DNA of 64,000 bases from Hydractinia symbiolongicarpus (Eukaryota; Cnidaria; Hydrozoa; Anthoathecata; Hydractiniidae). The position numbers and the translations under genes were made by a program. Numbering within the stretch: position 1 is the stretch's first letter; the number at the start of each line of letters is the position of its first letter. The notes under the pieces are model-generated. The model was not told the DNA's origin. It saw only the letters and a program-made list of their open reading frames with translations, and searched no databases. Location: contig NC_079875.1 in assembly GCF_029227915.1 (NCBI RefSeq), forward strand, positions 16,487,001 to 16,551,000. The letters are read 5' to 3'. Below, piece by piece: positions 1-64,000 of this stretch.

Positions 1-1405
1 ATAGTTTCGCCAATGATTAGACTAAGTATCTCTTCTACTCCGAGAGTCTGTATTCCCAGATTATTTTCGTTGAGATGGACAAGACTACATGCAAAAATAC
101 CCCATGCAAACTTATCAATATACTTACTTATCAATATACGCGCAGAGCCTCTTTCCTTCCTGTTTGCTTTTGTTTGTTACAAGAATGTTCTAGAAATTGT
201 CAGCATCAGATAGTGCTGACCTTTGTTTCTTTGGCTGAGATTTTATAATATTCTTAGAAAATACCATTAAGAAATGTTCCGTTAACAGGTTATTTATATA
301 TTCTTGCAATAATAATTTATTTATAATTTTTATACCTTGACCTTCTGAGCGGTCTGGAGAGTAATATCATTGACGGAGATCATACAGAAGCTGTTTTGCA
401 GCCCCTTTAGGAAATAGAAATCAAAAATTATGAATAAACAATCATGCTTAAAGCTTAATTGAGTTAAAAATTGACACGGATGTTAATAATTTAACTTTTT
501 TAAATTTAATTATAAGATTCTCTTCCAAATTTAAGCGTTTTATTTTAGAAAGCCAAGTGAGTCATAGAGGTCATCGTTTATACAGCATATTTTGATAAAA
601 TTCTATTTGGGATGTTTTTTCAAATTTTCTAAACTATTGGTTTTTTCAGAATTTTCCAAATTTGTCAAATCTGCAAAATTAAGTACACGTGGAAAATTAG
701 AAAATTCAGCAATTCGTCAAATTTTAAGCCAGAGTAAGTAGAACGCGATTTCCTTCCCTTAAAATATTTAACTGTCTCCATCAATCATAAAGGATATCAA
801 TGTAAGTGTACCTTGTATGAATATTTCATAACGAAAGTGTAGTTTATTTTGGTAACATTTTTACGCCATTCCTGCAAATTAATACCTGTGAAATTAACCC
901 GTCAAAATGACTACCATTAAAAAACAATGTGCGTTGTTAAAATAATAAAATGATTTAGTTTTTAAAAAGACAATAATGGTACGAACATGCAAAGAACAGA
1001 TGGTAACAACATTCAACTTGCATTGTTATACATTCTAGCTGTTAAGATTTATATTTTGAAAATTATACAAAACAAGAGCGAGACAATCTTTTTATTTCCC
1101 ACAAAAGATTTATTCTGTGGGGTTCGATGAACTCATTATAAATATTACAAAATCGCAAATGATCAATTACCTTGACATCACCTTTAAAAAATAAAATAGA
1201 TCCTGTGATTAAGTATATTTTGCCTATATAGCTTTCAGAGATACTAATTCATTTTCAATTTCAACCACAACAAAATTTTTTTTTAATGTTAATTTTACTA
1301 ACATTGTCATTAAATAATTTTAACCGCCCGCGAAAAAAAAGTTGCGTTCATATAAAAGACCGTTGAACGCTATCTAGGAATCTTGATAAATTCTTTTAAA
1401 AAACT
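1..1405. other. Intergenic, nothing recognised
   Basis: AT-rich sequence with no ORF that looks like protein and no clear repeat. The small plus-strand ORF at 13-213 has no recognisable motif and is treated as chance. Confidence 0.5.
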
Positions 1406-1935
1406 TTATCGGTGATGATAAGGAGTTAAATCATCAATGTCCTGCATATTCACATCGATATCTGGTGCTGATATTAACAGTCTAGCACATTCAATATATA
1501 TATCAACCACGACACGCATAATGTAAAAGTGTTTCATTGAAAATGTTTCGTACATTCACATCAATGTGGTACCAACAACAACAACTTCACACATTCAATA
1601 TGGCCACCACAAGATGCATCATGTAATGGTGTGTTTTTATTACTGTTAACATTGTTAATATTTGTCACGTCATGACTAATTAAAACTTTTAAACCATCAT
1701 GATGACCATCACCTGCACAGGCGTGATATGCATTCCAGTTGTTTTTATTTACATCATTCACATCACTACCAGCATCAATTGAACATTTTACTATTGATGG
1801 TCTGTTGTACCATGCAGCTTCCATAAGCAGTGTAGCTACTTCCACAACCGTCCATCATTTCAACGATATCTGGATCATCAATAAGAATTGATTGAAATTT
1901 CTTGGGATCACCTTTTTTAATAATTTCAACAATTT
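1406..1935 (-). pseudogene. Decayed ankyrin-repeat exon (third copy of the window's ankyrin module)
   Basis: Read on the minus strand, an acceptor-like TTTAG ends at 1936 and the exon opens in phase 1, with peptide EIVEIIKKGDPKKFQSIL, then LLMEAAWYNRP, DAGSDVNDV, HDVTNIN and TPLHDASCGGHIECVKLLL. These match, in order, the ankyrin exon at 20991-21457 (LLMEATRYNKP, DAGSDVNAV, HDVTNIN, TPLHFASKGGHIQCVKL). The reading frame shifts near 1845, near 1565 and near 1500; the last part (IECARLLISAPDIDVNM) is a further repeat that ends in TAA at 1406. No upstream exon of a parent gene was found at higher coordinates. The three frame breaks make it a pseudogene, although assembly error cannot be excluded from one sequence. 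Homology to the other two copies is clear by eye. Confidence 0.78.
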
Positions 1936-3151
1936 CTAAACACGAATTATATAAATACAAACAGTAATTCGGAATAATTCGAAATAAGAATGAAATAAAT
2001 AAAAAATAGATATAGAATACTGAGTGTCGCATTATGCGTATTCCTACATTTTATGCTTACCATTCGATAGCAAAGGAAAAGTAAAAACAAGTTATCCATC
2101 CGAAGAAAAGTCATTAAGTATAACTTATCCGGCGATCATTGCCGAACATTTTTTCCCTTACTTTTAAAAAATCATGTCGTTTTTCCTGCAGCATGTATCT
2201 TGGGCGTTTTTGACTTATAGGCAATGGCACGTTTTAGTTTTTGTCAAAATTGTAAGTATTTAAAACGACATACCAAAATTGATGTGATATAAAACCTTGA
2301 TCTTTATGTTAGTACTGTTTTTTGTTCAAATCAACAAAATTTAGATTTCTTTGTGATCTAAAAAAATGGATAAAGCTGGACTGCTCTGGATAAAAAAGAC
2401 ATGCCGAACATTACGGTCACAATATTTTTTTTAATACCTTTGTTAAAATTTGCCTAAATATTAAAACTTAAACTTGAACTTAAAGCATGGTACACAAGAA
2501 CGAACAACGCGGAAAGTGAGAATCAAAACGTCATTTTGTGTCATGTGAAATAAACTGTCGCGGGGCAAGTGGGTAATTATTTCGTATTTTAACACTTGTG
2601 TACAACTCTTTCTCCAAATTGTTGGATAAACTAAAGTTTATCATATCTAATATTCGAATTTTTATAATTTTTCCTACAGCCTATTTTGCACTCAATTGCG
2701 CTTTTGTAAAAGTATTAATCGAAGGCGTGTTGTTTTAAACTGGTTTGTTTTCTTCTTACTTTTTAAAAGTCTTTTCGCGATTTGTAAGACTACGAGTTAG
2801 TATAATGATACAGGGTTCAAATAAAACAGCAAAAATTGCTTTTTTTTCTCTTTTTGAACGGATGTTGAACAAGTTTTGACAAACTAACAAGAAGAAGAAC
2901 GAAACATTTAATATACATTACAACAGGTGAATTATACACTTTGGTTTAAAAGTATATACGTGGAAAAGTTGAAGGATATATATATATATATATAAATTTT
3001 TTTGCTACAGAATTCTTCGAGTATACTTAAAAGACATTGTATTTTTGGAATATCAATCCATACTCTTTTGTCCCAGAAAATTAATTATTCTTTATTTACC
3101 TGGGTAAGTTCATGTAGGCAAAATAATTATTTCCAAATTATTTATTTTATA
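1936..3151. other. Intergenic, short TA microsatellite only
   Basis: No coding signal seen. A short TA run lies near 2978-2995. The minus-strand ORF reaching 2032 is an extension of the ankyrin relic through its intron. Confidence 0.5.
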
Positions 3152-3480
3152 TCTCTATAATAATAGCCGTCGTCTGTCTGTCTCTGCGCGGACTCCCGCC
3201 AAGTTAGAAAATGATGTTACGGAAACACGAATATCAAATGCGATATATTTTTATCCACTTTGTGGCGGCGGGTAAATAAAAAGGACAGACGAACCCGTGG
3301 ATTTTTCCACCGGCAACGACTAGTCTATTTAATAAAAGCCGTATCGGTGTGTTCAAAATGGTTGTTGGCAGCTGCATTCCGGATCTCCCGCAGAGTTGAT
3401 AATTTGCTAATTTGCTGCCGTGGATTTTTTCACGGATTTAACGACTTGTCTCTTTAATAATAGCCGTATTCATTTAAAAA
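3152..3480 (+). mobile_element. Tandem Helitron-like units (three heads, two tails)
   Basis: Unit 1 begins TCTCTATAATAATAGCC at 3152 and ends at 3323 with a short hairpin (GTGGA/TCCAC around 3297-3310) followed by AACGACTAG. Unit 2 begins immediately with TCTATTTAATAAAAGCC at 3324 and ends near 3448 with a CCGTG/CACGG hairpin and ACGACTTG. A third head, TCTCTTTAATAATAGCC, starts at 3449. A 5' TC, a 3' hairpin and a terminal CTRR-like tetranucleotide without target-site duplication are the known signature of Helitrons. No Rep/helicase is present, so these are non-autonomous. The same heads and tails recur near 31.8, 36.9 and 43.1 kb. Confidence 0.6.
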
Positions 3481-4396
3481 TGGCTGCACTGCTTCTTTTT
3501 TTCGGAAAACCCACAGCGCAGCAGCTGTATTTGAGACTCCCTGCAGAACCTCATTACTGACTATGTGATCAATCACAAGCCAAATGTTTATGAATATCCA
3601 ACTATGAAGTTTTTGGCGGCTCCGACATTCTGACAAAGGAATCTAAGCTAGCGTGACGGCGGTCAATTTGAATGCTGTGGCGTTAGGACTGGTTGGTCTG
3701 TTTTTTGGTGATCTTTTTATACCTGTATTTGTAATACTTATAATATTTGAGTTTTATACGTTAACATATTAGGAAAAATATATTGTAACGTTTTCTAACC
3801 ATATATAAATCTTATTAAAAACCTATTAACGTAAGTTTTTTTGTAAATAGGGAATCCTTAAGGTTGCTAGCTAGCTAGCCTTATTAATTGTTATTTTTAG
3901 GTTTTTATTTAGTTTAGTATAAGTGCCGTTTATCCTAGCCATAGTTATTGTTTCTCGGTATTATCTTCCCCTGTCTGATATTTGCTGGGCTTAAACTTGG
4001 GAATCTACGTAGCTGTTAGCTACATCTGGCCAAAGAGTTAAAGAAGCCAAATGCCAGTTGGCTGCAACAAAGTTTTTAATTAATCTTTCTTATGCAAAGT
4101 ACAGATAGATAGCCATACCTTTTACTATAAAATAAACTTTGACAAAAGTCTAAAGTTATTTGAATCAAGGGTCTCAATTAACATGAAATGCAACAAATAC
4201 AATGTCTCAATTACCAAAAAAAAAAAAAAAAAAAAAAATGAGACAAAAAACGATAAAGCGTGTGTAAATATTGACGTCATCATGCCTCCAATAGATTTTC
4301 TAACAACGAAAAATCTCGTTCTCATTTGACCTATGAAATGGCCATAATTGACAGCCTTGGTTTCCAATAATTTGGGGCGAAAAGGGTAAACAGCAG
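3481..4396. other. Intergenic with a poly-A tract
   Basis: Continuation of the last Helitron-like unit, then AT-rich DNA with an A-run of more than 20 bases near 4217-4239. The 179-residue minus-strand ORF at 4125-4664 is low-complexity (poly-F from the A-run) and crosses the MITE boundary, so it is not called a gene. Confidence 0.5.
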
Positions 4397-4894
4397 TTAA
4401 GGTGGTAGGAAACCCTTTTTCAAAAATTCTTAAATATAAGATATTTGAAACTTTTTTCGATAAAATGTTGTTGCTTTTATTTAAGTAAATAAAAATAATT
4501 ATTTTTTTGAAAAAAAAATACAAAATTTTGCCTCGCTTGCCCAGAAATAACTCTAAAATCCAAAAAATTACATGCACGTTTTCTCTTGATTGGTTATAGT
4601 ATTTCAGCTCAAATTTTAACAGCAATTTACAATGACTAAGTTCTTGGAGCTGTGCTAAAATCAAGTTGCGGCAGTAATTATTTCAAAAAATATTCCCAAT
4701 ACCGTAAAATTTTATTTTTTGATCAAAAAACGCGACCGAAACCTGGCAGATTGAACGCCATAAAAATAGACATGAAGTTCAGAACAAGATTGTAAGAAAA
4801 CATACATATTCGGAGTCTACGATAAATTTGCTTTAAAACAAAGTAAAATAAAAAATGAAAAAAAATCAAGAAAAAGGGTTTCCTACCACCTTAA
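4397..4894. mobile_element. MITE with perfect 20-bp TIRs and TTAA flanks
   Basis: The left end GGTGGTAGGAAACCCTTTTT (4401-4420) is the exact reverse complement of the right end AAAAAGGGTTTCCTACCACC (4871-4890). Both ends are bordered by TTAA (4397-4400 and 4891-4894). TTAA target duplication is typical of piggyBac and Kolobok-type transposons. No transposase is inside, so this is a non-autonomous copy of about 490 bp. The perfect termini suggest a fairly recent insertion. Confidence 0.82.
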
Positions 4895-5339
4895 CCTTGA
4901 TATGAAGGAAGACGCTTAGAATTGCTAAACAATAGGAATAAAATAAGAATGACAGCAAAAACTGAAAATTACTGCGTTTTCTTTTATTTTTGCCAAATGT
5001 TTTGCAAAATTTGGCTAAATTATGACGAAAATAGTTTTGAAGACATTATATCGGTTTGTCTGTTCAGTCTATTTATACAATTGCAGAGGATCGAAATTCA
5101 TAAGAGTTAACTAATCAGGAACAAGCTGTTAAACACAGTGATTTACGTTAATTAATATTTTCCGGACCTAGATGGAAAATAACTAATTCTTCTGTAGGGA
5201 TAGCAACCAAATCTTGTCAAAAGTTGGGACGGGATGCTACTTATGTGTGTTATCACATTCTACACTATTGATGGTTTTTTTCCCTAGCCGTTGTTCTATT
5301 TTCTGTGTCAAAGATGACTTCTGCTCCAACGGTGGTCCA
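4895..5339. other. Intergenic, nothing recognised
   Basis: AT-rich sequence without repeats or coding similarity that I can see. Confidence 0.4.
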
Positions 5340-7330
5340 CAATTTCGTTTTTCTTAAGCTATCATGTTCAAGAAATTAGAAACCTTAAACAATATTATTA
5401 ATACTGAACATACAAACCAAAATAATGTCTTTACTAATATCAAACACCAATATGAAGAATCCATTTTGGCAACAATCAGATCGCTAGAGAAATTGAAGAT
5501 AAAAGACGCAATATAGTCTAACCACCTACGATTTTATCTGCGTTGTCTTCACAACTAAATAACACAAGATCTTCGGCTTACCTTCAGAAAATCTTACACC
5601 CTTTAAGCCGTCAGTTGTTGAAAAAAAAGAACCCACCTCAAGCATGTAACACGAAACGCCCTACACCACTAAATACTTGATCTTGACAACACCATCAAAT
5701 CAAGTGTCCCCATTGATCATATAATATTCACGATACCTGTTATGGGAGGAAATGAGATCGGTTAAAGGCAGACATCTTAAAAAGTTCACCAAAATTAATG
5801 GCAGGTACAAGATTCTGCCAATGCGGGTGTAGACAAGAGAAAATGAATTGTAAATGTCAACTTTTGACATAAAAGACAACACTTTTATCGAAAGGGATAA
5901 ATTTCTGTATGACACCAGCTTCAATCCCAACAAAAGAAATAGTTGCCAAAGTAGAAAAGGCAATTAAAGAAGAGGCAGACACAGTAGGAGTTAAAGTATG
6001 CTTCACGCTATAGAATTGCATAACACGAAAGGAACATTTACAAACATATGAGAGACTGCCATTGAAGAATCTAAAGAACAACAAAATCATCATCATCTTG
6101 TCAGCTGACAAGGAAAGAACAATGGTCATTGTGAATACCTGACTATTTTAACAAATATAATGAACACATCACCAAAACATCCCCAAGGACCTTGCAAACA
6201 TCTCAAGAAAGATCCTAAAAAAGTTATTAAACGAGAAGCGACAAAAATCTTTATAGAGTCGACGAAAAGCAGCAAATTTAAAGCCAGTGAGCATAGCAAT
6301 AACTCAAAAAAAACTAGATCAGAGAAATGAGCATAGCAGACGACAAATCCATGGTATATGATGTTACATCACTCTAAAAATCCAAAAGTTTATCCGTCCG
6401 CAAATTTTCGTTTTTAATGTGCACAAATGTTTCCATGAAGGGAACTTTAAATATAATCAAACGCCTTATAGAAAACGGAGCTTGGTTATGCGTTTAATTG
6501 AACTTGTATTGATAAAAACAACTTCTTCTTTTAAACAGACGGAGTTGCATGGGAAATCCTACATTGTCTAATAGTTCTAGAAATATACATGCAAGCATCT
6601 GAGACAACAGTGTTGGTCACATCAAAGAGACTCCTATGGGTTTGATCACAATGGCAGCCACTACTGACAAATCAAATTCACTGTTAAACTTAAACAAGAT
6701 GTAAGCATCGGTTTCCTTGACACGTTGTTTAAACGCAAGAATGGTACTATTTCAGTTTCAGTATATCGTAAACCAACAGACACTGACAAGTACCTGAACT
6801 ACGAATCAAACCATAAGAAATCTTAAAAAAGCAACTGTCATTTCTTTATGACTGAATCGTGCCAACAGCGTAGTCAGTGACGAGAAGGAAAGGAAACAAG
6901 AGATTGGAGATGTGAACAATGCATTAACCGCAATTGGATTCAATCAGAAAGTTATCACGCAAGTAGAAAATGAAATAAGGAAAAGATCCAATCCAGAGTA
7001 TAGTGAAACATTTATCGCATCAGCATTTCTATCCTTTATACCAGCTTCCATCGAATCTTGCGTCGAGTTTTAAAGCAACACAAGGTCAAATGCATTTTTA
7101 ATTCTGAGGATACACTATGAAGCACTTTGTCTTAACCGAAATACGAGATTAACCTGGAATCCAATGCAAAGATTGCGATGCAGTATACGTGAAACAAAAA
7201 TTAAAATATAAGCAACGAGTTCAAGAACATATGCGCGCATCGAGCAACAGATATGTAAAGAAAAACAACTTTGCGGACCCCAGCTATAGCAGAATTCATC
7301 ATATTAACTGGGAAGAGAGGAATATCATTA
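5340..7330 (+). mobile_element. Decayed Penelope-like retroelement (RT plus GIY-YIG remnant)
   Basis: Read in shifting plus-strand frames, the segment gives Penelope-like polyprotein pieces in the right order: LSKGINF followed by TKEIVAKVEKAI (about 5880-5975), IILSADKERT (about 6095-6125), GFLDTLFKRKNGTISV and YRKPTDTDKYLNYESN (about 6705-6810), a piece around VITQVENEIRKRS (about 6950-6990), and a C-terminal GIY-YIG-like block with KQRVQEHMRA (about 7205-7235). Many stops and frameshifts separate the pieces, so it is a dead copy. In Penelope-like elements the RT copies the RNA and the GIY-YIG nuclease nicks the target. Boundaries are approximate; CATGTTCAAGAAAT near 5365 also occurs at the end of the copy near 9320. 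Confidence 0.7.
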
Positions 7331-7461
7331 AAAGAGAATTCTGTTTGAAGTTTCTGAAGGCTAAGCTACATAGATTTTATGCAAAATTGCCAAATATTGC
7401 CCTAAAATCCGGTTTTTCCGAATTTCGGGTAAAATCCGGAAAAATCGGGAAATCGGATTAA

Positions 7462-8220
7462 TCACGTATCCAAATTATGCAAAATAATTCTTCTTAATAG
7501 CGTGTCTAAGAAAGAAAGCGTACCGTTCTTCTCGTGTTCAATTGTAAATTGAATCTTCGGGTGCAAATTATTGATATGTTCATGAAATGGGTCTAGATGT
7601 GCTCTTTTTATTATTAAAAAGACGTCATGCACAAATCTTTTCCAAACTCTTGGAGCGTGATCTGCAGTTGTTAAAGCTGTAGTCTCATGAGCCTGCATAT
7701 ATATTTCAGCTACAACAGAGGATGTTGGACCACCCATAGCCACATCGCCAGTTTGCGTAAAGAAGTTACCGTCAAATAAATACCATGTTTTTGTAAGTAC
7801 AATTTGGACCAAGGACATTAGTTTGTCAATAGGGATGCGTGTTTTGTTCTCATACTCATCATCATTTAGCAGTAATTCCCCGATGATATATAATGTGTCC
7901 TTTATCGGTACATTTGTGTACAGTGAAGTAACGTCAAATGATACCATACACTCGTCGTCCTCGATCCGTATGTTTCTGATAAATTCCGAAAACTCTTTCG
8001 AGTTTTTACAGTGATCACTCTTTGTGTAATTGCTAAGAATGGAAGCTAGGTATTTCGATAAATTATAAAAAAGTGATCCTGTACACGACATGATTGGGCG
8101 TATAGGAATTACAGGTTTATGTATTTTAGATGATGATTACGATCATTGCCCGTCGATGACAGCTGTAGCTGTCGAAACGTAGCCTAGAATAAACTCGCTT
8201 GTTCATGACATGATATTATT
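7462..8220 (-). mobile_element. Penelope-like reverse transcriptase fragment, inverted
   Basis: A 209-residue minus-strand reading frame (7462-8091) carries RT motif A (FDVTSLYTNVP), motif B (GDVAMGGPTSSVVAEIYM), motif C and the following FTIE...LSFLDTLL block; RPIMSC just upstream is the expected N-terminal neighbour. Motif C reads RFVHDVF where active Penelope-like RTs have an Asp-Asp pair, so one metal-binding Asp is His. The frame is open but truncated at both ends, with no GIY-YIG. Between 8140 and 8200 a tail-like sequence including CGAAACGTAGCCTAG resembles GAAACGTGGCCTAC at the end of the copy near 9295. It is a fragment placed in opposite orientation to its neighbours. Confidence 0.75.
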
Positions 8221-8619
8221 TATATTATTTAATGACGATGACTGAACAGAAAAGCGGTAATATTTTTAAAATAATGTAACTGTTGTCTATACATGAAACA
8301 TAAAAAAAACGAAAGTGTCAAGCATGATGGCATCTTTCTCCATACGTTATGGGTCCCATTTTATGACATTTGGCTCATAAATGGTTTCTGTCATTGTACT
8401 AAAGCTTTTCATTAAACAAAATCAAATAGCTGAACAAAAAAATTTGAGATTTTGATTAATGCGATCATTTTTTGACAGAAATTTATTATCCCTAAATGCA
8501 CTGAGCTTTTATCGGGCCTATTAATCGGCAGAATGAAGAGATCAATCTCCCTCCTCCTTTCCTGTACAACTTGTTATAGGCGTTTTACCAACACATATAC
8601 CTGTACTTCCATCGTGTTA
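8221..8619. other. Spacer between Penelope-like fragments
   Basis: No coding similarity seen. Confidence 0.35.
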
Positions 8620-8762
8620 AAGCTCAACAGTGAATTTGATTTGTCGATGTAGGCCGTTGATGTGTTCATGGAACTCTTCTAGATGAGATCTTTTGATTAT
8701 GGCGAATACGTCGTCAACAAATCTCTTCCAAACCTTTGGACGTCTGTCTGATGTGACTGCTG
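8620..8762 (-). mobile_element. Penelope-like RT motif C fragment, inverted
   Basis: The minus strand reads RPKVWKRFVDDVFAIIKRSH, then EEFHEHINGL and IKFTVEL. This is the same RT region as in the 7.5-8.1 kb fragment, but with the Asp-Asp catalytic pair intact. It stops abruptly near 8762, where plus-strand Penelope-like sequence begins, giving a head-to-head junction. Confidence 0.65.
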
Positions 8763-9330
8763 TTGTCAAGGAAGAAATTCGACGTGTAAGAAATGCATTA
8801 ATCGCAAATGGATACAGTCATAAAGTCATCACGCAAATAGAAAATAAAATGAACTTCGTCGAGTCTTAAGACAACACAAGATCAAATGTATTCTTAACTC
8901 TAAAGACACCCTAAGAAGCACTTTGTCTAAGCCAAAAGACAAAATAAACCTGGAAGAACAAAGCAATGTTGTTTACGAAATCCCGTGTAAAGATTGTGAT
9001 GCATAGTATAAGGGAAACAAAAAGAAAGTTTAAGCAACGAGTACAAGAACATATGCGCGCAGTGAGAAACGGAGATGTGAAAAACGAAATTGCGGACCAC
9101 AGCTGGAGCAGAAGTCATCAGTTTAATTGGGATGAGAAGAAAATCATTGACAGAGAATCCAGAACAACGGCCAGAAATATTAAAGAAACCATCAACAGTG
9201 TAGAGCGTAACAAACAATCGATCCTCTGAAATTATATAAATACATGCTCAACATCATTTTACTTTGCCCGATGATGAAAGAAGGATCTCCCGAAACGTGG
9301 CCTACTAAACTGTCATGTTCAAGAAATGAT
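8763..9330 (+). mobile_element. Penelope-like 3' segment with GIY-YIG domain
   Basis: Plus-strand frames give VRNALIANGYSHKVITQIE, then LRQHKIKCILNSKDTLRST, then VVYEIPCKDCDA, a stop and frame change near 9005, and the GIY-YIG core KRKFKQRVQEHMRAVRNGD through SHQFNWDEKKIIDRES to a TGA near 9229. The Y-x-I-x-C-x2-C opening and R-x-EH block are typical of the Penelope C-terminal endonuclease. The 3' trailer GAAACGTGGCCTAC lies near 9293. The element ends inside the GPCR relic that follows. Confidence 0.7.
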
Positions 9331-9349
9331 AAACTTTCCACAGTAATAT

Positions 9350-9785
9350 GTATGAAGTTAGCAGAATCTTCACTTGAAAGTCTTTTTCTTTTCTAATCAA
9401 GACAAATTCTTTTGCGTGATCTATATCAGTAATTGCAGCAACCCACATTGCAAACAAAGATAGACCAAAAATTCCCAGAACTATAAAAACATTGAACAAA
9501 GATCTTCCCCATTTTAAATGAGCTCTAGCGTTTGTGACAACTAAACATCGTTCAATTGATATTGTCACTGTTGCTAACCATGAAGAACTAGCTGGGAATG
9601 AGCTGAAAACTTTAAAAGTAACAAAAGTTGCTTAATTACTTGTATCCGCCATGATGTAGAAGCCATATATCGGAACAGATATGAGCCAACAAAGTAATCG
9701 GAAATACTTAGAATAGCGAATAACTTTTTCGTCCTGTTTTTCGTCACTTATGATAAGTATGCAGTAAAATGATAAAGGATTCCAA
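9350..9785 (-). pseudogene. Rhodopsin-type GPCR pseudogene, cut by a Penelope-like element
   Basis: On the minus strand the order is LFAILSISDYFVG (TM2), then after a stop and frame change FSSFPASSSWL and ISIERCLVVTNARAHLKWG (end of TM3, DRY-like ERC), then LFNVFIVLGIFGLSLFAMW (TM4) and KEKDFQVKILLTSYI (start of TM5). Similarity stops near 9350, next to the end of the Penelope-like copy, so TM5-TM7 are missing. It is a close paralogue of the plus-strand relic at 11960-12802. At least one stop (TAA in the TM2-TM3 stretch) and one frameshift are present. Confidence 0.7.
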
Positions 9786-9926
9786 TAATAACCCTATAAT
9801 AACTGTTTATGAGGGCCATAACGGAGAATATTGACCAACGTTGAAGTATTGCCTGAGCTTGTGAGGACAATACGTGACAGAGGTCAATATTTGAAGTTTA
9901 TGCTTGAAATAAACAGTTATTATATG
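9786..9926. other. Repeat-like flank of the next MITE
   Basis: Contains a sequence around ATAATAACTGTTTAT near 9796 and its inverse AATAAACAGTTATTAT near 9908-9923, a loose inverted pair of about 15 bp. Otherwise nothing recognised. Confidence 0.35.
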
Positions 9927-10321
9927 AATTATTATCCGGGTACTGCATTTCACGACAAAAATATAGCATTATAAGCAGGATGTAGAAACCATGTCTTCAT
10001 AGAAACTGTTCCCATATGGAACGGACATTCGAATAAAAAATATACTTTTTTAAAATCGAATATCATGTAAACATAACATTTATTGTAGCTACAACATAGA
10101 ATTCTTTAAAAGGTAAAAATAAGTTTTACTTCTGTTTCGCGTTTTGTTTACGTTTTTCCGTGTTTATTTACATTTAATGCTGCCATATTGAAACTTTAAA
10201 CACGGTTGATATGGTAGCAGGCAATACCGTGGAATATTGCCCGCTATGACGTCAGTTCTAACCAATCACGTTGCGCGATTTTTGAAAATACCGATGGCGC
10301 CCTTTTACCCGGGTAATAATT
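9927..10321. mobile_element. MITE-like element with AATTATTAYCCGGGT ends
   Basis: The left end AATTATTATCCGGGT (9927-9941) is inverted, with one mismatch, at ACCCGGGTAATAATT (10307-10321). The 395-bp interior has no ORF and includes a CpG-containing stretch with TGACGTCA-like sequence near 10247. I could not define a target duplication, so class assignment is open. Confidence 0.55.
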
Positions 10322-11959
10322 AGTGAATAGTAGCCCTTAACTTGATACCCATATTTTCTTTGTCGATTTCCTTAAGATGTTTTTCCAAGTAACCTTCCTC
10401 ATCAAAAGCAAACTTGAAAACTGAAAAGAATTGGTTGAAGTGTTGGATTATATGTGCGTATTTAGATTATATATTGGTGATTTTATAAAAGGTAAAAGAG
10501 TGTAAAGCAAATACACGTCGAGTGAATTGATTAAATGTGTAATCAAAATATAATGATAAATTACTGTTACCGGTAATGAAAACATTATAACAAATTGAAT
10601 TTTTTTCAACAATTACCGGCATGGCTTTTTTTTTTGTTGAATCATTATAGTACATAAAATGAAAGTCAAGTCAAAGAGGAAATTAGAAAAACATTGCTAG
10701 TTACGTACTCTTTCCTTTCTTATCTTATAGGCTTACGTACTTTTACCGTGCTAAGAGATAAGCCACGTCATGTGATTACGTTTTTGGAACTAACACGGAA
10801 ATTGGTCTTGTTTAAAGAGATATCTTATTAGTGACATCGTTTTGATTAAAAAAAGCGAGATACAGTAGACTGTGACGACAAAAATTATTATTGTACTAAA
10901 GGGCAATAAAGGGTAGGTGCGTTTCCATAATATATTTTTAATTTTTTTCAAGAATAGGTGCTACAGAAGATCCAAATCAAATTTTCAGTAACCAACTGTT
11001 TTTGTGTCTGACATTAAACGAGGACACGCCCAATTGATTTTCATATTAAACAAACAGATCTTTAATACGACGGAGTTGTGAATTTCTTTACGTCAACGAT
11101 TAGATATTCTAGAAAGCCCAGCTTGTTCTCATGTGTGTACGCGCACGACGAGGCTACGGAACAATAACTACGTGTTTCCTATTTATGTCTGATAAATATT
11201 GCATAGAGAGTGTCTTTAGATTCCTAATTTGAAACCTTACTGATCGTGACCAACACTGCTACTTTTAATCTTTTAGAATGGAGTCATACACGTTTGATTT
11301 ATCCTTACAATGGGTTAATGTTTTCATTTCATGATCTTTAAGACGCCGAGAGGCAACCCCTAGGAAGAGATTTATAGATACATCAAGATACCTTATAACC
11401 AACTAATGCTATGAACACTTGCAATCAAAATACAACATGCAGTGCAGGGACCGTAGGTTTCGTAGACCGTCGTTTCATTGCGTGTACTAATACATATGAT
11501 TGTATTTTGTAGAATTGTTATGCGACATCAAATGGCTATGGCTAACCTCGCAAGATTCAAAATGATTTTGGTACATTTTGGGCAGGCTTGGTGGAGAAGG
11601 GGATAGAAATTAATATCAATATGCTTCATGAATACTTTTTTTGCAAGAGAGCCCCTGTTAAAGGCCTCCAAAATGAAATGAGCGCACTGGTAGCCTATTC
11701 TGGTAAACACCTTGCACCTGTCCAATATTTGTAAAAGAAAGATAAATGTCAATAGTTTAGTTAAATTTGATTAAATCGCTGTTAACAATCTGATAATTTA
11801 AAGTTAAAATAACGATATTTGAAATTGTATACTTTCTTGCTTTTCAAGTCGAAAACAATTTTGATCTAATCAGGCAACATATTTTGAAAACAAATATATT
11901 TAAAAAATTGTTTATAACAAATTGATAAAGCGAACGAGGAATGTGAATGACACAAAGTA
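10322..11959. other. Intergenic, nothing firm
   Basis: AT-rich. The segment 11528-11752 has protein-like composition in more than one frame but I recognise no family; it may be an old repeat. Confidence 0.4.
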
Positions 11960-12802
11960 ATGGATATCAAAGTAAAGGACTACCACATTACTGCACTGGT
12001 CATCATTATAAGTAACACTGTACTATTATAACATCTGTGGAAGCTGGGATTAAACAGAACCAACATGTTGTTTGTTATTTTAAGTATTTCTGACTTTTTT
12101 GTTGGGCTGGCAGCTGTGACACTACATGGATTTGTAATAATAGCTGATTCTAATAATGACTCTTTTTTTGCCGCTTTTATATTTTTCAGCTCATTCCCAA
12201 CTAGTTTTTCATGGTTGATGATTGTAATAATATCAATTGAACGATGTTTAGTTGTTACACATCCAAGAACACATTTAAAATAGGGACGTCATTTGTTCAA
12301 TTTATTTTTAACTTTGGGGTTCTTTGGCCTCGCCTTGTTTTCATTATGGAATGCTGTAAATGCTTATATCAACTTTGCAAAGGAATTTTTCTTAGAAAGG
12401 AAAGAAAAAGAATTTCAAGAAAAGCTTCAGTTATCTACATACATTTTTGTTCTCACTCTGGGTAGTGGACAAATTATACTATTCACAGCAGGAGCCCTTT
12501 CACAATTATACCTGCTGTATTATATTCGAAAAAGATACAACTCGATGAGAGGGAGCCGGCATACCCAAACTAGTTACAGTGAACGTGTTTCGAAAACAAT
12601 AGCGATTATGTTTTTTTGCATATGCGCGTGTTATCTTCCGCACATTATCTCTTATATATTAAAACACATAATTAAAATTTGGACTTCACCTAAGCTTTAT
12701 TTGAACAGTTTTTTTAATGCAATTATTTTACTACGAAGAAGCACACAGATGAGGAATGTACGTGGACATTCCACTAATACGGTTACCAATGCTGTCACAT
12801 AG
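11960..12802 (+). pseudogene. Rhodopsin-type GPCR pseudogene with two in-frame stops
   Basis: One plus-strand frame runs from ATG at 11960 to TAG at 12800 and spells a class A receptor of 280 codons with two internal stops: TAA at 12029-12031 after TM1 (ITALVIIISNTVLL) and TAG at 12281-12283 just before TM4. In order: TM2 LFVILSISDFFVGLAAV; TM3 ending IISIERCLVV (DRY-like ERC); TM4 LFNLFLTLGFFGLALFSLW; TM5 STYIFVLTLGSGQIILFTAG; TM6 TIAIMFFCICACYLPHII; TM7 SFFNAIILLRRSTQMRNV, where the usual NPxxY is replaced by NAIIL. The paralogue at 9.5 kb reads HLKWG where this copy reads HLK-stop-G, so the TAG is a TGG-to-TAG change. No frameshift is needed. Ligand unknown. Recent loss, or stop readthrough, are both possible. 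Confidence 0.8.
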
Positions 12803-13090
12803 AGAAAGTATTTCACTACTTCATCTTTATTTTTTCTGCTAAAATGCAACTTTTAGATGCACTAAACAAACCTACAGAGAAGTTTTAGATTTACTGTGTT
12901 ATTATCGCAACGATAAATGTTTACTTAATGTACATTATATGGGATGTCCGGATAGTGCGCTCTAATTCCCTTTGGACTGCATAAGAGCCTTGAGACAACC
13001 GGGGAGAAAATGTCTAACTGCATTTAACATCAATAAAAAGAGACTTTTGAAAAAGTTGGATGCAGCTAACTGCTTTGGACGGCTCTTACT
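12803..13090. other. Downstream flank of the GPCR relic
   Basis: No feature recognised. Confidence 0.35.
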
Positions 13091-13920
13091 TTTTAGCTAT
13101 AAGTATAGTCACATTGTTTGTCTGTTTGTACGCGAGAAAAAAGTGTGTTTCAGAAACACGAAATGCAATATATAATTTATTTTGCCTTTTTCGTGATTTT
13201 ACTAAAGCTTTCGTTTAATTTTAAAATTCTTATACAAAAGTCATAGGTAGTTAGCTTTTATTGTTCCCTCGATGCAGTTTCTTTTGTAAATACGTGCACG
13301 GTCAAAGTTACGGACAATTAACATTGCGTTGTCTATTTCGTTAACAGTTTTAATTATTCGCGCCTTTTTGAAGAAATTACTAAAATCAAGTTTTATGATA
13401 AGAAGAAGAGAACAGCAAATTTTTAAGAAGATTTTGTAAGTGAATTTTGTGGTTGTTCTTAACATGAATTTGAATTTTATTTCGTAAATTTTATTTCCTT
13501 TTTAACCATTTACACTTTTTTAAGAATTTTTGTGTGAAGCTTGGCGGTGCTTATTTTTTTGCTAAAGTTCTTCTTATTATGTTTAAGCAAAAAGTGTGAC
13601 AAAATGCCAAATTTAGCTCTTTACACGATATTAACTCACTTTTTCTATTTCTTCACCCCAAACAGGCCGTAAAATGCGTGAATTATTGTTAAATATATGA
13701 ATTTTACAAGAAAGTGGCGTAACACTACTTTGAAAACACTATGGTTCTAAAAAAGAGAAATGTGTAGCCTATACTTGTTCCGTGCCTATAAATGTATAAG
13801 GACTATGGCTATGGCAGTTTAATTTTATTACAGTTTCGTGAAATAATTACGGTGGCGAGTTCCCGTGGATTGTCGCGCAATATGGTAACTGCGGTAGCGT
13901 GACAAACAAAATGCGGCTAA
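13091..13920 (+). mobile_element. Degenerate Helitron-like repeat
   Basis: The left part (TTTGTCTGTTTGTACGCGAG, about 13116-13135) and a GAAACACGAAATGC block resemble the Helitron-like heads elsewhere. The stretch with AACTTTTATT-like sequence and GATGCAGTTTC near 13250-13280 matches 37120-37150. A tail with TTCCCGTGGATTGT near 13860 matches 37286-37300. A second unit-like piece (ATGGTAACTGCGGTAGCGTGAC, to CTAG near 13931) follows. Ends are eroded, so limits are approximate. Confidence 0.5.
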
Positions 13921-14046
13921 TAAAGAACGGCTAGTTTTTACAATTATGCAGCAAAATCAGAAGGTCTTGCTACTAAATTATCTATTTTGTGGATCTTTGG
14001 TAGTAAGTAACTACTCGGCTACCAAAATTTAAAATATCGTAAAACT

Positions 14047-14519
14047 GTGATGTATGATAACACTGGATCTATCCATGTTACGTTTTACGGAGATTTAACC
14101 AACGAAGTGGAGGAGGATATGTGCTATGAAATAACAAATGCAATGGTTCATAAGTTCAAATCACGAGGATTCTTAAAGACAAACAGAGATAACAGTTTGC
14201 GAAAACGAAGGCAATGGATATCAGTGCTAAGATTGTTGTCAATGATATACAGAAAGAAATATTAGGAAAAGTGTCCTTCATCGATATGAAGTCGTTTAAC
14301 ACAAAATTACTATGCACCAATTGTAACGGTGCAGTGTCTTCTACTGATACTGAAGGCATAATTGAATATACTAAGTGTGACCTTGTCATGTCGTCAAAGG
14401 AATGTGTGTCTACTCGGAAGTTGTCATTTTCATTTAAAGATAACGCAACAAAAGAGAGATTCCCATGTAACACTAAATTTGAAATCATTGAAAAGTTTTA
14501 CAATGTGCCATCCTCATAA
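14047..14519 (+). pseudogene. RPA/OB-fold-like relic, probably from a transposon
   Basis: The first frame begins MMYDNTGSIHVTFYGDL and continues CYEITNAMVHKFKSRGFLKT; a frame change near 14205 leads to MDISAKIVV, GKVSFIDMKSFNTKLLC, then TNCNGAV, KCDLVMSS and LSFSFKDNAT, ending at 14519. The D-x-TGSI...F-G-D-L pattern followed by a 'FL-T' strand and a Cys-pair region resembles single-strand-binding OB folds of replication protein A. RPA-like proteins are encoded by some eukaryotic Helitrons, and this relic sits directly after a Helitron-like repeat, which fits but does not prove that origin. One frameshift makes it non-functional as read. Family assignment is by pattern only. Confidence 0.5.
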
Positions 14520-15640
14520 AAATTAAAACTTGTGAAAGCGATGTTAAGTACTCTTGTGAAAATAAAGTATGATGTTGATTAAGAAAGAGTTGTTTCCATT
14601 CATCAACCCAATGAGAAGAACAAAAATGATGTCGACTTAAAAGGGTTACAAAGCGGCTGTTGGTTTTCGACTTTAGTGACTTACACGAAAGTGAAGCTGA
14701 TGGCGGTGAAAAACAAAAATATTTTTCCGGCATGTATGAAATTTACGCACTCGAACATATAGATATATCTAGAATTTTTATCTTCTCCAGCCTTGGTCAT
14801 GTTTTCGTCAAGAATTAGTCTTGCTGAAATATGTCTTTGTAACATATTTTTCGAAAAAAAATATTAAACCAGCGAGCAAAGTGCGCTGGTCTGTTTATTG
14901 CGCAAAACGCGTTTGCCGGATTTTTAATATGTGTGCGGTATATAGGCAATGTGAGCATTTTAACTGGTTCGTAGCCCCTTTAAACAACAAGACAATATTG
15001 ATGTTGAAATGGACAAAAATGATAAGTGACCTAGATCCAACTTAATAGTATTTCATATCATGATTCTGTTAAATTTTTTTATTTTTTTTTTTTGTATATA
15101 TATAATACAGGTGTATATCTTTCTACATTGTTGTGACATGCTGTTGTAATTTATACTACAACGCATGATACTTTACGACTATATTTCATTGTACTTGTAC
15201 CATGCTGTGTCAGATACTTTGATAGTATCAAGAGTTTTGTTTTTACTGTGTAGTGTTTTGGTAATGACTACTTTTTATGTTCACATTTTTTTGCTAAACG
15301 AAAACGGTGTATCCGTCTCTGCATGACTCGTGTGTTAAACATTCATAGATGCCATAATTTTGTAATGGCACCTTTCTATTTTGAAATTGAAGCAATATTG
15401 GTAATATGTGTATTTAAATATTTCACCTGTCAATTTTTCGTGTTAGTAATTTTTGCCCAAGAAAAATTTGCGAAGTAAATTATGATAATTTCGCTATAAT
15501 TTTACTAAGTTCGACTCACTTGGCAGCCGCTCGCCGTTGGAGCAATCAGATTGCTAGGAAATGTAAATAACGTAATCCCTTCCCCCCAATCACATTCCCA
15601 CATGATATTTGTTGAATGATTGAACGCAGCCATATTTGTT
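14520..15640. other. Intergenic, possible continuation of the RPA-like relic
   Basis: Up to about 14730 there are protein-like bits (ERVVSIHQPNEKNKNDVDLK) in the relic's direction. Beyond that only AT-rich DNA with a T-run near 15078-15092. Confidence 0.35.
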
Positions 15641-15770
15641 TACATTCTGTTTTTATTTTGCGCGCGTTAAAAGACTGGGGTAGAATTGACGATGTACGCG
15701 CGCACGTAAAAGGTTTCTGCGCTTGCGTACGCGCGGGCAAGTGGAGCTCGGCCTTTACTAGCATTCATAG
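15641..15770. promoter_or_regulatory. CpG-dense island in AT-rich DNA
   Basis: Several CGCG clusters (GCGCGCG near 15660, TACGCGCGCACG near 15696, TACGCGCGGG near 15728) within about 100 bp stand out from an AT-rich surrounding. This could be an unmethylated promoter patch or part of a transposon; no adjacent gene start supports the promoter reading. Overlapping ORFs on both strands are treated as chance. Confidence 0.3.
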
Positions 15771-17510
15771 CGCTATTCCTTTAATCGAATATTGCGGTAG
15801 GTTCCACAATTCTATAGCCGCCCTGCTTTCTTGTTCTTCTTTAAATGAGCAAAATTAAAATGGTTAGCGAATGGTAGTAAGATATAGCTTATAGCATAGC
15901 CTTTTGCACTACTTTCATTTCTTTTCAAACTTAACATGCATAAGCCTCTCTTGAATTATTAAGAACAACACTACTTGAAGCTTTGGTCAATTGCGTGTTT
16001 TAGAACATATGACCTCAGAAGTCCTCCAACAAATTAAGAAAAAAAGTTCTTGTTTCTGGTATTAATTGATTAACAGATTTCTGCAAAAGAATGTCAAAAT
16101 ACACCTCCCAAGGATATCGCATAGGAAATGCACTGCCAGTTTTAAGGTAATGGTGGGTAGCCTAAAATGACAATTAATTGTATTTAAAAATATATTATCT
16201 AGTAATTCTATTTGTGATATTTTTCTTTTAAAACTTGTACCATTTAATAATAATTAGCCGTTCTCCTCTGCGGTATAAATCCTGGTGTTCGGACTTCTCG
16301 GTACCCCATTTTATATAATTCTAACACAAAAACGACCTGGCTACCATAACACACAGAGACGACTAGTAATACAGAAATCTGTCTGTGAAACGCCGATACG
16401 ATTATAAAATCAATACAAATTTCTCTCTCGTGGGAAAAACGAAAAAATTCCAATTGAGCGGAAGTTTTATGTAATACCTGATTATGAGAATTTCTTTAAT
16501 ACACTTTTAGAATGTAAAGCATTCCGAGGTAAAGCCTGCTGTCCTTTGTGTGAATTTTTTAATCTTAATTTGCTGCTGCTCTCATCCCTATAGCAACAAA
16601 TATAATGGTATCCAAAGCAGTAATCCGCACTGTTTTATTTTCTGCTCTATACAGACACTATAAGAAACATATAAATACTGTGCATATAAATTAAGTAAAC
16701 AAAACCTTATTATAAAGGTTAATAAACATTATGTTTTTTTATTAATTATTCCTGATAGCTTGATTCTTAGTTTATTGATAAAAGTCTGTTGTCGATGAGA
16801 GTCACTTTGTCAATGTTCCTTGCTTTTAGTTGGTAATCCTTTTTCAGATAAGAATTGATACTAGTGCAGGTGCGTATATATTTGGTACATATGTTTCAAG
16901 ATAAGGTTGTTTTTTTAAAGCGATTTATCTTTGCTTGCTGGAAATATTGAGCCGTCTTAGAAAAAATGAAAAGTTTCCGGCTGGAATGAAAATTTCAGAG
17001 ATGGAAAAACTTTTGCTGCAGGCTAATCTTAAGGATTCGTTAACGTGCAGTTGACATTTTTATTCATAAAGAAAGAGTGTGCCAATCATTATAATGTATA
17101 CTAGTTGTTAAGCCGTGAAAAAAATTATGGCGTCGCCCGTCTTTAAATTACACGCTATTTCGTGTGCCTATAGCACGAAGTTTTTCTTTTGGACAGATAG
17201 ACAGTACTGCTATCATTATAGAGACTTCAGCAACAACATGCATCATTATCTGAGCTCTCCTTTCTAGTCGAAAGAGCTTTAAGTAATAAATAGTTTTTAC
17301 TATGAAGACTCCAGGTTGCATTTCACTCAGGTAGTGGAAGAACTAAGAACCATCTTAAATCATTAAATTACTGTGAATGCAGTCATGAATTTAATACTTT
17401 TATGTATGATTTTTTAAATTTTATAAAAAGCTATTGCGCATATAGCAAGGATGACCTATACAATGATGAAATAATCGTATTTTAGGTAAACGCGAATTTT
17501 CAATTAGATT
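15771..17510. other. Intergenic upstream of the TRIM-ankyrin gene
   Basis: No coding signal. TTTTCAATTAG lies directly before the gene's ATG (17497-17507) and could be a splice acceptor of a 5' UTR intron or of a trans-spliced leader. Confidence 0.4.
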
Positions 17511-20500
17511 ATGGCTGCAATACTAACAAAACTTAATAGAATGTTGGAATGTCGGATTTGTCTTAATACTTATCACAAACCAAAGCATCTTAATTGCGGC
17601 CATACGTTTTGCCAAGATTGTCTAGATGGCATTTTAATTTTTAAAGAAGATGGAAGCGCTGAACTTCATTGCCCATTGAGATGTAGCGAGAAAACATTGA
17701 TAGGTCAAGACCAGACAACATCATCATTGCCAACCACATATTGCTTGACTGAAATTTTGATGAAATGTAAGTATGAAAATTCTTGACAAAGATCGATATG
17801 TTTAAAGTTACAATTAAGTTTATATACATAACAATTCCTATTTTTTATTTTTTTTATTTTACACAGAGGAATCCCTCAATGTTTATTATCAACTTGGTGT
17901 CCACAAACCGGAAGTGCAATATCGGTTTGCCTTTTGTATACATTGCAAGGAAATGCTTTCCCGTATTAAATGCAATTATTTATTCGGAAAAAAGGTTTTG
18001 CTTTGATTCTATTTCTTATTAGTATTAACTTCGTTATAACTAACACTTTTACAGAACATATAACAAACAAGATACACGAAGTATTAAAAAACCTACAAGA
18101 AACAACTTTTTCCATTTAAATAAGAAATGTCGTTATTTCAGCTGTCATATTGTACAGTACTCCCGCAGCTAGCTATGCCAACATCTTAGTCTATAAAACA
18201 TTCTTAATTATTTCTTGCTGCTGTAGGCGCCGTGGTGATGAAGTTGACTCTACATCAGATGAATGCAAAGATATCAAACAACTATCAATACACTCCAGTG
18301 CCAAACATGATGCTGGTAATGGTGACGACTGCAAAAACATAAATACCTTTACCCAAATGTCATCACCCAATGGTAGTTACAGTAGAAGAGTGCACGATAT
18401 TCAACCATTTTGCGAACAACATAAATTACCTTCCCATAGCGTATGCATTGAGTGTGATAACATGTTTGTGTGTGTGTATTGCGTGCACAGAACACACAAA
18501 AACCATAAAACCAAAAACGTCACTGATTTTGGTTTTGAAATTAGGAACTGGTTTAAAGAACTTATTGCATACCGTCGAAAAAAAAATGTCGCATTTGGTC
18601 AGTTAACACGAAAGTTTAATGAAGCTTTGATAAATCTAGAGCGTGAGAGAAAAAGATTTGTGCGGGCGTTGGAAGAGCGAAAGTTAAAGAAAATGGCAGA
18701 GTACCTAAAAATGCTGAAGAAAGAAGGAAAAAAGTTGCTGAAAGAATTTGATGAGAAAACGGAGGAGTTTAAAATAGAAGTAAATGCAGCTGTTAATACT
18801 GCCAATACTCAAGTAGAAGAAATGTCCGATTGCTTAAGCGTGCTTAATTCAAAATCAGACTTTAATCTTATAACAGACAAAATAGAAATTGAACGAAGAA
18901 TTCACTGCATAGTTTCTTTACCGAAATATATTCCAATTTTTAATTCACACCTTCGTGAAATTAAAAATGAGGATTTTCTTGCGCATCCATTAGGCGAACT
19001 ACAAATTTCAATTTGCAATACAAGTAAAGGCAATGTGAATGAATTGTCTATATTCAAAAACTTTATCGAACAAAGTGAGAATAGTTGGGATTATTTGCAA
19101 TTGACAAAAGATTTGATGGCTTCAGCTGCTCGTTTAAAAGGTATACTTATCATTTCCATTCAACATTGACTTTGTTAAGTGTGTATCCAACATCAGATGG
19201 TTGTGGGTCTAATATGTTAAATTCATTTTTAGAGTATGAAGAATCTCGTAGAGAAGAGGACGATTCCTGTCAAAATAAATCAAAAAGGTAATACTAATAA
19301 GAGGGTTGCTCTTCCATTTAAAATTACTTTATATCTATTTTAAGATAATTAATTTATTTGGAACCAAAAATTGAATGTTTGTCAGGCATAACTGAGTAAC
19401 ATGTGCTTAGAAAAACGTGTGGACAATACCAAGTTGGATATACAAGTTCCACTTCTCTCTTAGAGATGTGAAACCAATCATTGAGCTGCCGATGGAGAAG
19501 TCTTGGTCCTTTAAAGGTTTGATTTTTTATACCATCTTGTTTTTAATCAACTTAACCAATGTAAGAACACCCGCTTTTAGTAGAGAGAACTAGCAGAAAA
19601 AACAAAGAGGGTTACAATTATTGGAATTGTGTATTTAATTTTTGACCTTAATTGTTATCCCTAACCGTAACCTCATATCGAAATTAAATCTAGGGTTTTT
19701 TATTAAATGTTCTTCAATGTCTAAGTTGGTTAAGAACTAGACATTCTAATTGTAACGTCAATGTAGTTGAAACTAATCTAGCACTGGAAGGCAAATTGTA
19801 TTTTTTACCTTAGTTTTACCTTACCTTAAACTTTGAAATCATATTATACACACTTCTGAATGTCGAGGATGATTTAAAGGGGCGGGAAAAACGATTGTAA
19901 CTACTGAGAACAAAAATAACAAACCTAAATCATCTAGTACTTTATTAGGATTTTTGGCCTAATCCGCGAAATTAAGCTCCCTCAAAAATCTGGAAAGTAG
20001 TCATCCGCGAAAATTTGTCCCAGGGAATTTTTTGAATAATTGTCTGATTCGCGAAGTTTAAATAAGAAAATTGTTAGGGCCGAAATCTCCACTTCTACAA
20101 GCGTTCGTATTTTCCCTCACTTCCTTTTTCACCTTTCGGTTTTTTCATGGGAAAAGAAACTAGCAAAAGTTATGAGATATAATCTATTCTATCTTTCAAA
20201 ATAAACTACCTCTAATTATCGATTACAAACAAAGTATCTACTTTTGTAAATTCAATTTTAAGGGGATTTTTTGACAATAGATTTGCCTGTTTGTTACAAA
20301 ACTTAACCGAGCGCTAAAAAATAGTCAAAATGTCGAAACGCAAAATTAAATGCCCGTGACATGCTCAATTTATGCAGATGAGCTCAACCACAAAATTAAA
20401 TCCCTGCGAAAATTTATTACAATAAAACATATTGGACATCGAGATATAACTAAAATTGACAGAAAATTGGCCTACATATATTTGATATATATAATTTTTT

Positions 20501-21457
20501 CTATATAAGCGCTTTCTTCTAAAATTAAATTATTTGGAAAAAGGAACCTTTTTTACCTTTTTATTCCACTGCATTTATAAGCAATGATTCTGGTACGAGT
20601 ATTAGCACGTTTACAAAGGAAATTAAAAATAGATTTACTGATTTCACTTTCTTCAAACTTTGAACCATCAAACAAAATTTGGTTTGACTTTAAGTGGAGT
20701 TCAATCATCGGTTAACACGTGGTCAAAAATCATCAACAGTTCTGAAGTAGAATTTTAGAATTTTTATGTTTTTATTTGCTAACTTTTCACATCTATTAAC
20801 AGCTTTTCATGTCCCAAATTTAATGTTCCTCGTTTTAGGCAATTTTTTATAACGTGCTAACAAATATTCGTACCAAGTTTTGTGGTAACGCGATGTCTCC
20901 TTCGTCACTATCCCCCTTCCCACGGCCATACAGAGCCACCAAAAAGCCTGTTTTGAATAGGTTAAAATATTACCACATTATCTGTTTTAGGCCTAAGTAA
21001 AATCATCAAGATGGGCAACATGGATCAGCTAAAATCAATTTTGCTAATTCAAACAAATGTGGTTGAAATACGGAACAACGATGGCGATACACTCTTAATG
21101 GAAGCTACTCGTTACAATAAACCACAAATGGTCCAAATTTTGATTGATGCTGGTAGTGACGTGAACGCTGTGGAAAAGAATAAAATCAATGCATATCACT
21201 ACAGCGCATGTGTTGGTCATGAAAATGTCTTACAAGTACTTATTCGTCACGACGTTACAAATATTAACAAGACAATGATGTACGATTGGACACCATTGCA
21301 TTTTGCATCTAAAGGTGGTCATATTCAATGTGTTAAGTTAATCCTGGCTGTACCCCAAATTAATGTGAATATCAATAACAATAATAATGAAACTGCTTAT
21401 GATGTTGCTAATAATGACACTGTCAAACTTTTAATTGATGGACATCAAAAGCAATAA
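17511..21457 (+). CDS. TRIM-type RING/B-box/coiled-coil protein with C-terminal ankyrin repeats
   Basis: Probable E3 ubiquitin ligase of the tripartite-motif class with ankyrin repeats as target-binding end. RING exon 17511-17766: CRIC, then CGHTFCQDC, then CPLRC (last pair spaced by three, usually two). A second exon around 17867-17994 carries a CIHC pair. Main exon 18227-19140: B-box2 (CEQH, CIEC, CVYC, H-x3-H around 18408-18505), then a long charged coiled coil to about 18850. Then 19233-19287, 19464-19516 (DVKPIIELPMEKSWSFK) and the ankyrin exon 20991-21457, with LLMEATRYNKP and TPLHFASKGGH repeats, stop TAA. From 18227 on all junctions keep frame (phases 1, 2, 1). Upstream they do not: joining 17766 to 17867 creates TAG, and no simple link to 18227 keeps frame, so either exons are missed or the RING part is decayed. 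AATAAA at 21513. Confidence 0.72.
19517..20990. other. Large intron before the ankyrin exon
   Basis: About 1.5 kb between linker and ankyrin exons. CCGCGAAA-type words recur near 19962 and 20007 and ATTCGCGAAG near 20048, hinting at an old repeat. No ORF of interest. Confidence 0.4.
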
Positions 21458-21512
21458 GTGTGTTGCACTTTCGATTTAACGCAGAAAGTTGCTCCCCAGG
21501 TAATCCGAATAT

Positions 21513-21518
21513 AATAAA
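21513..21518 (+). terminator. Polyadenylation signal of the TRIM-ankyrin gene
   Basis: AATAAA lies 56 bases after the TAA of the ankyrin exon, a usual place for the end of a transcript. Confidence 0.5.
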
Positions 21519-23842
21519 AATGCTATTAGCATGTTGATATTTAAATAAAATCTCATCTGTCAGTCATCACATACTTTATTCAATTTCTTCCAGAAATTCT
21601 TCCGCACTAGTTTTAGTTAATCGGAAAAATGTTACTTCTTCGGAAACTGTGAGAGGTTAAATACATATTCACAATTGCACATGAATCTTGTCGTTCGTAA
21701 ACGTTGCAGGAAACTCAAAAATCATTAAAATAATGGAAATAGATGCGCACAGTTGTCAGAAAGTTATCATAAGTGAGACAAAGAACACTGGATTCAGCAA
21801 TGCAGTTAATCAAGAGTACCGAATATTCCGACCCTCTCTAATTTTTTCCCCAACTGCATTTATTAATTTATTGGGGTAAGCAAAGATGGAACACATTTGA
21901 CACAGGCATACTATTACCTTGTGCCTGCAAAAAAATTGAAACAATATATTAGAATGCAAATAAGAATCAAGAACAATCAAACAGTTACACGCAATTCAAC
22001 TAAACAAAACAACCATAAAGGCTCTTCACGATATATCCGCTATTATCAGATTTAACGGTAATTCAGAATTACTTCAACACGGAATCCATAAACGTAAGCG
22101 TCTGGCTACTGGCAGAATAAAGAATACTTATCAGAAATTTCGTAATATTAAAGCGACACAATGAAGAACAATTATATATAATTATATATTTTAAATTTTT
22201 ATGTTAGTATTTCTTTATTTCAAAAACTACATATTTTATTTAATGTAATAATGGTGCAGTTGTATTGTAAGCGAGTTTAATTCTCTTTCAAGAAAACAGT
22301 TATCGTTTTCAATTTTGTTGGTCAAGCAAATTTGTGTCTATATTATTTTTATAGTTTTACTACTATAGTATGACATATGTCCACATAAATGATTAAAAAT
22401 AACATCAGATCTTTCCGGATCAATCTTTAAGGCAAAAACATTGCGGCATTGAAATTAATGCAATAGATCAAACAAATACTGTGGTTTTATTCTATTTTGA
22501 TAACCCCAAGATAATTCCATCAACATTTTGATCGTAAAGGTGTATGATAACTCTGGAGGCTCTGTGGGTTAATGAATTGAACTGAAACCATCCATCAGCA
22601 CTAAAGATGAATAACGTTCCATTTAAATTAAAGTAATTCAATTATGATATTACAAGTAATAACATAACTTTTTGTGTGTCCAGTCTGATTTATAACTGCT
22701 TTACTGTTTTACTTTAAGCCTGAAGATGATACTAATATATCAAAATATATCGCGAAAATAAAAAGTCAATACTGCTTTGACCTATTATATTAAATTTTTT
22801 TTGACCCCTTATTAAAGTCATTGAACATCCATGTCCACACTTTATTTTATATATCATCTAATTAGTATACAGGGTCTGCTACAGCCTGGACGAAATATTT
22901 TTGGTAAGTGCAGCTTTTGGCTATTCCGCGAAATGTTCAACCATCATCAATTGGCCAGTAATCTGCAGCCTAGGCTGGTAAGTTATACTTTCGAAGAGAT
23001 GTAGGCTGGGTAACCCATGGCAATACATGCGAGAAAAAATTTGTTCCGTTTAATATTTTAAAACAAAGCAAAATTGCAGAAATCTTAAGTTCACTGTGAG
23101 CATTGGCAAGAAAAGTTTAGCAATTTTTAAGTACGTAACACAAGATACGTGTAACGTACGTAAAAACTTTTTGTTCTTTTTCTGTTTTTTGTTTCAATCT
23201 TAAAGTTCTTCTTCCTTTCCACCGATTTAATTTATCACTAAGTTCTGGTTCTTTGCCTTTTAACATAACAAAAAAAGGTTTATTATAAAATAGGTATTAC
23301 TAGCAAAAAGTCATTTTAAATTGAAAAAGGCAATTAACATTCATATATTGTAGGCATACTTTAGATTTAATTTTGTGGTAGATAAAAAGATAAGGCGTCA
23401 TAACTAAGAATATGCCTCGTATGTTCTGATGTTAAATATGACATAAAAAACATAATTTGAGTAATATCATGTAACAATTGACACATTAATGTTTTGTTTC
23501 GCCTCGAAAGATATGCAGGAGATTTTTTGAAAAAATAACTTTTCGGAGAAATAAAATTACTTATTCGAAAGGATTACAAAGGGCAAAGGAAATTTTTTAT
23601 GCCTATCTAATCTTCAGGAGCAGAGAATACGAATCAATGACGTAAGAGAAAAAAGTCCTAATTTTCTACACCATAGTTGTACGCACAGCTAAACATTGGT
23701 TAGGAAACATTACTTTGTGAGACACTTGATTAAGAAATTAATTTCTTTTTCTTCCCATAATAAGTACACTGTCTTTATACAAAAAAAAAAATGTTTGAAT
23801 ATAATTTCAAAATACAAAACACTCTCACACGTGATTCTGACC
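21519..23842. other. Intergenic between convergent genes
   Basis: Nothing clearly coding. GCCTGAAGATGATACT near 22720 followed by a CGCGAAAATAAA-like stretch is reminiscent of retroelement tails but too short to call. Confidence 0.4.
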
Positions 23843-25360
23843 TTACTGTTCATCTTCTGAATCAGAAGAGGGAAATCCGTCAAAACGTTCGACTGCTGCT
23901 TTCCATTTATATATTTTTTCTTTGATAATTTGTCTTGTGTCTTGGAAAACAAACCTGCCCACCGATAAAAGTTTTTCACCCGTATCCGCAGAGGGTATAG
24001 ATTTATAATTGGGTTGCAGTTCCAATTCAAACTCTAAAAACGGTATCAAGCCGCGATTGGTGGCTTGAAAGTTCCCTTGAATTGTCAATTTATCTTTGCT
24101 TAGCTCTACTGTATGTGAAAAGCCAGTCCACGAGTGTGCTCTAACTAGTCTCTTTTGAGTTTTTCCTGTCACGGTGTCCACAACATCTCGCATTGTACCT
24201 TCAGTAAAGGTTATCTCCGCTTCGAAGAGTTGGTGAGCTTTTTCGATTTCTTTAAACGATAACGGTGTAATTCGCAGACAAAGAACGTGTTTTATTTCAA
24301 TACTCCTTGCGGTTTCGTATTGATCAAAATCAGGTATTAATTTAACATTGATCCTACATCGTAATGGCATTCTAAGATGTAATTTCTTGGCTTCGGTTGT
24401 TGGTTTAGTTAGAGCATTCGCGGTAAACGATTTAGATTGCGTTAAACGCCTGTGTCGTTTCGCGTAATTTATTCGTTTAATTAGATGACTTGGCAACGGC
24501 ATGGTCTTTTGATCAAAATATTGCTTAGAATCAATATCTGATTTAGTTCTCCTTCGTGTGTGTTTTGCATTTGCTACATCTTTTGATTCAACACAAGCTT
24601 CGCTTTTTGAACGTCCGGGACGTGTATGTACATCCGAAGGGCCGCACGAGTCACTATCCGACTCGTATATAAACACGTTGTCGTTTAAACTAACTTTTTT
24701 TTGTTTTTGTAGAACTACAAGCTCTTTCAATCCTATTTGCGAAGACTTCATGCTGGATTTTTTGGTTTCGCTTGAAAATGTATTACGTCTTGGGGTAAGA
24801 TTTGGGACTTTTAAATAGTCCTTGTTATCATCTTCATTTGACACCTCAGAGCTATCTTCATACTCATTGAGAACATTATCCATTGATTCATTTAGGCAAG
24901 TACTCGATTCATTGGACCCTGCATTTTTTTCGTGCTTTTCAATTATTTTATCATAGCATTCAACAGTTCCTAAAATAGGTTTTGAGGTCGAAGTCTCATT
25001 GGTTTCGCTTTTAATGTCCTGTTCCCCATTGCTCTCAAGCGTTACATCATTCCTATTTATTGATATCGTCTCGTGTTGAGCTGTGCTTGATTTGTTTTGC
25101 AGAGAGTCCATATCTGCAACCTTCGCCTCTTGATGAGACTTTATATTGTTGAGGCTAAGTGTAGTTCGTATGTTTATGCTTTCAATTTTTCGCTCCTCAC
25201 AACTTCTTGATTTTGTCAGAAGATTTCGTTTTATTGGCACAGGACCAATGGTTTTGTTACCATTATTTCTTGCATATTTTAATTCTTGGATTTCCCGTTT
25301 TTTCGTCGATAACTTTCGCGTACCTATAGACCTTAGTTCAGTGGAATATTGGTTCCCCAT
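23843..25360 (-). CDS. Unrecognised 505-residue protein, possibly N-myristoylated
   Basis: A single uninterrupted minus-strand exon. The open frame extends upstream to 25435 only through a TTG; the first ATG is at 25360, in a good context (CAAATGG), and an acceptor-like CTATTTAG ends at 25410, so I start there. The product begins MGNQYSTEL: Gly2 and Ser6 fit an N-myristoylation signal. Residues about 10-330 are polar, rich in Ser, Lys, Glu and Asn, probably disordered, with basic Ser patches (RRRTKSDID, RRLTQSKSF). Residues about 330-490 look folded, with alternating hydrophobics (RCRINVKLIPDF, LIPFLEFELELQP, LLSVGRFVFQDT) suggestive of a beta-sandwich, then the acidic tail SSDSEDEQ. I do not recognise the family. 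A membrane-tethered scaffold or signalling protein is a guess. Its length and evenness argue for a real gene. Confidence 0.72.
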   Translation of the reverse strand: MGNQYSTELRSIGTRKLSTKKREIQELKYARNNGNKTIGPVPIKRNLLTKSRSCEERKIESINIRTTLSLNNIKSHQEAKVADMDSLQNKSSTAQHETISINRNDVTLESNGEQDIKSETNETSTSKPILGTVECYDKIIEKHEKNAGSNESSTCLNESMDNVLNEYEDSSEVSNEDDNKDYLKVPNLTPRRNTFSSETKKSSMKSSQIGLKELVVLQKQKKVSLNDNVFIYESDSDSCGPSDVHTRPGRSKSEACVESKDVANAKHTRRRTKSDIDSKQYFDQKTMPLPSHLIKRINYAKRHRRLTQSKSFTANALTKPTTEAKKLHLRMPLRCRINVKLIPDFDQYETARSIEIKHVLCLRITPLSFKEIEKAHQLFEAEITFTEGTMRDVVDTVTGKTQKRLVRAHSWTGFSHTVELSKDKLTIQGNFQATNRGLIPFLEFELELQPNYKSIPSADTGEKLLSVGRFVFQDTRQIIKEKIYKWKAAVERFDGFPSSDSEDEQ

Positions 25361-25401
25361 TTGATGCAATCTGTTAGCTGCGTGCAGTCCGAAGCTTACG
25401 G

Positions 25402-25412
25402 GGATAACACTA
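25402..25412 (-). promoter_or_regulatory. Putative 3' splice site upstream of the start codon
   Basis: On the minus strand TTTCTATTTAG precedes the exon by about 50 bases before the ATG at 25360, consistent with a 5' UTR intron. Not tested. Confidence 0.3.
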
Positions 25413-28400
25413 AATAGAAATGATAAAATTTTCAAAATCCATGAAAGAAGAACGAATACACAAGCACTGCATAAGTAACTGCTACATCTTAATTATTATA
25501 ACAAAGTGATTTCCACTATTCAAGTCAGCATGCTGAGACCTACATCTAAACTAAACTAACTAAATTTTAACCACAAAGACGTTATGCTTCAGAAGATTAT
25601 TACAAAGAAGTTAGGAGGGGGAGCCAATAGGATTGAACGTCAAAAGAAGGCTGCTATTAAGAGTAATTTGCAAATAATACTTTATTGAAGCAAGATTTTC
25701 GGGAAATGCTTAGTTATGGAGAATAGCTAAGAGTACAAAAACCAACAAAGTTAAAAAAAAAAAAGATTAGAAGAAGTAACAGAATATCAAGGTGTAACTA
25801 TAATTTTTGGAAGTCTATAATATGCGCGTGAATCAAAGAAAATATAACACGCGAGAAAAGTTTCCACAATTTTTAGGATACCTAAACTTAGTAAAGGCAT
25901 CAATATGCCTACACCAATCCATAAAAAAACTGAACAAAACTTATGCTCTATAAAGAAGGTGAATAACAGAGCTTAGCCCTTCAGTACAGTTACGCCCATG
26001 ATTGACAGCTTTTCTAAGTTTATAGAATAGTATACTCTCTATATTGCAAACGATGCAACATAAGTCATTTTGAGTTGACGTAAACAGTAATACTTACTTC
26101 AAATGTAAAAGCAAACATCGAACAGAAATAAAATGACACTAAAAAAATAAACACTATATTTTTGCTCCTTGTTTTCCAATAGATGTTCATTTTTTGAACA
26201 GGTGCGAATATATCCATATCGAAAATACAAAAAATGAAAACTACAAATATTAATCTTTTAACTTTTTGCGATTCCGATATCTATGCATATTCATTTTTTT
26301 AAAACTTGGCAAATATAACGGAAATCTTAACGAAACATCTGCAACATACTTTTATACTTTAGCTAATCATCAACAATTATATTGCTATGGCAAATGAAAT
26401 ACGTTCAGAATTATATAAATCCATTCCATTGTTTCTCATAAAAAAACACAACCCATGGAATTGAAATATTTTTAATACGCCCTTGCAATAGGGATTCATT
26501 GTACAATAAGATTCTTCGATTCTTTCGCAACTGGTATAAGTAGCCGCTGCGCAGCGGCCCAAAAAAAATATTCGTTCGTGTTAATGGAGGCTTAAATCAT
26601 CCGTAGTGCTCCACAAGTGAGAAATTAGAAACGCTAACAGGAAATTTTGACTACCTAGATATTTAGACCCTTGTTTAAGTTCGTATTCGGGGCCAGATTA
26701 ATCCCAGATGCGCCGGCCGTCTACCAAAAACATTTAAACACTCCAAAAAAACATCGAAAAGTTTGACTACCACAGTACTTAAGTTAACCAAAGCTTTTAT
26801 AAGGAAGTATTAAGAAAGAAACTAAGAAAAACACAAAAAAACAAGGGACAGCTACACCATGTAAAATGTTTCTTATCTTACCTTATGTGACGGACACCAA
26901 TTGCGGAAACACAAAACTTCACAAATTTAAAGAACAATTGTTCCAAATCTTCCAGACTCCCAGCGAAAAATATCCTTGTTCGATCCCGCCATAAAATGTT
27001 TCGTCAAATTCACACGACGCGCAAACATTTTAAAATAAGATTGTTTATTTAACATTGTGTGTGAGGAGCACTCGATGGAATATTTTATCTTTTAAACTGC
27101 CTCTTTACCGCAATTAAAATTTCTGTTGACACAATGATATATTTTTACAAACACTTAAACAAAGCCTCTTATCTGTACTTTAGATACAAAGATAGACACT
27201 TATAAATATACATGCCTCTTACATACTAAATTCAGTAGGATATGAGATGTAAAGTTGGCCACTTAAAAAATATAAAAGTCTCTTGCATGCCAGAATCATA
27301 ACAATATTTCTACAAATCACAAACTTACTTTGCACATGTGGTCACTCCCCTAAAGCGTCGTCCTTGTAACTACTATAAAAAAGATATTATTAACTACTTA
27401 AATTTTTATTCCTATCCTTTTTTTAGCAACGGACCAGATCTTACTCTTATAGAAGAACTTAACTTGTACATCTTATCCCTATTTAGCTCTTCCAGTTTTT
27501 CATTAACTACGCAAACCCTTCGTCATATTACTCTAAAATACAAAACATCACGCGAAACGTAAGTTAACATAAAACAGAAAAAAAGCATGCCGAAACTCCT
27601 GCTTGCAGTTTTGCTTGAATTGTAGCTATTATATAAAGCTACCCTTAAGTTAGAGTTCATGCCCAGGGAGGTATGATCATTTTCCTGGTCACTACACGTT
27701 TATTTATCTGCTAGAAACGTCTGACAGAATGTAAATAACAAATTGTTCAACTTTCATGGCATATTCGTGTCATTAGTGAGTTTTTTATCCTGAGATTTTA
27801 CTTCTTTTTGCTTTGCGGCACCCCATCTCACGGCAGAAAAAAAAAATAACCAACAAGATTTGAGAAGATACACTGTTTTTTTTATCTTCCTGGTGAAGTA
27901 CCATAACAAATGCTAAAAGCTTCGAAGACAGATTTCTAACAAATGTGTAAAACTTGGATACTAATTAAACATAGACATCTTTAAGACTTTTTATGACGTC
28001 GCAACAAAAGTGCTGAGATAAGAAAGACCTTTTAGCGCCTTGCATACTATTTTAATCCGGACTAGGAAAAGATGTTGAATGTATTGAAAGTAAGGAGCTT
28101 AATCGTGATCAAAGAAACTAAATCTACATATTGCAAAATTTCCATATTGATCATAACACTTTTAACAATAAAATAATCTATACATTGCGTTACCATCACG
28201 GATGCAGTTTTTTAGAGGAGTTTAAAGGAAAACTAAATTCAGGCTTGTGTTATTATACAATGACAGATCGGAGTCGTCTACACAAATAGTCTACATACAT
28301 AGTTGTAGATGAAGAAGAATACACTACATTTTTCAGAAACAAACAAACCAACAAGCAAACAAACAAACAAATGAGCAGTATGTCCATCATGATTGAATTC

Positions 28401-31400
28401 CAATAACAAATACTGCTAGTTATTGTTTTTACCTTTATGTAATTATGCTATTTATATATCAGTCATAACAAGTGTTATCAGTCTAAAAAATGAACATATA
28501 ATAATCCGAAATGAAAAATATATTGCAAAAAATTATTCGCTGTTATGGACACAATCTTATATGTTAAAAGAACATTTCAAGTAATCAAATCTACTGTCGA
28601 GTTTTAAGTATCTATACCATTCAAGTGGTTTATACTTTGTAAATGCCCAGGCGTTAGCCATATTGGGTCTATCAAAGAACTTTAGCCCACCCACTAAGCT
28701 TCTCATAGCCACTCCCCCCGCCTAAAAAAAAACCCAGCCCGAAGAGGGTTACTATTAAAGAGTAATGTTTTTTAAAGGCCTCCTTTCATAGAGAATATTA
28801 AAGATGTAACTACTTCTACAATTAAATTTAATATTATATATTTAAGAAAACGAAAACAGATAATGTCGTATGTTATTGCAGTGCGTTTCATGCAAAAATA
28901 ATTTTTAAAGATGATATTTATTATAACTATATACAGAATCTCTATTGTGATTATTTTCTTTTAAACCAATTACCAGGTTTGATTACTAATTAACAGATTC
29001 AACTTTGAACAACTTTCAACAGACTCAACATCAACTTTGATGTGCTTCTTGATATTAAATGCATATTCTCAACACTCAATCCCCTCTTTTTTCCCCATTT
29101 ACGCATACGAAACGGGCAATATCCCAAGTTATCGACATATACGATAAGAATTATATAGCTGTCGGATTTAAAAACGACATGGGTATTTTTATTTTGCTAA
29201 TATCATTAATTAAACAATTAATAGTGTTTTGTTCACAGCTTGACAAAGATTTATTTACTCTCACAAACAAAATAATTTTAGAATAAAACTCATTCAATAC
29301 CGTTACGCAATAACATATGGTAATATAATCATCAAATGACAACAATCTTGTGTTGAGCTTCATCTTACATCCCTCCCACGATTATCCCCAGTCAAATGAT
29401 ATTGTTACGTACAAGATGAAGGTATTGTTATTAATCATCAAGTTGACAACAAAGAAACAAGGCTATGTCGTTAACATATCTGCTTGCCGTAATGTTTCAA
29501 TTAGGGCCTCCTCACTTTAAGTAGACATTTAAATTTCCTCTTTTGGCCCTGCCTTTCTCAATCTTGTGGAAATTATTACACGGTAGGGTCACATGTTTAA
29601 GACCGCTCCCACAAGCAATCATTTATGCTTTTAACAGCCTTATTAAGGTTCACGTATAAAGAAGGACTGGTTTTTTCATTATGGCTGCGTAGAATATGTA
29701 AGGCGATTCTTCTAGAGTACGAATTCTGAATTTTCACTTCCCATGGAATATAATAAAAAAGAAATATAAAATAGAATATAAAAAATTAAATGTCAAAATG
29801 AGACTATTTTAAGGGGGGTGTAACAACAGAGATTTTGGATTTCCTTAACTTTTGTATAAGTTTTGCTGTGTTCCTATATCAAAATGATAGTTCAAATTTT
29901 TCGGATAACAATTAGGTCAGCCTGAGCAGGAGTTTTCAGAAGGACTTTCTCATTTCTTAGCTAGCTAGCTAGCTAGCTATAACTTCTTGTAGAATCATAC
30001 CAGTCGCTGCAACAGTGATTTTAAAATGTTTTAATGAAATATGACTTTTCTAAAACATACATCTTGTTATCGTTTCCTCGTCAAAAAAAAACTTTCGGTG
30101 ATATCGGTATACTTTCCAGGCCCTAGTTTATTCTTCAGCTAAAAAGTGAAAGTACATTTATATCTTTAGGTGGTAAGTAATAAATTCACTACACTTATGA
30201 ATATATAAAGCAGGTTGTTTGGATGTCTATTGTCTATGGGTTTTAAAGTGTGTATAATTTTATCGCAACTTCACCTTTAGGGAAAAGGATGCAATTACTG
30301 CACGTCATTCTTTAAAACAAGCAGGGATTGAGAGTATTATATAAATGATAAAGATCTGACTTGAATCGTTTCATAGTCCTTGTAATCATATCACCATGGT
30401 AATACATGTCCATTCTTCACTGACTTCTTTAGTCATCAATATATCTCAAGCAAACTTTGCCAAAGGGGAGGGAAACTTGTTGCATTTTTACCCTTCTTTT
30501 GAAGTGAAGAACGTTATCAGTAATAGAAGAAGAACTAAATAAACTGACGACATACGACGACATTCACATCTAGCTGAAATTAAATCATATCAGCAAACTT
30601 TTAACAACTTAATTGAATTAACCAGAACTTTCCATATATTGTTAGTTACATCTTGCAGTTGTATCATGATGACAGTTGGTATTTTTTATAACCAACATTT
30701 TAAAAGCAACAAATAGTTCGAAATGCGAAGCAATTCGTGATCAACAGTCCAAAAGAAAAAAGCAAGAAATCTCTATGTTTTTTGTAGATAAATATCTATC
30801 TGCATATAATCATTGGTGCATTGGCCTGACTGAGGAATCAGATTCATGAAATTGATTTTAACAAGTACACAGTCAATAATTATCAGGAAGGCAATTGTTA
30901 ACTCTCCAGAAGAGAGAAACTCAAACAAAATTGAGCCTCAACGAACAAAATTAAAGTGAAAACAAAGGACATAGCAAACCCTGCATCATTTGAAGTTTAA
31001 TTTGTTCCACAACTAGAAAGCATGTTCAACGAAATGGGAAAAAACTGGATATGCATGCTCTCCACTTTAATTTCCAAGATAACTAGACAGCATTAAAAAA
31101 CCGTTTTCAATAATCTGTGAACTTTCAAAATTTGAATAGTGTTTCAGTTAATTTAGAGATCTTAGATTTCTAATTTTTTTCAGGCAGCCCAAACCATGGT
31201 GTGACCTCCTTTATCAATATATGAGCCCCTTTACTTTTTTAAAAAAATTCGTTGGCCTTGGTAAGAAGCTAGTATAGGCTTTCTTTATTACTAATGTACT
31301 TAAAAGACTGCAAATTAGTGTGGTCAACGTTATACTACAGCTATGCTATGGAAAAACATAAAACGAATTAGAATATTAAAAAGAAATGGTGCTTGTGTTT

Positions 31401-31861
31401 TGGGAGTGTTGTCTATTTTCTGTTTCTATTGACTCTTGCCTCATCCTAGGTAAGTAGCAAAAGTGCTGAATATTTATTTTGTGGTAAACGTAAATAAATA
31501 AATTCGCATTGTGACGTCATTTCTACCATAGGTTTCTTAATAAATATTAGTTTCAAATCTCACTTAACATACCTCTGTGTTCCCACGCTAGTCAATAGCT
31601 AATTTGTAAACCAATAAAAACTACCACCAAGCAAGTTTAAAGCAAAAAATAACATGCGAGTGAAGTTAATTTAGTGTTGCTTATTTTTGTAAACAATTCC
31701 AGCAAGACTTATTATTAGTTTCGGAAACAACAACAACTTAAAACAAGCATTTTAAACATACATCTATATTAAATTTCTTATTGTGTGTTTGTTAAACAAA
31801 AATGGTAACTGCAAGTAGCGACGGTATATGGACGTGGATGCTTCCACAAACTAATGACTAG

Positions 31862-32237
31862 TCTCTATCAGCCGTATTTTGATTAAAGTGGTAGAAAAAT
31901 CCTTACTTTGTGATAAGGATACACAAAATAGCAATGCCCAGGAGATGGGATACGGACTATAATCTGTGGCCTGTAATGTACTATATTACTCTATACAATA
32001 GGCTTGTTGGTGGATAATAACTTATATTATTATATTATATTCAAAAATTATAAGTTACTGAAAAAACCTTAAAAAACACTAACATGATCATATACATTTT
32101 CTTGATCAGCAGTTTAAGCTCTACACAATAGAGGCAACGTGGAAACACAGTTCTACTTTTTTTTGTGGATGGGTTGCTGACGTCATCAAAATTTTTATTC
32201 TGCCTCAGTGGATTTTTCCACGGGCTTTATCGACTGA
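31862..32237 (+). mobile_element. Helitron-like non-autonomous element
   Basis: Starts TCTCTATCAGCCGTA directly after a preceding unit's tail (hairpin CGTGGATGCTTCCAC, then AATGACTAG, ending 31861). Ends with GTGGATTTTTCCAC (about 32209-32222) followed by ATCGACTGA, a CTRR-type end. One copy of a 79-bp duplicated segment lies inside it at 32003-32081. Confidence 0.5.
32003..32081. repeat. 79-bp repeat copy 1 with internal hairpin
   Basis: Identical by eye to 32727-32805. Within it TAACTTATA and TATAAGTTA form an inverted pair around an AT-rich loop. Confidence 0.85.
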
Positions 32238-32726
32238 ACTGTTCAAGAGCAAGAGGCTTACTGTGTTCTACTCCATATTTATACCCCCCTGCTTGTGGTA
32301 TGGATCTATGACCTTAAGTAACAAGCTTAAGGCAGTTTAATGTTTTGGTTAAATTAATATAGTGTTGACTATTAGTCATAGGTCACCAACACATTTGTCT
32401 ATTTGTGACTCGAAGACGGTAGCAGCGGGTATCAACTTGCGAAAATCGCTACATGGCGTATACCATTGTCCTGTGAAAATGTAATTTAACAACATATTAT
32501 AGCCAGTCTAACACATACTTTATGATCAAATGGAAAAAAACTATTTGATATATCCTTTGCTTCGCACCGAAAAACTGTGATTTTGGTTTTCTTTTAAATA
32601 AATAAATTTCAGTAGACTTTCCGCATATCTTTTTTTAATACCATCAGAATGCACAAAATACTGTGAAATACTTAACAGGAGGGCTTTAACCCTGCATAAA
32701 GACTATGATATATGCCTAAGCATTTC

Positions 32727-32805
32727 CTTGTTGGTGGATAATAACTTATATTATTATATTATATTCAAAAATTATAAGTTACTGAAAAAACCTTAAAAAA
32801 CACTA
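32727..32805. repeat. 79-bp repeat copy 2 with internal hairpin
   Basis: Second, apparently identical copy in the same orientation, starting CTTGTTGGTGG and ending AAAAAACACTA. The flanks of the two copies differ, so the duplicated unit ends sharply. Confidence 0.85.
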
Positions 32806-33251
32806 GTATTTCTATGTCAAATTCCGGTTTTTAGATACGCACATTCAAACCCTACCCTTATACATTACACACGGGCGCTAAAAGGAAAGAAGCACCATAA
32901 CTATCATCTAAATTATTAGGAGCCATACTAATCTTGTTATACCGTAATCATTAAGAAACATGAATGAATTTCTTTGGATTCTTATTGATCCTTGGGGCCG
33001 TTTAAACCAGACCAAAGGTAAACAAAACGGGTTTGTCTCTTCGGAGGAAGTGAAACTCAATTTAGGTGCCACTTCACATTGACTAAAAAGAGTGAAACAG
33101 CTGTGAGGTTTCTATTTTTACCCATGAGTTAAATGCCGTCTTTGATCAGTGTACATGCTCGAATAATACGAACACCACCGAAATGAAATTCTTAGTAAAA
33201 CATCTTGTGAAGCGTCACACTTTTCATTGTGGCGTGGAATTTCACTTCACA

Positions 33252-33627
33252 TACCGTAATGCTTCGAATAAACGCCCCCTTCTATTAAACGCGCCCTCCA
33301 ATACACGCCCCTCCCCCGTAAGGGGAGTTTATGCGAGGCGATAGTAAAAGTATACTTACTTACTTACTTTTTTTCTGAATCTTAGGTTTAGTGTTGGAAA
33401 CTTAGCTTTTCGCTGTTGAAGTTCATTCTCTAAAACATGTGAATATCTTTTATTTTCTGTTGTGAAGATTTATATTATAGGTATCCTTAAAAACTACACA
33501 AGATACGAAGTGTAAAAAATTTAGTAAACGCCCCCTTCTTTTAAACACCCCCCTCGAATAGAAGACCCACCAAAAATGTCAAAAAATTTAATAAACGCCC
33601 CGGGCGTTTATTCGAAGCATTACAGTA
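33252..33627. mobile_element. MITE with TA flanks and GCTTCGAATAAACGCCC ends
   Basis: The left end CCGTAATGCTTCGAATAAAC (from 33254) is inverted at the right end (GTTTATTCGAAGCATTACAG, to 33625), bordered by TA on both sides (33252-33253, 33626-33627). TA duplication is the habit of Tc1/mariner-type elements. The interior repeats AAACGCCCCCTTC-like motifs (33281, 33526) and has no transposase. Confidence 0.75.
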
Positions 33628-36600
33628 GATTTCACTTCAGTCTGATGTAAGCGGACTGTAACAAAAAGAAAATTCACTATTTCCCTAGTAGTTAGGGGAG
33701 TGTTACTTTCGTAGAAATTTAGCTACAGTTGAAATATACATACCGTTCTGTTTTATCGCGTCCCAGTGTCGTCACCTAAAAACCTTTAACTAATTTTCAT
33801 GTAAAAATATTTTGTATGTGTGTGTGTGTGTGTCTAAGTTTGCGTGTTTGTCAGCGCAAAAGTATTTCTATTGTCTTTTATTGACTTTGGCTGAACAAGA
33901 AGTTATATTTACCGACTAAACCAAAATACTACACAACTTTTATCTTGTGCAAATATTAGTCAGGTTTAACAACAACCATAATAACAACTTCTTACTGTCC
34001 TTTTTTCCTTGTTATTGTATATTTTAAAGAACAACATCATTTAATCACAATAAACAAATGGCTAGACTCAGAGATTCAGCTACCTCGATATACACTAGTT
34101 TCATTTACCGTATTATAGTTTCAAGCCACAGTTGCATATTATGACGTCACTAATTGCGGCACTATATTTAAAGCCACGTTTTCTTTGATTTGTTGTTTTT
34201 ATAATCATGCTGTTCCAACTAGGAAAAAATAGAAGAACACGAATAAAAAGCACGAGAGTGGGTGATGAAATGTTTGTTCATCACAGGTGCATGTAACATT
34301 ACAGAATATCACAGGACAGACATGTTGTTAAGAGATTTTAACCTTTTACCGACTTGTAACACGACCAGCTGGCAGATTACTATGTCTTACATTTAATTAA
34401 CATTATCAGGAAGAAAGTATAACGCATTACACAGGTACTTGATAATCTTTTTAGCAGTTAATGCATATGACGAAACATGTTTTTAATCCAAAACTTATAT
34501 ATGTTGAATTTAAAATAAGGATTAATGTTCCTTATATCCTTAAAATTTTCAAAAAGTAAATAAACACGGACTAAAGGAAACTCAATAAACGCGGAAGATT
34601 TGTATCGAAACGCTTGATAAATATAGGTCTGAAAAACACACGATTTTATGAGGCCATGTTCTTTTAACTATCTTGGTAACCTAAACAAGGAGAATCACTG
34701 CTCAAATAACATATTTAACATCTAGTGCCAAGTGGCAAGTGTGTCAACTCAAATGTACATCTCTCTTGGATGCATATTTGACTTGGCACACGGTTTTAAT
34801 CGATGTCATTTGCTGGTCTCCAGAAAATAAGCCTACTTCTGCGTTAAACATGACGCTAGCTCTGCTGTATTTTTACGTAAAATTCTTTACCTAGTTTCTT
34901 ATTCCCCTGAACTTACCTTCCCGAAACTTTTTTAATAGCATTGGCTGCAGACATATCGTTATCGTTGGAAAGCAAGGGTTCCTTTAACATTTAATTAAAA
35001 CAACAAGAAAGTCGAAAAAAGAAATAACAAAAGAATAATTCATTGAGAAGATGAGGTGAGAATATGCTACGTTTATTTTTTTCGAAGGCAAAAAGACATT
35101 GTTTATAATGATGACTATCGCTATTTTGTTAGCTATGTTGTCAACTGTCTGGCGTCCAAACAAAGGCGAGTGCGCTTTGGTAACTTTATCTTTATTTGGT
35201 CCCGAGTATTTGATTATGCATTTTGGGGGCAAGGTGTGATTCTAGAGGGTAATTTTTACATAACTCGCATAAAAAAATGGTCTGATAATCCGATTTTTCC
35301 TTCCAAAGGAACTTGTTTTGCACAATTTAAAGTTTGATACTGATAACAATCAATATATTTATTGCGAGGCGACGTCTGCTAATCTGTAAACTAATTGAAT
35401 AAATTATAGAAAGGAAACCTGGATCAGAGTTTGTCTATAAAAGTTATCTGGCATCCTAGGAAAACAAAAACTTAGTGACTCTGAAAATGATAGCTTATGT
35501 TTGTAACTTAAAAGTACGCGTAGTAAATAAATTATAAAGAAGACCAGAGGTCAAAATTTTGTTGTCGTTTTTCACAGAAATGTTTTTGTTATTATCTGTT
35601 TTTACTCCAATGTTAAATAAAAAAAACTTAAAATTGTCCAAGTTATGACGTCATAGTTGCGTTAGACTTGCCGTATCTTACTCATAATACGTACCAGTAT
35701 AAGCCACAAAATAAGACCAGCAAAGGTAACAGGTGACCGGAAAATATGATATGTTGGCCCTGATGCATATTTATACATGAACTGATAATATACAAATAAC
35801 AGCAGAAAGACGAAAAGCACACCGCGTTTAGATATGTAATTTTATTAAAACAAATTTACATTTTAATTGACCTTTAGAATTTAATTGAGTACAATTTAGC
35901 TTGTTATATTGTGAAAAGCTCTGACGATACACTATGAACGCGGTGAACTTAAATGTAAACAGAAGTCAATACAAAGTCACCCAAAAAAATTAAAATGTCT
36001 GTGTGTGCAATCGAGTAGTAAGAAGTAATAAAAAATGTTAACTTACGATGTATACATTTTAGTTAAACAGCGGTTTCCGCCTAATTAGTCTACACGTTTA
36101 AGCTGAGCTATCGTATCCTAATTTATCGGTTTCCAAGATTGTCGATGACATTTTATAACTTAAAATGAAAGAATAAACGAAGAGACAATTGGCTATATCA
36201 AATCCTTGTTGTTGTGTTTTCGCCTTCCTTTATTGACCGGCTGAGGGGGGTCATTTTCAGCCGGTAAACAAGTTTTTGCAGTACGGTTCAAATCTCGCAC
36301 GCAGCTTCTCTTTCATGTTTTCTATTGTTTTCAAAAACCACGGCACGCATGGGCAAATTACTGCAGTGGTTCAAGTAGCACCGTAGTAACGAAATAATCG
36401 TTGTACCGGCCCTCTGCCTGTCCCGGGTCCCCTATAACCCGGGCAATGCCGTTTTTTTGCAAAATAGTTTAAGCATAGGTTTTAAAATTTATGCTTGCAA
36501 AGAAATATTTCAATGTGCATTTAATACAATTTTTTCCCATTTTTTTTTTTTTTTTTTTGCCACAACGCTTCTTATAGTATTATAGCTCAATAATAAAGCT

Positions 36601-36931
36601 CACTGCGTGGTAATACTATTTTGGCATCCTTCCCCAGGATCCTTTGGGCCCCAAAAAAGCGAAATGCCCTGGGAATTAAGTATTTTGAAGTACTTTATCC
36701 TCCAATTTTGTTTTGATCATTTAAGTTCTATTTTCTTTAACGATAATCTCTTTTTGTCTCTTATGCCCGTCTGACTTTTTTTAATTTCAGTTGCGCTATC
36801 TACACTTTCTATTTTTTACTTAAATTTGGATGTTAGAGATAGCGCAAGATATGGCCGTATGATTAAGCATTTCACACTAATGGGCGGTCGTTTAAGAGTG
36901 TTTTAGCGCTACCTATTTTCGAGTATTCGTC
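33628..36931. other. Gene-poor stretch with simple repeats
   Basis: A GT microsatellite lies near 33816-33833 and a T-run near 36540-36558. A GC-richer patch spans about 36290-36450. The ORF at 35056-35337 has no recognised motif and overlaps an antisense ORF. Nothing else seen. Confidence 0.45.
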
Positions 36932-37317
36932 TCTCTATAATAATAGCCGTCGTCTGTCTGTTTGTGCGTCAAAAGCGACTTGTATTAACCACGCACGAAA
37001 TTGCGCACAGCTCTATGAGCTTTTTGCTACGCTATTTAAAATTTTATTTTATTTTGTCTTTTACGTAGTTTCAAAAAAGTTGAATTTAAAAATTTTCTTA
37101 TACAAAATTCATGGTTAATTAACTTTTATTGTTCCTTTGATGCAGTTTCCTTGATGCGTTTTTTACACTGCTTCCGTGCCAATAAGTGTATATTTACTTC
37201 CAGGGACCATGACTACCGCAGTGTAAATTCTAACAGGCGCGCGAAATAATTTCATAACAGGTGCGTGAAATAACTACGTCGGCTAATTCCCGTGGATTGT
37301 TCCACAGGTTAACGACG
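36932..37317 (+). mobile_element. Helitron-like non-autonomous element
   Basis: Head TCTCTATAATAATAGCCGTC at 36932; tail TTCCCGTGGATTGTTCCACAG followed by GTTAACGACG near 37317 in which the terminal CTAG is lost. The interior (about 37080-37150) matches the degenerate copy near 13220-13280. Confidence 0.6.
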
Positions 37318-37553
37318 TTTATCTATAATCACTGAGTTTCTTCTCCTAGTCGTCACATAATTAGTTGTTTCGTTAGTTGCATCAAATTAATTGAAGAAAA
37401 AGTTGTAGGAGTCCTTCCCTCTTTATTCTACTCTGAATTTTATTAATATTATCTTGCTACTAAATAAGTCGGTAACTCTTAAGTAAACATACAAACATTC
37501 GAAACAATAGCAGTTCCTCAGATTTAGCGACCTTTGATAAACAGTGACATCTC
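37318..37553. other. Spacer before satellite
   Basis: No feature recognised. Confidence 0.35.
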
Positions 37554-38076
37554 GTAGCGATGTAATATATATATCCTTTTGAAAAGTGATATATATACTA
37601 CATCGCTACTGGTTAAGGTTTGTTATAAGGATATATAATATTAGGGATATATATTACATTGCTACCGGTTCAGGTTTGTTATAGGGATGTGTATTTGGAA
37701 CATATATTACATCGCTACCGGTTCAGGTTTGTTATAAGGATATATAATATTAGGGATATATATTACATTGCTACCGGTTCAGGTTTGTTATAGGGATGTG
37801 TATTTGGAACATATATTACATCGCTACCGGTTCAGGTTTGTTATAAGGATATATAATATTAGGGATATATATTACATTGCTACCGGTTTAGGTTTGTTAT
37901 AGCGATATAATATTAGGAATATATATATTACATCGCTACCGGTTCAGGTTTGTTATAGCGATATAATATTAGGAATATATATATTACATCGCTACCGGTT
38001 CAGGTTTGTTATAGAGATATATATTTGGAATATATATTACATCGCTACCGGTTCAGGTTTGTTATAAGGATATATA
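37554..38076. repeat. Satellite array with alternating monomers and an inverted cap
   Basis: Nine GCTAC[CT]GGTT boundaries lie at about 37606, 37661, 37713, 37770, 37823, 37879, 37935, 37991 and 38044, so monomers are 52-57 bp. Monomer types alternate: A (with GGATATATAATATTAGGG), B (with GGGATGTGTATTTGGAAC) and C (with GCGATATAATATTAGGAA), in the order A-B-A-B-A-C-C-B. At the left edge GTAGCGATGTAATATATAT (37554) is an inverted version of the monomer end before the array starts. Confidence 0.88.
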
Positions 38077-38352
38077 GTTAACTATCTAATTCACCTATCC
38101 CCGGTATGTAATACTGTTTAACACGCAACACAAATCGCCGGATAGCACTAAATGATAATAGTGCGCTATTCCTGCCAATACTGGAGTTTTTCTAATCCTA
38201 CTCGTCCCTTTTGTTCACGCTTTACGTTCTCAAACGGACGTGCACCTTCCTTTACTTGGTAGCTAGCTAAACCTAGCTAACATATTTTATTGTTGCTTGT
38301 CCTTTAAAACTCATGTTTGGCAATTTTCAATTTTATTATGGTTAAAGTGAAA

Positions 38353-38490
38353 GTATATAGGTACCTAGGTACCTAGGTACCTAGTATATTGGTACCTAGG
38401 TACCTAGTATATTGGTACCAAGGTACCTAGTATATTGGTACCTAGGTACTCAGTATATATGTACTTATGAACCTAGTATGTAGGTACTTA
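38353..38490. repeat. GGTACCTA minisatellite
   Basis: Repeated TAGGTACC and GGTACCTAGTATATT units. TACCTAGGTA and GGTACC are self-complementary, so the array is palindromic in small steps. Copies decay to the right. Confidence 0.8.
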
Positions 38491-39974
38491 GAACTTTCAT
38501 ATAGTTTTGTGGGGTTTTAATGTGTTGCTTCATGTATACTAGTTGGCTATAACACTTAATAGTTATAAAAATAAGACCTGCGACTAATAAATCCTGAACG
38601 CCGTTCATATTTTCTGCATCTGCATTATAAACACTTACTGGTATGTATCCTTGGTAGCACATCAACATTTATCTACACGCATAGAAAACTATAAAAATAT
38701 AATACTGTTCTTTTATGACTATCTCCGGAAATAATCTTAAAAAAAGAATATAACATTTGACAAAAAGGTAGCGGAAAATTCGAGGAAATTATAAAATCGA
38801 CAAAAAATTACATTAGAATGTATACTCCAATTAACTAAACTGTGACATCAAATGTCATGCTCAAAGAAAGTTATGCCTAATTGAAAATGCCACGAGTACT
38901 TTATGCACTCTCGTCCCCGCTATGAAATGTAAACACAGATTACCCAGCCTTTTGTTTTCTCGTTTTTAAGAATGAGTGATTTAACAGCTGGTTACATCAT
39001 TATAATCGAAACTTTTCAATTTGCTTTCATAGTGTCGTCCGATCTTCAAGATAACTGACGTTTATTATCATATATAAAACATGTGACGTTTAATGGGATT
39101 CTGTTGAGTATTCACGCTGGATAAACACGATATTTAGTCATAACGCTCGACTTTTAATGAATAATTGTAAAGATGCACAGATTATCGATGGTTAAGAGTT
39201 TCTTTTACTGCACTTACACCTTGTGGGCTGTTAGTAGCTCCAGTTATGCTAGGTAGTTAACATAGTTAAACTCCGTGGAGGAGAGTGAACGAAATATAAA
39301 CTCTGTTATCATCCTATCTCTAATTGGCTGGCAGATTTTTTTTAGGTTTAGGTACGAAGTTTCTTCTCTTGTATTCTGTTGGCCACTGTATACTGTTACA
39401 CCTTTTAAGGTAGTGGCGGATTTTCTATGCAAAGGTATCTTGCATAATCTTTAACCATGGCTCTATATTCTTTCTTGTGAACGTTAATATAGCCCAAGGT
39501 TAACCTCAGCTTTGTAGGGATATAGGGGATATGGCCAACTGTGTGGGCCGTTGGATGTTGCATGGAGTTTTCTGGCAGAGGAGGACGCTAATTGGATCTA
39601 TGTAGCCTAAAATGAGCATTGAATACTCTAGGACTCCCTTATCTAAGCCATGGTCCCTCCTGGAAATAATAAACATGGTCTCTCGATATTTGTGAGGCTA
39701 GCCATGTAAATTAGACACACTTATTTATCTATCTATCTTTGTCTTTTAAATTTATATAATTGGATATTAAATCATTTGATACAATGGCGTAGCAAGTGTT
39801 CGCCATTAATTTTTGCTTTGTCAGCGAATCTCGATTACTTTGCAATGAAAAAATGCTGAAATAGATAGTAAAACATACCGGCAATAGGTGATTTTTTTCT
39901 CAGTTTTCATCACACCAGGTGAGCAGAACCGACACACCGATTTTCAGCTGTGGCGATATCCTTGTTGTCTAGTT
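38491..39974. other. Intergenic, nothing firm
   Basis: The ORFs at 38465-38668 and 39244-39432 (minus) carry no motif I recognise. Some of 39470-39720 looks repeat-like but without defined ends. Confidence 0.4.
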
Positions 39975-40110
39975 ACTAAGGTATGCCTCATTTAATGGTT
40001 CGTCTTTTAAAGATACCAGATCATTCGATTGTTGCTTATGAAACACCATGAGCTAAACGTGCACTCTCAGCCTACTGATGAAGTTTCCTTTAACAACAAG
40101 TACAGGTTAG
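39975..40110 (+). repeat. Inverted-repeat arm, left
   Basis: From TACTAAGGTATGCCTCA to AACAACAAGTACAG this is inverted, with scattered differences, at about 41437-41575. It includes codons for MKHHELNVHSQPTDEVSFNN in both copies. Confidence 0.75.
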
Positions 40111-40728
40111 TTGCCACCATTAAACCACTTGGCTTCATTGCAACGACCGCTACATTCCTGAAGTCCATTCATCTCACTGGAACAACTCCTCCTGTTAAAT
40201 ATTATTTTTAAGCAGTAGTCAGCTTGTTTCACTACCAAAACAAATCGGGGAAGGAAACAACATTATTAGAAATCGAATGGGGGGATCTATGGGCAGCATC
40301 TTATCTTAATGAATATACTGAAAAGAGTTATCTCATACTCAGGAGCGTTTCCTTGGAATCTCATTGAAATCTTTTCGGTAGTCTCTTAAAATACAACCTA
40401 AAGTTTTTCGCCTTTGCTATCGGGCTTGCACTCTTTCGATCTGGGAGCGTGAAAACGGTAGTCGTCATGCAGTATATATTATCTGGACACAAATCGATGA
40501 GCAAAATCTTGACTCTCTTAATGTCAAGGCCTATCTCATGTCTTTGGGACGACAAATCTATATACATCTACTAGAGCCCGGCAATAACTCTACCTCGAAC
40601 GTTGTCTAACCAAGACGTCAACACAATCACCGTTTCCGATATTTTGGTATTCATTGTGTCAAACATACACACATCCATACTAGTAAAGGTATAAACACTG
40701 GTCATGTGTGATTGGGAACTCTATTAAT
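40111..40728. other. DIRS-like element flank
   Basis: Contains GTTATCTCATACTCAGGAGC near 40328, which is inverted at about 42690-42716 (GCTCCTGAGTATGAGATAAC). No clear coding. Confidence 0.4.
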
Positions 40729-42130
40729 TTAGAGCCATAAATTATGCTTTTTATGCATGGCAAATGATCCACTGCAAGAATTGCTCTCTTTCCCACCATC
40801 TCGTGTAATTCTAATTTTACTAATTTGTACAAAGGGAATTTTGTATCCTTTGACTACAGACATAATTTCGAAATCCTTAGTCAGTATGTCCCAGGATCCG
40901 AGGAAGTGAATTAATCTCCCGGCCAGTGGGATGTGTTTAGATATTTCTTTTGACAAGAATAATTGCTTTATTAGACGATGTACATGTTTTATGTCCTGTG
41001 GTGAAATTAAAACTACTTGCTTGAATTTGATGAGAATGGTTTCCATTTCTAAATAATAAAATAGAATTAACGGATGATCTTTCTTGGCTATTTCGCTGCC
41101 ATGTTTTTTGTGGGTGAAAATGTCGGATAATGTTTTGACGGACTCATCCATTGTTGTTTTCTCTGATCCACTGCTGCCAGGAGGTAAAGTAGAAAAGGCT
41201 TGCGTATTGGCGTTTTTTCTTCTTACCCACTTCTTAGAACAGTTCCAAAGCTTGTTTAATGTTGTTGGTGGTATTAAGAACATGCTGCTGAACCAAACAA
41301 TTCCATGTCATGTTTCTACAAGAGATCTCAATTTGTATTTAACATACCTCTTGCATCTGCTTTGATTGCAACGTAACATTTAAAATGTTCAGGCGTCGGA
41401 AATAAACAACCTTTAGCCAAACAATATTTTGTTACTAAGCTGTACTTGTTGTTAAAGGAGACTTCATCAGTAGGCTGAGAGTGCACGTTTAGCTCATGGT
41501 GTTTCATAAGCAACAATTGAATGATGTGGTATCTTGGAAGACGAACAATAAAGTGAGGCATACCTTAGTAGCTGGGCAAAACAATATGTTTTTTTAACAT
41601 GAGCTAATAAATCATCCAATGACACCTCATTCTTCTTGGTTTCGCCTTATCTCGCCTTTTCAAGAGTAGACTATACTATGCTAAATGGTACCGTAGCATC
41701 ACGTATGTTGGATTGGACAACTTCATTTCCTGCTTGCTTCGTTTCACCCTTGTTTGACCAACCCAATATCAAGTGATTTAACAGTTATCAGATGCTTTTT
41801 CAAAACATTTTTCTTCAGATCTTTGTCCTGTATGAAAATTTCAAACTGTTCATTGGCCATGCTTTTAGGTAGTTTGTGCTGAAACTGTTTCTTCTCCGTA
41901 GTAATTCGTTAAGGCATCGCAGGAGTAGGATTTGATCTGCTGCCGGAGGACAAATTTCTTAATTCTAGATGATCTATGTCTAGAATGTTCTCTGTCACAA
42001 CTGGAGTTGGAATTTGACGAAGATGAACGTGACCTTAACTAGGTTGATATGAGTTTGATCGTGTGATCTTAACTCTTTTTTATCTTGACCATGTTAGAGG
42101 CGGGAGATCGTTGTTCTGGCTTAGCTGCTC
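40729..42130 (-). mobile_element. DIRS-like retroelement remnant (gag-like and pre-RT segments)
   Basis: On the minus strand, about 42030-41780 reads a Ser/Arg-rich gag-like stretch (RSSSSNSNSSCDREHSRHRS) then ANEQFEIFIQDKDLKKNVL. ORF 41561-41328 carries the inverted-repeat coding piece. ORF 41283-40729 (184 residues) has GRLIHFLGSWDILTKD and VVKGYKIPF, a block I associate with the region just before the RT in DIRS-type and related retroelements. The RT core itself, RNase H and tyrosine recombinase are not visible, so the copy is truncated, and frames are broken between pieces. A gypsy-like origin is an alternative. Confidence 0.5.
41437..41575 (-). repeat. Inverted-repeat arm, right
   Basis: Reverse-complement partner of 39975-40110, separated from it by about 1.3 kb that contains the 184-residue ORF. 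Confidence 0.75.
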
Positions 42131-43040
42131 CCCATTCTTAGTTAAATCCGTGCTCTGCAGTTGTGTCTGCCAGTTCTGCCATACTTCAGTCTCGGACATT
42201 TTTTAAATTACTGTGCGAAGTGCATTGAGTTGATGTGTTATCTTAAAACCAACAAAGAAGCCGGTTTTACAACATTTGGAAGTGGGGGATCAATAACGGT
42301 TTCGTCATCATTTGTAAGGTTAATTTACCGGGGCATTGTAGGTAATTTTTTTTTCATTGTCAAAGTCATCATGACTTACTGTCGAAAGATCTTGTAATGT
42401 ATTCTTCTTACATAAAAGATAAATCCTGAAATGAGAGTACCTCATTCGTACTAAGTTTTGCGTGTATTAATTATTTATTAATTATTGTACATTATTAATA
42501 AAAAGATTTATTTCCACGCAAGTTCAAAAACTCACTACTTAGAAGGAAAAGTAGTTAAACTGTAAAATGATTTTCTTGCGCTTGATTGCTTAGCGCAATT
42601 TCTATACTACATTTTGCCTAATAACAAAACTTTTGGCGTGAAGCATGACATTTTTTATGAGTAAAGTGTTTAGTTTCAGTGACATCGAAGGAAACGCTCC
42701 TGAGTATGAGATAACTTTGTGTCGCTATCATCTTTCATGTACGTTTCTTCTATGACCGTACCATTACAATTAACAATTTTAAGAGTAAAATAAAACATCT
42801 CGCCAAAGGGGGGCTTTCGGAAGAAAATTCTTTGATTTCCTAGAAAGTCCTTAATCAACCCTGAAAATTTTGATCCCCGTTGCAGAGCCTGTAAAGGACA
42901 TGGCGCTCCGACAACAATATCAAAGCAGAATACAGTTATTAATAAAATCGTCTTTTAAGGCTTTAACAACGTACATAGACATTAAAAACTTGTCTTCTTT
43001 CGCTTGCTCTTAAATTATATGTAACAAAATACGCAATATA
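42131..43040. other. Flank of the DIRS-like remnant
   Basis: Holds the second copy of the GCTCCTGAGTATGAGATAAC motif (about 42695-42714), inverted relative to 40328. Otherwise nothing recognised. Confidence 0.4.
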
Positions 43041-43490
43041 TCTTTAAAAATAGCCACATTTTGTCTGTCTGCTCGCACAGAAAGTGTCGTGCAACGGACC
43101 CACAAAAAACGTGTTATTTAAAGATGGACGACTGATGGATTTTGACTACTCTTTATAATAATAGCCGTCGTCTGTTTGTTTGTCTGTCTGTTACGAAAAC
43201 ACGAAATGCGATATAACAAGACGGGCGATCCCGTGGATATTTACACGGGATGAAGACTACTCTCTATCACGCAAAATGGTAACGGGAGTAGCAAGACACA
43301 ACAAATGCAGTAAAAAAAGACGGGCGAACCCGTGGATTTATCCACGGACCACTCACTACTTTATATATTATAATACTCGTATGGGTCTGTCTGTCTGTCA
43401 CACAAAATAGTACCGCAAGTAGCGAGACGAACGCAGCCCGGTATAAAAAGAACAGGCGAAACCGTGGAATTTCCACCGGCGAACGACTAG
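43041..43490 (+). mobile_element. Tandem array of four Helitron-like units
   Basis: Units abut end to head: 43041-43149 (TCTTTAAAAATAGCC head), 43150-43260 (TCTTTATAATAATAGCC head; tail hairpin ATCCCGTG/CACGGGAT with an 8-bp stem), 43261-43359 (TCTCTATCACGC head; hairpin CCGTGGAT/ATCCACGG) and 43360-43490 (tail GAACGACTAG). Each unit is only about 100-130 bp and carries CTGTCTGTCTGT-type and GACGGGCGAACCCGTGG blocks. Confidence 0.65.
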
Positions 43491-46400
43491 TATAACATTT
43501 GTTTGTTCTTGCCATAAACCTGTGTTGTAAAGTCCCTAATTGTCTGTTGGATGCGCGTTCTAGTGCCTTTCCATTCATGTAAATAAAAGTAAAAGTGATA
43601 GAAATATTTAAATAATTAAGTTAATTGATACCAAAAGTGAAAGAAGTAATCATAACTCACCAGCTATTAAATTCTATGGTGACGTCAAATTGGTGAATTC
43701 ATAGAAGATTTTATGTCCTAAAACATTTCCATGTATTCATAGAATATCCGGAAATGACAAAAATTAAACCACCGTATAAAAATGATATTTTCGGCTTGCA
43801 AAAAATGTATTTCGGGCGTGTTTGTTTTCGCCCAAACTTAAATCCCACGAAAATATAGATGCGTTTCTTCCATATAAACTATACAACAATCTATTTTATA
43901 GCTGTTGTTATTGCATGGCAATGTAAACAAAAAATGACAGTTAAAACATCTTTCCTTAACCACACCGATGAGGTGCAGAAAAGCATGGAATGCTAGAGAC
44001 AAGCTAGGTAGAACCCGCATAGAAGACTACTGTTTTTTATTTTAAACATTTTTTGTGACAACCCGCAACACTAAAAGCTGAAAAAATTAAACCACAGCAT
44101 CAACCTTTGTTTATAATATCTTCCGAAAAAGACTGAGATTGCAGGATTCTAATGGCTAAGGGCTATGGCTAAATAAATAGATTTTTGTAAGCTTTTGCAC
44201 TATACAAAATTAATGCAGTTAACAATATAGTCTATAAATTAGGCCTATCATAACTTTATATGCAAAAATATCTGTATTACTTTTATATTATGATTTTATA
44301 TAACTGTTTTCCCATTAACATTTTGAGAATGTCAATAACTCTCTCGATACTTAGCATAGTGAATACTGAGTGTAATTAAAAAAGAAATGGCACAAAGTAA
44401 AGAGAAACGTAATTTAAAAAAAGCTTGACTTGGAAATTGTTGAGAAAAAATAAACTCTTGAATAAAATTGCATTTCAAAAAGTCAACTTAACATAAAATT
44501 TTTGTAAGTTTGTTGATTTAACAAAGCTTTTCGGCACATAGTGAGTTGAGTAGCGTGACTTACGAAGTTTTACCCTAAAAGGCAGACTTCAGAAAATTAA
44601 GTGCATAAACTTCGTAAATGGGAAAATTCAGCTGCGTCGTATTAAAATTTTTTGCAAACTTTAACTAATCCACCCCTTAAAATTTTGCTAAATTTTGTTA
44701 ATCACAAAAAGTTATCCATTTTAAAGCATCAGATTGAATTCTTTTATCACGAAGGCAGAAAATTGAAACTGAAATAGACGATTTCTTGTCATGACATAAA
44801 CTTGACATGATTTTGGCTAAAATTTGCGTGCATTTGAGAATTGAGTGGACCTTTTTAACCCGTATTTGAGGCCTGAGTAGGGTTAAACTATGAAAGAATT
44901 CAGACTGGGTACGTTCTTATGTTTTTAATTTAAGTGTCTAAATTAAAATTGTTTTGATCATCTTGTCAAAACTAAGACATAAAATTAACTTTGCTATTAA
45001 CAAAAGAAGACAATGAAGTCAATTCCGAATAAGTGGTATTATTTTTAAAGACAAACTGCTTTGTAATGCCAGGTTGAACGAAATATATGTACTTAAAAAA
45101 ACTATATCTAAAACTGAGAAGATTATTGCAGAACACACCTTTCCCGAGACCATGACTCGTAAAATATGAATACCATATTTGAATTCAGCATAGTTTGTTT
45201 AATTTATGTGTAAAAGTTTAACTTGATACGCCAACAGACAGTGCTATTTTGAGGAGATATATATCACAGTTAAAGTCTTCTTAATGCTCAAGTTACCATG
45301 TCCCGCCTCGTTTTTAAAAAGAGGTTGGACATGCCACAAATCTTTAAATTAGAATAGCAGGTTGTTTACTAGCTGCATTGTTTCGAAATTTTCTGTGTTT
45401 ATGACATTTTTGATAAGGAATACAAATCTGTTGTCCGTTTTTCATAAAACTCAACAGAAAAAGTTGCGGCACATCAAAAGAATAAGTCTCGGGAAAGGTG
45501 TATTATATTTAAAAATTTCTGATAAACAACGAAAAGTTTTGCTAACGATTATTGTCGTCAATGCTACGATTGCTAATGACAACCATGAAATAAGATTTAG
45601 GTTTGTCAATACTAAAAATAGTGTTTCCAATTAGAATTTATTTTGTTTTGTGCAAAACAAGTAAAAATGAACTGTATTATATGTCGCGTTTTATAGTGTT
45701 TTTTGTTTCTTTGGCTACCGCTATTCCATAACAAGTTATAAACAATTAGAAAAACAAGTTTATACTTGTAGTCTATGATTTCGAAATATTCGTTCAAAGA
45801 ATTAAAAAACATAATTGTGTCAACACTGAATGAAATTCTCAGAACAGTTACAAAAACCGCGTCATTGTTATCCGGTGACAGCTGTCGTGTGTATAAAATC
45901 TCGTGTCTGCATTTAAAAAGAGGTGGTCAAAGTTCTTACTCGGAAATGTTTTTATATGGCAAAAAGAAAAAGAAAGTTTAGCCTCCATGTGGTTCAGTTT
46001 AAAATGACAAAAAGCATTCACGTGAGCCTAATTGCTGGGAGTGTCGGATTCAGATCTTTACAGGAGACAAGTCAAACTTGAGGACCAACATTAGCCCAGG
46101 ACTAAAAATCAGGACAAAGGATAACATTTTTAGACTAAGAGGATTCATAATAACTCATAGATACTAACAGGGTAAAGAAAACTTATAAATTAACATCATA
46201 TAATATCTCTAACTAAAGCATACATCTCTTGTGTGTTTAAATTTTCGCACTTTGAATAGAGAAGAGTTACACCTAAGATTTATAAAGGCAAAAAAACAAA
46301 TGAATAAATTTCAAAGAACCGTCAACTTTAAAGAAATCTCGACATTTTAAAGATGTGAGAGATGTGTGAAGAAATAAATAAAACTTGAAGGAGACAAAAA

Positions 46401-48503
46401 AACTCCATAACAGAAATAAAGATATCAGTAATACGTTCCCTTTTATAAAAACAATTATAAAATAACATGAATCGTAGATTTTGCTAAAAAACAGTAAGAA
46501 AACAGTAAGAGCAGTATCAGTTCAATTCTTTTCTAAACGAACTGAAGTTTGAATTTTGCCATTAAGTGCGCGATTCTCTCTTAAGCTACGTATATCTTTA
46601 TTGTTTCTCCTACAATAACTGCGATATAATATTCGTATTGGCGCGATTGTTGCAGTTCACGAGCACTTTTGTTGAAAGTAATAATATAGTTATTACATTC
46701 AACAAAGAAGTCAAAAGTAATTCAAAAATTTTCGGAGAATTACTGAATCATCAAGCTCGATCCCAGCATCTTTTACCGTAGTAATGATCTTTGCTAGAAC
46801 TGTCGTAAAGCTCAGCGCTCTCTCAACTGGTTTCTATTAGCACAGTGGTACGTGCATACATTTCTATTATAAGAACAATTTTATAGAAAGAACAATGACT
46901 GGTTGAAAGTTTTAATAATCTCTTCTTTTTTTTGAAAAAAGTCCCGAACTTGGTCCTACTCTAGAGTCCTGGATCCTACTTTTACGGTTTGCCCAACTTT
47001 TGTGCTATTATAAGCAAGGAATAATATTCCTGTGGAGGAGGGTGTTTGTGGTCATATGATCACTTAGCTTTATATCTGTGACCCTTTTGATAAATTTAAT
47101 GAGAAGAAGACAATGTTGACAAAAGTGATAGTGATAGAAAAATAAAGTGTCAGAGAATAAAGTTCAAAATCAAACTTTTTTTAGTGCATAAGTAAATTGG
47201 TTGAGGTGAACGAGTTACATTAGATATGTTTGTAGCAGTAAGAAGGACATATATACACTGCAAGCACAGTTAAGGTAACTAACTACTCGATTATAGTTTA
47301 AGAATAAGTAGCTAGAAAACTTGGGGTAACTTTCCTTACCAGCTGTAAATAAGAATAGTATGGAAAATAATTACGCAAAGTCGCGTGTAAATTTTCTGCG
47401 ATCAGAATACTGACCACGCTTTTTTATTGTTTGTTAGTATTATTGTCTGTTTGCGTGATCATTATCGAGAAACGTTTTATTCTCAAATGTTTTGGAGGCG
47501 AATGATTTCACCCTTCCCATACAATTTCGTAACTGGTCATAAGGGTAAGATGTGTCAACACTTGTCCATATGGTCTTTTTTAAATTCGATATTGTTCCGA
47601 GAAATGTTTCTTTGTGTATTGGTTTATTAGAATTGGGGGTTTTCCCTGAGATATTTTTATACATCCTAAGCTTTCGTATTAGACAAACAGAATTTTAATA
47701 TCCTCGAAAAAAGCTGAGTTAATTAGGCTAAAGTAGAAGTCAAACAAGTTATGATATTATTTTGTATGGAAGAGGTTTTAAATGGTTGTTCCACTCACAT
47801 ATAGGTAGGCATATGTCAGGAAAGTTTGTTAATTATTTATCAACATCGTAAATGAAGATCTCAATTTTACCTAAACGATTAAGACCTAAACTTTGGGCCG
47901 ATGTTTACTTGATTGAAAACGCAAATGCAAAAGTACAAGATGTCACGTCAACGTGTTCTATGTATGTAGCTCAATAAGTAAATACAAAAACATGCTTTTT
48001 CTATGTTAATAGCCGTTATCTGTCAGTCACACGGGCCGATTTCGTGCTAAAGATGTACAAATTGAGTGAAAGTTCTCTTTTATCGTAAGCAATAGTAAAG
48101 CAGCCAGGGCGGAGTGTACTTTTTTATGCTTCACATGAGGAATGTCGTGGTAAGATGGAATGCTCCATTAGGTGGCACTGACATTTCAAATAGGATAATA
48201 AAAACTGGATGTACAAGTAGCAAGGATGATCTAAGAAGCTTGTGCATTTAATTTAAAAAGAAGGAAAACAAATAAACTTTGATCTTAAAGAAACCGTTAA
48301 CGGAGGAACGTTAACGGAGGAGAGTGTTTATCAATATTTTCAAATTCTCTTTTTCTTTTTCACACGCTTTTTGTTTTATAAGAATATACTATATAAAAAT
48401 ATCAGGCTGGGATTCTGGTTTAAAAAAATAGGTCTATTGTTTAAAGTAGTAGATAAATTAGAACAATGACCAACCTGGTTTGGGTTTTGATATTCTCATA
48501 ACA
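43491..48503. other. Gene-poor stretch
   Basis: About 5 kb without a supported gene. A lone head-like TTAATAGCCGTTATCTGTCAG lies near 48006. ORFs at 45362-45634, 45775-45981 and 46566-46781 show no recognisable motifs or splice pattern. Confidence 0.45.
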
Positions 48504-48580
48504 GGTAGCCTTATGGTATAGCATCCACTTCCAGTCCAGAAGGTTTTGGGTTCAAACTCCGGCGAGTAATGCCACAGACT
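48504..48580 (+). repeat. tRNA-like SINE head or tRNA relic
   Basis: GGTAGCCTTATGGTATAGC resembles a D-arm/A-box, CTTCCAGTCCAGAAG could fold as an anticodon arm, and GGTTCAAACTCC (48549-48560) is a good B-box. The two outer ends do not pair as an acceptor stem, so this is not a working tRNA gene. A tRNA-derived SINE is likely. It lies 380 bp upstream of the HEPN gene start. Confidence 0.45.
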
Positions 48581-48957
48581 ATAAAAGTGTGAATCTATTC
48601 TTTTTGCTTAGCGCTCAGCATGAGAATAGAATTGATATCTTAGGCGGTTATTTATTTGAGAGATCGCCGTTCTTGCGCGAATTTCGCAGCTCAAATGGGA
48701 GCTTTAGGTACACCCCCCCCCCCTCCTTCGCAGGATCCTTGTTAATAGCAGTACCAACAGGAACCGAAGAGGCTATCCCGGGTAAATAATTTCAATACGG
48801 GACACCCCTGTATAATAAAAAAAGGGAAAGACCTTCCCTTTACTTCGACAACAACACATATTTATAAAAATCTTGTTGTTAATAAGGGCTAAAACAGAAA
48901 TTTAAGAAATCCTGTTCATTTTTGTTGAAAGTTCTAATTTACTTATAGGGAAAAATT
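48581..48957. other. Upstream region of the HEPN/helicase gene
   Basis: A run of C bases near 48713-48723. TTCTAATTTACTTATAG ends at 48948, nine bases before the ATG, and may be a 5' acceptor (UTR intron or spliced leader). No TATA box is obvious. Confidence 0.4.
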
Positions 48958-51900
48958 ATGGCGGCAGCAGTGCCTGCAACAGGATGTAATTACCAATCTT
49001 TGATCGCGAAAAACGAATATCAAGTTAAACTAGTCACATTCATCAATGAAGGCGGTGACCACTTGCGCTCGATGCTGCACGACCCTGCACGTGGGAACAT
49101 GCCAAGTGACGAAAATCAACTTTATTTGGCATTGGTACCATTTAAGAAACAACTAAATCATTTAAAGAAAGATCAGTTGGAGATTGTGTTTCCACAGAAT
49201 AAACAAACAAATTCACAACTTTTTGACATCCCTTTGTTATGTGACATTTTAATCAACTGTTGTCCTGGTATAAAAGCACCAAATGGTGGATGGAAAACTA
49301 AAAAGCCACAGTTGAATGACTTCAGTGATGGTGCTGATATTATTCGCATCAGAAATGCAAGAAATAATGTTATGCATGGAAGAGCACTGACTTTGGCACA
49401 ATATAACCAATTATGGAACACCATAGAAGGTATATTACAAAGACTTGGCTACGACATAACAAAAACCCAGGACTTGAAGTCTGGTTGCTTAAAGAATTTG
49501 GACTTGTTTAAGGTTAAAATATTGAAAGCAAACATTGAAGTTTTAGAAGACGTCGTCAAACAGAATAAAGATGATACTAAACAAAATCAAAAACAATTGG
49601 AAGATGAAATTAAACGATTGAAAGATGAAATGAAAACAATAAAACTTATTGTTACTTCACCGTCGTGTCGTCCGAGAACATCTCTGGTAGAAGAAACTAC
49701 GAAGGAGGAGGCTAGGTAAATAAAATATTTCCTTTCTCCATTTTTATTCAGTGTTATGTCTATTTTTTTGTTACTGTTAATTTATATTTCAACCTCTTCT
49801 TTAGTTATGTGCTGTTGAAAAATAACCAAGGAAACATTGTCATGCAATTTAAGGACGCATATTCTAACTGGACTATACAAGGGATAAGCGTCACAACATT
49901 TAATAACTTTACAAAACAATTAAAACAGCTTCAACTCAACGATGATTACGTTGTGGAAAAGAATCAAGGAAAATTAATCCTGGTTATTTATAAACAAATT
50001 GTGAAAGTGATTATCGACTTGTCAATCATGTTAGTTGACAACAATAATACTTCTCAATTGATTTCAATTGAAGGTGGGTTTTTCATTTGTTTTATCTAGA
50101 CCGTTATATTTGTTTATTTGTATAATTGCTTTAAGTATTAACTTTTTTTCTACATGACCCACATTTGATGAGCAAATAAGATATTTTCTTCTTTGCTGAT
50201 TAAATTTTGTTTTATGATCTTTCGATGTAGTTTGATGGAAAAAAAATCTGTAAACTTGATAGAAAGATAATTAATTTGCCAAAGACGTTTATTCAGAATT
50301 TACAGCGTAGTCTCAGAAGTTGGCATTATTTGATAAGAGTCATCCACACACGGTCCACCTTAAGCTAACAGTGTGCCAACGTAAAAATGAAGCAATGGAA
50401 AGTAACTGCTCTTTGTAAAAGAACATAAAGGGTTTTACCAGTAAAAAATGAAAGCATTACGTAGGAAGAGTTTTTTTTTTAATTTCATGTTTAAAAAACA
50501 TTTGGTGTTATTTAAATTTTTAAAGGAAAGCGCTTTTCATCAATGCGAGGTTGGAATATTATCTCCATCATGAGTTTACTTTTTAAAAGAAATGAATGAA
50601 GATGTACATTTATAATTTTTCTTCTTCATTTGATGTTTAAACATAAGGCGTCAGAGCTGCATCACGAGTAAAAAGACACTACAAAAAAGATTCCTTCAAT
50701 TCCAACAATTAATTTTTTGAGTCGTTTTGAATACCTTTTACTAAATTTCGTCCAGCGATTTATCCTACGATTTCATTTTAAAACCATGGTAGTTTATGAC
50801 TTCCTTTTTTAAATCACTTAACATTCAAGTGAAAATGGTTTTAAAATGAACCAACCATTTTCGTTGTTTGCCACTCCTTGCAACACATGTCCCTCTTTGA
50901 CGACTTGTGACATGTTTCAAATAGTCTCATGCTCCAGTTTAAATATAACACAACAGCAAAGCATTATAGTGTTAGCATGAAAAATGGGAGCTATCTTTAA
51001 TACAGCCAACTACGATTATTTTATTATTTGCATTTATAAAAAAACCTTAATTTTTTTTCTTTATGTTCAAACGTAACAATGTTTTGGCGCATTCTTGAAG
51101 ACGCTAAAGTTAGTAACCGAATTCGCAAGCAAAATCCTTTTTTATTCATGTTCTTAAATTCTGAAATGCTCATTTGTAATTTTTAAATTGAATGAAATGG
51201 TGAAAGCTTTATGCTCTTAACATTGCTAGGTATGGAGGACGAGAATGGATGCCTCTAAAATTAAACATCACTAGAGAATTGCAATATTATTTCTGTCTGT
51301 CTTTTAAACGACATCAGAATCACTTTTAAAAGTCTAAAAAAAAAATAGAATCTCTCTAAAAACTCTTTAAAACGTTCATCTACAATGATACCTTTTTTAC
51401 CATGTTTTTGACAAAAAAATGCGTAAAAACATCTATGTATGTACGAGAGAGCTTGACTGCAGGAAACGTTGCTCGTCAAAAATGCTGCTGTCACTACACA
51501 CGACCAACATAAGTCCTAGCATACTTGTTTTGGGAAATTCATTTAAATGGAAACAGGATTTTAATGTTTACTACTGCTGTATTCCATTAATTACCGAATA
51601 TAGGATGCAATCAGCAATAATTTGTGAAACTAGCTTGACCAACATAATTCAGGTTAGGATGAACAATAACATCGTTTGCTAGTTGACACTTTACGTAGGT
51701 TAAATGTAAATTATCTGTGTAGGAATGCTGCAAATAAAATTATATCTATGTTTTCATTCTAGATATTACATTGGCAATGGCACATCAGTGTACCATGAAT
51801 CATTTGAATGTGATAACTCACAACAGTGGTACATTATCTAAACAGATCGATTTCATTGTCAAAACAAAAACAGATGAAGCAGATATTGAATTTCTATGTG

Positions 51901-54900
51901 GTGGAAGTCTGCAACGAATGACAGGTGCAGAATATGAAAAATTTGAAAGAGGCTACACTCATCGTTATTTTACAGTCAAAGACATGTGTCTGGCCGAACC
52001 ACTACAGTTTCCACCTCCAATGCCAAATCAGAAAAATTCCACTGTCGCACAAAGGATAAAAGACCTTATGATTAAATCACAACATAAATTATTTACAATA
52101 TTTACGCATTATAACACGAAAGAACATATCAAATTCTTAAAACTAGATAAAGAATTCCCTACTGACTTAGGAAGAACTGTTCCTGAGAATAATAGAATTC
52201 TACTGGTACTCCTTGATTCTATCATAAACATTCGTTATACAGAAGCAACAGATGCATTCAGTATACAAGCTGAATTTAAGTCAGGAGAAGAAGACCTAAA
52301 AGATCTATCCATTGTCAACAAAAAATATCTTAAAAGTGGTAACATGGCAATGATAAACATTGTAGCAGCTCCTAATTTTGAAAACACTCAGGACACTTGC
52401 ATATGCTCTGACTGCGACTTGCTGTGTAAAAGAACTTGGTCTGAGGATAAAAATATACAGGATTTCTTTTCCAATATTTTACAGAAATCAGAAGCTGAAG
52501 GTAGTGACATAAGTGGAAAAGAACAATATGTTAGCATCGTCAGTAGAATTATGTGTTTTATGGCTACAAGAGAATCGCTGTATTCAGTTCCTTCACTTAG
52601 CAAAAACACCCACGAGCAGATAAGTTCGCTAATATTATCTCCACAACAACTACGATATCTTTATAGCAACTCCTTAAGAAAAATCATAATCGGTCCGTTG
52701 GGCAGCGGTAAAACGGTGTTAGCCTTATCTCACCTTGAACTTACTTACAAACTGTCAGAAAGTGCCAGTGTCATTTATTACGTGATTTGGGACGATAAAA
52801 CATTGCTGACACAAGACATTGCGGGGCACGCTAACAGATTTGATTACAAAGCCAATGTCACAGTTGTAGTCAAAAATATTGTTGAGTTGGCAAAGGATTT
52901 AAAGATGAAAAAAACGCCGATCCTTTCTTATTTGCTGAAGTCGTTAGTTGAAAAGCACGTTGATGAAAAGCTGCATCTGATTATTGATGAATTGAACGGA
53001 GAACTGCTTGATATCGACGAATCTTCATCGTTCAAACAGTATTTGGAGACTGAAACCAAATTGCAGGATTCCCTTATTGTTTTCTTACCACAATCCATTG
53101 AGAAGCATAGAACGTTTATTTCACACGAGAAAGTCACAAGACATGACAAGTATAAATTTGCAGAAACAGGAATGAAGGTATTGAAACTTAACAAGGCAAT
53201 GAGAACAACCAAATTAATTTTTCAATTCTTACAGGCTTTCGAAAAAGAAGTAAGTCAGAAGAAAGTGACTATTAAGCTTCCAGAACAGGAATCTAATAAA
53301 ATCGATGATAAAATGACGGTTCGGATTTTTACAAAAATATCGAGTCCCTTATCAAAAATTTGTCGACAAATCAAACAACCACAGCAGCAACCGCAGGCAC
53401 AACAACAACCACAACAGCAACAACTGTCACAGCAACAACTACCACAGCAGCACAACCTACAGCAACAGCACCAGGAACAACAACAACAACAGCAGCAGCT
53501 GCAAAAACAAGAAAAAGTTATCAGTAGCAACACAGAAGAAGAAGAAATATTTGAAACACCAATTGATATTGATGTTGTTGCAGCCTCCATGCACGACAAG
53601 GATCTTTCAGAAAATGTTAGGAGTGACATAACATTAAATTTCAACACGGCAGATTTGATTGGTCATAATATCGAAGGTACAAAGCCCTGTTTAATACATC
53701 CATCAACTAAACAAATAACAGAAGAAGAGTTTATTCCAATGTTAGCTTTTGTTTTACAAGATGCATGCTTACGTCGCAGCACAAAGCGTTTGTTTATTTA
53801 TAACACAATCCGTCAGAAGACTCTATTTTATAAATTGCTAAAATTATTAAAAATCGATTTTGTCCACTACGATCAGTCCACTGATTGGAAAGTGTTGAGC
53901 AGTAAAGATATTAATGTTTGCGGGTTTCCACATAGTCAAGGTTATAACTTGCTGACTACTCCGGAGGGTAGCCGTGGTATTGAAGCAGCTGAATGTATCT
54001 GCATAATCGAAAGCAATGATTGTACGTTAAAACATTTTACGTTGGAAGCAATGTCCAGAGCGACACAAAAACTAGTCCTTCTTTCAACTTCGAACGTTTA
54101 TTCCTCGGATACAATAGAGTCATCAATTGGTCATATCATCGGCAAACTAGCACCTGAGTATCTAGTAGAACTCATTGTGGGGCCTTCCAGCGACGGGGAA
54201 ACAGAAGTACCGTTCACCAAGTTCCGAGAAGGTGAAAACAAAATATTTTTCAACATAAACACCTGCTCTTGGAAATTTGAAGAAATGGTGAATGATTTGG
54301 AACAAACAGTTGATTTTCAGCTACCATCCGAAAGCACAAACGCGCACGAGATCGTTATTAAAAAGTAAGTTATTTACTCCAACCAAAAAAGGAAGAACAT
54401 CTTGCAAATATAAAAATACCAATTTTTTTTTAATTTTTGGCTGTGTGGTAAAAAAAGACTGAAAGATGACGGAAATAAAAAAAGATCGAACAAAGCATGA
54501 CCATAACGCCACCCCTTCTAAAAACCTTTTGTCTGTAGGGTGCAGAAAGTGAGGATGCAGAGATGTAGCTTTTCACATCCTGTTTTCTTTTTTTTCTCCA
54601 GAATAAGTTGCCATCGAGCTATTATGACTAGTATTAAGATCGAACATTTAAGTTACTTCAGCTACCTAAGGTAATTTAGCTTTGTTTATTATTTAGCCTA
54701 TATCTTGTCTTAAAAATTTTTTCCTAATTAAATTCGAGCAAAAGCTACAGAATATGAAGTTCTATCTAATACATGGGAATTTTTAATAGCTTTAATTGTA
54801 GTACGTAAAAATTTTTGAAACTTTTTGTCAGGTTTAATAGGTATTATTCGTATCAAACAATATAAAAAGTATTTCCATCTATATTGTAAACGAACACATA

Positions 54901-57602
54901 AAATTTCATAGGGAAGAATTTAATTGTCAAAAATAAAAAAATAAGAATGGGTAAAAGAAGGAGGCCTAAATGGCCAAAAGTTTAATCAATCGAAGCCATG
55001 TAAATATATTCATCCGTAGCCACAGTGAGAATTCCAGCTTTCAACAAAGCTTTTTATTAAGCAGAAATAAACAAATAAAAATGTTTTGTACTAAAAATGC
55101 TTTTTAAATTTTAGTCTTCATCCTCCTGGAAAAGTCGATAACACAATCTGCTCATATGTGTCTGAAACATCATGTGCATTAAGTTGGGGAAGTGATGCCG
55201 ACAAATACACAGTTAAAAAACAAGAAGGAAAAGTTTGGAGCACATTGGCTAGTGGTATTACTTCTAACAAATACATCGTGGATGGTGTGAAGATTGATGA
55301 AGGATACAAGTTTTGTGTTATTGCTAGTAATAAGGTCGGACAATCAGATGACAGCATATTCTCTTATCGTCACAGGTAAGGTTTTGTGACGATAATAAAT
55401 AACCTGTTTCAAATTTGGCAAACTTCAGAGGTACTTATTTTTTCCTTATTTTTCTAGGCATCTAAAAGTTAAAGGTATCACATTTAGAGGTAAAAAAAAT
55501 ATTTATTGTTAATGAACCACGAAACCACGAGAAGTCACTCTTTTAAACAACCTTGTTATTTGACAGTAAAGAAAGCTTGGAAATGCTACTAAAACTCATA
55601 ATCGGTCATTCATACTAACATATAAGCTTTAGCAAGATCATTATTCCTAATATAATCCCAACTATATATTTATGATATAACCTGCAAATTTAACTAAAAT
55701 ACAACTAGGTAATAAAATCTAGTGCATGCTTATAAATGTGGAAGGTTCATTAAGCTTGAACTTTTATTATCTGTGGATGGTGCAAAGCAATTATTGGTAC
55801 AACAAAAAGGGGGAGAGGGCTGATTGGCAAACGAGAATGGTCTGGCTTGTTCGGGTCATTTTCTATAACGCTTTTCTATCCTAAAAATTACTAGTGTTAG
55901 AACTGATTTTATTTTCCCTCTAGGTTTATTTATTTTCATTTATTTTTGTTGGCATGCCCAAATTTTTTAAACGAACTACGACCATACGCAGCAAATCAGT
56001 GGACAATAATCGACCGTTTAAAGAAGTTAGAGAATGCAAAGAATTTCACCGTTTAGCACATCATACTAATAGTCATTCCCTAAATTATAGCAGAATTTCA
56101 AAAATCACTAACTTATCACCTAACAAATCACTTATAAATATTTTTATAAGCACCCTTCTCGAATAAACGAATATTTTGAAAACTAGAATACAACGAATTT
56201 TACAAAAAACCAGCTTTGTTCTTAAAATCATTTGAGCATGATATTTCATGTCAAAATGTCTATTGGTATTTCTATCTCTTTGGATAATAATCTTTTTTAT
56301 GAATTTCTCTTTTGTAACAGAATACGCGTTGTGGCTTAACAGTGATATAAAGCTATGTAATGCGGAGAATGCAATACACGTTTCCCGAATGACATTGCTA
56401 AGATTTTTAACTACTTGCTTATGATCTCATACATACAAGGTGTTGTGGGTAATGTGAACTCTTGTTTAAAAGACCTAATTTTCCTCAGAAAGCAAAGTCC
56501 TTGCCTGGATCTTGTAAAAAAAGTCCAGGTGGCGTAGTATAAACGAACGCCCCTGAGAGTTGATTAGATTTTGCTATCTTAGCGTTTACTTGAACATGGT
56601 GGTTTCTTTATAAATCGACGTAATTTAAATTCTCTTTGCGTTGCGTTGCAATTTATTGATTCATTGATTCATTGATTCATTTATTTATTCTTTTATTTTT
56701 TCATTCATTCGTTTATTCATTCATTTATTTATTTATTTTTAGACATTAAAACGCTTATTCTAAAAAACGAGATCAATAAGTTAAGACAAATACTCTCAAT
56801 TCACTCAAGCATTGTCCACATGAGAGACCAGTACAAAAACACACCACTAATATGGACAGCACGTTACACTGATTATCCATCTGTGATACAACTTCTTATC
56901 CAACATGGTAGCGATGTTTGGGCTAGGGAGAATTACCAAGCAAACAGTTTTCATCATGCTGCATGGAATGATCGTCCCAATGTTTTACAAGTTTTGTGTC
57001 GACACGATGTGACACACATCAACCGAGCAGATATTTTCAACCGAACACCGTTGTATAGCGCTGCATTTTATGGTAACCCCTCGTGTGTCGATGTGCTGTT
57101 ACATCATAATAATATTGACGTCACAATTACAGATAAATTTGGAAGAACTGCGTATGATGCTGCTGGGCTATGGAAAAATAAACAAAATCGTGAAATAATT
57201 AGACAGAAGATTAAAGATTACGAAGTAAGTTATTTTAATTAGGAAAAACAGCTACTTTTTGTGAAAGTATACAAGTTTTTGAAAACATTGAAAACATGTT
57301 CCAAAATAAAACAATAATAAGGCTGTTCTCAAAAGTTGCAATTTTGTTGTGAAGAAGAAAAGAAAAAAGGATATAGAATATGAAACTTTTTGTTTTAGAT
57401 GTCCTCATAAATATGTCAAGAATGAAATTATTATGTTTGGAAAATAATGTCCGCTTCATCACGTAAGGTTGTACTTTTATACATTGATGAAAATGTCTCA
57501 AACAAAACAAATAAATTTTTTTCTTAGATCTGTTATGAAGTTAATTTATAATTTTTATTTTTTATATTTCAGGCGAGAACTGCTATGAAAATTTTTATAT
57601 AA
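48958..57602 (+). CDS. HEPN - SF1-helicase-like NTPase - polyQ - fibronectin III - ankyrin protein
   Basis: Seven exons join in frame to 1477 residues: 48958-49715, 49805-50073, 51763-54364, 55115-55375, 55458-55489, 56743-57224, 57573-57602. Every junction has GT-AG and matching phase (2,1,2,2,1,0). Residues 1-185: HEPN domain of DZIP3-like type with R-x4-H (RNNVMH, 135-140), the RNase-type motif of HEPN proteins. 186-230: charged coiled coil. 554-564: Cys cluster CICSDCDLLC. 630-1120: P-loop module with Q-like LSPQQLRYL, Walker A GPLGSGKT (653-660), Walker B LHLIIDEL (746-753), a NKAMRTTK motif near 819, motif V-like GSRGIEAAECICII (to 1091) and motif VI-like LEAMSRATQKLVLLST (to 1118), as in SF1 or Schlafen-like helicases. 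880-925: Gln-rich insert. 1213-1292: FN3. 1308-1468: ankyrin repeats. Probably cytosolic; an RNA-sensing or immune role is inference. Joins need transcript support. Confidence 0.82.
50074..51762. other. Intron 2 of the HEPN/helicase gene
   Basis: About 1.7 kb of AT-rich sequence; the short ORFs at 51261-51494 and 51419-51682 are not supported. No repeat recognised. Confidence 0.4.
53378..53515 (+). repeat. CAG/CAA-rich polyglutamine coding repeat
   Basis: Encodes a Gln-rich run of about 46 residues broken by Pro, Ala, Leu, Ser, His and Glu. CAG and CAA codons are mixed, so the DNA is less pure than a plain CAG array. It lies between the N-terminal ATPase half and the motif V/VI half of the helicase-like module. 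Confidence 0.85.
54365..55114. other. Intron 3 of the HEPN/helicase gene
   Basis: Begins GTAAGT, ends AAATTTTAG. AT-rich; nothing else seen. Confidence 0.5.
55490..56742. other. Intron 5, with ATTC/ATTT tandem repeat at its end
   Basis: Tandem ATTGATTC, then ATTTATTC-type units run from about 56652 to the acceptor at 56742, standing where the pyrimidine tract would be. ORF 55954-56166 inside the intron shows no motif and no fitting phase. Confidence 0.5.
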
Positions 57603-57654
57603 TTTTGTTTATTGTAATTTATATATGTATTTGTATTAATTATTAATTCAATTT

Positions 57655-57660
57655 AATAAA
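57655..57660 (+). terminator. Polyadenylation signal of the HEPN/helicase gene
   Basis: AATAAA 53 bases after the final TAA (57600-57602), supporting the short last exon. Confidence 0.55.
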
Positions 57661-58649
57661 AGATATATTCTATTATAATATAATATATTAAAGGAAATAG
57701 GGGCTTAAAGTTAGTCGGGAAAAATTTGGACACCAATGACCAATATTAGTTAATTTTACCCTAACGAGAGCTTCGTTTCTTATTTCCGAAAAGAAATACA
57801 TTTAAAATTATATGGTTTGTTGTTTTAACATTTCTTACATTTTTTGTTTCGATCATGCATTGCTAACATGTTGATACACTGGTGTATTTTATATAGCGTC
57901 GGATACACTCAAAAAATATTTTTTATAAATTTGCTGACATCAGCAAAGACTTGCCATATTACAGAAATAATTATTAAATTTCGGATACTCACTGCCTTCA
58001 TCGTGCATATCTTAAAACGCAGAATGAGAAAATGTGTAAAATCACGCAATTTTGACGAACGGTTGCAGAGATATTGGGGTTTAAAGGTATTTTGATAACC
58101 TCTTCAACCTGTCCATTCCGAAAAAGGATTCGGGGACCCAGGTTTCAGAAACTTACCCAATTTGTCTCTAGTTACCAGCGCAGTGAGAAATGCCTGATGC
58201 TACCCGCTTGTTTCCAAGTTGATTGTCCTTAAAGATATATATACATTGCAATGACTCTATTGATGATTTATTTACAGGCTCTCAATGGTAAGAATAGTTA
58301 TTTGTATTCTGTGAGTTTCCTGGTTTACAAAGGTGTTTATTTAGATAGCATTATTACTTATTTTTAATCTTGTAACAATTAATTTTATTTAGTACTGTAA
58401 CACTTTACTACTGCATATACCTTTGTTTACGAAAAGAAAAGAAATATCTTTCTATATAGATTAAAATAAAGATATTGACGATAAGTTACTGTTAATGACG
58501 TCAATATTAATGACGTCAATACGTTGAATTTGTCGGCTAACATTTGAGACATAATAACGTCAGCAATTTATCCGTTAAGATACAAAAAACATTTAAAAAC
58601 TTTAAATGACATTTCCATGTGAACGTATGTTAATAATTACAACACATAT
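57661..58649. other. Intergenic, nothing recognised
   Basis: AT-rich. TTAATGACGTCAATA occurs twice near 58493-58520. The 83-residue ORF at 57844-58095 has no recognised motif. Confidence 0.4.
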
Positions 58650-59050
58650 ACATGGCCGAACAAGATGAGAACATTACATACACGATGGAAGTTGAAGATC
58701 CAACAAAATCACTTCAGTTCTTAACCCTGTACATCTAAAATTGTGAAGGATGCTTCAAATTCAAGATCCACAGAAAAAACGCTATTACCAATGCACAGAT
58801 AAAACCGCACTCTGGGCACGACACTAAAATCTTGAAGGGTAACTTTATAGGTTTCCTCAACAGGGCCTATACCATCCGCGAGGGGAACATCTGGAAGAGG
58901 AAATTCAATTCCTAATTAAGTGCTTCACGGAATATGGGTATAACGAACTGGAACTATAACAAATCAAAAGTTCCTATCGACGAAAACGAAACGAAGAGCA
59001 AGACGGCAGAGATGGATTACGTTCATTCTTCAAAAAAGTTGAGAAAGAGC
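58650..59050 (+). mobile_element. Penelope-like relic of a second lineage
   Basis: Plus-strand frames give FKIHRKNAITNAQIKPHSGH, DTKILKGNFIGFLNRAYTI, then after a frame change EEEIQFLIKCFTEYGYNELEL and a Lys/Arg-rich tail. This order (RKPT-like strand, 'H-x-K-x-x-x-x-F-x-x-R-A', EEE...F...GY) is that of the RT-to-linker region of Penelope-like proteins, but the wording differs from the 5-9 kb copies. Stops and a frameshift show it is dead. Confidence 0.55.
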
Positions 59051-59386
59051 TGAACACATCAAAGAAAATAAATTCGGGAAAGGTCTGTTATTTAAAAACT
59101 CATTTATGCGTTGCCTCTGCTGTGTGGAGCTTAAATTTTCTTTAGAAATTTGTATATTTGTTGCCTACGATGGCCCAGAATTGCATAAAATAATTCTAAA
59201 CGGCGTAAACAAGTCTTTTAATTAAGTAAAATAAACCTTAACTACCTAAAATAAATCCGTCGCGTAAAAAATAATTTCAACAGTATAAATCACATCTGTA
59301 AAAGGCTATTTATTTTCAAGAGATACATAATTGTCTTCTAAATCAATAGATTTCTTTATGAATTTTTGACAAAGACAAGGGATTAG
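59051..59386. other. Intergenic, nothing recognised
   Basis: No feature seen. Confidence 0.35.
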
Positions 59387-60368
59387 TTTAAGGTGACGGT
59401 ATACCTTTTAAGCATGGTTTTTTAAATCGCGATTTTTTCAGCGATAGTTAATCAAAGTTTATTCATTCATACATCACCAAAAAGCATTTTCAACCACCTA
59501 TCAAATGGTATAAAATAATTTGAAACTTTTTAACTCGTGAAAAGTACACAGACATTTTTGAAACACACCCTGGCTTCAAAATCTCATTCGATATTCTATA
59601 GAATCGTGAGAGATGTACGTAAAAACGATTTTTTAATTATTTTTCACAAAGTCCCCGTCTGAAAAAGCCATTTTTTTTAACTTAAACTTTCGTCTTTAAG
59701 ATGTAATATCTAGAGAATCGTTGATTTTTTAAAAATAAAAAAAATCGCTCTTAGATAAACACGTTGGCTACAGCACAGTAGCACTTTTTGTTGTAGATCT
59801 TCTGTAGTTTTGTAAAAGAGATTTGAATGTAATAAATGGTATACGAAAAAAACAACACTACGAAAAAGTGTTTTAAAGATTTTTTAAAATATCACACCTT
59901 TCAAGCATACTCATAATGATGGTGATACTTTCACACTTCCGAGGCGATAAATATTCAAAAGGTTGTTCATTTAAATTTTATTATTCGCAAAGAATAATGA
60001 GAATACAATATAATTAGAACTTTCTAAGTCGTTTAACATTTCTCTGTGACTTGCAGAAACAGAACAGGATGGCATACATTTCTAGAAATGAAAGTGTTTT
60101 TTTTTCAGATGTAATGGTCATTTCTTTTCGGGAAAGAAATATAATTTATTTTTAAAAGTTTCACTCAAGAGGATGATAAGTGTTAAACATTCACTCTTAA
60201 CTCTTATTCAATTTAAGGTGTGAAAGACCGATCAGAAAAAAAAAGTTAGTTATTTGGATAAAGTCAATATTCCCCTTTGAAAAAGAAATAAATAGATCGT
60301 TTCTTAAATATAAATAACTAATAAAAAAAATCGATTTTCTGATACAATCAAGGTATACCGTCCTTAAA
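59387..60368. mobile_element. TIR element of about 980 bp
   Basis: TTTAAGGTGACGGTATACCTT at the left is inverted at AAGGTATACCGTCCTTAAA on the right (60350-60368), with two bases missing on one side. TTAA-like ends suggest a TTAA-target family. No transposase ORF inside. It abuts the palindromic element at 60369. Confidence 0.6.
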
Positions 60369-60525
60369 GGGGGATTTTCACGAAGCGAATTGAACGGCAA
60401 ATTCGACGGCGAATTGTATCTAAGCATGCGCAGTTTTGTTTGTTTTGATTTTGCATCGAACTGCGCATGCTCGGATACAATTCGCCGTCGAATTCGCCGC
60501 TCAATTCGCTTCGTGAAAATCTCCC
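60369..60525. mobile_element. Foldback (palindromic) MITE
   Basis: Arms of about 67 bp (60369-60435 and 60459-60525) are almost perfect inverses: GGGGGATTTTCACGAAGCGA on the left, TCGCTTCGTGAAAATCTCCC on the right, each containing GCATGCGCAGTT or its inverse. The loop is only about 23 bp. No coding capacity; ORFs on both strands are mirror images of each other. Confidence 0.88.
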
Positions 60526-61530
60526 TGAAGGAGTTCTCTCTGGGGCAGATTTTTGGTTATCAAACAAATTTTACTACGCCTCTCATGTGGATTAAAAAAG
60601 TTTGTTATGATTTTAACATATCCTGATTGGTTTAAATTCTCGTGAAATCAAGCTGATTGGTTTATAAAACAATATTATATCGGTTCAAAGCGTGGCTAAT
60701 GTAATAAACAATGCGCCTGATTTCGATCGCTGATTTAGCATTTCTGTACAGAAAATGCAGCAAACTTTTGCAACATTTAAAATGTGTTTATACTTTTTAG
60801 GTACAGCAACGAAAAAGATGCAAAAGAAACTCAACTTTGATGATCAAAATGTTCACGAATATATTTTAGGAGTAATATGTATTACTAAAACTTAATAAAC
60901 CTTGACTTCCGTACGACTTGTTATTTTTCTCGTGTCACGACCTTGCTGTGAAAAACAACTTCGCTGATTAGCATACGTAAAACTCGATTTAGTAGAAAAA
61001 GCTTCTAAAGCTATGGCGTAGTACACGCCGAGACCCCGGCATTGTTTTTTGTGTTTTATATTTAACGCTCTGACATGTAAAAAAATTGGCTGGCTAGATG
61101 CGCGCCTGCAAAAAGTTTTTATTTTAAAGTAACAACAATATTTTAGTATTTTGTCTTTACACATAAAGTCTTCTCACAATTGCACAAAATCAATTTAAAT
61201 ATACATCAGTCATTGTGGCCACATATCAATCGCCCCATAAATATTTAAACAAAATACAAAAAAAAAACAGCTGGCACGGTGTGAAATCTAATTACACAAA
61301 AATAGTCTTTTCCAGTAATATGGCATATTGTCCTCCGTAACAAAATTTGATGACAAAATCCAATATTTTCTACCTCTTACACAAATAATTTAAATCTCAT
61401 ATTTGCAACACATAAATTTTAGTAACAAACCAGTTCTTTCTATTACATGCCATCCTCTCACAAACGTTTACACCAAATATAAAAAACTACATAAAATATT
61501 AAAAATTCACCGAGTTAGGGAGGCAAATAT
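60526..61530. other. Intergenic, nothing recognised
   Basis: The minus ORF at 60892-61164 has no motif. Nothing else seen. Confidence 0.4.
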
Positions 61531-61783
61531 TTACGGATTTGAAGACGATGTCGATGCGCCGTTACCATTTCTGTCATAAGTTTGTGACTCTGTTCCTTCC
61601 ATTGTGTTTAGCTTGAAGCGCTGATCAGAATAAAGCAGAGAATCACGTGTTTTCCACGAAGAATTTTTGATGATGTCACCAAAACTATCATATTTTTTCA
61701 GATTCTTATTAATCCACTGTGTTAAGTTAAAAAAAAACATTCCGCGAGGCTCTTTGCAAAATTTCACACATTTCAGTATGTAG
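61531..61783 (-). CDS. Possible terminal exon, unknown protein
   Basis: Minus-strand open frame of about 83 residues, entered from an acceptor-like GATGTTTTTAG ending at 61784 (intron phase 2) and closed by a stop at 61531. Peptide runs YILKCVKFCKEPRGMFFFNL, then TQWINKNLKKYDSFGD, WKTRDSLLYSDQRF, and a polar tail ending STSSSNP. There is no in-frame ATG at the start, so it would be a last exon. The Cys/aromatic run MFFFNLTQWI could be the end of a membrane segment. I do not recognise the family and found no clear upstream exon, although CACCAG-GTAAGT on the minus strand near 63436 is a good donor. Confidence 0.38.
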
Positions 61784-64000
61784 CTAAAAACATCATGTTA
61801 GACAACGTTGCAATGATCTTGTACGATCGTTTAGTAAATCTTTCTAATATTTTCATACGACACAGAGATAAAGGTAAGCTTAGCATTGTAATATAAACAC
61901 AGGTCAGAGCATCACAGGTCTGATTATTGTCGGCTTTTTACCGTATCAAGAAAACAGCACGAACGATCATATCTGAATTTGTTGAATCGAACAAAATTTC
62001 GAACAATCGTAAGGTAACAAATGTAATCATTTCAATATCAATGAAGGCTATGAGAACTAAAATATCTTTCTCACTGTTCGACAGTACGATGTGTGGGAGG
62101 TTTCAGGTGCCTACGTTTAAATTATTCTACGAACATTTAAACAAGACGTTTTAATGAACACGAATACAGCCTTAATAGTGTACTATTTTCTATGTTTTGT
62201 TATCTTTCCACGTCCAATGTTTGTGTTTGTATGTGTGTTGATGTATTTAATTTAATGAAATAATGGTAGTCGTATTTAAAAAAACAGATGTAAGCATTTT
62301 TTACCTTTTACAAATAAACTTATTAAATTATGCCATTGTAGGCATAATTAATAAATTTAATGATTTTAATAATTTGCATAAATTATACGCATGCTTTAAA
62401 TACGGTAGCTTTTAAGAATGTTGAGAAGATCGAGACGGACGAAAGACATGTATAGAAGCAAGATTTAGCATCTTAGGTGCTTTCCCTTTCTTTCCAAACA
62501 TTCTGCACTCCTTTTAGAATGTTTAGAAGGTCCTCTCAGTCTTCTCGGAAGGTTCAGTAGAGCTGAAACAAATGAAAATAAGTTGGTTGAGAAGTTTAGT
62601 AGGCTTATAATGTGATGAAACGAATACAACTTTATTTACATTTTGCTGTGTTCATAACGAATGAATCACCTGTAGTGTTAAAATTAGTAACAACAGGAAA
62701 TGGAAATTTTTACCGTTTATGTAAATTCTTCTCTACGAAAAACACGCTATTTTATGTCAGAATGGTTTTTTTTGTTTCCGGCTTGATATACTTAACTTTC
62801 AGACAAATATTATCTCCTCATAATTCTTAATAGATTGTTAGCATGGCCTAATAAAATACAGTTTACTATAATTTGCTATAGCTAATTGCAAATCCTGGTG
62901 CGTTTAACGGGTCTAAATTTGCTGTGAATGGATAAAAAAGTTCAATATGCTTGAAATGCAATAAGAAAGTAAAGTTCTAATCAATTTTTGTGAATCATAC
63001 AAATTTTCGTTTTTAGAACGAACAATCGAACTTTGACATATTTTTAGATTCTTAATTCTGACCCATTTCTTAGAGCAAATTCTAAACAGCAGTAGATCAT
63101 CATCTTAATGTTACACCCTCTTTTCTTTAGTTTCCTTAGCAGGTAGGTAGCTAGCTAGCGTTTTTTTTTTGATAAAAGTCTAATCAACTTTTAACTTTGA
63201 TTACTAAATTTCGTTTCGTCCCAAAGACAACGGATTGAAAACGTACACGATTTATTTTAGACAATTGTATATATTTTCAATAAGTTCTCTTTGTGATGTT
63301 ACATAATCGTACGTTTTTCTTCTTTAGATAAGATGTTTCTAACTATTACCAAGTTTTATACTCGACGTCAATAGTTATTATTTTTGTTCTATATCTTCCA
63401 AAATTGAAAGATATAGGACAAAAAAATTAAACTTACCTGGTGAAGGGAAAAGTTGACATACTTTGTTTAATAGATTATTTTTGAGAATATGAGTATAAAT
63501 ATGTAAAAAAAGAGACAGAGTTCTTCGCTTCGGTTATCTCTTTTCAGTTGATAAACAACTTGTTTCCGTTACATACGGCATATGGATATTAAATCGGGAG
63601 TAAATTACTTTAACAATAACAGCCCCGTACGACTTCAAAATAAGCAACAAATAAACCCGTTTTTTCGATTTTTTTTAATTTAACAAATTTTAGCGTAACA
63701 CAACGCTTTGGCAAAACACTGCATCAGACATAAGAAGGTGACCGGACTCATACAATCACTAGCACAAGCGTATTAAATTATAGGATAACACCAGATCGTA
63801 TGGTTGATACTCCTCATAGAAAAAGGTTAGACTCTGCCCAATTGTTTATTTGCAAAAAACACTTCTGGTATGATCAATTTTTGACATAGAAGGGGCTATT
63901 CCTCTGGTGCACAATGCACCAAATATTCCATTTTCCATTTCTTTGGTAATCTAAGGCAGTCAGCGTCGAATCGTCAGGAATTCTTTGAGGAGCAGTTCAC
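61784..64000. other. Right-hand flank, nothing firm
   Basis: Could hold upstream exons of the 61.5 kb exon. A hairpin around 63382-63425 (TTGTTCTATATCTT and its near inverse AAGATATAGGACAA) is visible. ORFs at 61927-62154 and 62612-62830 show no recognised motif. Confidence 0.4.

Follow-up and report, generated by a model that had tools for sequence, protein, structure and literature searches.

A Hydractinia gene family with HEPN, predicted Schlafen-like SF1 helicase and ankyrin domains: candidate NLR-like intracellular receptors

Group III Schlafen proteins such as SLFN11 and SLFN14 carry an N-terminal RNase domain, a linker and a two-lobe SF1 NTPase. The NLR-type proteins expanded in corals and other anthozoans, in which HEPN_DZIP3 is joined to NACHT, have an N-terminal effector (HEPN, TIR), a central NTPase and C-terminal repeats, and RIG-I-like receptors fuse an effector module to an SF2 DExD/H helicase with a C-terminal RIG-I domain. 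HEPN domains of the DZIP3/hRUL138 family are known in fusions with TPR, Zn-ribbon, RING, ankyrin, CARD, NACHT, DEATH and LRR modules (PMC3710099). A survey of 15 cnidarians, among them six medusozoans other than Hydractinia, reports that the medusozoans lack prototypical NLRs and TLRs as well as RLRs (PMC8260672).

Here we describe a gene from a window of the Hydractinia symbiolongicarpus genome (the whole stretch analysed, 64,000 nucleotides) that resembles each of these systems in part. Like group III Schlafens, it is predicted to run from a linker-like domain into a two-lobe SF1 NTPase, behind a putative N-terminal RNase domain; unlike them, it has HEPN (or, in relatives, TIR) in place of the Slfn core, shows no SWADL pattern, adds FN3 and ankyrin domains, and gives no sequence-level match. 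With the anthozoan proteins it shares the order of effector, NTPase and repeats as well as expansion within a lineage, but its NTPase is of the SF1 helicase type and its repeats are one ankyrin exon after FN3. Its HEPN_DZIP3 domain with R-x4-H is that of the DZIP3/hRUL138 family, joined here to an SF1 helicase and FN3, both absent from the fusions listed in PMC3710099. Like RIG-I-like receptors it fuses an effector module to a helicase-type NTPase, in this case with SF1 motifs and HEPN. We consider it somewhat probable that the gene and its relatives encode NLR-like intracellular immune-type receptors of Hydractinia, in which the switch is a Schlafen-type linker and SF1 helicase-like NTPase rather than a NACHT/STAND ATPase.

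Joining the seven exons of the preliminary description reproduced its in-frame model of 1477 codons plus stop, with GT/AG borders at all six introns (Table 1). The frame of exon 3 is open for 876 codons, an extent expected of a random frame with a chance of about 3.5e-30 at the local base composition. A duplicate of the gene on the same contig (L042; G000:C1:12.92 Mb) is 98.0% identical over 8796 b and encodes, letter for letter, the 1471-aa H. symbiolongicarpus protein P0001 (LOC130640398 isoform X2). In the model that yields P0001 exactly, the last exon of the duplicate is ATGTCCTCATAA, and the window holds the same 12 bases, preceded by AG. Used as the last exon, these bases give a window protein of 1471 aa with the C-terminus KDYEMSS; the relative P0002 ends in KDYEMSL. 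The seventh exon originally proposed, for which no support was found outside the duplicate, is replaced accordingly. P0002 itself (1475 aa, all domains present) is encoded on a contig of 4575 b that leaves no room for introns of the size found in the window gene, and thus looks like a single spliced transcript. The window gene is confirmed as a genuine gene, with the correction limited to its last exon.

Table 1. Positions of exons, domains and motifs within the window.
Feature	Position	Strand	Basis
Exon 1: start codon, HEPN_DZIP3, charged coiled-coil-like segment	48958..49715	+	exon join, Pfam; same exon in L042
HEPN_DZIP3 match, residues 66-178	49153..49491	+	Pfam
R-x4-H = RNNVMH, residue 135	49360-49377	+	motif scan
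Exon 2: beta-rich domain without a Pfam family above cut-off	49805..50073	+	exon join, Pfam, model of relative P0028
Exon 3: linker-like domain and SF1 NTPase, 866 complete codons	51763..54364	+	exon join, predicted fold
Schlafen-linker-like region, exon-3 residues ~1-290	51765..52634	+	predicted fold, structure alignment
SF1 NTPase, exon-3 residues ~291-805	52635..54179	+	motifs, predicted fold
Walker A GPLGSGKT (motif I); lysine invariant in 31/31 aligned sequences	52692..52715	+	alignment
Walker B acidic pair DE (motif II); invariant in 31/31 aligned sequences	52986..52991	+	alignment
Motif III-like LPQSIEKHR; motif III loose	53085..53111	+	motif comparison
Motif IV-like MRTT; invariant arginine	53199..53210	+	alignment
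Glutamine-rich tract within predicted disordered stretch	53374..53494	+	sequence, model
Motif V-like GSRGIE	53967..53984	+	alignment
Motif VI-like EAMSRATQKL; arginine absent in one relative, P0020	54045..54074	+	alignment
Exon 4: fibronectin type III domain	55115..55375	+	Pfam, above cut-off as lone exon
Exon 5: short linker exon	55458..55489	+	exon join; same exon in L042
Exon 6: ankyrin domain; homologous to relatives' cassette exon, outside their pool	56743..57224	+	Pfam, comparison
Corrected terminal exon (MSS, stop)	57399..57410	+	duplicate L042 / P0001
Terminal exon of the preliminary description; open, AG-flanked, no support found	57573..57602	+	exon join

The domains proposed earlier from the letters of the DNA hold up. 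Pfam matches the N-terminus to HEPN_DZIP3 at 65.5 bits (cut-off 27), and with its R-x4-H intact the domain belongs to that family. For exon 2, Pfam gave no family above cut-off; its counterpart in the model of the relative P0028 forms eight strands within residues 6-89. The core retains Walker A, Walker B and the motif V- and VI-like blocks, and a structure search of the predicted fold agrees with an SF1-helicase-like NTPase: the predicted models have the ordered motifs, motif III being loose, and the two RecA-like lobes of SF1 helicases. The motif names are presumed, by analogy with UvrD. The glutamine-rich tract is likewise present, within a stretch predicted to be disordered (exon-3 residues 511-593, pLDDT < 50). 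Towards the C-terminus, fn3 clears its cut-off of 25 when exon 4 is searched by itself (26.6) but not in the whole protein (22.2), and five ankyrin families exceed their cut-offs.

The NTPase exon reached the cut-off of no Pfam family. Searched against PDB sequences, the exon and two profiles returned no match of weight, and NCBIfam and PADLOC gave nothing useful. In Foldseek, the first matches for two core models were Schlafen proteins, with SLFN11 and SLFN14 as top fold hits, and the structure alignment that reaches the linker lays model residues 45-774 on residues 356-897 of a chain of the SLFN11 S753D monomer. The Schlafen alignments have an rmsd of 9.3-16.9 A, probably because the lobes are differently placed. 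By VIA-align UvrD scores equal to SLFN11 for the core model, and in a viral fold library helicases of giant viruses and nidoviruses (Hokovirus at best, E 5.0e-13) matched as strongly as SLFN11 did in Foldseek; we read these viral matches as probably the common SF1 fold. By predicted fold, the centre of the gene appears to be a Schlafen-type linker plus SF1 helicase, the combination found in Schlafen group III, and it is in predicted fold alone that the likeness appears. The window protein had no Pfam match to the Slfn core RNase domain, to SF2 DExD/H helicases or to the C-terminal RIG-I domain, and the SWADL/SWAVDL linker pattern is absent from it and from 33 relatives, some of them fragments. 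Nor did hmmscan find a NACHT or NB-ARC family in the window protein or in 31 family members; NPHP3_N, AAA_22 and ATPase_2 matches in a few members stayed below the cut-off in every case for which one was given. The family follows the NLR-style plan of an N-terminal effector and a C-terminal repeat sensor (HEPN or TIR, then ankyrin), but falls outside the NLRs as defined by a NACHT/NB-ARC STAND NTPase, its core motifs and predicted fold being of SF1 type.

At least 52 copies of the core exon are present in the genome, spread over eight contigs and for the most part with open frames; in the copies that we fetched, an FN3 exon was found at an intron's distance. All 25 relatives with an organism name, from three protein searches, belong to H. 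symbiolongicarpus (each search scored only some 8000 candidates, and the final one failed to recover three of its own four query members). On the one core, relatives carry HEPN, TIR or another N-terminal module; a death-domain reading of this third type (P0012, P0014, P0033), made by visual inspection, found no support in Pfam. A mobile element that spreads the core exon, with the domain joins as by-products of gene prediction, might be suspected from the dispersal over eight contigs, from a weak reverse-transcriptase frame elsewhere in the window, and from a non-coding block with internal repeats that precedes the ankyrin exon in those pool genes that were examined. Against it speak the accompanying FN3 exons, the prevalence of open frames and the apparently spliced, full-length P0002 contig, and we regard it as highly improbable.

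The ankyrin exon of the window gene has a mean identity of 58% to the relatives' cassette pool, and two synonymous but no nonsynonymous changes separate it from its duplicate; it is outside the hypervariable pool and without diversification. In a subset of relatives the exon is 79% identical between clades whose NTPases share 40%, and its divergence is uncorrelated with that of the other domains. Among 20 genomic ankyrin exons, all mutually distinct (clade labels taken from the core; nine match an NCBI protein), pN was 0.46 at the surface vs 0.06 at the framework, with a pS of 0.047. In this subset of relatives the exon behaves as a cassette with hypervariable putative contact positions.

If the SF1 core were a Schlafen-like sensor that binds foreign RNA or DNA, with the ankyrin as an adaptor docking host partners, the conserved window exon would be as expected and SLFN11 and SLFN14 fitting fold hits; the fast-changing part of the relatives' cassette is, however, its putative contact face, and the family has neither the RNase core nor the SWADL pattern of Schlafens, so that we think this rather unlikely. 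A housekeeping role in RNA processing or surveillance would suit the conservation of the window copy, and HEPN domains are known in RNA processing; the copy number of the core, the replacement of HEPN by TIR in some copies and the relatives' hypervariable binding exon make it very unlikely. We give equally little weight to colony self/non-self receptors akin to fungal NLR-like incompatibility genes, whose variable ankyrins would read variable self proteins: Hydractinia is a model for allorecognition and every ankyrin exon examined is distinct, but the receptor domains are of cytosolic type.

Computation shows the anatomy of the family, its conserved motifs, the resemblance in predicted fold, the copy number, the swapped modules and the ankyrin cassette pattern. 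For the NLR-like receptor that we favour, we infer the binding of a ligand, a switch driven by ATP, dimerisation, RNase activity and an immune role. A protein ligand would dock onto the C-terminal ankyrin domain and thereby lift autoinhibition of the NTPase and linker; the helicase lobes of SLFN11 have been described as held in an autoinhibited state. Receptors that associate with one another would then place their HEPN domains side by side and start to cleave RNA, leading to translation arrest or cell death. In sister genes the same core would serve a TIR or other N-terminal module, and in some relatives the ankyrin exon may vary because genes exchange it and selection acts on its contact residues. 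Wild-type SLFN11 shows no ATP binding or hydrolysis in vitro, and its S753D form binds ATP without hydrolysing it; the Schlafen resemblance of the core therefore does not imply an ATP switch. The immune-type reading already advanced in the preliminary description gains from HEPN and TIR on one core, from copy number and from the relatives' hypervariable putative contacts, and loses in that the window ankyrin lies outside the pool and is conserved against its duplicate; hypervariable contacts could also serve non-immune recognition. Should the family be immune, a hydrozoan would have assembled an NLR-like repertoire around another kind of NTPase, with HEPN and TIR sharing one core; its ankyrin exon, diversified by nature, would be open to direct ligand search, and Schlafen-type cores would seem to accept exchangeable effectors.

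How the relatives' cassette diversifies can be approached through its codons. By class, pS is 0.13 at the surface vs 0.04 at the framework, which we read as a path-counting effect in multiply changed codons; codon differences for the same amino acid are not higher at the surface (20/1107 pairs vs 511/22902 at the framework). Across eight ankyrin exons, the 24 surface columns are variable at codon position 1 in 21 cases, at position 2 in 20 and at position 3 in 12. Transitions to transversions stand at 242:403 for surface positions 1 and 2 together, against 286:98 at the framework, a surface ratio that fits near-saturation and does not discriminate between selection and aimed mutation; an intron sample, short and badly aligned for L041, was left out. 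The signature of a diversity-generating retroelement was rejected on third bases that vary at some columns and on the level of synonymous differences at the surface; the codon pattern is accounted for by exons that were homogenised recently and then came under diversifying selection, which reduces the retroelement idea to a possibility. Every fetched stretch with a match contained one ankyrin exon, so that a Dscam-like array of alternative exons within those stretches is unsupported.

The neighbourhoods of HEPN- and TIR-clade genes have an ankyrin block and a second intron block in common. A bolder reading would see intracellular animal receptors of a new class, with an SF1/Schlafen-like switch and active germline diversification, in which the ankyrin exon, some flanking intron and the repeated intron block 0.7-1.0 kb before the exon are exchanged between HEPN- and TIR-clade genes, and a dedicated mechanism (cassette-pool recombination, or mutation targeted to the first two codon positions) varies the contact codons beyond ordinary gene birth, conversion and selection; this we find decidedly doubtful. 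The relatives' swappable binding exon resembles an evolved natural library of designed binders; unlike designed ankyrin repeat proteins (DARPins), these ankyrins are natural, germline-encoded and joined to receptor-like cores.

The seven exons of the preliminary description do join, through GT-AG introns, into 1477 codons followed by a stop. When we searched the genome (480,894,487 bases in 76 contigs), the window was placed at 16487001-16551000 of contig C1 (42,572,105 bases), and a second copy of the gene, L042, was found elsewhere on C1 (12920600-12929400), 3.6 Mb from the first, with identical exon borders and 98.0% identity over 8796 bases. With a terminal exon encoding MSS, L042 reproduces the relative P0001 (LOC130640398 isoform X2) letter for letter; judged from this copy, the terminal exon of the window gene is therefore most likely 57399-57410 instead of the one originally proposed. 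L042, as a near-identical copy of the whole gene, may represent a true duplication or an assembly effect. Another relative, P0002, is 92% identical to the window protein (BLASTP), and its 1475 amino acids derive from a contig of 4575 bases, which leaves no space for introns of window-gene size.

The window protein and the protein encoded by L042 differ at 19 residues. Nonsynonymous and synonymous differences number seven and two in the beta-rich exon, four and three in the NTPase, and two and four in the HEPN part. The ankyrin exon has none and two, so that no ankyrin diversification was seen in the window gene by comparison with its second copy. The beta-rich exon 2 (window 49805-50073) is the fastest-changing between the two copies and also the domain least alike between the HEPN and TIR clades of relatives. 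In the linker-like region of exon 3, a C-x2-C motif (window 52404-52415, exon residues 214-217) is invariant in the 31 sequences of alignment A2 and possibly binds metal.

Our family sample comprised 33 proteins from three protein searches, 25 of them named H. symbiolongicarpus loci. Among the 31 members of alignment A3, HEPN_DZIP3 was matched in 13, TIR_2 in three, Ank_2 in 20 and fn3 in 14 (E <= 0.01). P0012, P0014 and P0033 have, by eye, another N-terminal region in common, for which no Pfam match exceeded the cut-off. In P0022, P0026 and P0028 the beta-rich region comes first, and these may be truncated gene models. The pattern S-x2-C-x2-E is conserved in all three TIR members; we take it to be the region of the catalytic glutamate. 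Some TIR domains are NADases, and HEPN RNases are active as dimers. The genome holds at least 52 copies of the core exon encoding the linker and NTPase (74 matched rows, 22 copies being split over two). Because they are the scored part of 453 first-look candidates, 52 is a lower bound for matches, although some may be assembly duplicates. Contig C2 (39,956,072 bases) carries 37 of the 52, the remainder being spread over seven other contigs, and three copies have an in-frame stop within the matched rows.

Animal HEPN_DZIP3 fusions mentioned in PMC3710099 include TPR, Zn-ribbon, RING, ankyrin, CARD, NACHT, DEATH and LRR, and bacterial systems combining HEPN with SF1 helicases also appear there; HEPN with NACHT is on record in cnidarians (PMC8260672, PMC10236652). 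Among the papers listed by searches of open-licence full texts, as judged from titles and the start of abstracts, we recognised no description of an animal HEPN or TIR domain joined to an SF1 helicase core and ankyrin.

We compared domains between a TIR clade (P0022, P0023, P0025, P0026, P0027, P0028 and P0030; n=7, TIR_2 matched in three) and a HEPN clade (P0003, P0004, P0005, P0007, P0008, P0011, P0013 and P0014; n=8, of which P0014 lacks a HEPN match). Between the clades, identity averaged 20% for the beta-rich region, 36% for the linker, 40% for the NTPase and 29% for FN3, as against 79% for ankyrin; within the TIR clade, NTPase and ankyrin reached 85% and 79%. Across the 15 proteins, the Mantel correlation was 0.97 between NTPase and FN3 and -0.07 between NTPase and ankyrin. 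Cross-clade identity jumps where the homologue of window exon 6 starts and drops where it ends, and the genomic ankyrin exons have their splice borders at these points. The pool of alike ankyrin exons leaves out P0001, P0002, P0009, P0018 and P0020 (five of the 20 ankyrin-bearing A3 members) because their ankyrin branches apart, P0006 and P0033 being outside A3. The ankyrin of the window gene is of the same kind as these five and lies outside the pool.

When the neighbourhoods of five TIR-clade and three HEPN-clade genes were compared, all 15 pairs had one block of 580-725 bases, 86-91% identical, over the ankyrin exon, which measures 482 bases in the window gene, together with some flank. Three pairs had one extra piece (87-163 bases, 73-77%). 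A second block, common to the TIR-clade stretches and those nearer HEPN-clade cores, was likewise found in 15 of 15 pairs, in pieces of up to 475 bases (80-97%) plus some shorter ones. It is internally repeated, non-coding by eye, and precedes the ankyrin exon by about 0.7-1.0 kb in all eight genes; it is absent from the 64 kb window and from core loci L001-L030. This second block may be a marker of exchange, an aid to it, or a common repeat.

Column entropy of the ankyrin was scored in 15 relatives (18 extracted, minus the window protein, P0001 and P0002), a set that differs from that of the domain comparison: P0018, P0020 and P0033 are kept, and P0005, P0006, P0009, P0023 and P0025 escaped the extraction pattern. 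As putative contact positions we took those matching DARPin positions 2, 3, 5, 13 and 14. These 20 positions contained 17 of the 21 columns with at least 2 bits (Fisher p 6.6e-15; 131 columns, one family scored); with position 10, added post hoc, 24 positions contained 20 of the 21. Such positions vary between ankyrin repeats generally.

At the DNA level, we looked for ankyrin exons in the neighbourhoods of 22 genes, all on C2. Twenty neighbourhoods yielded one, each distinct and without stops in the matched stretch; none was found in L055 and L056, 2-kb stretches whose placement was guessed. Nine exons encode exactly the ankyrin found in an NCBI protein (HEPN: P0003, P0004, P0005, P0008; TIR: P0023, P0025; TIR-clade: P0026, P0028, P0030), and the other 11 take their clade label from the core alone. 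Pooled pS was 0.047, while pN was 0.460 at the five prior surface positions and 0.058 in the framework (0.447 and 0.047 with the six-position set). The ratio of surface pN to pooled pS was 9.8 (bootstrap 7.0-16.0), and none of 20000 column permutations reached the surface-framework difference. Codon differences preserving the amino acid were alike in surface (1.8%) and framework (2.2%). The first eight exons by themselves gave an unchanged picture, and the last-fetched 12, three of which (P0003, P0008, P0026) had been among the relatives scored for entropy, again gave 9.8, with 17 of 17 columns of at least 2 bits in the six-position set and 15 of 17 in the five-position set. Framework pN/pS was 1.0-1.25 over the 20 exons, so that, at this depth, the framework gives no visible sign of purifying selection. 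The ankyrin pattern fits recent exchange or conversion of the cassette together with strong diversifying selection.

Further features of the window and of the fetched genomic stretches
Feature	Location	Strand	Remark
Open frame coding for ankyrin; identity to the ankyrin exon of the family 30-44%	window 20918-21457	+	no adjacent match to the core exon
Additional family-related pieces coding for ankyrin (identity 27-48%)	window 1391-1936	-	
Reverse-transcriptase-like frame	window 7465-8136	-	RVT_1, weak, below cut-off
Rhodopsin-type GPCR fragment	window 12284-12799	+	7tm_1, weak, below cut-off
Second shared block (non-coding, internally repeated), preceding the ankyrin exon in HEPN- and TIR-clade pool genes	L036:1764-2160; matching places in L031-L038, L051, L053-L056		

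The ankyrin open frame on the forward strand of the window begins about 1.75 kb after a frame (18120-19166) with a weak B-box match, below the cut-off. Elsewhere in the family, the segment after HEPN in P0003, P0004, P0006 and P0010 consists of near-identical repeated units of the KQNQDDIKANKDNIQQNEDGI type, in a run that differs greatly in length among the four and is huge in P0006 (2230 amino acids).
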